This document shows positions 1 through 30,628 of a DNA stretch of 30,628 nt, in pieces (the stretch's first letter is position 1; each line of letters opens with the position of its first letter). The DNA lies in the IMG/VR virus record IMGVR_UViG_3300032236_000115, positions 1-30,628 of that record, one strand, 5' to 3'. The DNA is from a virus. The position numbers were made by a program, and so were the translations under genes. The notes beneath the pieces were generated by a model. That model did no database searches. It saw only the letters and a program-made list of their open reading frames with translations, and was not told the origin of the DNA.

Positions 1-123
1 AAAAGCCCAATGCGTATCCTTTGCGCTCGGGAATTCATGACCTCGATGCGGGATTCCGTCCACAAGTTGCTGTGCGACCAAATCGAATCCCTTGGCTTGC
101 TAGGCTTCTATGAGATTACCCAG
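1..123. repeat. Left copy of 123-bp terminal direct repeat
   Basis: This stretch is identical base for base to 30506-30628. It lies inside the large terminase gene and keeps its reading frame, so it is best read as the overlap of a circular or circularly permuted assembly rather than a true internal duplication. The implied unit length is 30,505 bp. A genuine short terminal redundancy cannot be excluded from sequence alone. Confidence 0.95.
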
Positions 124-1125
124 ACAAGCATTCGAGGCAAGAATGGGACTGAGTTTGCCTTTGCCGGCCTAAAGAACAACATTGCAAACATCAAATCCTA
201 TGAAGGCGTGGACATTTGTTGGGTGGAAGAAGCCCAAACGGTAAGCCGGTTATCCTGGAATGTCTTAATTCCCACCATTCGTAAACAGGACTCAGAGATA
301 TGGGTTTCGTTCAATCCTGAACTAGAAACAGATGAGACTTACCAGCGGTTTGTGCTAAAGCCACCCGAGGATTGCATCCAAATCAAGATCAACTGGTCGG
401 ACAATCCTTGGTTTCCTGACACGCTGCGCTTAGAGAAAGATGCGCTCAAACTACGCGATGAGGAAGCCTATAACCAAGTCTGGGAAGGTTTGTGCCGCCA
501 GACGGTAGATGGAGCCATCTTTGCCAAAGAAATGCAGCAGGCCGACAAGGATGGACGCATCTGCCGTGTACCGTATGACGCTACAAAGCCCGTCCACGCT
601 GTTTTTGACCTTGGCTGGTCGGATAGCACGGCCATTTGGTTTCTCCAATTTGTAGGCATGGAAACCCGCCTTATTCGGTACATTGAGGACAGTCAGAAGA
701 CAATCAGCTACTATCTGGCGACCATGCAGACCTTTGGCTATGTCTACGACAAGATATGGCTACCGCACGATGCGGAGAATAAAACACTCGCCGCGGCTGG
801 GCGATCGATTGACGATATTGTGCGGGCGGCAGGGTACAAAACGACCATTTTGCCCAAAGTTCCAATTGTTGACTCGATCAACGCTGCTAGGACAATATTC
901 CCATCTTGCTACTTTGACCGCGAACACGCTGCGGACGGGATTAACTGTCTGAGACACTACCGCTACGAGGTAGACCTCGAAACAGGCCAATTCAGCCGCA
1001 ACCCTTTGCACGACCACTATTCCCACGGCGCAGATGCTTTTAGGTATATTGCGCTTATGATTACTGAGCCAACCAAGCGCAAGAAACAGGCAATAGTTGC
1101 TACTGCCGGTGGTTGGATGGCATAA
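1..1125 (+). CDS. terL: Terminase large subunit, 3' part (gene crosses the contig ends)
   Basis: This is the continuation of the gene that starts at 30356; joined across the circle it gives 424 residues. The ATG at 10 is residue 54 of the full protein, not the start. TerL is the ATPase and nuclease that pumps DNA into the prohead and cuts it. The Walker B-like segment VDICWVEEA falls at about residues 120-128 of the full protein, with the EE pair as catalytic candidates. The nuclease half shows DLGWSDST (D253, D258), a D in LPHDAENKT (D307) and D395 in YSHGADAFRY. The ATPase half closely resembles the Sf6 gp2 type, a headful packager. The portal gene follows after 10 bases, as usual. TerL identity is secure; headful packaging is inferred from the family. 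Confidence 0.96.
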   Translation, partial: KSPMRILCAREFMTSMRDSVHKLLCDQIESLGLLGFYEITQTSIRGKNGTEFAFAGLKNNIANIKSYEGVDICWVEEAQTVSRLSWNVLIPTIRKQDSEIWVSFNPELETDETYQRFVLKPPEDCIQIKINWSDNPWFPDTLRLEKDALKLRDEEAYNQVWEGLCRQTVDGAIFAKEMQQADKDGRICRVPYDATKPVHAVFDLGWSDSTAIWFLQFVGMETRLIRYIEDSQKTISYYLATMQTFGYVYDKIWLPHDAENKTLAAAGRSIDDIVRAAGYKTTILPKVPIVDSINAARTIFPSCYFDREHAADGINCLRHYRYEVDLETGQFSRNPLHDHYSHGADAFRYIALMITEPTKRKKQAIVATAGGWMA

Positions 1126-1135
1126 TAGGATTTAT

Positions 1136-3256
1136 ATGGCATACCAACCCACAGGGTTTGACCCACGAATCGCAGAAGCGCAGAAGTTCTGGCGTTTGGT
1201 GAATGATGCTGACTCTATGAATAGAGCAGAGGCATTGCAAGACATTAAATTTGCTGCTGGTGACCAATGGCCCGTAGAGATTCAAAACTCGCGCAATGTC
1301 GAAGCGCGGCCTTGCCTGACCATCAATAAGATTGATTCCTATGTGCGCCAGGTGACCAATCAGCAGCGGATGCAGCGACCCCGCATCAAAGTTCATCCAG
1401 TCAATAACCTTGCCGACTACAAGATTGCTCAAGTGATTGAGGGCATTACCCGCCACATCGAAGTCAATTCCGCTGCGGATACTGCCTACGACACCGCTTT
1501 TGATTACGCTGTGCGGATGGGCTGGGGATTTTGGCGGTTAAACACTCGCTATGTCAGCGAAACAAGTTTTGACCAAGAAATTTACATCGACACGATTGAC
1601 AACCCGTTCACGGTTTATTTCGATCCCAATTCTGTTTTGCCTGATGGCTCGGATGCAGAGCGATGCCTAATCACCACGGTGATGGACAAAAAGATTTTCA
1701 AAGAGCATTATCCCGATGCGGATGATGGCGCAAACTTTACCCAACGGTCAACCGGCGATGACACCGCAAGCTGGGTAACCAAAGAGGATATTAGGGTTGC
1801 TGAGTTTTTCTACATTGAGCGTAAGCGGGAAAAACTCTATCATCTAAGCGATGGGACAGCCCAATTTGCAGACTCTGACCGTTTCTTTGAGCGCGTAGAA
1901 GCTGCTGGCCTCACCGTGATTGACGAACGTGAATCATTCCGCAAGTCGGTTAAATGGGTCAAGATGACCGCAATGGAAATCTTAGAGGAAAAGACTTGGG
2001 CGGGGAAATATATTCCTGTTGTGCCTTGTTATGGCGCTCAAGTTATCGTAGATGACAAACGGAAAAAGTACGGCCTGGTGCGGTTTGCTAAAGACCCGCA
2101 GCGGATGTATAACTTCTGGCGCACCTCAATGACTGAGAGCATTGCGCTGGCTCCCAAAGCCAAGTGGCTGCTTGCCGAAGGCCAGGACGAAGGCCACGAG
2201 AACGAATGGGCATTGGCTAACATTAAGTCTAGCCCTGTCCTGCGCTACAAACAGAAAGACATTGAGGGCCAACCGGCTCCAGTTCCCGTTCGACTACAGC
2301 CCGAGCCGCCGCCGATGGGCATCATGGAAGCCGCTGGCGCGATTTCCGCTGATTTGCAGATGGTTCTCGGAATCATGGATCCCAACCAATTGCCTAGCGG
2401 GAATATCTCGGGTAAGGCTTTGGCTGGTCAACAGAATCAAGTGGATTTGTCGAACTTCCACTTCTTTGACAACATGACCCGCAGCATTCGGCATACCGGC
2501 AAGATCATTCTTGACCTGATTCCGCATATCTACGACACCGAGCGCGTGATGCGGATTATTGGCTCAGATGGTCAGCCAGACATGACCACGATTAACCAGC
2601 GCAATGAAATTGGCGAAGTTCTGAACGATGTGACTGTCGGCGAATACGATGTGGTGATGGATACTGGCCCAGGCTTCCAAAGCCGCCGCCAGCAAGCAGT
2701 CGAGGCCATGATGCCGCTGCTATCAGGCAATGAGCAGTTATTTAATATTGCTGGTGACCTAGTGTTCCGCAACATGGATTTCCCTGGCGCAGATGTGATT
2801 GCTGACCGGCTGGCTGCGATGAACCCAATGGCGCAGATTGATGCTAAATCAGATGTGCCGCCACAAGTTCAGATGGAATTGGCGCAAGCTAAACAACAGA
2901 TGCAGCAGATGCAACAGCAACTGCAAGCCGCACAGTTGGAGATTAACAATCGTGCTCAAGTGCAACAAATTCGTGAAGAAGGTGCAACCAAGCGCAAGCT
3001 GCTGGATGTAACCGCACGGGCGCACAATACTGAAACAATGGCAGAAGTAAAGGTTAACGACCAAAATACTCGCGCCATTACAAGCCAAAACAAAACAGAG
3101 ATTGAGGCAATTGTGGATTTAATGCTGCACCGCATGGATACAGCCCGTTTAACCCAAGAGATTGACCGCAGGAATGCGGAACAGGCACAATATGCACAGT
3201 TTGCCGAAAAGGATATTGCACAAGGTGCAAGCCCATTTTTACAACCAATGCAATGA
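1136..3256 (+). CDS. P22-like portal protein
   Basis: A 706-residue protein forming the dodecameric DNA gate at one capsid vertex, where the terminase docks and the tail attaches. The N-terminal region has the P22 gp1-type signature: FDPRIAEAQKFW, then FAAGDQWP, then RPCLTINKIDSYVRQVTNQQR at about residues 55-75. P22 gp1 is about 725 residues. The C-terminal part (about residues 575-650) is a Gln-rich predicted coiled coil (QQMQQMQQQLQAAQ), corresponding to the helical barrel of P22-like portals. An in-frame ATG at 1097 exists inside terL, but the ATG at 1136 is preceded by TAGGA at 1126-1130 and gives MAYQPTGFDP, so I prefer it. It sits between terL and the scaffold gene. Confidence 0.95.
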   Translation: MAYQPTGFDPRIAEAQKFWRLVNDADSMNRAEALQDIKFAAGDQWPVEIQNSRNVEARPCLTINKIDSYVRQVTNQQRMQRPRIKVHPVNNLADYKIAQVIEGITRHIEVNSAADTAYDTAFDYAVRMGWGFWRLNTRYVSETSFDQEIYIDTIDNPFTVYFDPNSVLPDGSDAERCLITTVMDKKIFKEHYPDADDGANFTQRSTGDDTASWVTKEDIRVAEFFYIERKREKLYHLSDGTAQFADSDRFFERVEAAGLTVIDERESFRKSVKWVKMTAMEILEEKTWAGKYIPVVPCYGAQVIVDDKRKKYGLVRFAKDPQRMYNFWRTSMTESIALAPKAKWLLAEGQDEGHENEWALANIKSSPVLRYKQKDIEGQPAPVPVRLQPEPPPMGIMEAAGAISADLQMVLGIMDPNQLPSGNISGKALAGQQNQVDLSNFHFFDNMTRSIRHTGKIILDLIPHIYDTERVMRIIGSDGQPDMTTINQRNEIGEVLNDVTVGEYDVVMDTGPGFQSRRQQAVEAMMPLLSGNEQLFNIAGDLVFRNMDFPGADVIADRLAAMNPMAQIDAKSDVPPQVQMELAQAKQQMQQMQQQLQAAQLEINNRAQVQQIREEGATKRKLLDVTARAHNTETMAEVKVNDQNTRAITSQNKTEIEAIVDLMLHRMDTARLTQEIDRRNAEQAQYAQFAEKDIAQGASPFLQPMQ

Positions 3257-3318
3257 TTTAGGGTTAAAGCCCAAAACAGTACCAGTAATGTTAACTGGGT
3301 AAATTCTTAGGGAAACCT

Positions 3319-4203
3319 ATGACGGAAGAAGTAAAAGTCGCTGCTAACGTGGTGACTAGCGAAAATTTAGCTGAATTTAACGCCAAACGATTGGGTTTAG
3401 CTGACCGCGAGGCGGTAGTTGAGGCAACTCCTATCGAGCCGCAAGAGCAGAGTGAACCAGTAGAAGCGAAAGAAGAAGCGACAGCGACAGAGGATAGAAA
3501 ACAGAATCCAAAGTTGGAGAAGCGTTTTTCAGAGATTACTAAGCAACGAGAGGCCGCACGGGAAGAAGCCCGTAAGGAGCGCGAAGCAAGGGAAGCACTG
3601 GAAGCTAGGCTAAAGGAAGTTGAGGCCAAGAGCGCACCACAGGAAGCCCCTAAAGCTGACAATGGTGAACCCCAGCCAAATCAATTTACTGATATGTACG
3701 AATACGCGAAAGCGTTGACGGATTATCAGGTTGAAAAGCGAATGTTGGAGATTGAGACAAGGAAACAGGCAGAGCAACAACAGAACGAAAAGAAACAAGT
3801 AATTGATTCATTCGTGAAGCGGGTTGAAGCTGCTAAGGCAAGTTTGCCAGACTTTGATGAGATGGTTGGTAGCGCGGACGTTACTGTAAGTAATGAAGTG
3901 CGCGATGCAATCTGGGAATCAGATGTCGGCCCGCAAATCTTGTATCACCTTGCCGAAAATCCTGACGTTGCTGAAAAATTGAAATCAATGTCCGTAGCCG
4001 CCGCTAACCGATTTATTGGCAAACTGGAGGCCCAATTTGAGCCTCAGACAAAGCCTGTTGTTGAAAAGAGTAGAGCGCCTGCACCGATTAATCCTATTCG
4101 GTCAGCAGCTAATGGAAGGGATGTGTCTTTGATAACCGATAATAAGTTTCAAGGGACATATCAACAATGGAAAGCTGCTCGGTTGGCAGGACGAATTCGG
4201 TAA
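3319..4203 (+). CDS. Scaffolding protein
   Basis: A 294-residue, highly charged protein in the canonical scaffold position between portal and coat. The N-terminal third is rich in Glu, Ala and Lys, with a long predicted coiled coil at about residues 60-110 (KQREAAREEARKEREA) and a second helical stretch near 130-170 rich in Gln, Glu and Lys. The C-terminus is basic and ends in LAGRIR, as expected of a region that contacts the inner coat shell. P22 gp8 has a similar length (303) and character. Scaffolds direct prohead assembly and leave before packaging. The start follows TAGGGAAACCT at the right spacing. The call rests on position, composition and length rather than on a sharp motif. Confidence 0.88.
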   Translation: MTEEVKVAANVVTSENLAEFNAKRLGLADREAVVEATPIEPQEQSEPVEAKEEATATEDRKQNPKLEKRFSEITKQREAAREEARKEREAREALEARLKEVEAKSAPQEAPKADNGEPQPNQFTDMYEYAKALTDYQVEKRMLEIETRKQAEQQQNEKKQVIDSFVKRVEAAKASLPDFDEMVGSADVTVSNEVRDAIWESDVGPQILYHLAENPDVAEKLKSMSVAAANRFIGKLEAQFEPQTKPVVEKSRAPAPINPIRSAANGRDVSLITDNKFQGTYQQWKAARLAGRIR

Positions 4204-4228
4204 TTAACTTTTTTTTAAGGAAATCAAA

Positions 4229-5476
4229 ATGAGCAATAATCTGCTTACTATTTCCATGATCACCAACGAAGCGTTGATGGTTTTGGAAAACGAGTTGACA
4301 TTTTCGAGCGAAGTCGATCGTAACTATGATGATCAATTCGCTGTTACTGGTGCGAAAATTGGCGCGACCTTGAATGTTCGCCGCCCTGGTCGTTTCATTG
4401 GTACATCTGGCCCTGCTTTGAACGTTGAAGACTTCAACGAGACGAGCGTTCCTGTTACCTTGTCGACCCAGTTCCACGTTGATACCCAGTTCACCACTCA
4501 GGACTTGGCATTGTCGTTGGATCAGTTCTCGGATCGCGTTCTTAAGCCCGCCGTGGCTGCTGTAGCTAACAAGATCGACTTTGACGGTCTGACTATGGCT
4601 AAGAACAACACCGCGAATATCGTCGGTACTGCTGGTACTCCTCCTACGTCTTTGCTCACCTACCTCACGGCTGGTGCGTATCTGGACGCTGAAGGCGCAC
4701 CACGCGATGGTCGCCGTTCGTGCATTGTTGAGCCTTTCACCGGCGCAACTATTGTCGATTCGCTGAAAGGTCTGTTTGTGCCTAACGCAACGATTGCCAA
4801 GCAATACGAGCGCGGCCTGATGGGTAAAGACAGCGCAGGCATGACCTGGAAAATGGATCAAAACGTTGTTAATCAAACGTTCGGTTCGTACTCCACCGCT
4901 ACTTTGGCTTGCGATACTACGACCGGCACTGGTTTCCTGACCAGCGGCTGGGCGCAGACTTCCACCATTGCGCTGACCGCTACCACCGCTACCGCTGGCC
5001 TCCAAGTTGGCGACGTGATCCAAATTGCAAACGTTTATGCGGTCAACCCGCAGAACCGTTCCGCATATGGTTCGGGCAAACTGCGTAACTTTGTGGTGAC
5101 CGCTGCCGCTACTGTTGCGACCTCTGGAACTACCTCGGTTACTGTCAGCCCCGCTGTCATCTCCGCTGGTCAATTCCAAAACGTCAGCATCACTAGCACC
5201 AGTTCCACCGCTGTTGTTACTCCGTTTAACAAGACCGGCGTTGTTTCTCCGCAAAACATTGTCATGCACAAAAATGCGTTTTGCTTGGCAACGGCTGACC
5301 TCGAGCTGCCTGACGGAGTCCATTTTGCGGGTCGTGCATCTGACCGTGAACTGGGTCTGTCGTTGCGTGTTGTGCGTCAATACACTATCAACAACGATTC
5401 GATTCCGACTCGCGTTGATGTTCTCTACGGTTGGGCGCCTCTGTATCCAGAGTTGGCCTGCCGTGTTGCAGCTTAA
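4229..5476 (+). CDS. Major capsid (coat) protein, P22 gp5-like
   Basis: A 415-residue coat subunit of the HK97 fold, P22 branch (P22 gp5 is 430). The start MSNNLLTISMITNEAL and the next segment with LENELTFSSEVDRNYDDQF match the P22 coat family, and the motif TLNVRRPGRF is typical. Residues about 215-340 are a Thr, Ala and Val-rich beta region (LQVGDVIQIANVYAVN) at the position of the P22 inserted I-domain. The C-terminus ends in LYGWAPLYPELACRVAA, characteristic of the group. An AAGG at 4217-4220 precedes the ATG. Codon use is noticeably biased, as expected for the most highly expressed gene, which also creates a long meaningless antisense frame. A small structural gene and a terminator follow. 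Confidence 0.96.
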   Translation: MSNNLLTISMITNEALMVLENELTFSSEVDRNYDDQFAVTGAKIGATLNVRRPGRFIGTSGPALNVEDFNETSVPVTLSTQFHVDTQFTTQDLALSLDQFSDRVLKPAVAAVANKIDFDGLTMAKNNTANIVGTAGTPPTSLLTYLTAGAYLDAEGAPRDGRRSCIVEPFTGATIVDSLKGLFVPNATIAKQYERGLMGKDSAGMTWKMDQNVVNQTFGSYSTATLACDTTTGTGFLTSGWAQTSTIALTATTATAGLQVGDVIQIANVYAVNPQNRSAYGSGKLRNFVVTAAATVATSGTTSVTVSPAVISAGQFQNVSITSTSSTAVVTPFNKTGVVSPQNIVMHKNAFCLATADLELPDGVHFAGRASDRELGLSLRVVRQYTINNDSIPTRVDVLYGWAPLYPELACRVAA

Positions 5477-5493
5477 TTTAAGGAGAATGAATA

Positions 5494-5916
5494 ATGGCTA
5501 ATCCAGGCGCAGCATCCACCACTACGAACCATCCTAGTCAGTTGGCAACCAATCAGGCTTTGCGCTTGATTGCCTCTGCACAGGGTGTTAACCTCAACCT
5601 AGTTGCCGACACAATCGCACCAATCTTGGTGTCGGGCCGTGTCAGCGTTCAAAGCATCATTGTGACCAATGCGTCCATCAGCTTGGATACTGCTTATTTG
5701 GCAGTGTATACAGGCCCTGGCGCTACTGGCACGGCAGTTAAATCTGCTTATGCTTTGTCGGGCAACACTACCGCCGCGAAAACAATTGTGACCGCAGCAA
5801 CATCTACCGATGCTGTTACGGGCACTCCTCTGTATATTCGCAACACTACCGTTCAAGGCGCAGCGGCTACCGCCGATGTGTTCATCTACGGTTACGACCT
5901 GACTTTCCTGCCTTAA
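5494..5916 (+). CDS. Small beta-rich structural protein, possible head decoration
   Basis: A 140-residue protein immediately after the coat gene, with a strong AAGGAG site just upstream. It is rich in Thr, Ala, Val and Ser, with repeated short hydrophobic beta-strand patterns (SVQSIIVTNASI, TAYLAVYTG, PLYIRNTTVQG, FIYGYDLTFLP), no membrane segment and no cysteine. This is the profile of a virion surface protein such as a decoration or head-fibre subunit. Its position between coat and terminator predicts high-level co-expression with the coat. I recognise no named family, so the decoration role is inference from context and composition; a head-completion role is also possible. Confidence 0.7.
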   Translation: MANPGAASTTTNHPSQLATNQALRLIASAQGVNLNLVADTIAPILVSGRVSVQSIIVTNASISLDTAYLAVYTGPGATGTAVKSAYALSGNTTAAKTIVTAATSTDAVTGTPLYIRNTTVQGAAATADVFIYGYDLTFLP

Positions 5917-5933
5917 AACGGCGTGAAATCATG

Positions 5934-5967
5934 AAAAGGGCCACTCTCAAAAGGGGTGGCCTTTTTT
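5934..5967 (+). terminator. Rho-independent terminator after coat operon
   Basis: The arm GGCCAC at 5939-5944 pairs with GTGGCC at 5956-5961, extended outwards by a G-T wobble and four A-T pairs, and is followed by TTTTTT at 5962-5967. It sits 17 bases after the stop of the small structural gene and before the gene at 6008. It would reduce read-through from the highly expressed coat genes into the tail genes. Confidence 0.85.
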
Positions 5968-5978
5968 CTTTTGAAGCA

Positions 5979-5990
5979 TATAATTTGACA
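5979..5990 (+). promoter_or_regulatory. Weak promoter candidate restarting transcription after the terminator
   Basis: A perfect TATAAT lies at 5979-5984, directly downstream of the terminator, with TTGACA at 5985-5990. They are in the wrong order to act as one promoter. TATAAT has no good -35 at 16-18 bases upstream (that space is the terminator stem), and TTGACA has no good -10 downstream. One box may still contribute to re-initiation for the tail genes, but the evidence is thin. Confidence 0.25.
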
Positions 5991-6007
5991 ATCAGAAAGG
6001 GATCACC

Positions 6008-6271
6008 ATGTCCAACTATGCGTATGTAACCGCTACTGGTAACATCAAAAATGCGCCAGGCAAGATTAAAGGCATTTTTGTATCTGCCGCCTCTTCCACG
6101 CCAACCATTGCTGTTTACGATTCCCAAAATACGGGAACAGGCGCAACGGTGCTGGCAACATTCACACCAACTGCTGCAACCAATTACAACTTTTTAGATG
6201 GAATTAACGTAGCAAACGGGATTTATGTTGTGATTGGCGGGACTGTAGGCGCAACCGTGTATTACGAGTAA
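6008..6271 (+). CDS. Small beta-rich virion-like protein
   Basis: An 87-residue protein of unknown family between the terminator and the gp4-like tail gene. It has alternating hydrophobic and Thr/Ser residues ([54 protein letters not shown]), consistent with a small all-beta fold such as those found as decoration or fibre-accessory proteins. No cysteines, signal peptide or membrane helix are visible. GAAAGGGATCACC before the ATG gives a good ribosome site. The next gene begins four bases after its stop, so the two are probably co-translated. A structural role is inferred only from position and composition. Confidence 0.65.
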
Positions 6272-6275
6272 AAAA

Positions 6276-7244
6276 ATGACAACGCCGCTTGACATCATTA
6301 GCCGTGCCATGAAAGACATCGGCGCATTAGCCGCCGGTGAAGTGCCAACAGCGGACGAGGCACAAGATGCGCTCGATATGCTCAATGACATGGTGGCGCA
6401 ATGGTCGAACGAAAACATGATGGTCTTTTATAAGACCGAAATCATTTTTAACACCGTTCAAAACACCGTTCAATACACACTTGGCCCAGGTGGATCAGTA
6501 GGCGCGTCTTTTACCGGCTCAATTAGCGGCTCAACTTTGACAGTAACCGCGATTACGGCAGGCGCTATCACAATGGGGATGACTCTTAGCGGCACGGGAA
6601 TCACCGCAGGAACGACCATTGTGGCCTTTAATACGGGCGCGGGCGGTAATGTGAATGAAGCTGGTACTTATACGGTCAGCATTCCGCAAACGGCTTCTAG
6701 CACTACTATTTCAGCCTATTACGAACGTCCATTGACCATTGAATCAGGCTTTGTGCGGGTTTCTACTATGCAGGGCGGCACAAGCGTTGCGGGTGGGTAC
6801 TTGGATTATCCCTTGGCTATTTTGAGCCTTGAGGAATACGAGTCTTTGGGCATCAAGCAGCTAAATGGCCCGTGGGCAAAGATGATTTACTACCAGCCTA
6901 GTGAGACTTTGGGGACGATTTACTGTTATCCCAATCCAGCGCAAGGCCAGTTGCACTTGTTCACTCAGACCATCTTTAGACAATTTCAAACGCTTGCCGA
7001 CACAATTACCTTGCCGCAAGGTTATAACAATGCCTTGCGATGGTGTCTTGCAGAGCGCCTATTGCCAATGTATGGGAAATCTAGTCAGGTGCAGATTGCC
7101 ATGATTACAGGTTATGCCGCACAAGCTAAGGCTACGGTTAAGCGCACAAATATGCGGCCTCCACAAGTGGCGCGTTATCCTGATTCTTTGATGATGGGCA
7201 AGGCAAAAGACGCTGGTTTTATCATGGATGGCGGTTTCCGCTAA
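6276..7244 (+). CDS. Tail accessory (head completion) protein, P22 gp4-like, with inserted beta domain
   Basis: A 322-residue protein. Residues 1-60 and 150-322 match the P22 gp4-type tail accessory factor that plugs onto the portal and completes the head: the N-terminal helical pattern ([20 protein letters not shown], then [12 protein letters not shown]), and later [19 protein letters not shown] and a C-terminal basic region. Residues about 76-148 interrupt this with a Gly/Thr/Ser-rich beta segment containing [15 protein letters not shown] and EAGTYTVS, a module I know from many phage structural proteins. P22 gp4 itself is only 166 residues, so the insertion and longer C-terminus explain the size. 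No clear Shine-Dalgarno precedes the ATG; translation may be coupled to the upstream gene. Confidence 0.85.
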
Positions 7245-7254
7245 AGGCTAAAAA

Positions 7255-8733
7255 ATGTCTGATTTTGGCTTTGTTGGCACGTCTTACACAACACCATCTA
7301 TTTATCAGGATGGTCAAGAATGCATCAATTTTTTTGCAGAAATTGACCCAACTAAGCAGCCTGGTGATCGAGGAATTGTTGCGCTTTATCCAACTCCAGG
7401 GCTTACTTTGCAGACTCAACTTGTCTCAGGTCAAGTTCGTGGTTTGCATACAATGTCAGGAGAGCAAATCCTTATTGCTGTGTCTGGACAATACGTATAC
7501 CAAATTAATACCTTGATGGTTGCGACTCAGATAGGAACATTAACAACCAATACAGGTCAAGTTTCAATTTCTGACAATATTGATTCATCCAATGGGTTAA
7601 CTGCTTACATTGTTGATGGGCCAAATCGGTATACATGGGTTGTTGCGACTAACACTTTTACAACTTTGCCAAGCACGGATGGCCCGTGGCAAGGTGCATC
7701 CGTTGTGGATGTAGTGGACAACTACAACATCTATAACGAGCCTGGCACACAAAATTGGGGATGCACAGATTTAGGTTCAAGCCTATCAACAGGTGCGCTT
7801 TATGGCTCCGCTGATGGTTCTTCCGATCTCTTGGTGACGCTTATCGTTGACCGTCGCCAAGTCTATTTGCTTGGGGAAGTGACCACCGAAGTATGGACAG
7901 ATGTGGGAAATGTAATCTCAGGAATTACAACTTTTCCATTTCAGCGCGTGCCAGGAACATCAAGTCAGTCAGGCATTGGCGCAGCGTTTTCTTTAGCACG
8001 ATTTGGTGGTTCATTTGCTTGTGTAGCAAAAGACACAAGAGGCGATGCCACTATTCTTCAAATGAATGGTTATCAATGGCAACGTTTGTCAACTCATGCG
8101 GTTGAACAATCTTTGTTAGGTCAAGTTACGTCAGATGCTGTGGCCTATACCTATCAGATTGAAGGCCATGAAATGTATGTTTGCACTTTTCCTAGCGTTG
8201 GCGATTATGGGCTGACATGGGTTTACGATGGGTCTACAAAATCATGGCACAAATGGCTATCTTGGGATTCTAATCTTGCTGTTTACAAGCGCCATCGTTC
8301 TAATTGTGGCGCATATTTCAATGGAATGTATGTTGTTGGCGACTATGAAAACGGCAAAATTTATAGTGTTGATAATGAAGTTTATACGGAAGATGGGGCA
8401 ACCATTCGTCGTCTGCGCCGTGCAGTTCATATAACAAGTGATCTTGAACGTCAATATTTTGAGTCATTTCAAATTCAATTTCAACCAGGCGTTGGGCTCA
8501 ACACAGGCCAAGGCCAAAATCCACAGGCAATGTTGCGTTGGTCTAATGATGGTGGTAGCACTTACTCAAATGAGCATTGGGTAAGCATTGGCGCAATGGG
8601 ACAATACGCAAACCGTGCTTTATGGCGGAGGCTCGGATGGTCGCGTGATCGAATCTTTGAAGTTGCTATTTCTGACCCTGTTAAAGCGGTAATTATCTCA
8701 GCGGAGTTAAAAGCCAGCAAAGGGGAAAATTGA
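7255..8733 (+). CDS. Tail hub / packaged-DNA stabilisation protein, P22 gp10-like
   Basis: A 492-residue protein of the P22 gp10 type (472 residues in P22), which forms the hub between the gp4-like factor and the distal tail and keeps the packaged DNA from leaking. Recognisable features are the N-terminal CINFFAEIDP and ALYPTPGL segments and repeated beta-strand blocks like those of propeller proteins (LYGSADGSSDLLVTLIVDRR, QVYLLGEVTTEVW). Towards the C-terminus are LRWSNDGGSTYSNE and RRLGWSRDRIFEVAISDPVK. The last motif is shared with P22-type stabilisation proteins and many podovirus hubs. AAAGG precedes the start, and the stop TGA overlaps the ATG of the next gene by one base. Confidence 0.9.
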   Translation: MSDFGFVGTSYTTPSIYQDGQECINFFAEIDPTKQPGDRGIVALYPTPGLTLQTQLVSGQVRGLHTMSGEQILIAVSGQYVYQINTLMVATQIGTLTTNTGQVSISDNIDSSNGLTAYIVDGPNRYTWVVATNTFTTLPSTDGPWQGASVVDVVDNYNIYNEPGTQNWGCTDLGSSLSTGALYGSADGSSDLLVTLIVDRRQVYLLGEVTTEVWTDVGNVISGITTFPFQRVPGTSSQSGIGAAFSLARFGGSFACVAKDTRGDATILQMNGYQWQRLSTHAVEQSLLGQVTSDAVAYTYQIEGHEMYVCTFPSVGDYGLTWVYDGSTKSWHKWLSWDSNLAVYKRHRSNCGAYFNGMYVVGDYENGKIYSVDNEVYTEDGATIRRLRRAVHITSDLERQYFESFQIQFQPGVGLNTGQGQNPQAMLRWSNDGGSTYSNEHWVSIGAMGQYANRALWRRLGWSRDRIFEVAISDPVKAVIISAELKASKGEN

Positions 8734-10661
8734 TGGCGACTACGCCAAACACCAACATCAATATTCCATACAGCCAGTTTTTGGATGCCACTACTGGCAG
8801 GCCAAGCCTAGAATGGTTGATGTGGCTAATGAACCCATCGTTTATTAGTGTAAATATAGGTGGTGGATTGCCAGTTACATCTGGTGGGACAGGACTAACC
8901 ACAATTCCTGCTAATGGTCAACTTTTGATTGGTAATGGCACAGGATACACCCTTAACACTTTAGGATACGGCGTAGGCATCTCAGTTACCAATGGTTCTG
9001 GGACTATCACTGTTGCTAATACTGGTGTTTTGTCAAACATTGCAGGAAGCGGAATTTCTGTATCAAGTTCTACGGGAAATGTCACAGTCAGTAATACAGG
9101 CGTTTTAAGTTGGTCTGGAGGCACTACAGGGCTAACCCCTGCTATAGATACAACGGGGAATGTAACGCTTGGCGGTACGCTTGCAATTGCTAGTGGTGGA
9201 ACAAATGGTTCTGCGACTCCTACGGCCTATGGCGTAGCTTATGGAAATGGGACAGCCTATGCTTTTACCGCTGCGGGCACAACAGGCCAAGTTTTAACAG
9301 CTACAACAGGCAGTGCACCAACTTGGGCTGCGCCTGCTACAAGTGGCACAGTTACAAGCGTTGGCTTGGCAATGCCTACGCAATTTACAGTAACCAATTC
9401 GCCAGTTACAAGTTCTGGGACACTTACGGCTGCTTGGAATAATCAAACGGCAAATTATGTTTTATCTGGGCCGACCACCGGCGCAGCAGCTACGCCGACA
9501 TTCCGTGCTCTTGTTGCTGCTGACATTCCTAGTTTGGCTTATGTGACCAGCGTTAGCTTTACTGGTGGATTAATTTCTGTAGCAACGGCGACCACAACTC
9601 CAGCGTTGACTGTAGCTGGAACAAGCGGCGGCGTAGTGTATTTTTCTAGCGCATCAACCTGGGCATCATCTGCGGCTTTGGCTGCTAATGCTTTGGTAGT
9701 AGGCGGTGGGGCTGGTGTAGCACCTAGCACTATCACTACAGGCACAGGTGTTGTTACGGCGCTCGGAGTTAATACAGGTACTGCTGGCTCATTTGTTGTC
9801 AATGGTGGCGCATTGGGTACACCATCTAGCGGAACTGTAACCAATTTAACTGGAACAGCGTCCATCAACATCAATGGTACTGTTGGAGCAACCACCACCA
9901 ATTCTGGTGCTTTTACTAGCCTTTCTTATAGCACCACACTAACAGGTGGTACAGGTATTGTTAATTTAGGCAGCGGACAATTTTACAAAGACGCATCTGG
10001 CAATGTGGGGCTAGGCGTTACAAGCCCAGCAAGTAGACTTGAAATAGGCTCAAAAACTGTAGGAAATTATGGCGCAAATTTAACAGTAGATGGCACTACT
10101 GCGTCTAATTTCAGAATTGATGATCTTTCCAATGTAGCTACAGGAAGAAGGTATCTTACAAATAACTTTAGCCGTAGTGGGGCATTTACTGCTGATAACG
10201 CCGCTTATGGCGTTACTGCAATTCAATTTGATGATGGTTTTTTGACGTTTCAAACGGCGGCGGCTGGAACTGCAAATCCTACGGAACGGATGCGAATTGA
10301 TGCGTCTGGAAATGTGATTGTTACTAGCACAGGTGGTTTAGGGTATGGCACAGGATCAGGCGGCACAGTCACCCAAGTTACATCACGCACTACTGGCGTA
10401 ACACTCAACAAAACCAACGGCGCTATTACACTTGTATCGGCGGCGGGGCTTGCAACTTTTCAAAGTTTTACGGTGACCAATTCAACTGTAGCGGCTACGG
10501 ATGTTGTTCATGTAACGCAAAAATCGGGCACTGACCTATATCAAATATTTGTTACAGCAACCGCCGCTGGTAGCTTCAGAATAACATTTGCAACAACGGG
10601 CGGCGTAACAATTGAACAACCAGTATTCAATTTTGCCGTTATAAAAGGAGTAACAGCGTGA
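8733..10661 (+). CDS. Tail fibre protein with repetitive beta shaft
   Basis: A 642-residue fibre. A TTG at 8730 is in frame, but the ATG at 8733 follows AGGGGA at 8721-8726 and is the better start. The N-terminus (PYSQFLDATTGRPSLEWLMWLMNP) is a typical virion-anchoring segment. Then comes a long Gly/Thr/Ser/Ala shaft with repeating phrases of the kind GQVLTATTGSAPTWAAP, SGGTG and LGTPSSGTVTNLTG. A GNVGLGVTSPASRLEIG segment and ERMRIDASGNV follow near residues 430-530, common before fibre tips. The C-terminal 100 or so residues are a distinct beta module that is shared with the protein at 28961-29371. The role is receptor binding, inferred from architecture. The stop overlaps the next GTG start. 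Confidence 0.88.
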   Translation: MATTPNTNINIPYSQFLDATTGRPSLEWLMWLMNPSFISVNIGGGLPVTSGGTGLTTIPANGQLLIGNGTGYTLNTLGYGVGISVTNGSGTITVANTGVLSNIAGSGISVSSSTGNVTVSNTGVLSWSGGTTGLTPAIDTTGNVTLGGTLAIASGGTNGSATPTAYGVAYGNGTAYAFTAAGTTGQVLTATTGSAPTWAAPATSGTVTSVGLAMPTQFTVTNSPVTSSGTLTAAWNNQTANYVLSGPTTGAAATPTFRALVAADIPSLAYVTSVSFTGGLISVATATTTPALTVAGTSGGVVYFSSASTWASSAALAANALVVGGGAGVAPSTITTGTGVVTALGVNTGTAGSFVVNGGALGTPSSGTVTNLTGTASININGTVGATTTNSGAFTSLSYSTTLTGGTGIVNLGSGQFYKDASGNVGLGVTSPASRLEIGSKTVGNYGANLTVDGTTASNFRIDDLSNVATGRRYLTNNFSRSGAFTADNAAYGVTAIQFDDGFLTFQTAAAGTANPTERMRIDASGNVIVTSTGGLGYGTGSGGTVTQVTSRTTGVTLNKTNGAITLVSAAGLATFQSFTVTNSTVAATDVVHVTQKSGTDLYQIFVTATAAGSFRITFATTGGVTIEQPVFNFAVIKGVTA

Positions 10662-10843
10662 GTTATCTGGCTTTTGTAACCCATGATACACAATCCAATA
10701 CGCTTGAAGCCATTTGGCTTGAACTTGTTGGGGAGCAACTTCAGCGCGTAAAATGCCGCAACTATTCCGCAGATCAAAAAGATGAGTTTTTGATTGATTG
10801 CGGTGATGACGGGCAAAAATACGTTATTTTGGCTAATTGGTAA
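10658..10843 (+). CDS. Small protein between fibre and tailspike genes
   Basis: A 61-residue acidic protein starting with GTG, preceded by AAAGGAG at 10644-10650 and overlapping the fibre stop by four bases (GTGA). It begins MSYLAFVTHDTQSNTLEAIW and ends ILANW, with one pair of cysteines (VKCRNY, LIDCGDD) and no membrane segment. I do not recognise the family. Its tight coupling on both sides to fibre and tailspike genes suggests a role in fibre assembly or attachment, such as a small chaperone, but nothing in the sequence proves that. Confidence 0.72.
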   Translation: MSYLAFVTHDTQSNTLEAIWLELVGEQLQRVKCRNYSADQKDEFLIDCGDDGQKYVILANW

Positions 10844-10853
10844 AGGAATAATT

Positions 10854-12188
10854 ATGTCGCTTACAAAATCAAGCTACTCAATGATTAACGGGGCCGTGAT
10901 AAATGTTGTAGATTACGGCGCAACTGGTGATGGCGTAACGGATGACACAGCAGCGATTAAAGCAGCCGTAGCTGCTGGACTTGCCGCTAAATCAACAGGT
11001 TCTGGATCAACCAATAATGGTCAAACCGTATTTTTTCCTTATGGGAAATATCGTATTTGTGACGCAATTACTATCTATGAAGGTTGCAATTTGCTTGGGG
11101 AGCAATCTGGACTTGTAAATGCTGGTTCTGGATTAAGCACAGGAACAATTTTAATTTTGTCAGATACAACATCATCTGGCGCTGCATGGACAAGCACAAC
11201 GCTTGTTGGCGGCAATACTATTGCTAAGCGAGTAATGTTTACGGTGTCTGATGGTGGCCCTATCATCATGCAAAATTTTGGCGCAATTACACAAGGCAAT
11301 AATTCTGTAAATTCTGTGTTTTTGTTATCAGGAAATAATTTTGCAGCGCCATATAACAATGTAGGGGTTTCACAAGGTAAATTTTCTGGGTTGCGTATTT
11401 TTGCGTTTGAATCGGTATTTTTGGGTTCACGATTTGGAGATGTAACAATTGATAATTGTGGGTTTGAATATAACCGCGCCGTATTTAGGCCAGTTGCAGG
11501 AACGCAGCCATCAAGCAATTATTCATTTGGCGGTATTAATTCTGTAACATCGCAATATTATGGTAATTTTTATACTTTAAGCGCCACTTCTGGTACATCA
11601 TTTACTGATTCTAATTTTACCGCTTGTGACTTTACTTTATGCGATAACTCTAGTTTGTCTTTGTTTTCTGGTGGCGGAGTTTCTGATTTAAGTAATGTAC
11701 ATTTTTCAGCCTGTGATTTTTCTCCAGGTACTAATAGTACGGGCTATTATTTTGCAAGTGTGGGAACTGATTTTTTAATGCAAAATTGCACTTTTGCAAG
11801 TTGTGCATTTCACTCTAATAATGCTTTTCAATTTAATTATGTTGCTTCAACTGGAAGATATTTTAGATACAATACTGTAGTTGGTTGCGTATTTGAAAAT
11901 TCTAAAATAGGATTAAATATTGAAGATCAATACAATGTAATAAGTTCAAATATATTTTCTGGGACTGCTATAATTTCAACTCAAGATAGCCGAGATTTAA
12001 TAATAAATAACAATAATTTTTCAGCGTGTTCAACTAATCCACCAATTGTTCTTAATGGTGTTCCAGTTGGAATGTCAATTAGTAACAACATTTTTGATTC
12101 TTCTGTCACAAGCATCCCAATAAACTCTACTAGCACTAGAATTAAAATGGTTGGGAATGTGTATTTTGCCGATGTGCTAAAGCCATAA
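10854..12188 (+). CDS. Tailspike with pectate-lyase-type beta-helix
   Basis: A 444-residue protein. The N-terminal motif VVDYGATGDGVTDDTAAIKAA at about residues 17-37 is the hallmark of the pectate lyase 3 / glycan-degrading beta-helix family seen in phage depolymerases. The remainder is rich in Asn, Ser, Phe and Gly with ladder-like repeats (FTACDFTLCDNSS, FSACDFSPGTNS, FASCAFHSNNAFQ) expected of a right-handed parallel beta-helix. The likely task is to bind and perhaps cleave capsule or lipopolysaccharide. The ATG at 10854 follows AAGGA; an earlier in-frame ATG at 10794 lies inside the preceding gene. The gene is visibly richer in A and T than the neighbouring structural genes, a sign of separate acquisition. 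Catalytic residues cannot be assigned by eye. Confidence 0.87.
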   Translation: MSLTKSSYSMINGAVINVVDYGATGDGVTDDTAAIKAAVAAGLAAKSTGSGSTNNGQTVFFPYGKYRICDAITIYEGCNLLGEQSGLVNAGSGLSTGTILILSDTTSSGAAWTSTTLVGGNTIAKRVMFTVSDGGPIIMQNFGAITQGNNSVNSVFLLSGNNFAAPYNNVGVSQGKFSGLRIFAFESVFLGSRFGDVTIDNCGFEYNRAVFRPVAGTQPSSNYSFGGINSVTSQYYGNFYTLSATSGTSFTDSNFTACDFTLCDNSSLSLFSGGGVSDLSNVHFSACDFSPGTNSTGYYFASVGTDFLMQNCTFASCAFHSNNAFQFNYVASTGRYFRYNTVVGCVFENSKIGLNIEDQYNVISSNIFSGTAIISTQDSRDLIINNNNFSACSTNPPIVLNGVPVGMSISNNIFDSSVTSIPINSTSTRIKMVGNVYFADVLKP

Positions 12189-12200
12189 AGGAGAATTAAC

Positions 12201-12701
12201 ATGAATGTCTTTATATCTCCCGTTGGCGGCGCAGCAGCGCAATTCTTTGACAACAACGGCACAATTTTGTCGGGCGGTAAGCTATACACCTATGCGGCTG
12301 GCACAACTACGCCGTTAGCTTCTTACACTACATCATCTGGTGGCACAGCGCACGCCAACCCAATTGTGCTGGACTCAGCAGGTCGGGTTCCATCTGGCGG
12401 TGAAATATGGTTGTCTTCTGCGGCATATAAGTTTGTGCTTAAAACATCTGGTGATGTTCTAATTGCTACTTATGACAATATCATCGGTATTGGCGCAGCA
12501 GCGTATCAAGTTTCCAATTTTACCGGCAATGGGTCAACTGTTGCGTTTACTTTAAGCGCTTCGTCGCTAGGTGAAAACTACACCTTTGTATACATTAACG
12601 GCGTATACCAGCAAAAAAACACTTACACGGTAAGCGGCACTACGTTGACGTTCTCAACCGCACCGCCTAAGACTTCTAGCATTGAAGTCATGTTTAATTA
12701 A
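12201..12701 (+). CDS. Fibre/tailspike adaptor-like protein
   Basis: A 166-residue protein preceded by AAAGGAG. Residues 1-65 carry the motif PVGGAAAQFFDNNGTILSGG followed by KLYTYAAGTTTP and VLDSAGRVPSGGEIWL. This block is very common at the virion-proximal end of podovirus tail fibres and spikes. Residues about 105-166 form a second beta unit (FTGNGSTVAFTLSAS, YTFVYINGVYQQKNTYTVSG, TLTFSTAPP), also frequent in fibres. No receptor-binding or enzymatic domain is attached, so it looks like a stand-alone adaptor or a short fibre that mounts other tips such as the neighbouring tailspike. Fibre membership is well supported; the adaptor role is inferred. Confidence 0.82.
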   Translation: MNVFISPVGGAAAQFFDNNGTILSGGKLYTYAAGTTTPLASYTTSSGGTAHANPIVLDSAGRVPSGGEIWLSSAAYKFVLKTSGDVLIATYDNIIGIGAAAYQVSNFTGNGSTVAFTLSASSLGENYTFVYINGVYQQKNTYTVSGTTLTFSTAPPKTSSIEVMFN

Positions 12702-12751
12702 AAGTTAACATGAACTTTATTAAACCAAAAATTAAATTTTGATCTTAAAAA

Positions 12752-13198
12752 ATGAATGACTTAGAACTTCCAATCCATGTAGACCGTGAGCAAATAGAAC
12801 GGTTACAGGCTGAAATGTCGGTCATGCCACAGGCTGAACTGGTCACAGAACACCAATTCAGCCCTGGAATGTATATGCGGAAGGTTTTTAGGCCCGCTGG
12901 CACACTCATTGTGGGCAAAGTTCATAAGAAACCCCACTTTTTTTTATGTGCAAAAGGGGAGATAATCGCATGGACGGAAGGCGGCATGAAACGCCTACAG
13001 GCAGGCGACATTGTAGAAAGTCAGCCTGGCACAAAACGGGTAACTCTGGCTGTGACTGATGCCATCGGCATTACGATCCACAGAACTGATCTAACCGACC
13101 TTGACGAAATTGAGGCTGAATTGATTGAACCAGACCTGACCGCACTTTTTGACTCTACAAATAAGTTAAAAGTAAACACGATTGGAGAACTAGCATGA
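12752..13198 (+). CDS. Cupin-fold protein
   Basis: A 148-residue protein with a single cupin-like barrel. H58 and H62 (KVHKKPHFF), GE at 69-70 and the second motif AGDIVESQPGTKR starting at residue 84 match the two conserved cupin strand motifs. The first His pair and Glu could ligate a metal, but the third His of classic metal cupins is not obvious in motif 2. A helical tail (DLDEIEAELIEPD) follows. No Shine-Dalgarno is evident before the ATG. Its stop overlaps the first ejection-protein gene by ATGA. A virion or assembly role is suggested by context, and the enzymatic activity, if any, is unknown. Confidence 0.72.
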   Translation: MNDLELPIHVDREQIERLQAEMSVMPQAELVTEHQFSPGMYMRKVFRPAGTLIVGKVHKKPHFFLCAKGEIIAWTEGGMKRLQAGDIVESQPGTKRVTLAVTDAIGITIHRTDLTDLDEIEAELIEPDLTALFDSTNKLKVNTIGELA

Positions 13199-13929
13199 CT
13201 TGGGTAGCAGCAGCAGTTGCCGGTAGCGCAATATTAGGCTATGTAGGTTCACAAAAACAAGTTGGGGCGGCACAACAAGCCGCGCAAATGCAATCAGATG
13301 CAGCTAATCGAGCCGCTGATTTGCAAATGCAAATGTTCAAAACTCAAAATGAACAACAAAAGCCATATCGACAAGCTGGTTATGGTGCTCTGACAAAGAT
13401 TCAAGATATGCTGCCATATCTGACCAAACAAGTTACAGCACAAGACTTGAGTTCAATGCCAGGCTTTACCTTTGGTCTTAACCAAGGCGTAGGTGCAGCC
13501 GGTCAAGCAGCAAACGTGGTTGGCGGTGGATCAAACGTAGACACCGCACGACGCAAATTTGCTATTGACTACGCCACCAATGTTGGACTGCCTCAATATC
13601 TCACTCAACGCACTGGCATCTATAACACTTTGGCAGGCATTGCTGGCATAGGTCAAACCGCACAAAATCAAACACAAGCATTGGGCCAAAACACTGCCGC
13701 AAACATTGGACAGCTTGGGATCGGTGGTGCAAGCGCGCTTGGTGCTGGTCAGATTGGCGCTGCTAATGCAAACGCCGCTGGTCTACAAGGATTTGGCAAT
13801 GCGGCAAGTTTGTATTCATTGATGCGACCACAAGGAACATCAGGAGTAAATCTTAATCCAGGCGTTTCATTAGCACCTGGTGCTACAGTGCCATTTGATT
13901 ATCAATTTGGTTCTTGGTATCCTGGTTAA
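13195..13929 (+). CDS. Ejection (DNA transfer) protein, P22 gp7-like position
   Basis: A 244-residue protein, first of three ejection-type genes in P22 order. It opens with a hydrophobic Ala/Gly helix (WVAAAVAGSAILGYVGS) and a Gln/Ala-rich helix (AAQQAAQMQSDAANRAADLQ) reaching about residue 60. A conserved centre (MPGFTFGLNQGVGAAGQAAN, then NVDTARRKFAIDYATNVGL) and an Ala/Gly/Gln-rich repetitive tail follow. These features are shared with phage DNA transfer proteins that leave the capsid with the DNA and help build a trans-envelope channel. GGAGAAC before the ATG and an ATGA overlap support the start. Specific equivalence to gp7 rests on gene order and general similarity. Confidence 0.75.
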   Translation: MTWVAAAVAGSAILGYVGSQKQVGAAQQAAQMQSDAANRAADLQMQMFKTQNEQQKPYRQAGYGALTKIQDMLPYLTKQVTAQDLSSMPGFTFGLNQGVGAAGQAANVVGGGSNVDTARRKFAIDYATNVGLPQYLTQRTGIYNTLAGIAGIGQTAQNQTQALGQNTAANIGQLGIGGASALGAGQIGAANANAAGLQGFGNAASLYSLMRPQGTSGVNLNPGVSLAPGATVPFDYQFGSWYPG

Positions 13930-13938
13930 AGGTTGTAT

Positions 13939-15360
13939 ATGGCAGACTTTTCTATTCCAACACTACCGCAAATTACAACGCCCCAACAAATGTCTCTTGG
14001 AGACATGGTGAACACGGCGCGGGCCGCACAAGCCTACCAACAAGCTGCTCAAGTCAATCCTATGGATTTGATGGCTAAATCAATGGCAATTGAGCAAGCA
14101 TCTAAAGTTAATCCTTTAGCTTTGGAAAAAGCGCAATTAGAATTAGCGCAATATAAAACATTGATGTCGCCGACTCAAAGAAAAGCTGAAGCAGAAGCAG
14201 GAACTGCTGAAATTGGGCAATCATCTTCCGCTTTAGATTTTGCACATAAAACAACCGTTGCTGTTGCAAATCGTCTTACGCCACTTATAAATAATCCTTT
14301 GGTTATTGCTGCAGAACGTAATCCATCTGCGGTTAATAAAGATGAACTTGAAAAAATTATTAAAAATTATGGTGTTGAACAAGCAACTGCATTGGGCATT
14401 CCAACAGAAAAAGCAGATCAACTAATACAACCATATTTAGATCAAACAAAAAATCCAGCAGGACTTAGACAGTATTTGAAAGAAAAACTTTTGTCCACAA
14501 TGGATGCAGGCGCTCGGGCAACTACTGTTCAACCTACTGGTGTTGGTGTTTCTACTGGCGCTCGCGGAGGCACTATAAGCACCTCAGAATTTGGTCAATA
14601 TCCACAAGGCCAAGTTTTGCCGGGCACTGCGTACACACAAGAACTTCCACCAGGAACAGAGGCCGTTGCTACGCCAGGCGATGGTACAGGTTTGCCAGCA
14701 GGCACTAAATACAAAATTGGTTCACAACCAATGGGGAATAGGCCATTGGTCACTGGTCTTGGCCCAGGAGCAGAAACAGGCTTGACGAACATAACAAGTA
14801 CGGTAACAAGTCATTACAACGAGTTAAGAAACGCAAATCAAAGAGCAGAACCTGATATTGCAATATTGCAAAACATTAAAAAATATGCCAATGATGCGTT
14901 TACTGGTGTTGGCGGCGCAAGAAAATCTCTTGCCGCGGGTATTGCAAATGCTATTGGTATTCCTGCATATGAAGCAGAAAAAACGTCTACTGACCTGTTG
15001 GCAAAGAATTCCGCTATGCTTCAATTGGCGGGTGGAAACACCGATCTAGCAATGACCCTTGCTGGTGCTGCAAATCCAAATTCCAAAATGAACTTAGATG
15101 CCATTCAAAGCGCATCTAATCAATTGATTGGTCAACGGCGATTAGTGCAAGCGCAGCATAAAGTTTTAGCGCCTTTGGTGAATGATCCAAATAACTATTA
15201 CGCCAAACTTCAAGAAGTAACGCAAGCATCTAACCCGTTGCTTTTCCAAGAAAGCACACCGGAAGAAGTTAAAAAATTACGCGCTTCAATGACTCCAGAC
15301 GCGCAAGCGCAATTCAGCGCACAAATCAAAATGGCCCGTCAACTTGGGATGCTTAAATAA
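13939..15360 (+). CDS. Ejection protein, P22 gp20-like position
   Basis: A 473-residue, Ala/Gln-rich, mostly helical protein. The ATG at 13939 follows AAAGG at 13928-13932 and is preferred over an in-frame TTG at 13933. The N-terminal half has repeated helical segments (TARAAQAYQQAAQVNPMDLM, then KVNPLALEKAQLELAQYKT), a Gly/Thr/Pro-rich linker near residues 190-270, and a helical C-terminal half ending in AQFSAQIKMARQLGMLK. No membrane segment or enzymatic motif is seen. Its place between the gp7-like gene and the large muralytic-type gene matches the second ejection protein of P22-like phages. Its stop TAA overlaps the next ATG by one base. Confidence 0.72.
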   Translation: MADFSIPTLPQITTPQQMSLGDMVNTARAAQAYQQAAQVNPMDLMAKSMAIEQASKVNPLALEKAQLELAQYKTLMSPTQRKAEAEAGTAEIGQSSSALDFAHKTTVAVANRLTPLINNPLVIAAERNPSAVNKDELEKIIKNYGVEQATALGIPTEKADQLIQPYLDQTKNPAGLRQYLKEKLLSTMDAGARATTVQPTGVGVSTGARGGTISTSEFGQYPQGQVLPGTAYTQELPPGTEAVATPGDGTGLPAGTKYKIGSQPMGNRPLVTGLGPGAETGLTNITSTVTSHYNELRNANQRAEPDIAILQNIKKYANDAFTGVGGARKSLAAGIANAIGIPAYEAEKTSTDLLAKNSAMLQLAGGNTDLAMTLAGAANPNSKMNLDAIQSASNQLIGQRRLVQAQHKVLAPLVNDPNNYYAKLQEVTQASNPLLFQESTPEEVKKLRASMTPDAQAQFSAQIKMARQLGMLK

Positions 15361-17957
15361 TGGCCTCATTAGCTGATCTTTGGGAATCCACTGCACCGGC
15401 TACACCGGCTGCGTCTAAGACTTCGCCTGTGAACAATCCAGGAAACTTACGACCTGTAGGTGCAAGCACTGGCTTTCAGCAATACGCTTCACCAGAAGAA
15501 GGTATAGCAGCGGCTGACAACAATTTAAAAGCCTATGGTGAAAAGCACGGAATCAATACATTGCGCGGCGTTATTACCCGTTATGCGCCTCCTACTGACA
15601 AAAATGACACGGAATCGTATATAAAAACAGTTGCTCAAAAAGTTGGCTTAGACCCCGATCAAAAAATTGATTTGTCTGATCCTGTGCAACGTCATGTAAT
15701 TAGTGGCGCAATGTTCACGGTTGAAAAAGGCCCAAAGAATTTATTTAAAGCTGGGCAAGCGCTATCTGCACAGCCAAGCGCGCCATCTATCCAATCAAGC
15801 AATCTAGCAAGCATTTGGGAAAGCACAGAACCAACTGCACAACCGCCTGCAACCACGGGAACGGCGGCAGGAACGATGGGCGCTTATGTACCAAGGTATC
15901 AACCGCCAGCACCAGAGCAAACGCCGCAAGCCGGTCAGCCTGGCGTTGTTGGTGGCTTAATCAATAAATATTTTCAGACCCGTGAGGGCATGAAAGGCGC
16001 TGCTGCTGGCATTGTTAACGCCATAGCAAATGTTCCTACATCATTGGCTCAATCAGCAACTCGATTAGGCGCAGAAACAATTGGGCAAAAAGAAGCCGGT
16101 CAAGAATTGGCTGCACAAATTCCTAGTGTGCCTGTTGGCAAGATTTTGGGACAAGAAGGAAAGCCTGCTTACGAAAAATCATTACCTGTTGTTCTTGGTC
16201 AATTAATAAATACTTATGGCATTGAGCCGGTTGCCAAGCAATTGAACATGGAGCCACAAAAATTAGGCGACATTGTTAATTTGGCATCGGCTGCAACGCC
16301 ATTCATAAAAAAACCCATTGCGGCTGTAAAAAGTGCTATTGCGGAAACTGGCGAACTATCAAGAAATGCGGCTCCAATTGAAGGCGCAATGCCTGCTGCA
16401 CCTGCTGTACCTGTTGTTCCAGGTGTTGGCACTCAAGCCCAATACGAAATTCCTGCTTATTTGCGTAAAGGCGAAATGACTCCTGCTCAGGTAGCGGCAA
16501 AACAAACCACGTTTGAAGCTGAGAAAGCAGGATTACAGCCACAACCAAAAGCGGAACTGGTGGCCCCTAAAGCGGCTGCAGGAGCATTAACGGCCTCCGC
16601 TGGTGCTATGGCAACACCTGACGCAACGACAATCAAACAAGCCTTATCTGCTGCAACGCCAGAACTTCAAAATGCGTTGAAGGATATTCCTGTTGAAGAA
16701 ACACATCTTCCAACATTTCAACGTCATATTGAGGCTGATTCGTTACCTATTCCCATTCGTCTTACTGAAGGCCAAGCCACGGGTGATGTGGTTAAGCTAT
16801 CAAACGAAATGAATCGTAGGGGCAAAGACCCTGAGATTGCACAACGATTGAATTCTCAAAATGGTCAATTGCTTGAAAACATCAATGCCATTCGTGATAA
16901 CGCTGCGCCTAATGCGTACGGAACAAAAAAGATAGAAAATTCGCAAGCAATTATTGATGCTTACAAATCTATTGATGATTCAAAAACGTCTAGCATTAGT
17001 GCTGCTTATAAAGCATTGGAAGATGCAAATGGTGGTCAGTTTCCTGTTGATGGAGTTCAACTAGCAAACAATGCAACAGCAATGCTAGGCAAAAAACTTA
17101 AAACAGAATTTTTGCCATCGTCTATTAAAACTCAGCTTGATCGTTTCAAATCAGGCGAGCCAATGACATTTGAGCAGTTTGAGGCAATGCGAACCAATCT
17201 TGCTGCTGAGATTCGTAAGGCTGAAAGAACTGGTGACGGAAATGCAGCCGCAGCATCAAGCATTGTTCGTCAGGCTTTGGAAGAATTGCCATTGCAGGGT
17301 AATGCGGCAAAAAGTCTTAAGCCTCTTGCAGACAATGCTAGATCGCTTGCAAAAGACAGATTTGATATGCTGAAAAAAGACCCTGCATATAAAGCTGCCG
17401 TGGACGATACTGTTCCCGCTGATAAGTTTATTGATAAGTTTGTGGTCAATGGTGTTAATAAAAACATCCAGACAATGGTTGATCATTTGGGCCGCGATTC
17501 AGTTGCCCATCAACATATGGCGGCGGGCACTGTCAACTGGCTAAAAGACAAAGCTGGCATTGTTGATGAAACCGGAAACTTTAGTCAGGCTCAATACAAT
17601 AAGGCACTAAAGCAATTGGATGATGTTAACAATTTGCGAGAAATTTTTAACCCAGAAGCTGCTTCTCAACTAAAAACTTTGGGCAATGTTGCTAGGTACA
17701 CTCAGGCTCAACCTCGCGGTGCATTTGTAAATAACTCAAATACATTGGTTGGTGCATTGGCAGAAAAAGCGCGTGCTGGCGTTAGTTTTGCCGCAGAAAA
17801 AGGTCTTAATGTAGCTGTGCCTGGTCTCCAACTTGGAACAAGCGTGATGGAAATGCGAGCGCGTCGAGCAGCCGCAGAAGAAACCCGTAAGGCATTAGAA
17901 CTAGGCGCAGGCACAAAACAAACCGGCTCAAACAAAATTCAAAACTTGGGGCAATGA
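15360..17957 (+). CDS. Large ejection protein with N-terminal murein-hydrolase-like domain
   Basis: An 865-residue protein, third of the ejection set and longer than P22 gp16 (609). Residues about 23-130 form a domain with NNPGNLRPVGASTGFQQY, SPEEGIAAADNNL, INTLRGVITRYAPP and SYIKTVAQKVGLDPDQ. This is the pattern of the lysozyme-like virion proteins often labelled structural protein P5, probably for local peptidoglycan opening during DNA entry. A Pro/Ala-rich linker follows, then a hydrophobic Gly/Ala stretch near residues 215-235 and a long helical C-terminal half rich in Asn, Ala and Lys. The motif LxxxWEST occurs twice, at residues 4-11 (LADLWEST) and 149-156 (LASIWEST). Catalytic activity is inferred, not demonstrated. 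Confidence 0.78.
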   Translation: MASLADLWESTAPATPAASKTSPVNNPGNLRPVGASTGFQQYASPEEGIAAADNNLKAYGEKHGINTLRGVITRYAPPTDKNDTESYIKTVAQKVGLDPDQKIDLSDPVQRHVISGAMFTVEKGPKNLFKAGQALSAQPSAPSIQSSNLASIWESTEPTAQPPATTGTAAGTMGAYVPRYQPPAPEQTPQAGQPGVVGGLINKYFQTREGMKGAAAGIVNAIANVPTSLAQSATRLGAETIGQKEAGQELAAQIPSVPVGKILGQEGKPAYEKSLPVVLGQLINTYGIEPVAKQLNMEPQKLGDIVNLASAATPFIKKPIAAVKSAIAETGELSRNAAPIEGAMPAAPAVPVVPGVGTQAQYEIPAYLRKGEMTPAQVAAKQTTFEAEKAGLQPQPKAELVAPKAAAGALTASAGAMATPDATTIKQALSAATPELQNALKDIPVEETHLPTFQRHIEADSLPIPIRLTEGQATGDVVKLSNEMNRRGKDPEIAQRLNSQNGQLLENINAIRDNAAPNAYGTKKIENSQAIIDAYKSIDDSKTSSISAAYKALEDANGGQFPVDGVQLANNATAMLGKKLKTEFLPSSIKTQLDRFKSGEPMTFEQFEAMRTNLAAEIRKAERTGDGNAAAASSIVRQALEELPLQGNAAKSLKPLADNARSLAKDRFDMLKKDPAYKAAVDDTVPADKFIDKFVVNGVNKNIQTMVDHLGRDSVAHQHMAAGTVNWLKDKAGIVDETGNFSQAQYNKALKQLDDVNNLREIFNPEAASQLKTLGNVARYTQAQPRGAFVNNSNTLVGALAEKARAGVSFAAEKGLNVAVPGLQLGTSVMEMRARRAAAEETRKALELGAGTKQTGSNKIQNLGQ

Positions 17958-18187
17958 TGGCTACTGAAATTGACTTAGTAAAGTATGGCGTGCTTTGGCA
18001 AAAAGTTGAAGACTATGAACGCCGCTTTGACCAGATGAGTAGCAAGATTGACAAGCTAGAAAAATCCATCGAGAAACTTGTTGCGCTTGCTAATCAAAGC
18101 AAAGGCGGGTTTTGGATGGGCATGGCTATTGTGTCTGCAATATCTACGGTGGTCGGATGGCTATCTCATTGGTTTACCAAGGGTTAA
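17954..18187 (+). CDS. Small coiled-coil membrane protein, XhlA-like
   Basis: A 77-residue protein (76 if the second ATG at 17957 is used). Residues about 12-45 form a charged coiled coil (YERRFDQMSSKIDKLEKSIE), followed by one membrane helix (FWMGMAIVSAISTVVGWLSHW) and a short basic end. This architecture matches XhlA/haemolysin-type accessory lysis proteins that sit beside holins. It overlaps the upstream ejection gene by ATGA, and GGGG lies just upstream. As the first gene of the lysis cassette it may anchor a complex in the inner membrane. Topology is readable; the exact lysis role is inferred. Confidence 0.78.
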   Translation: MMATEIDLVKYGVLWQKVEDYERRFDQMSSKIDKLEKSIEKLVALANQSKGGFWMGMAIVSAISTVVGWLSHWFTKG

Positions 18188-18339
18188 TTAGTTCTTCTGC
18201 TGATAGTCCTTGGCCTGGGACTGAGACTAAGACCGTACTGGTTTGTAGAAAACCAAAGCCTAATGAAAAGTTAGGGGCAAACGAGTTTGTAGACAAAGAC
18301 GGACGCATCTGCCGCTGGGTAGTTGTGAACAAAAAATGA
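18157..18339 (+). CDS. Small basic protein in lysis cassette
   Basis: A 60-residue reading frame overlapping the XhlA-like gene by 31 bases in another frame and ending in ATGA with the next gene. Both features support a real coding unit. The frame is open back to 18112, but the ATG at 18157 (MAISLVYQGLISSSADSP) leaves a weakly hydrophobic N-terminus. The core is KTVLVCRKPKPNEKLGANEF followed by VDKDGRICRWVVVNKK, with two cysteines and many Lys. I do not recognise a named family. An outer-membrane spanin is not supported because no lipobox is visible. The start is uncertain because no good ribosome site precedes either ATG. Confidence 0.55.
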   Translation: MAISLVYQGLISSSADSPWPGTETKTVLVCRKPKPNEKLGANEFVDKDGRICRWVVVNKK

Positions 18340-18806
18340 TTGATCCTTTCACCGCATTTGCAGCCGCGCAAGCAGCGGTAAAGGGAATTCAAGCAGCTAT
18401 CAAGCTGGGCAAGGATGTCCAGGGCATTGCTGCCGACTTAGGTAAGTTCTTCGAGGCGAAAGACGTTGTTCAACAAGCGGCGAACAACCCAAAGAAGTTC
18501 AAAAGCGATACCGCACAGGCACTGGAAACAGTCATGCAAGCCAAGCAGCTTGCCGAGGCCGAGACTGAACTCAAGAATATGCTTATCTGGTCAGGCAATG
18601 CGGATGTCTGGGAAGGGGTGATGGTTGAACGGAACAACATCATCCAGCGGCGCAAGAAGGCTGAGATGGAAGCGGCATTAGCAAAGGAAAAGAAACGACA
18701 GCAAATAATGGAAGCCATTAGCACAATTTTTTGGGTTTTTCTTTTTGTTGCATCTATCGGCCTAAGTTACTTTTTTACAACCTTATTTTTGAAATGGAAA
18801 GCATGA
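18336..18806 (+). CDS. Helical protein with C-terminal membrane anchor
   Basis: A 156-residue protein. It begins MIDPFTAFAAAQAAVKGIQA, with an Ala-rich amphipathic N-terminus, then a Lys/Asp-rich middle (KDVQGIAADLGKFFEAKDVV), a charged helix (RRKKAEMEAALAKEKKRQQ) and a single membrane helix near residues 128-150 (ISTIFWVFLFVASIGLSYFF). I have seen similarly built proteins in podoviruses of aquatic bacteria, without assigned function. Between XhlA-like and holin genes, with ATGA overlaps on both sides, it is probably part of lysis. A spanin-like envelope-bridging role is conceivable, but the anchor is C-terminal, opposite to typical inner-membrane spanins. Confidence 0.72.
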   Translation: MIDPFTAFAAAQAAVKGIQAAIKLGKDVQGIAADLGKFFEAKDVVQQAANNPKKFKSDTAQALETVMQAKQLAEAETELKNMLIWSGNADVWEGVMVERNNIIQRRKKAEMEAALAKEKKRQQIMEAISTIFWVFLFVASIGLSYFFTTLFLKWKA

Positions 18807-19300
18807 TGGAATGGCTTAAAACTGTTGCCCCTACGATTGCCACAGCGTTGGGTGGCCCACTAGCTGGCATGGCTGTATCTGCTGTCGCTAAGGCTATTGG
18901 CTGCGAACCAGATGAAGTTCAAGGCATCATTAGCAGCAATAAATTGACCGCCGAGCAAGTAGCATCTATCCAGCTTGCCGAATTGGAATTAAAGAAACAG
19001 GCTCAGTCTATGAATCTAGACTTTGCCAAGCTGGTGGCAGAAGATAAAAAATCTGCGCGAGATATGCAGATTGCTACTCGATCTTGGATTCCTCCAGTGA
19101 TGGCGATGGGCGTGACTATTGGATTCTTTGGCATCTTGTTTGGTTTGATGTATGGACAAATTCAACACGCGCCGCAAATTGACATCATGCTTGGATCGCT
19201 AGGCACAGCCTGGACGGGAATTATTAGCTTTTACTTTGGCTCCAGTGCCGGTAGCCAAGCCAAAACCGAACTTCTACACCAATCGGAGCCAGCCAAATGA
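18803..19300 (+). CDS. Holin, 3-TM gene-transfer-agent type
   Basis: A 165-residue protein. The ATG at 18803 overlaps the upstream stop (ATGA) and follows GGAAA; frames back to 18731 are less likely. The N-terminal hydrophobic segment (VAPTIATALGGPLAGMAVSA), a charged middle (LDFAKLVAEDKKSARDMQIA) and two further membrane helices (PPVMAMGVTIGFFGILFGLM and the stretch ending IISFYFGSSAGS) match the 3-TM holin family first described for gene transfer agents. Holins form the inner-membrane lesion that frees the endolysin and set lysis timing. The endolysin gene overlaps its stop by four bases, as expected. No alternative antiholin start is obvious beyond the adjacent ATG at 18806. Confidence 0.85.
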   Translation: MMEWLKTVAPTIATALGGPLAGMAVSAVAKAIGCEPDEVQGIISSNKLTAEQVASIQLAELELKKQAQSMNLDFAKLVAEDKKSARDMQIATRSWIPPVMAMGVTIGFFGILFGLMYGQIQHAPQIDIMLGSLGTAWTGIISFYFGSSAGSQAKTELLHQSEPAK

Positions 19301-19818
19301 AAGAGAACTTTGATGCGTCTTTTGAGCGCGTGATGAAATCTGAGGGCGGCTACGTTTGGGACAAAGATGATGCAGGCGGCGAGACTAATTTAGGCGTGAC
19401 CGCAGGCGCATGGGGCGCATACCTTGGTAGACCATTAGAGCCAGGTGAAATGAAAGCCCTGACAAAAGAAACAGTCAAGCCATTTTACCGACAGATGTAT
19501 TGGGACAAGGTTAAGGGCGACAATCTGCCAGCAGGCGTTGATTACGCCGTTTTTGATTTTGCCGTGAACGCTGGAGTAAGCAGGGCCGCAAGATTCTTAC
19601 AACGGGCTGTAGACGCTGTGGACGATGGTGTTATTGGCTCGGGTACTTTGGGCAAAGTTGCTGCAAGTGACCCGCAAAAAATACTTGATAGTTTTGCCGA
19701 TCAAAAGCAGCGTTTTTACAATGGACTAGCTACCAGCCCAACCCAGCAGAAATTTCTAAAAGGTTGGCTGGCTCGCGTTGACCAAGTGCAGATTGCAGCG
19801 GAATCAATGCTCGCGTGA
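19297..19818 (+). CDS. Endolysin, glycoside hydrolase 108 type
   Basis: A 173-residue muramidase-like endolysin. The N-terminal motif SEGGYVWDKDDAGGETNLGV at about residues 15-34 carries the conserved catalytic Glu of GH108 (E16) and the GG-T-N signature. The C-terminal half (AGVDYAVFDFAVNAGVSRAA, VDGVIGSGTLGKV-like segment, FYNGLATSP) matches the predicted peptidoglycan-binding domain that usually follows. There is no signal peptide or signal-anchor, so release depends on the holin encoded just upstream (ATGA overlap). The gene ends the rightward late block and overlaps the end of the leftward early operon by 15 bases, tail to tail. Confidence 0.93.
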   Translation: MKENFDASFERVMKSEGGYVWDKDDAGGETNLGVTAGAWGAYLGRPLEPGEMKALTKETVKPFYRQMYWDKVKGDNLPAGVDYAVFDFAVNAGVSRAARFLQRAVDAVDDGVIGSGTLGKVAASDPQKILDSFADQKQRFYNGLATSPTQQKFLKGWLARVDQVQIAAESMLA

Positions 19819-19983
19819 CATTTGAATCAGCGCAGCGTGCATCAGCGTTGCGCTTTCAATGGCTTCAAGCGTCTTGCTGATAGCTAGTTCATATTTGTTT
19901 TCTAGCACCGCCCAATGCGCGTCTTTGAGCGCTTTTTCAGCGTCCATACAAGGTCTTGCATAGTCAATAAGTTCTGTGTTCAT
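19804..19983 (-). CDS. Small early protein, last gene of leftward operon
   Basis: A 59-residue protein beginning MNTELIDYARPCMDAEKALK and ending ALIQMSREH. It is charged and predicted to be helical throughout, with one cysteine and no membrane segment. AAAGGAC lies at a good distance upstream, and the start overlaps the preceding gene's stop as ATGA, which supports it despite its size. Its 3' end overlaps the endolysin gene tail to tail by 15 bases. I do not recognise a family. Like other genes of this operon it is probably a host-takeover or accessory factor, but no function can be read from it. Confidence 0.7.
   Translation of the reverse strand: MNTELIDYARPCMDAEKALKDAHWAVLENKYELAISKTLEAIESATLMHAALIQMSREH
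19829..19857 (+). terminator. Hairpin at the convergent end of late and early blocks
   Basis: AGCGCAGCGT (19829-19838) pairs with GCGTTGCGCT (19845-19854) around the loop GCATCA, with two G-T wobbles, 11 bases after the endolysin stop. The T-run that follows is short (TTC), so it is an imperfect intrinsic terminator. It lies in the coding sequence of the last leftward gene and could act on rightward transcription. Confidence 0.45.
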
Positions 19984-20210
19984 TTTTTTAGTCCTTTAAT
20001 AAATACGGCAAAGCTGTCCTGCGTTGCCTGCCCAAAACCCTTGATTTCGCCAATGCGTGCAGCGGCTTCATCTAGCGCGGCGTTCCAGCCCATCTCGTAT
20101 TGGGGGATGTGAGTGGTGTATTCCTTGGGAATTTTGTATTCCTTGGGAAAGGCATCACGGTACTTGATGTATTCCTCATCAAATGCTTTGTTTATTTGCT
20201 CTTCATCCAT
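19980..20210 (-). CDS. Small early protein, acidic/aromatic
   Basis: A 76-residue protein (MDEEQINKAFDEEYIKYRDA onwards). The frame stays open to 20237, but the ATG at 20210 is preceded by GGAGAAG and fits the overlap of eight bases with the upstream gene. It has an acidic helical N-terminus, a Lys/Tyr-rich centre with IPKEY occurring next to KEYKIP, and the segment GWNAALDEAAARIGEIKGFG. The phrase WNAALDEAA is common in small phage proteins of Burkholderiales, in my recollection. No metal-binding, HTH or membrane motif is visible. The function is unknown. Confidence 0.78.
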   Translation of the reverse strand: MDEEQINKAFDEEYIKYRDAFPKEYKIPKEYTTHIPQYEMGWNAALDEAAARIGEIKGFGQATQDSFAVFIKGLKK

Positions 20211-20367
20211 TGTTCTTCTCCAGCACGATGCGCTCAAGCACCGTCATGGCATTAGCAATGTCTTCCACCAAGTAGTCGGGGAGCCGTCTGCTATCGGGTT
20301 GGCTAAATGCCCACGACTCCATTGCGCTCAACAACTTGATGATGCGGAGGGCTTCTGTTTTAGTCAT
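20203..20367 (-). CDS. Small early protein (MTKTEALRIIK type)
   Basis: A 54-residue protein starting MTKTEALRIIKLLSAMESWA and ending VLEKNNG. AAGGAG lies eight bases upstream inside the preceding gene. The pattern of two helices, the first with a KLLSA-ESWAF motif, the second with LPDYLVEDIANAMTVLERI, recurs in small phage proteins of related phages as far as I recall, with no known function. Its ATG forms an ATGA overlap with a TGA at 20364-20366. That TGA terminates the apparent tail of the upstream gene, which matters for the interrupted-gene interpretation described there. Confidence 0.78.
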   Translation of the reverse strand: MTKTEALRIIKLLSAMESWAFSQPDSRRLPDYLVEDIANAMTVLERIVLEKNNG

Positions 20368-20417
20368 GCATTCTTCTCCTTGAGTTTGGCTTCAATGGCT
20401 TTGCCATATTCCATTCA
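20364..20417 (-). pseudogene. Stranded in-frame tail of the upstream gene after an internal TGA
   Basis: Directly after the TGA at 20415-20417 the same frame continues for 16 codons (MEYGKAIEAKLKEKNA) and stops at a TGA that overlaps the next ATG as ATGA. The peptide looks like the standard C-terminus (AIEAKLKEKN) of this type of phage protein. I read it as the former end of the gene now ending at 20415, cut off by a TGG-to-TGA change, a sequencing error or a read-through stop. It also contains the AAGGAG of the following gene. Confidence 0.6.
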
Positions 20418-20972
20418 ATCAAGTGATTCTTTGTACCAAATGTCGCAATGCTCATCGTCCGTCAGCCCTACCCACGGGCGCTTTGGCGGGGTGGTGTAGA
20501 GAGCATAAGCAACGCAAGTCCCGCCAATGCGTTTTGCTTCTGCCTTTGCGTCAATCTCCGCAAACTCTCCGCGCCACATCTTTGCACAACCCTGTACTGC
20601 CCACGCCACAGGCTCCTGCGCTGGCTTCAGCATCCATTGCATGGTCTCCAGCACCTTCTTTGCGGCCTCGGTCACCTCGACCCCCTCGTTCACCTCAATG
20701 CGCCTATCTGCGGTGATGCGCATAACCCAGTCTGAACTGGTTCTGAAGGTGATTTTGTTTTGCTCCTGCGCTGGCTGTGCAATTCGATTGACCGCCTTAT
20801 CCACACTAGACTGGGCTTGTTTTTGCATCCCGTCAATAAACCCGCGCTCGTAGTCAGATGCATAAAGCGGCGCATTTTCTTGCAGCTTGCCCGCAGCCGC
20901 TGCACGCTTGGCTTGGAAACCGCCTTGTCTGCGCTCAATGTCGTCGAACGCTTCATCTTCTGCATCTTTCAT
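20415..20972 (-). CDS. Early protein, apparently truncated by in-frame TGA
   Basis: A 185-residue protein from the ATG at 20972 (MKDAEDEAFDDIERRQGGFQ), which follows AAGG and overlaps the upstream stop as ATGA. The frame is open further to 21086 but that part lies inside the upstream gene. Features are an N-terminal acidic helix, a middle with DYERGFIDGMQKQAQSSVDK, a segment ITFRTSSDWVMRITADRRIE and a C-terminal block ALYTTPPKRPWVGLTDDEHC then DIWYKESLD. The last block (PP-RPWVGLTDEE type) is a widespread ending motif of phage proteins in Burkholderiales, normally followed by about 20 more residues, which here lie beyond the TGA in the same frame. The protein has no assignable function; a composite or modular origin is suggested by that shared ending. 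Confidence 0.75.
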   Translation of the reverse strand: MKDAEDEAFDDIERRQGGFQAKRAAAAGKLQENAPLYASDYERGFIDGMQKQAQSSVDKAVNRIAQPAQEQNKITFRTSSDWVMRITADRRIEVNEGVEVTEAAKKVLETMQWMLKPAQEPVAWAVQGCAKMWRGEFAEIDAKAEAKRIGGTCVAYALYTTPPKRPWVGLTDDEHCDIWYKESLD

Positions 20973-21181
20973 AGCATCCCATCCTTCGCAGTTACGCAAG
21001 TGCCCTGAATCAAGGTGACCATCTGCCCAGCCTTGAGTGACATCTCTTGCAATCGTTTCTTTTGTGCTTCGACCACCACTTTGCATTCGGCTTCTGTGGT
21101 GACGTAATTAGCGGCCTGCATAAAATTGCAGGTGTTGTTGATGCAGGCAAACAGCACGGGTATGTAGATTACTGAAACCAT
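20969..21181 (-). CDS. Small exported-type protein with N-terminal hydrophobic segment
   Basis: A 70-residue protein. It opens MVSVIYIPVLFACINNTCNF, a short hydrophobic stretch resembling an export signal, with several cysteines (C13, C18, later C33 and C62) that could form disulfides outside the cytoplasm. The middle (TTEAECKVVVEAQKKRLQEM) is helical and the end reads IQGTCVTAKDGML. Small secreted Cys-containing proteins of this build are frequent in phage early regions. ATGA couples it to the next gene; its start overlaps the preceding gene by 13 bases. Export is inferred from the N-terminus only, and the lipobox rule is not clearly met. Confidence 0.72.
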   Translation of the reverse strand: MVSVIYIPVLFACINNTCNFMQAANYVTTEAECKVVVEAQKKRLQEMSLKAGQMVTLIQGTCVTAKDGML

Positions 21182-21330
21182 GCGCGTACTACTCCTACAA
21201 CATCGGATAAGGCAATGACAAGCCCGCCCATTACAAGTAAAAACACAATGAAGAAGAACAGGGCAATTAGCGTCTTGAGCAAGTCAAAGAAAAAGTCCCC
21301 GTTGCTGTCGGTATCTTCGTCGTTGTTCAT
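21169..21330 (-). CDS. Small single-pass membrane protein
   Basis: A 53-residue protein starting at the ATG at 21330 (MNNDEDTDSNGDFFFDLLKT), preceded by GGAGC. An acidic N-terminus is followed by one strong membrane helix at about residues 18-42 (LIALFFFIVFLLVMGGLVIA) and a short tail (SDVVGVVRAWFQ). The in-frame ATG at 21363 would put extra basic residues ahead of it but lies inside the upstream gene. It joins two other one-helix peptides in this operon (22263-22400 and 24204-24296). Possible roles include superinfection exclusion or membrane remodelling; nothing in the sequence discriminates. Confidence 0.75.
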   Translation of the reverse strand: MNNDEDTDSNGDFFFDLLKTLIALFFFIVFLLVMGGLVIALSDVVGVVRAWFQ

Positions 21331-21539
21331 GCTTTGCTCCTTGCTCTGATTGCGCCAGCGCATTCTGCTGGCTGCATACCCACATCACGCGCTTGAAATC
21401 GGTCACACAGCTTGGCGCACTCTTCGCGCTCATGTGCGGCTACCAACTCGGCAAACCTTTGCATAAATGCAACCTGTGCGTCCCAAGAATCATCTTCAGT
21501 GGCTTCAGCGGCTTTGTTCCAAAGTTCTTTGATGTTCAT
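21327..21539 (-). CDS. Small early protein with AHEREECAKLCD motif
   Basis: A 70-residue helical protein (MNIKELWNKAAEATEDDSWD onwards). It carries VAAHEREECAKLCDRF and AECAGAIRARSKA, a pattern of charged helix with paired cysteines and an AIRARG-like ending seen in very many small proteins of Burkholderiales phages. The cysteines (C41, C45, C60) could bind metal or be incidental. It is linked by ATGA to genes on both sides. No function is known for the family as far as I recall. Confidence 0.8.
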   Translation of the reverse strand: MNIKELWNKAAEATEDDSWDAQVAFMQRFAELVAAHEREECAKLCDRFQARDVGMQPAECAGAIRARSKA

Positions 21540-21727
21540 ACCTTGTCATCCTCCACTATTTGTACCCAGTAATGCAGCTTCACCATCTCAAGCACCCCCA
21601 TCACCGTTGCCACCGTCATGTGGTCATACTTGGGCGCGTTGATAACTTCCCTGATTTCGTCCATCAAGTCTTTACCTACAACTTTTTGGTTTGCAGAAGG
21701 GATGTCTAGTAGCGTCACGTTAGTCAT
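21536..21727 (-). CDS. Small early protein, unknown
   Basis: A 63-residue protein. The frame opens at 21826, but the ATG at 21727 has AAGGAG at ideal spacing and avoids a basic, out-of-character extension. It begins MTNVTLLDIPSANQKVVGKD and ends LHYWVQIVEDDKV, with a helical middle (MDEIREVINAPKYDHMTVAT). The composition is that of a small soluble alpha/beta protein. ATGA overlap connects it to the next gene, and its start overlaps the preceding gene by eight bases. I do not recognise a family. Confidence 0.75.
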   Translation of the reverse strand: MTNVTLLDIPSANQKVVGKDLMDEIREVINAPKYDHMTVATVMGVLEMVKLHYWVQIVEDDKV

Positions 21728-21878
21728 TTGGTCTCCTTGCTTGAAACATCTCCGCGCTCCATGCGTCAAGGATGCGGGCCTTGGCTTCTTCCTGCTCTTC
21801 GGGAGGGTAGATGTCGGCAACAACATCCTCCAGTATTTGCAAGACCGACTCTGCCATCTGCTGTGGTGTAAGTATCAT
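21720..21878 (-). CDS. Small acidic early protein, unknown
   Basis: A 52-residue protein (MILTPQQMAESVLQILEDVV to FQARRPND) with GGGAGG just before the ATG. It is acidic and helical, with a short Pro break (IYPPEEQEEAKAR) between two helices. It overlaps the upstream gene by ATGA and the downstream one by eight bases; that chain of overlaps, plus the ribosome site, is the main support because the gene is short. No motif suggests a function. Confidence 0.7.
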   Translation of the reverse strand: MILTPQQMAESVLQILEDVVADIYPPEEQEEAKARILDAWSAEMFQARRPND

Positions 21879-22075
21879 TTCGCCTCCCTCGCGGCAAGCA
21901 TTGCGTCTGCCGCTTGTTGAGCCTCTATTGCAAGAAAATCAAAATTCCGCACATAATTTTCCAGCATCCCCTGCATAGCCAGCCCCGCATACCATTCACG
22001 CAGGGTCATGTCGCGGGCAAAGCCGCCTGTCTTGCTCATCCATGTCGGGTCGATGGTTGTGGTGTTTTCTTTCAT
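21875..22075 (-). CDS. Small conserved-type phage protein (TLREWYAGLAMQG)
   Basis: A 66-residue protein containing GGFARDMTLREWYAGLAMQG followed by an alanine-rich helix (AIEAQQAADAMLAAREAK). The phrase T-R-W/Y-A-AMQG is a hallmark of a very common small protein family in proteobacterial phages and prophages, usually annotated only as hypothetical. Here both ends form ATGA overlaps with the neighbours. It has no cysteines or membrane segments. The identity as a member of that family is fairly certain, the function is not known. Confidence 0.82.
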   Translation of the reverse strand: MKENTTTIDPTWMSKTGGFARDMTLREWYAGLAMQGMLENYVRNFDFLAIEAQQAADAMLAAREAK

Positions 22076-22266
22076 GCTTGCTCTCCTTGCAGTTCAATCA
22101 AACGCTCACGCAAACGAGTAATGCGGGCATCGTTGTACGCCACCATGTATTCAGAGTAGTCCCGTGCAGACTCGGCCTCCAGCTTAGACCTTTGGGCTTC
22201 CACCAGTTCTTTAGCTGCCATTTCCAGCGGCGTGGGTGTGGTCAGTAGTCGTTTAATCATGTTCAT
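22072..22266 (-). CDS. Small coiled-coil early protein (TPLEMAAKEL type)
   Basis: A 64-residue protein. The ATG at 22266 follows AAGGA and forms ATGA with the upstream stop; an ATG two codons later (22260) is an alternative. The sequence MIKRLLTTPTPLEMAAKELV then EAQRSKLEAESARDYSEYMV reads as a long amphipathic helix, and it ends LRERLIELQGEQA. Proteins with TPLE-AA-EL-EAQ are frequent in Burkholderiales phages by my recollection. A structural or adaptor role as a helical dimer is possible; no function is established. Confidence 0.82.
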   Translation of the reverse strand: MNMIKRLLTTPTPLEMAAKELVEAQRSKLEAESARDYSEYMVAYNDARITRLRERLIELQGEQA

Positions 22267-22400
22267 TTGCATTCCTTGGTAAATACAGATGCTACGGTGC
22301 GGCACTTTGGTTGGTAAGTGGAATAGCCAGCATAAAAGCAGATTGCAATGATGGTGGCGCATAGCCCAATCAGGGCAAAGATGTCAGCAAATAACCGCAT
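22263..22400 (-). CDS. Tiny membrane protein with cysteine-rich tail
   Basis: A 45-residue peptide: a single membrane helix (FADIFALIGLCATIIAICFY) preceded by a basic residue and followed by a tail with two cysteines (QPKCRTVASVFTKECK). AAAGGG sits eight bases before the ATG. It overlaps the winged-helix gene upstream by 17 bases and the next gene by ATGA. The orientation (short N-terminus, Cys tail outside) suggests a periplasmic tail that could form a disulfide. Function unknown; the overlaps and ribosome site are the reason for calling it. Confidence 0.7.
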   Translation of the reverse strand: MRLFADIFALIGLCATIIAICFYAGYSTYQPKCRTVASVFTKECK

Positions 22401-22668
22401 ACCATTCCCTTTCAGATCGTTTAGCCAATGATTTGACTGTTTTGCCTGTTAGACCAATCAAGCCCTCGCGTTGCATTTCTGGCAAACGCCTAGCAATTTG
22501 ATTACCGTCAAGCCTGGCAAAAATAGCAATGCCATCTTTACCTAGTGGGCCTTGTTCCCTCAAAGTTCTAAGGATTAACTCAGCATGGCGTTTGGCAAGG
22601 TCTTTAGCAGACTCTGCCGCTTGCCAACTGGTCAGCGGATCAAGATTTCGAGCGCGGATGTGTTCCAT
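22384..22668 (-). CDS. Winged-helix DNA-binding protein
   Basis: A 94-residue protein. After an N-terminal helical segment (TSWQAAESAKDLAKRHAELI), residues about 36-75 read as a winged helix: LRTLREQGPLGKDGIAIF, ARLDGNQIARRLPEMQREGL with a recognition helix, then a wing at IGLTGKTVKSLAKRSE. It ends with the strand EWYAV. Similar short wHTH proteins are common in phage early operons and probably regulate or assist replication/recombination. The gene starts two bases after the SSB-like stop and lacks a good Shine-Dalgarno, so it may depend on re-initiation. Confidence 0.83.
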   Translation of the reverse strand: MEHIRARNLDPLTSWQAAESAKDLAKRHAELILRTLREQGPLGKDGIAIFARLDGNQIARRLPEMQREGLIGLTGKTVKSLAKRSEREWYAVIC

Positions 22669-22670
22669 GA

Positions 22671-22922
22671 TTAAAAAGGTAAATCTTCATCGTTGTCTTT
22701 AGGAAATCCATCATCTTTAGGAAATCCGTCTTTTGGTTTAGGCGGGTTAAGATAGGCCATGCCATTCCAGCCGCCCTCAATAACAGGAATTGAGCGCATC
22801 TTCATCATCAGACCGGCTTTGGTTTCAATAACCACACCGATGCGCTGATAAGACTTTTTGGTTTCGCCCTGTTTGTTTTGGTAAGTTCCGTCCACTACCG
22901 TGATGTCATATACAACTGCCAT
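22671..22922 (-). CDS. SSB-like single-strand DNA-binding protein candidate
   Basis: An 83-residue protein following the ERF gene by two bases, with AAAGG in the end of that gene. Residues 1-60 show beta-strand spacing like an OB fold (YDITVVDGTYQNKQGETKKS, then RIGVVIETKAGLMMKMRSIP). The tail is acidic and ends NDEDLPF, strongly resembling the SSB C-terminal tip (DDDIPF type) that recruits partner proteins. A two-fold tandem repeat encodes DGFPKD twice just before that tip. Position next to an annealing recombinase fits the role. The fold is inferred, not proven. Confidence 0.68.
   Translation of the reverse strand: MAVVYDITVVDGTYQNKQGETKKSYQRIGVVIETKAGLMMKMRSIPVIEGGWNGMAYLNPPKPKDGFPKDDGFPKDNDEDLPF
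22696..22731 (-). repeat. 18-bp tandem duplication in the SSB-like linker
   Basis: Two adjacent 18-base units (22696-22713 and 22714-22731) differ only at two positions near their ends and encode the repeated DGFPKD hexapeptide of the acidic linker. In-frame duplication of a multiple of three bases lengthens the flexible linker without disrupting the C-terminal tip. Confidence 0.85.
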
Positions 22923-22924
22923 GA

Positions 22925-23524
22925 TTAACCTTTCGAGAGTTCAGCTTGTTTTTTGATTGCGCTGCGGGTCTTGCTGTCAAGCATTCCCCAAAGTGCGGTC
23001 TTTTCTTCTACGTCCGTGATGCCTTGGAATTCATCTAAAGCACCAATTACGTCACTTGCGCTCATGCGCTCATTGATTGCTGCTGCCACATCAGCAACCA
23101 CATTCATGCGATGTGGAGTAACCAGGTCGGTCTTGGTGGATGATACTTTTACCTTACTGGCAGCGTTCCCATCATCATCTTCTGGTGCTATTCCGCAAGC
23201 CGCCATCAGGCTGTAACGCCTGGCATAAGTAAGCGCCGAGCCATAACCCTGTGGGTCTTGTTTACTAGCAGGAACGTGCAGCTTGCCGCACTCCAGCATT
23301 TCGCCTGATTCATGGACAAACACCGTTTCCACAGTCACGCCGGTGCTGTCCTCGGATGTGCGTTGCACAAGGGCTATCCCTGCGGCATTTAAGGCATCTA
23401 CAACCGCCTCAACGCAACCAGCAAGGTCAACGTACTTAGACCGAAAATGCGGGTTTGTAGACGTTTTTAACGCCGGTGCAAATCCGCGCTGGGCGCGTAC
23501 TAACGCTGATGCAATGTTTTTCAT
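22925..23524 (-). CDS. erf: ERF-family single-strand annealing recombinase
   Basis: A 199-residue member of the ERF superfamily (P22 Erf-like annealing proteins). The diagnostic segments are NPHFRSKYVDL (residues 24-34) and DPQGYGSALTYARRYSLMAA (90-109) followed by CGIAPEDDDGN. The C-terminal third is a variable region with a helical, charged end. ERF proteins promote annealing of complementary strands and circularise terminally redundant phage DNA after injection, consistent with a headful-packaged, circularly permuted genome. The start is marked by GGAGGTGATC immediately upstream, a near-perfect ribosome site, and an ATGA overlap with the zinc-ribbon gene. The SSB-like gene follows. Confidence 0.93.
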   Translation of the reverse strand: MKNIASALVRAQRGFAPALKTSTNPHFRSKYVDLAGCVEAVVDALNAAGIALVQRTSEDSTGVTVETVFVHESGEMLECGKLHVPASKQDPQGYGSALTYARRYSLMAACGIAPEDDDGNAASKVKVSSTKTDLVTPHRMNVVADVAAAINERMSASDVIGALDEFQGITDVEEKTALWGMLDSKTRSAIKKQAELSKG

Positions 23525-23691
23525 AGATCACCTCCAAAATCAATTCCACAATGTTCACAAGTGAAGTACCAAAGCACGTTCACATCATCCAAGGTATGGC
23601 GGGTTAAATCGCCACAATCACGCCCACAAGCAGGGCATTCGTATTCTTCACGCTCGTTTGAGTTGTTCTTTGAACCATTCGATTCGTTCAT
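23521..23691 (-). CDS. Small zinc-ribbon protein
   Basis: A 56-residue protein with CPACG (C19, C22), C26 and CEHCG (C45, C48), the two knuckles of a zinc ribbon, following a polar Asn/Ser/Glu-rich N-terminus. TGGAG lies seven bases before the ATG. The N-terminal third overlaps the previous gene by 44 bases in another frame, and its end overlaps the ERF start as ATGA. A DNA- or RNA-contacting accessory to the recombination genes is plausible, as zinc ribbons often serve in nucleic-acid binding; direct evidence is lacking. Confidence 0.72.
   Translation of the reverse strand: MNESNGSKNNSNEREEYECPACGRDCGDLTRHTLDDVNVLWYFTCEHCGIDFGGDL
23526..23535 (-). promoter_or_regulatory. Extended Shine-Dalgarno of the ERF gene
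   Basis: The leftward strand reads GGAGGTGATC just before the ERF ATG, a ten-base complement of the 16S rRNA 3' end with six bases between the GGAGG core and the start. Other genes in the operon have only 4-6 matching bases. It implies preferential translation of the recombinase, even though this site lies within the last codons of the upstream gene. Confidence 0.8.
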
Positions 23692-23806
23692 TTTGGAACT
23701 CCAATTGTTGACAAAGATAAAAAAGATAAATTTCTAATTCGCGCATTGGGTCTGCTTTTGTTTTGCAGTCCGCAATGATTTCATTGGGATTGTTGCTAGT
23801 GACCAT
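23648..23806 (-). CDS. Small early protein, unknown
   Basis: A 52-residue protein (MVTSNNPNEIIADCKTKADP to FKEQLKRA) with GGGAG seven bases before the ATG. Its C-terminal half is an amphipathic charged helix (LEFQNERIEWFKEQL). It overlaps the preceding gene by 11 bases and the zinc-ribbon gene by 44 bases in a different frame, which is long for this operon. One of the two starts could be wrong, but both have ribosome sites. No family recognised. Confidence 0.62.
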   Translation of the reverse strand: MVTSNNPNEIIADCKTKADPMRELEIYLFYLCQQLEFQNERIEWFKEQLKRA

Positions 23807-24008
23807 GTTTGCGCTCCCACATCATTTCGGCTTGAATGCTTTTAAGTTCCGTTTTGATGTGTTCGGCCTCATGGCACAGGCCACGGATATGGGATTGCAA
23901 TACGCCAACCTGGTAAGCCAGCCGGTCTGCTGCATCTTTGGCGCCATAGCGTTGTGCTGCTTCTTCTGCGTCCGCAATGATGCGGTCTGCTTCTTTATTC
24001 GCTGTCAT
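23796..24008 (-). CDS. Coiled-coil early protein
   Basis: A 70-residue protein starting at the ATG at 24008, which follows GGAG at seven bases. The sequence (MTANKEADRIIADAEEAAQR, then DRLAYQVGVLQSHIRGLCHE and IKTELKSIQAEMMWERKHGH) is almost entirely predicted helix with heptad-like hydrophobic spacing, so it probably dimerises. A longer in-frame start at 24077 lies within the upstream gene. It overlaps its neighbours by 13 and 11 bases. Function unknown. Confidence 0.76.
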   Translation of the reverse strand: MTANKEADRIIADAEEAAQRYGAKDAADRLAYQVGVLQSHIRGLCHEAEHIKTELKSIQAEMMWERKHGH

Positions 24009-24207
24009 CAAGTCGCTCCGAAATGTAATTAGTGATGTAGTTGCGGGTGATGTCGCTGATGTAGTCAATCCAATCAAGTCCGTGATACATCACGCTGTAA
24101 ACCGCCAATGTGTTCATTTCTTTGTCGTAATCGTAGAAAGCCTCAAGCTGTGCGTATTCACCATTGCTTTTCATGTCCCACTCAATTAGCATTGACGTTT
24201 CGCTCAT
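23995..24207 (-). CDS. Small early protein rich in aromatic and acidic residues
   Basis: A 70-residue protein beginning MSETSMLIEWDMKSNGEYAQ, with GGAGGCGGCGT directly upstream and an ATGA overlap with the membrane-peptide gene. It is acidic with many Tyr, Trp and Asp (AFYDYDKEMNTLAVYSVMYH, DWIDYISDITRNYITNYISE). This composition resembles small phage inhibitors that mimic DNA or bind host proteins, but that is speculation from composition. No known motif is visible. A longer frame to 24282 overlaps the whole upstream gene and is rejected. Confidence 0.74.
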   Translation of the reverse strand: MSETSMLIEWDMKSNGEYAQLEAFYDYDKEMNTLAVYSVMYHGLDWIDYISDITRNYITNYISERLDDSE

Positions 24208-24296
24208 ACGCCGCCTCCAACAAAGTAACCAATGGTGTAAGCAATGATGGCAATGCTGATTTGAACAATGATTGCGTCCCAAGTTTCGTTAGTCAT
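24204..24296 (-). CDS. 30-residue membrane peptide
   Basis: A tiny gene (MTNETWDAIIVQISIAIIAY to GGGV) with a clear AAGGAG site and an ATGA overlap with the next gene. After ten polar residues it is one continuous hydrophobic helix ending in three glycines and Val. Because the ribosome site and coupling are good, I consider it real in spite of its length. It resembles small single-helix peptides that modulate membrane proteins; target unknown. Confidence 0.62.
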   Translation of the reverse strand: MTNETWDAIIVQISIAIIAYTIGYFVGGGV

Positions 24297-24307
24297 GTTA
24301 TTGCTCC

Positions 24308-24475
24308 TTAAAGAACGGTAAATTTGCCCAACAATGAACCCATGTTTGTGGGCGTGTTATCTGCATCCCATTTGGGCAAGTCATCAGGCCATTGCATCAT
24401 GCGAGCAATAGCTTGGTAATCTTTTTCAGACAACTGAATTTCTTTTTGATTTTTGCTTGGCGTTTCTTCGTTCAT
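24308..24475 (-). CDS. First gene of the leftward operon, small unknown protein
   Basis: A 55-residue protein (MNEETPSKNQKEIQLSEKDY to LLGKFTVL) with AAAGG five bases before the ATG. It is the first product of the leftward early transcript, lying directly downstream of the divergent control region. It is charged, with a helical centre (EKDYQAIARMMQWPDDLPKW) and no HTH, so it does not look like the CI-type repressor that sometimes occupies this position. The phrase QWPDDLPKWD is distinctive but I cannot link it to a family. Confidence 0.74.
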   Translation of the reverse strand: MNEETPSKNQKEIQLSEKDYQAIARMMQWPDDLPKWDADNTPTNMGSLLGKFTVL

Positions 24476-24497
24476 AAAAACCTTTCTGGGGTCAAAA

Positions 24498-24515
24498 CAT
24501 CACGATGTTGTGATG
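24498..24515. promoter_or_regulatory. Operator candidate CATCAC-N6-GTGATG
   Basis: A perfect 6-bp inverted repeat with a 6-base centre (18 bp overall), the size of a typical repressor half-site pair. It lies just downstream of the leftward -10 box, between promoter and first gene, so binding would block transcript initiation or elongation. Possible ligands are the Cro-like protein at 24633 or a host or unlinked regulator. Confidence 0.5.
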
Positions 24516-24520
24516 CCTCA

Positions 24521-24548
24521 ATCATAGCGCAGAATTAAGCAGGCTTAA
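24521..24548 (-). promoter_or_regulatory. Leftward early promoter with overlapping inverted repeat
   Basis: On the leftward strand a TATGAT (-10, complement of 24521-24526) is preceded by TTAAGC at 16 bases (24543-24548), which is only a partial -35. The inverted repeat TTAAGC-AG-GCTTAA (24535-24548) lies exactly over that -35, so a bound regulator would occlude polymerase. No other good promoter is visible for the leftward operon. Confidence 0.5.
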
Positions 24549-24554
24549 CACTAT

Positions 24555-24595
24555 TTGAGCAAATAAAGTTGCGAAATGCTATAGGGAAAACCCTA
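24555..24595 (+). promoter_or_regulatory. Rightward promoter candidate with TAGGG-A4-CCCTA operator
   Basis: TTGAGC (24555-24560) is followed after 19 bases by TATAGG (24580-24585), preceded by TG at 24577-24578 to form an extended -10. The inverted repeat TAGGG-AAAA-CCCTA (24582-24595) overlaps the -10, and AATGCT flanks it directly on both sides (24575-24580 and 24595-24600). The arrangement fits an autoregulated promoter for the Cro-like gene. The long spacer makes the exact boxes uncertain. Confidence 0.45.
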
Positions 24596-24632
24596 ATGCT
24601 TAAAAGATGTTTAGCTAGCTTACAATGCGAGG

Positions 24633-24788
24633 ATGGACAAAAGAGAAGCAATCAAGCGGGCTGGCTCGGCAAGCGCATTGGCAAAAATCTTGGGCGTTAC
24701 TCGCTCTGCTGTATCGCAATGGAAATACATTCCAGAAGCCAGGCTGTGGCAATTGAAAGCCATGCGGCCTGAATGGTTTTTAGTGTAA
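24633..24788 (+). CDS. Cro-like helix-turn-helix regulator
   Basis: A 51-residue protein made almost only of a Cro-type HTH: MDKREAIKRAGSASALAKIL then GVTRSAVSQWKYIPEARLWQ. The turn at ILGVTRSAVSQW is the recognition element, followed by EARLWQLKAMRPEWF. This is the single-domain Cro/YdaS-like plan of a DNA-binding repressor. GAGG ends only a base or two before the ATG, too close for a normal ribosome site; TACAAT at 24621-24626 would place a transcript start near the ATG, so a leaderless mRNA is possible. It probably binds the nearby inverted repeats. The absence of a partner CI gene is discussed separately. Confidence 0.87.
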   Translation: MDKREAIKRAGSASALAKILGVTRSAVSQWKYIPEARLWQLKAMRPEWFLV

Positions 24789-24841
24789 GATTGTGCGAAA
24801 CCCGGCTAGATTGAGAGTAGCTACTCAGTCGAAAAGCGTCA

Positions 24842-24888
24842 CACCCCCGCAGCCGGAGTTTCCTTTTTTTGGGGTGCTTTTTGGGGTG
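24842..24888 (+). promoter_or_regulatory. Possible attenuator before the HNH gene
   Basis: CACCCC (24842-24847) can pair with GGGGTG at 24871-24876, which is followed by CTTTTT, or with a second GGGGTG at 24883-24888 that forms the ribosome site of the HNH gene. A T7 run (24864-24870) lies in the loop. The two choices would give a terminator-like hairpin or a sequestered ribosome site. It is 23-35 bases from arm to arm, so both are modest in stability. Confidence 0.35.
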
Positions 24889-24892
24889 AACT

Positions 24893-25423
24893 ATGCGAAA
24901 GCCTATTGGCAAAAAGCTGCGTTTTGATGTTTTCAAACGCGATGATTTTACTTGTGCATATTGCGGTTCTACACCGCCATCTGTGGTTCTTCAGGTTGAC
25001 CATATTTTTCCCGTTTCTCAAGGCGGGACGAACAGCATTGACAATTTAATTACCAGTTGCCAGCCGTGCAATATTGGAAAAGGCGCTACTGATTTATCGG
25101 CTATTCCACAAAGTCTAAAAGAAAAATCTGAATTGGTGGCAGAGCAAGAGGCTCAGATAAAAGGCTATTACCAAATCATGCAAGAAAAAGAGAGCAGGCT
25201 AGAGGCAGAAATGTGGGTCATTGCTGACATCATTGAAACCAATAGTTCACAGGATGGCATGAAGCGTCAATGGCTTTCAAGCATTAAAAGATTTGTGTCT
25301 CAACTCGGCTTTTACGAAACAAAAAATGCCGCTGAAATTGCTAGAGACAAGTTTTCATGGGGTGGAAAAAAGACTTTTTTATATTTTTGTGGCATTTGTC
25401 ACAACAAGTTGAGGGCTGAATAA
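24893..25423 (+). CDS. HNH endonuclease
   Basis: A 176-residue protein. The N-terminal 65 residues are a textbook HNH domain: LRFDVFKRDDFTCAYCGSTP (C21, C24), VDHIFPVSQGG (D36, H37), NLITSCQPCN (N51, C56, C59, N60). The two CxxC pairs hold a structural zinc and the His plus Asn residues form the active site. The C-terminal half is a Glu/Gln-rich coiled coil (KSELVAEQEAQIKGYYQIMQ) then a basic domain ending in CGICHNK, which may bind DNA. Here it sits ahead of replication genes rather than next to terminase, so a role in host DNA degradation or as a selfish homing-type nuclease is possible. GGGGTGAAC precedes the start; its stop overlaps the next ATG. Confidence 0.9.
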   Translation: MRKPIGKKLRFDVFKRDDFTCAYCGSTPPSVVLQVDHIFPVSQGGTNSIDNLITSCQPCNIGKGATDLSAIPQSLKEKSELVAEQEAQIKGYYQIMQEKESRLEAEMWVIADIIETNSSQDGMKRQWLSSIKRFVSQLGFYETKNAAEIARDKFSWGGKKTFLYFCGICHNKLRAE

Positions 25424-26130
25424 TGGCACGCATTCGCACTATTAAGCCCGAATTTTGGCGCGATGAATCATTGGCTTCTGTATCAAGTGAAGCCTGTTTG
25501 CTGGCAATTGGATTACTCAATCATTGTGATGATGAAGGCTATTTCAACGCTAATCCAAAATTGGTGGAGTCAGACATTTTTCCTTTGCGTGAATTGTCCA
25601 GTACGACTACTGTATTGCTACAGGAGTTGTCCTCTATTGGTTATATTTCCATGTTTCAAGGCTCAGATGGCAAGGTATATGGAGCAGTGACAAATTTTGA
25701 GAAGCATCAAGTCATAAACAAGAAAAGTCTTAGCAAAATCAAGCACTTATGTGAATTACCATACCATTCCGGTAGTGTTCCTGTAGTGCTACCTATAGGA
25801 AAGGAAAGGAAAGGAAGTGGAAATGGAAAGGAAAATAATACAGTCGCCCCGCCGTTCGGCGTGACGGATTCTGTTTGGCAGGATTGGTTAAAGCTAAGAA
25901 AAGCAAAAAAGGCGGCAGTCACCCAAACCGCAATAGACGGGATACAGCGCGAAGCGGACAAAGCAGGTGTAAGCCTACAGGTCGCCTTAGAAACTTGCTG
26001 TGAGCGCGGCTGGACGGGTTTTAAGGCCGAATGGATGCAATCCAAGCCAACATTGCAAGACAAGAACCTTGGCGCGGCTCGGGCCATCTTTGGTGACGAA
26101 AGGAACTTCAATGTCCTCAAAATTACCTGA
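25423..26130 (+). CDS. Replisome-organiser-like replication initiation protein
   Basis: A 235-residue protein starting MARIRTIKPEFWRDESLASV, a signature of phage replication proteins with an N-terminal winged helix (LAIGLLNHCDDEGYFNANPK, LVESDIFPLRELSS). The middle contains a short Gly/Lys/Asn linker (KERKGSGNGKENN). The C-terminal domain begins WQDWLKLRKAKKAAVTQTAI and continues with DGIQREADKAGVSLQVALET and GWTGFKAEWM, a widely distributed module in phage replication and primosome-like proteins. Its partner is probably the next gene, which could load the helicase. The protein presumably binds the phage origin, which is not identifiable here; origins of this type often lie within the gene itself. 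Confidence 0.82.
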   Translation: MARIRTIKPEFWRDESLASVSSEACLLAIGLLNHCDDEGYFNANPKLVESDIFPLRELSSTTTVLLQELSSIGYISMFQGSDGKVYGAVTNFEKHQVINKKSLSKIKHLCELPYHSGSVPVVLPIGKERKGSGNGKENNTVAPPFGVTDSVWQDWLKLRKAKKAAVTQTAIDGIQREADKAGVSLQVALETCCERGWTGFKAEWMQSKPTLQDKNLGAARAIFGDERNFNVLKIT

Positions 26131-26479
26131 TGGCTGGATTCAACGCATATTTGCGACCATGCAAGGCAACTACGGCACTCGGTTTATGAATCAATGGAAA
26201 ACAGGCCAGGTGCTGCCAGATGGGTCAGACGCTGGCGTAGTAAACGCAATGAATCATTGGTCGGAAAAGATGGCGGGAACAAGCGCCGCGACCATCAAAC
26301 GGGCTTTGGAAAACTTGCCCGAGGAACCGCCAAGCCTGCCGCAGTTTATGGCTCTGCTGCGCCGTAGCTATGTTGAGCCGCCTGTTTTGCGATTGGGCAA
26401 TGAACTGACTGCGGAACAGATGGCGGCAAACAAGCGCCGCATTGCCGAATTAATTGCGAAGGTAAAAAGCAATGTTTGA
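26111..26479 (+). CDS. Possible helicase loader, lambda P-like
   Basis: A 122-residue protein. Frames extend to 26000 inside the previous gene, but the ATG at 26111 has AAAGGAAC upstream. The pattern WIQRIFATMQGNYGTRFMNQ, then VVNAMNHWSEKMAGTSAATI and LPEEPPSLPQFMALLRRSY resembles the C-terminal architecture of replication protein P-type loaders (a Trp-rich helix, then PPSLPQF before a C-terminal helix). Lambda P recruits host DnaB. Position directly after a replisome organiser supports this. It is smaller than P (about 233 residues), so it is a core-only or distant relative. Confidence 0.6.
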   Translation: MSSKLPDGWIQRIFATMQGNYGTRFMNQWKTGQVLPDGSDAGVVNAMNHWSEKMAGTSAATIKRALENLPEEPPSLPQFMALLRRSYVEPPVLRLGNELTAEQMAANKRRIAELIAKVKSNV

Positions 26480-26651
26480 CTACGAAAAAATCCGCAGGAC
26501 AACTTTTGCGGAATATGTGCGTCTATGCCGCTTGCCTGCTTGGAAAGAATGGGCATGGGCTGAAGTCAAGCGCATGGATGAAGAAGAATTGTTTAAGGGC
26601 ATAAAAGCCCATGTTTTGGAGCAAATGAATGCGACACGCAGCAAGGGTTGA
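26472..26651 (+). CDS. Small basic protein after the loader
   Basis: A 59-residue protein (MFDYEKIRRTTFAEYVRLCR to MNATRSKG) with AAGGT eight bases before the ATG and an eight-base overlap with the loader gene. It is Arg/Lys/Trp-rich, with the segment PAWKEWAWAEVKRMDEEELF forming a probable amphipathic helix. Its 3' end overlaps the nuclease gene by 23 bases. Family unknown. A nucleic-acid-binding accessory role is compatible with the basic charge but unproven. Confidence 0.68.
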   Translation: MFDYEKIRRTTFAEYVRLCRLPAWKEWAWAEVKRMDEEELFKGIKAHVLEQMNATRSKG

Positions 26652-26922
26652 CGGGAATCAAGCCGAGATAGTTGCCGCACTAAGGGCATCAGGAGCCTCT
26701 GTATTCGTTCTAAAGCTGCCGGTAGACCTGTTGGTAGGCTACGCGGGGAAAACTGCCTTAGTCGAAGTCAAAGACTCGACCACCTCATACGGTAAAAAAG
26801 GGTTAAATGTTAAGCAAAGCGCGTTTTTAATGGGTTGGAATGGTGGGACAGTCGCTTTGATTGACTCGGTAGAAGCCGCGCAAAACTTGATAAGGATGAT
26901 GAGTGATAGTCCACCTGTATAG
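26629..26922 (+). CDS. PD-(D/E)xK nuclease, resolvase-like
   Basis: A 97-residue nuclease-fold protein. N10-E13 (GNQAEIVAALR) begins the first helix; D33 (PVDLLVGYAGKT) and E46-x-K48 (LVEVKD) form the D-x12-E-x-K core on adjacent strands. The end of the fold reads SAFLMGWNGGTVALIDSVEA. The size is minimal for this fold, similar to small VRR-NUC-like or Holliday-junction-resolving nucleases in phage recombination modules. GGAGCAAATGA precedes the ATG. It lies directly before NinB, consistent with recombination and branched DNA processing during packaging-linked replication. Confidence 0.8.
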   Translation: MRHAARVDGNQAEIVAALRASGASVFVLKLPVDLLVGYAGKTALVEVKDSTTSYGKKGLNVKQSAFLMGWNGGTVALIDSVEAAQNLIRMMSDSPPV

Positions 26923-27304
26923 CCCAACTCAAGCCGCAACGGTCATGAAAGACCTATGGCCTACAGTAAAGGAATCGCTTGCGCTTGGTAAAAAGATGCG
27001 CTTGGAAATAAAGCAAAGTAGGCGCAGTACCGAGCAAAACGATATGTTTCATTCCATCATTGCCCAAATTGCTCAAAAAATGGGCGAAGCAGGGTCAACA
27101 TGGACAGCCGACGATTGGAAACGTTTGCTAATAGACCAATGGGCGCATGAAACTAGACGCAAAATTGGGAAAGTCGCCCCAAGCCTAGATGGTGAACGGG
27201 TGGTGCAGCTTGGCCTACAGTCTCACAAATTCACGGTGGAGGACTCAAGCGAATTTATAGAATTTTTAATTGCCTGGGCAACTAATAAAGGAATTGATGT
27301 ATGA
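26903..27304 (+). CDS. ninB: NinB recombination protein
   Basis: A 133-residue protein starting with GTG at 26903 after AAGGA, overlapping the nuclease gene by 20 bases. The segments KMRLEIKQSRRSTEQNDMFH, WTADDWKRLLIDQW and RKIGKVAPSLDGERVVQLG are the fingerprint of NinB (lambda Orf), a single-strand DNA and SSB-binding recombination mediator. The C-terminal helix (DSSEFIEFLIAWATNKGIDV) completes the family length. It should cooperate with the ERF recombinase and the phage SSB-like protein; interaction with SSB is known for the family. The stop overlaps the zinc-ribbon gene as ATGA. Confidence 0.92.
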   Translation: MIVHLYSPTQAATVMKDLWPTVKESLALGKKMRLEIKQSRRSTEQNDMFHSIIAQIAQKMGEAGSTWTADDWKRLLIDQWAHETRRKIGKVAPSLDGERVVQLGLQSHKFTVEDSSEFIEFLIAWATNKGIDV

Positions 27305-27492
27305 AATGCCCTGTATGCGGCGCGTGGACTTTTGTAAAACAAACGATAGTAAAAGATGACAACACAAGAAAAAGACGATATGAATGTGGAAATGAACACC
27401 GATTTTGGACGCTCGAAACAATCCTATGTGAGAAGCAAAAAGCTATTAAAAGCCGCCCGCGCTTTACCATGCCAGCATTGCGGGCAGGATGA
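27301..27492 (+). CDS. Zinc-ribbon protein overlapping the YbcO-like gene
   Basis: A 63-residue protein: MKCPVCGAWTFVKQTIVKDD carries C3 and C6; C29 and H33 (YECGNEHRFW) complete a CCCH-type knuckle. Similar short ribbon proteins beginning CPVCG with an RRYEC-NEHRF block are common in phages, often near recombination genes, and resemble the ribbon of NrdR. The C-terminal 20-odd residues are basic and lie wholly inside the overlap. The first 43 residues contain the domain; the rest could be a by-product of the overlap with the gene at 27356. ATGA overlap with ninB supports its start. Confidence 0.74.
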   Translation: MKCPVCGAWTFVKQTIVKDDNTRKRRYECGNEHRFWTLETILCEKQKAIKSRPRFTMPALRAG

Positions 27493-27724
27493 TGGGACTG
27501 TGGTCGCAGCACATACAAATTGGGGTGGCGGCAAAGGAAGGGGCATCAAAGCCTCAGACGATTTGATAGCCAGCCTGTGTTTTCGGTGTCACTTTGACCT
27601 AGATCAAGGCGCAAGTTTGACCAAGAACGAACGCCAGGCTTTATGGCAAGCCGCCCATGAACGGACGGTCAAAAAATTATGCGACAATGGATTGTGGCCC
27701 ATTGACGTACCTATCCCTTTGTGA
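27356..27724 (+). CDS. YbcO-like (DUF1364-type) nuclease, HNH fold
   Basis: Up to 122 residues; possible starts are the ATGs at 27356, 27380 and 27392, none with a strong ribosome site. The core LPCQHCGQDDGTVVAAHTNW (C39, C42, H53 from the first ATG) and ASLCFRCHFDLDQG (C75, C78, H79) matches DUF1364 proteins like YbcO, an HNH-type, zinc-dependent nuclease often following NinB in lambdoid phages. The segment GGGKGRGIKASDDL is family-typical. The C-terminal part is helical and basic. It overlaps the zinc-ribbon gene in a different frame by 101-137 bases depending on the start. Function: probable recombination/repair nuclease. Confidence 0.85.
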   Translation: MTTQEKDDMNVEMNTDFGRSKQSYVRSKKLLKAARALPCQHCGQDDGTVVAAHTNWGGGKGRGIKASDDLIASLCFRCHFDLDQGASLTKNERQALWQAAHERTVKKLCDNGLWPIDVPIPL

Positions 27725-27736
27725 GATATTAAGCAA

Positions 27737-28096
27737 ATGAACGACGAAATGGCAGAATTTGCAAGTGCTTTGCTGCATAGCAGCACGGTTACCCATTTCA
27801 TGCACTGGTCGACGAACTCTTATGCCAAGCACAAAGCCTTGGCAAAGTATTACGAAGGCATCATCGACCTTACCGACCAGCTAGTCGAAGCGTACATGGG
27901 CCGGTACGAACAGCTTAAAAAATTCCCTTCTGAGTTTCACAACGCCGACGATCCGTTGAAATACTTAGAGGGCATCAAATCCTTTGTGGCAGAGGCAAGA
28001 ACGCAGCTTCCGCAGGATACAGCCCTGCAAAATCTCATTGATGAAATTGCAGACTTAATCAACTCCACAGTTTATAAACTCAAGTATTTGGAGTAA
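27737..28096 (+). CDS. Helical protein of the DUF5856 type
   Basis: A 119-residue, all-helical protein. The motif LLHSSTVTHFMHWSTNSYAK then HKALAKYYEGIIDLTDQLVE and YMGRYEQLKKFP recalls a phage family (DUF5856-like) with a ferritin/Dps-like spacing of His and Glu (H14, H20, H32, E40, E51). Metal binding is possible but the residues are not in a canonical diiron pattern. It begins 12 bases after the YbcO-like gene, with a weak ribosome site, and opens the pre-terminase accessory block. The family name is from memory and its function is not established. Confidence 0.68.
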   Translation: MNDEMAEFASALLHSSTVTHFMHWSTNSYAKHKALAKYYEGIIDLTDQLVEAYMGRYEQLKKFPSEFHNADDPLKYLEGIKSFVAEARTQLPQDTALQNLIDEIADLINSTVYKLKYLE

Positions 28097-28098
28097 TC

Positions 28099-28398
28099 AT
28101 GAAAAGCAAACAAGTCCACCACCATATGCAAAAAGCCATGCACCACATGGCCCAAGCCCACAAACACCATTCTTCGCATGAAATCATGACCGGCGAACCC
28201 AAAGGTTACGGCACTCATGCTGAAATGCGTGGAGATGCCACTAAAGCCGATTCGTCTGGCGAACGTAAAGAAAAGCTGATCCATCACATGGTCGCTGACG
28301 CTAAAGAAAACAAGCCCATGTCCAAACATGAAGACTTGTCTGGTGGTCGCCACGACGATGGTCATTGCTACGTCCACGAGCGTAGCAGCTACCAATAA
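28099..28398 (+). CDS. Histidine- and methionine-rich protein
   Basis: A 99-residue hydrophilic protein with 16 histidines, concentrated in the first 30 residues (HHHMQKAMHHMAQAHKHHSS) and again near the C-terminus (HDDGHCYVHE), plus eight methionines. It begins two bases after the helical gene's stop. The composition suggests divalent metal binding or a poly-cationic, pH-sensitive tail; no signal peptide or fold is recognised. A few phages encode His-rich small virion proteins, but no equivalence is claimed. The middle (KGYGTHAEMRGDATKADSSG) is polar and probably disordered. Confidence 0.75.
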   Translation: MKSKQVHHHMQKAMHHMAQAHKHHSSHEIMTGEPKGYGTHAEMRGDATKADSSGERKEKLIHHMVADAKENKPMSKHEDLSGGRHDDGHCYVHERSSYQ

Positions 28399-28402
28399 AA
28401 GC

Positions 28403-28435
28403 GATGCCCTACTGGTCATAACCCAGTAAGGCATC
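28403..28435. promoter_or_regulatory. Long inverted repeat between His-rich and four-Cys genes
   Basis: GATGCC-C-TACTGG (28403-28415) faces CCAGTA-A-GGCATC (28423-28435) across a seven-base loop (TCATAAC): a 13-bp stem with a single internal mismatch. No T-run follows, so it is not a canonical terminator. It may be an RNA processing, stability or attenuation element, or a protein-binding site. It occupies half of the 65-base gap here. Confidence 0.7.
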
Positions 28436-28463
28436 TAGCCATCTAATTAAGTAAGGTAACTAA

Positions 28464-28712
28464 ATGGTTGCATCAGATTTTAAATGCGGAAACTGCGAAT
28501 ATTTTGTAGACCGCCAAATTATGGGCGTTTGTCGCCTGTATCCATTAACACAAAATAAGCACGAATCCGATTGGTGTGGTCAGCATCAGGAAAAGCAAGT
28601 AAAGATGGTCAAGTTGCCGGTGTACGACATCATGACCGACCAAACAACGGAAGTAATGGCCCGTCCTAAACGCAAATACACAAGGAAATCAGATGTTTCG
28701 ACCGCTGAATGA
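28464..28712 (+). CDS. Four-cysteine small metal-binding-type protein
   Basis: An 82-residue protein with AAGG seven bases before the ATG. Four cysteines are arranged C8-x2-C11-x11-C23-x14-C38 (FKCGNCEYF, GVCRLYP, SDWCGQH), a pattern of small zinc- or iron-binding proteins widespread in phages, where GxCRxYP and DWCG are conserved. The C-terminal half is basic (ARPKRKYTRKSDVS), compatible with nucleic-acid contact. Its end overlaps the GroES-like gene by 20 bases. Function is unknown. Confidence 0.8.
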   Translation: MVASDFKCGNCEYFVDRQIMGVCRLYPLTQNKHESDWCGQHQEKQVKMVKLPVYDIMTDQTTEVMARPKRKYTRKSDVSTAE

Positions 28713-28950
28713 CCGTGTTGTAGTGCGTCCCAAGGTGCGCCAATTATCGGATATTATTATTGTGAACAACAAAGAACCCTTTAACGAGGGGACGGTTGTT
28801 GCGATTGGGCCAAATGTGTTTGAGACCCAAGTAGGCGATTTCATTAAATACGGCAATGGGGACTACCTTAACTGGCCCACCCAACGCCTGGACGGTCAGG
28901 ATTATCAGATAATCCAAGAGGCCGATATTTGTGCGGTAGTAGATTTTTAA
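28693..28950 (+). CDS. GroES-like co-chaperonin (Cpn10 family)
   Basis: An 85-residue protein with AAGGAAATCAG before the ATG. It aligns along its length with GroES (97 residues): FRPLNDRVVVRP at the start, NEGTVVAIGPN, VGDFIKYGNGDY and QEADICAVVDF at the end. The mobile loop is shorter but keeps a hydrophobic tripeptide (IIIV, residues 21-24) at the position of GroES IVL, which binds GroEL. The roof-loop region (GDYLNWPTQRLDGQDY) is altered. P22-type coat protein needs GroEL/ES help to fold, so a phage version may replace or tune the host cap, as T4 gp31 does for T4. The chaperone role is inferred from homology. Confidence 0.9.
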   Translation: MFRPLNDRVVVRPKVRQLSDIIIVNNKEPFNEGTVVAIGPNVFETQVGDFIKYGNGDYLNWPTQRLDGQDYQIIQEADICAVVDF

Positions 28951-28960
28951 GGAACTTATC

Positions 28961-29371
28961 ATGAGCAATTCAGTCGCAATCGGTGTCGCATATAGCGACC
29001 CAGAATTCACAACTTGCTATGCAAGCGCAGAAATTGGGTATTCCACAGCCGCCCAAGGCACGGTAACGCAGCTAACCGATAAAAGCACTGGCGTGACTTT
29101 GAACAAATCGGCTGGTCGCATCACCATGAACGCCGCTGCATTGGCGGGTGGTGCAGTGGTGTCTTTTATTTTGACCAATAGCTTGATTTCCACCAATGAC
29201 ACTATCATTGTGTGCGTTTCTAGCAATACTACTGGTAGCGCTGCTGGTGCTTACACCACTTACATTTCGTATTTGTCTGCTGGTACTGCTTTGATTTCAT
29301 TGCGTAATTTAAGTGGAACTTCATATTCTGAAGCGGTAATCATCAACTTTGCAATCATCCACGGTCAATAA
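28961..29371 (+). CDS. Small beta protein sharing the tail-fibre C-terminal module
   Basis: A 136-residue protein preceded by AAGGAAC. From residue 26 (GYSTAAQGTVTQLTDKSTG then VTLNKSAGRIT) to the end (EAVIINFAIIHGQ) it parallels the C-terminal 100 or so residues of the fibre at 8733-10661 (GYGTGSGGTVTQVT, TGVTLNKTNGAIT, NFAVIKG). Shared spacing includes ILTNSLISTNDTIIV versus TVTNSTVAATDVVHV. The N-terminus (MSNSVAIGVAYSDPEF) is a short lead, not a fibre shaft. It is likely a virion beta-sandwich, such as a fibre tip, decoration or head-fibre subunit, and lies among late pre-terminase genes. Confidence 0.78.
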   Translation: MSNSVAIGVAYSDPEFTTCYASAEIGYSTAAQGTVTQLTDKSTGVTLNKSAGRITMNAAALAGGAVVSFILTNSLISTNDTIIVCVSSNTTGSAAGAYTTYISYLSAGTALISLRNLSGTSYSEAVIINFAIIHGQ

Positions 29372-29381
29372 GGAGCAAGCC

Positions 29382-29528
29382 ATGCCTTTGATTAAATCCA
29401 AAACTGAAAAAGCGATGAAAAAAAACATCGTTAAGGAAATCGAGGCTGGCAAGCCCCAAAAGCAAGCCGTGGCGATTGGTTACTCGGTGAAGCGTGAAGC
29501 TGAGAAAAAAGCCAAAGCGAAAAAGTGA
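29382..29528 (+). CDS. Small Lys-rich protein
   Basis: A 48-residue, very basic protein: MPLIKSKTEKAMKKNIVKEI then AVAIGYSVKREAEKKAKAKK. The motif GKPQKQAVAIGYSVKREA is a widespread tiny phage protein type commonly found upstream of terminases or in the virion, of unknown role. GGAGC is correctly spaced before the ATG. Its stop overlaps the following GTG as GTGA. DNA binding is likely from charge alone. Confidence 0.8.
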   Translation: MPLIKSKTEKAMKKNIVKEIEAGKPQKQAVAIGYSVKREAEKKAKAKK

Positions 29529-29794
29529 AGCACGATAAGCCAATACCGCACAAAACCGTGGGGAAGGGTAAAACCTACAACCCCACGGATAAAGGCGCTG
29601 GAATGACCGCCAAAGGCCGTGCCGAATACAACGCAAAGAACAATGCAAACCTAAAGCCGCCTGCGCCGAATCCTAAGACAAAGGCAGACGAAGGACGCAA
29701 GGCAAGTTTTTGCGCCAGAATGGAAGGCGTAGTAAAGAACGCCAAAGGCCCAGCGGAACGAGCAAAGGCATCACTCAAGAATTGGAAGTGCTAA
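29525..29794 (+). CDS. Small basic phage protein (DUF6321-like)
   Basis: An 89-residue protein that starts with GTG (overlap GTGA with the previous stop). The core TYNPTDKGAGMTAKGRAEYN then KASFCARMEGVVKNAKGPAE and ASLKNWKC matches a family I know as DUF6321-like, with K-G-LT-KGR and SFCARM-G signatures, common in podoviruses and found as small internal virion or capsid-associated proteins in some. It is Lys/Ala/Asn-rich and soluble. The following ATG is directly adjacent to its stop. Family assignment is from memory. Confidence 0.8.
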   Translation: MKHDKPIPHKTVGKGKTYNPTDKGAGMTAKGRAEYNAKNNANLKPPAPNPKTKADEGRKASFCARMEGVVKNAKGPAERAKASLKNWKC

Positions 29795-29962
29795 ATGGCT
29801 ACTAAACCTGGTCTATATGCCAATATCCACGCTAAGCAAGAGCGCATCAAGCAGGAAAAAGCTGAAGACGAAAAGGTAGAGCGTATGCGTAAGCCTGGCT
29901 CCAAAGGTGCGCCTACGGCTGCGGCATTCAAAGAGTCAGCTAAGACTGCAAAGAAGAAATGA
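29795..29962 (+). CDS. Small basic protein (MATKPGLYANIHAK type)
   Basis: A 55-residue protein reading MATKPGLYANIHAKQERIKQ, then EDEKVERMRKPGSKGAPTAA and a Lys-rich end. This is one of the most frequent small phage proteins, usually with GLYANIHAK and RKPG-KGAPT, of unknown function, and typically sits directly beside terminase or in the virion. It starts one base after the previous stop codon and overlaps the small terminase start by ATGA. Good conservation of motif makes the call secure; the role is unknown. Confidence 0.85.
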   Translation: MATKPGLYANIHAKQERIKQEKAEDEKVERMRKPGSKGAPTAAAFKESAKTAKKK

Positions 29963-30384
29963 CCGAAGTCAAACGTCCAGTAGGCCGCCCTAGCCTATAT
30001 GACCCTGCCTATATTGACCAAGTAATAGAACTTGGCAAGATTGGTAAGTCTACTGAGGCGATAGGTGCTATTTTGGGCGTTGGCACGGCTACTTTGTACC
30101 GTTGGCGTGATGAATTTCAAGAATTTCGAGAAGCCTTGGAGTTAGCAAAGGAATACGAACTCCAATGGTGGGAAGATATAGCCCAAGCCCACATGATTGA
30201 GAACAAAGAATCGGACAAGATTAACGCCTCAATCTGGTCACGCTCGATGGCGGCACGGTTTCCTAAGAAATATCGGGAAAGCGTCAAACAAGAAATCACA
30301 GGCGCAGATGGCGCACCACTCATAAGCGGAATCCAAGTCACATTCGTCAAGCCCAATGAGTTATGTGCAGACCGCAATAGCTAA
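29959..30384 (+). CDS. terS: Terminase small subunit
   Basis: A 141-residue protein directly before terL. The N-terminal MTEVKRPVGRPSLYDPAYID leads into an HTH with IGKSTEAIGAILGVGTATLY and RWRDEFQEF, the DNA-recognition element that binds pac in this subunit. A helical middle with a Trp-rich segment (YELQWWEDIAQAHMIENKES) probably forms the oligomeric ring, and the C-terminal beta region (GAPLISGIQVTFVKPNE) is typical for contacts with TerL. The gene overlaps terL by 29 bases. In Sf6- and P22-like phages the pac site lies inside this gene; that is an inference here. Confidence 0.92.
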   Translation: MTEVKRPVGRPSLYDPAYIDQVIELGKIGKSTEAIGAILGVGTATLYRWRDEFQEFREALELAKEYELQWWEDIAQAHMIENKESDKINASIWSRSMAARFPKKYRESVKQEITGADGAPLISGIQVTFVKPNELCADRNS

Positions 30385-30628
30385 TGCGGAGTTTCCCGCA
30401 AAGCTAGAAGGCTTGTTCAAAAAGAGCCGGTACAAGGTACTTTACGGCGGCAGGGGTGGGGCTAAGTCTTGGGGAATAGCCAGAGCATTGCTGATTCTTG
30501 GGGCAAAAAGCCCAATGCGTATCCTTTGCGCTCGGGAATTCATGACCTCGATGCGGGATTCCGTCCACAAGTTGCTGTGCGACCAAATCGAATCCCTTGG
30601 CTTGCTAGGCTTCTATGAGATTACCCAG
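30356..30628 (+). CDS. terL: Terminase large subunit, 5' part (continues at position 1)
   Basis: The ATG at 30356 (MSYVQTAIANAEFPAKLEGL) begins the large terminase. The Walker A (P-loop) segment GGRGGAKS occupies residues 31-38, followed by the conserved SWGIARALL and MRILCAREF. These match Sf6-type TerL closely. The frame reaches the window end without a stop and joins the frame at position 1 exactly, because positions 30506 and 1 are the same codon. The start overlaps the small terminase by 29 bases and has no strong Shine-Dalgarno, typical of translationally coupled terminase pairs. Confidence 0.96.
   Translation, partial: MSYVQTAIANAEFPAKLEGLFKKSRYKVLYGGRGGAKSWGIARALLILGAKSPMRILCAREFMTSMRDSVHKLLCDQIESLGLLGFYEITQ
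30506..30628. repeat. Right copy of 123-bp terminal direct repeat
   Basis: Identical to 1-123, in the same reading frame of terL. One copy should be removed to obtain the circular unit of 30,505 bp. The base before this copy is an extra A within an A-run, so the repeat could have extended further left if the contig had started earlier. Confidence 0.95.

Follow-up and report, generated by a model that had tools for sequence, protein, structure and literature searches.

The virus record IMGVR_UViG_3300032236_000115 (30,628 nucleotides, hereafter the window, i.e., the whole stretch of DNA that was analysed) encodes, close to its right end, a protein of 136 amino acids whose C-terminal part resembles the tip of the tail fibre encoded by the same genome. 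The question raised by this locus is what a domain of the fibre-tip type does as a small, free-standing protein. The following features of the window were distinguished:

1-123 and 30506-30628 (no strand): left and right copies of a terminal direct repeat of 123 bp (exact match)
4229-5476, plus strand: P22-type major coat protein, used as the lineage marker (PF11651, E 6e-33; phmmer against the P22 gene 5 protein, E 1.4e-11)
5494-5916, plus strand: untagged ORF of 140 aa located 3' of the coat gene
8730-10661, plus strand: tail fibre gene, whose product ends in the homologous module
10341-10658, plus strand: fibre-tip module, about residues 538-643 of the fibre (BLASTP, hhalign; AlphaFold2 pLDDT 87.3)
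28693-28950, plus strand: phage GroES/Cpn10, 85 aa (Pfam Cpn10, E 5.1e-9; phrog_3188, E 3.2e-10)
28949-28953, plus strand: Shine-Dalgarno-like AAGGA, 7 nt 5' of the ATG of ORF 28961-29371
28961-29371, plus strand: candidate tagged adhesin gene, 136 aa, with its ATG at 28961 and its stop codon ending at 29371 (phrog_18251)
28961-29008, plus strand: N-terminal tag, residues 1-16, MSNSVAIGVAYSDPEF (tag HMM surveys, composition, low pLDDT)
29036-29365, plus strand: C-terminal beta-sandwich payload, residues about 26-135 (BLASTP/hhalign to the fibre tip, AlphaFold2, VIA-align)
29382-29528, plus strand: small Lys-rich ORF of 48 aa (translation)
29525-29794, plus strand: DUF6321 protein (Pfam PF19846, E 3e-16)
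29795-29962, plus strand: small ORF of 55 aa (translation)
29959-30384, plus strand: terminase small subunit (TerS), at which the packaging/structural block starts (phrog_309, E 4.2e-18)

ORF 28961-29371 starts 10 nt after the end of the GroES gene and belongs to a tightly packed plus-strand cluster, composed of the genes for GroES, the ORF itself, the 48-aa protein, the DUF6321 protein, the 55-aa protein and TerS. The window starts inside TerL and ends past TerS. Its ends carry the exact 123-bp repeat, and in 74 loci of relatives both contig ends were matched, with an overlap of 100-150 bases on one strand in all 74; the map is therefore circular, with a length of 30,505 bp. On this map the TerS cluster continues into the TerL, portal, scaffold and coat genes, and the ORF precedes the fibre gene by about 10 kb, both being on the same strand. 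An earlier reading of the DNA, made from the sequence only, had placed the two modules on opposite sides of the genome and in different transcription units. This placement derives from the linear coordinates and is not confirmed on the circular map, in which the ORF is part of the GroES-TerS-TerL-portal-coat plus-strand cluster and shares its strand with the fibre gene. A promoter scan of the window found 3 sites (5.0 expected), and 12 terminator-like sites were found (5.0 expected), 9 of them on the minus strand; one plus-strand terminator-like site (29130-29162) falls within the ORF.

The domain common to the two proteins is the C-terminal domain of ORF 28961-29371 and of the fibre. In BLASTP, residues 37-135 of the ORF share 36% identity with residues 549-640 of the fibre (E 3e-11). 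The profile phrog_18251 (unknown function), which also matches P-HS2_00050, matches residues 27-135 of the ORF at profile positions 177-281 (E 5.4e-29) and residues 502-641 of the fibre (E 7.8e-21); the profile has 284 positions, and the match lies in its C-terminal part, with the tag outside it. Comparison by hhalign of two family alignments, one of 23 free-standing proteins and the other of 22 modules of the fibre-tip type, with no common row, gave a probability of 99.7 and an E value of 3.9e-26 over 111 columns. Since the BLASTP, phrog_18251 and hhalign results are all significant, the likeness is one of homology, and chance similarity is ruled out by the BLASTP and hhalign values. The relationship noticed in the sequence-only reading is thus borne out by profile alignment, and the domains are homologous; the term "copy" used there is too strong, however, as an identity of 36% makes the ORF a distant relative of the fibre tip.

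For ORF 28961-29371, AlphaFold2 predicted a C-terminal beta-sandwich (mean pLDDT 81.5, block means of 81-94 from residue 31), preceded by residues 1-30 with low pLDDT (block means of 47, 58, and 55); the fibre tip was likewise predicted to form a beta-sandwich (pLDDT 87.3). In VIA-align, which re-ranks Foldseek's top 1000 chains only and commonly gives Z values of up to 8 without a clear match, the top match of the ORF model was the foot of the R1 pyocin fibre (6cxb/6cl5) with middling Z values of 8.0/7.9 (rmsd 2.8, 87/92 aligned), and the same chains came top for the fibre-tip model (Z 6.9/7.0, rmsd 3.6/4.1). Close behind were the Helix agglutinins, LKA1 gp49, SLL-2 and the C-terminus of the Sf6 tailspike. 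The R1-pyocin foot and the C-termini of LKA1 gp49 and the Sf6 tailspike, whose sequence identity in these matches is 10-19%, rank near the top in VIA-align for each model; they belong to larger fibres or tailspikes and are not free-standing proteins. Foldseek against the PDB gave no match below E 0.001 for either model. Its first rank was occupied by CUB domains for the ORF model (E 0.027, with 6cl5 lower at E 0.09) and by the C-terminal domain of the Clostridium perfringens enterotoxin for the fibre-tip model (E 0.025), and CUB, enterotoxin C-terminal and collagen-binding domains reach Z values of 5-6 in VIA-align, within about 2 of the best. Because Foldseek returned no strong match and these other folds score Z 5-6, an adhesin-tip-like fold of the module is considered no more than plausible. 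The two proteins may have a common sandwich: the predicted folds look similar, and both the strand order and the top VIA-align matches agree between the two models, an agreement to be read with the fact that the input alignments of the models share rows.

In the BFVD, 35 viral proteins, mostly uncharacterised phage proteins, matched the ORF model at E <=0.001; they include proteins assigned to giant viruses (Marseillevirus LCMAC102, LCMAC202, Faunusvirus and Sylvanvirus; E 4e-9 to 7e-4). Searches of Pfam and NCBIfam and a PDB sequence search gave no match for the ORF, and the family profile yielded only chance-level matches in the PDB.

The search of IMG/VR with the ORF matched at least 599 stretches, 588 of which encode relatives, and the best 80 of the 588 were kept. 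The relative is free-standing in all of these 80 loci (137-157 codons including the stop, counted from the matched start) and occupies one of two main slots: (i) slot A, the GroES/DUF6321/terminase neighbourhood seen in the window (24/80 best loci), or (ii) slot B, located between the coat gene and the tail genes (56/80). The gene order in the inspected slot-B loci is coat gene, a gene for about 136 aa, the ORF relative, a gene for about 61 aa and a tail accessory gene; gp4-like tail accessory and gp10-like stabilisation genes are found downstream of the tagged gene and one small gene. Judged by their sequences, the phages with slot B are a second P22-like lineage, distinct from that of the window: relative to the window, the coat protein has a median identity of 42% (n=43), the portal protein of 38% (n=13) and the ORF of 83% (n=56), the last figure being raised relative to the coat because the 80 loci were picked as best ORF matches. 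In slot A the median identity of the ORF to that of the window is 86% (n=24). Each of the 32 loci among the best 80 that were examined as whole records holds one close copy of the ORF, and 6 of them contain a second match, 36-46% identical to the window ORF. Megablast of window positions 25000-30628 against phages gave no match.

The most informative signal of the ORF is its conserved N-terminus of about 16 residues, which is absent from the sequence-only reading. The family pattern of this tag, represented in the window by MSNSVAIGVAYSDPEF, is MxN[ST]xAxGVAYxDP; ORF 28961-29371 has a tag score of 43.8 and is the sole tagged ORF within the window. When the N-terminus of a longer variant served as the query, three loci (L268-L270) emerged in which the protein has the same N-terminus and slot as the ORF family and a different C-terminal domain. 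A tag profile was built from the first 16 residues of 37 distinct tags of module-bearing proteins, with L268-L270 left out, and plus-strand ORFs were scored in two surveys of loci chosen by their neighbours, 80 via the window GroES and 80 via a slot-B coat protein. In the coat survey, a tagged ORF is present in 66/80 loci (68 ORFs, scores of at least 21.7; best untagged 7.3, 797 scored), and in 66/66 loci the start of this ORF is 356-1104 bases downstream of the coat gene. In the GroES survey, 41/80 loci carry a tagged ORF (42 ORFs, scores of at least 26.5; best untagged 5.5, 1,180 scored). The presence of the gene is patchy, as in an accessory pattern: it is absent in 14 of the 80 coat loci (5 of these with less than 1.1 kb of flank) and in 39 of the 80 GroES loci (4 of these flagged short), frequencies that are not those of all phages, the queries of both surveys having been taken from ORF-bearing loci. 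Relatives of the window GroES (28693-28950) were found in 471 viral-contig stretches.

The 110 tagged ORFs of the two surveys were grouped into ten payload clusters (blastp, E 1e-3) with 66, 10, 8, 6, 5, 5, 4, 3, 2, and 1 members, respectively, two of which (71 and 78 aa) are alike by eye; a second clustering run, in which similar spacers merged clusters, gave 9. The largest cluster is the beta-sandwich module, for which the module profile confirmed 65/66 members; three of the ten clusters are represented in the GroES survey as well as in the coat survey. At the same locus, then, the tag is constant at the N-terminus and the C-terminus is exchanged, which gives these proteins an apparent modular plan of anchor plus tip. 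The 510 sequences as a whole, with both strands read, contain 31,624 closed ORFs; the tag is present on 360, none of them longer than 217 aa. These loci overlap, and 266 of the tagged proteins are distinct. Six loci (L339, L402, L403, and L493-L495) contain two tagged genes with different payloads.

Database searches with tagged proteins bearing other payloads gave no match below E 0.01 in PHROGs (ten proteins) or below E 0.03 in Pfam (nine proteins); among the PHROGs results, the "head fiber protein" phrog_5711 at E 0.047 was too weak to be accepted. When two of the other payloads were compared with phages by tblastn, the match was confined to the tag region of one. Seven GenBank phages, out of 40 and 43 coat-match records, were examined for the tag. 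Two are tagged, MW202520.1 (module) and MW202483.1 (other payload), and in these records, both from Manatee Spring, the tagged proteins are unannotated or named "hypothetical protein"; no cultured isolate with a tagged gene turned up among the records fetched, and no tag was found in the fetched stretches of DSL-LC05, PBR31, PAE2, MW202674.1 and P26218. In module-bearing loci from prokaryote genomes the tag was found in 0/24. A literature search found no account of the tag MxN[ST]xAxGVAYxDP, which is not proof of absence.

Several small genes of the head region were noticed beside the tagged one. Two small proteins (5494-5916 and 6008-6271) are encoded 3' of the window coat gene, and relatives of 6008-6271 precede the scaffold gene in several slot-B loci, and small genes have thus changed place within the head cluster. 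Locus L266 shows a third slot: immediately upstream of the portal gene, a tagged module ORF is flanked by a 508-aa ORF and a short GroES-like ORF; the 508-aa ORF sits in the TerL position, to which it is assigned by place and reading only. The small gene between the coat gene and the tagged gene (L015:2359-2751 and L034:9549-9956) has its own N-terminal pattern, GGYQxGDGN, and in L388 a short protein with a pattern of this kind bears a payload that by eye resembles tagged cluster 1; a second tag may therefore exist. The GGYQxGDGN-pattern proteins of L268 and L034 match phrog_673 (E 7e-8 and 1e-5, respectively), and a PDB sequence search of the small genes behind the coat gene gave a best E value of 0.11 for one and no match for the other.

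Within the tag, the residue at position -3 (three residues before the G of GVAY) differs between the slots. Among module-bearing proteins, this position is V/I in 46 of 48 distinct slot-A proteins (Q in the other 2) and K/Q/R in 134/134 distinct slot-B proteins; with other payloads, it is V/I in 13/14 in slot A (1 K) and K/Q in 66/69 in slot B (3 I). L266, whose slot is ambiguous, was left out of these counts. With the tag removed, 181 module domains gave a tree with 26 slot changes, at least 7 of which are forced by starred branches; this tree was built from few columns, about half of its forks are open and most are weakly supported, and we rely only on the 7 forced changes. Shuffled slot labels gave a mean of 42.8 changes, and in 0/500 shufflings was the number as low as 26; the slot labels are clustered on the module tree, and payload exchange is therefore limited. 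In a payload-only tree, which included one row (L405) that did not belong, the nearest payload to that of the window is that of L010, a slot-B phage, with 94% identity over 111 columns. The distribution of position -3 by slot, together with the slot changes of the module, indicates that the tags stay with the lineage and that payloads moved; what moves between phage lineages in closely related form is the payload. The match between tag and lineage may reflect adaptation to a docking partner, or else the resident 5' end may simply be retained during recombination.

The module also occurs free-standing without the tag. It is encoded directly 3' of the coat gene in P-HS2, KBS-S-2A and L094 (a single-cell Alphaproteobacteria contig), and in KBS-S-2A, which has a siphovirus-type genome, this position is followed by the head-tail adaptor gene. 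Two small ORFs lie between the coat gene and the untagged module in L182, and one in L104, in which the coat match is a fragment (E 3.3e-4). L191 has the untagged module between TerS and TerL. For L093 and L098, inspection by eye showed no coat gene near it. L094, L182, L104, L191, L093, and L098 were hand-picked among short untagged proteins and were not sampled. In two Bacteroidetes/Chitinophagaceae contigs (L089 and L092) the module ends proteins of about 580 aa whose N-termini are by eye signal-peptide-like; these genes are possibly cellular rather than phage.

On balance, we lean towards the reading that ORF 28961-29371 encodes a small accessory adhesin of the virion surface (a head fibre or decoration protein), in which the tag docks and a swappable payload is displayed. 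The tag of about 16 residues would dock the protein to a partner in the virion, for which the coat shell or a protein close to it is the likeliest candidate, and the C-terminal beta-sandwich, a domain type found at the ends of tail fibres, would face outwards, where it would probably bind a cell-surface glycan or a similar ligand, thus adding attachment beside the tail fibre proper. The tag would be kept with the virion lineage and the payload domain exchanged across the phage group. We infer docking to the capsid from gene position; the protein may also form trimers. The tagged gene lies close behind the coat gene in the second lineage (66/80 loci), and the untagged module lies at or near a coat gene in five cases, whereas in the lineage of the window the tagged gene lies in the GroES/terminase cluster and not beside the coat gene. 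The decoration protein of phage L is reported to belong to the head gene cluster of that phage. The earlier proposal, that the same sandwich serves as fibre tip and as capsid or head-fibre decoration, is supported in part by the common family, the similar predicted folds and the linkage of the free-standing form to coat genes in several lineages, and stays conditional as regards its capsid location. More tentatively, and with a little less than an even chance in our estimation, the pattern MxN[ST]xAxGVAYxDP would be a portable virion-docking tag, i.e., a common socket for adhesins swapped between lineages of P22-like phages, with residues (V/I or K/Q/R at position -3) that match the coat lineage.

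The main rival reading places the protein at the neck or tail, as a short fibre whose tag docks tail accessory or stabilisation proteins or the portal and whose payload acts as a secondary receptor-binding protein. Tail genes come next in slot B, which makes such a partner possible, the gp4-like tail accessory and gp10-like stabilisation genes coming after one small gene; the payload domain is of the fibre-tip type, and conserved N-terminal anchors are described as usual in tail receptor-binding proteins (PMC12692247). We nevertheless judge this location unlikely, as none of the tagged proteins found exceeds 217 aa, the tagged gene lies at most 1.1 kb behind the coat gene in 66/66 loci, and untagged forms follow the coat gene in siphovirus-type genomes, in KBS-S-2A ahead of the head-tail adaptor. 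It is also conceivable that the protein acts in the infected cell instead of in the virion, as an assembly helper or a soluble factor (trimerisation aid, decoy, or released lectin), since the gene adjoins that of GroES, a folding helper, in the window lineage and is flanked in L266 by the 508-aa ORF in the TerL position and the short GroES-like ORF. Such a role seems improbable to us: the tag is retained while payloads without detectable similarity are swapped, which fits an anchor better than a helper with one client, and by eye the N-terminus is unlike a signal peptide.

The sequence-only reading had further suggested that the ORF might be a recombination source for host-range change, that is, a spare fibre tip from which the tail fibre could be altered. 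Both genes encode members of the same domain family, and 6/32 whole-record relatives hold a second, weaker copy; these second copies are, however, only 36-46% identical to the window ORF. The tag is present on 182 of the 301 distinct module domains; 118 of the 119 untagged ones reach the last residue. The closest full-length tagged-untagged pair is 64.6% identical (medians of 41.6 and 42.9), and on a tree of 68 thinned rows the two kinds are nearly separate, the label changing 2 times (shuffled mean of 20). Both changes are forced by supported branches, and tag and module have therefore met or parted more than once. A recent duplication of the ORF from the fibre was rejected on the same identity limit and on the near-separate groups of the tree. 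The divergence between tagged and untagged modules makes it unlikely that the ORF and fibre tips have recently exchanged sequence, and we regard a reservoir function as very improbable.

The adhesin that we favour resembles, in its plan, gp13 of Staphylococcus phage Andhra and gp14 of P68, in which a short-tailed phage combines a small N-terminal anchor with a receptor-binding-like C-terminus (PMC9710869). Andhra gp13 is described as a head fibre of 285 aa, whose N-terminal part binds the coat, whose visible anchor, a beta-prism of 44 residues, leads into a long coiled coil, and whose C-terminal domain is homologous to receptor-binding domains of other phages (PMC9710869). The protein studied here differs in its tag of about 16 residues and its length of 136 aa, and no sequence relation to gp13 is claimed. 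A constant N-terminus with a replaced C-terminus is also known from the T4 fibritin (wac), for which PMC3797505 reports a conserved N-terminal attachment and a highly variable C-terminus replaced by alien sequences in eight major forms. Fibritin differs in its neck location, its long coiled-coil shaft and its N-terminal domain of 50 residues, and most of its swapping is regarded as ancient (PMC3797505). In the phages studied here, both lineages carry payloads that are close relatives. Adhesion roles have also been reviewed (PMC7602432) for capsid decoration proteins, namely Hoc (T4), gp17 (N4), gp8.5 (phi29) and Dec (phage L), some of which are dispensable for infectivity; they have other folds and anchors, and the passages of PMC7602432 consulted describe no constant tag with interchangeable payload among them. 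The present protein differs from these systems in its very short anchor, in its small size and in that near relatives of one payload occur in two lineages.

The variability of their visible domains makes head fibres and decoration adhesins difficult to spot, and the constant tag, with which 266 distinct tagged proteins were found, is a means of finding such adhesins. The lineage-specific residues of the tag make the docking partner directly testable. If the tag docks the shell, capsid-borne binding domains would be exchanged in these phages much as the tail tips of other phages are, and the tag would be a compact display anchor; if the tag is truly portable, these phages would possess a natural form of phage display whose anchor is unusually short.
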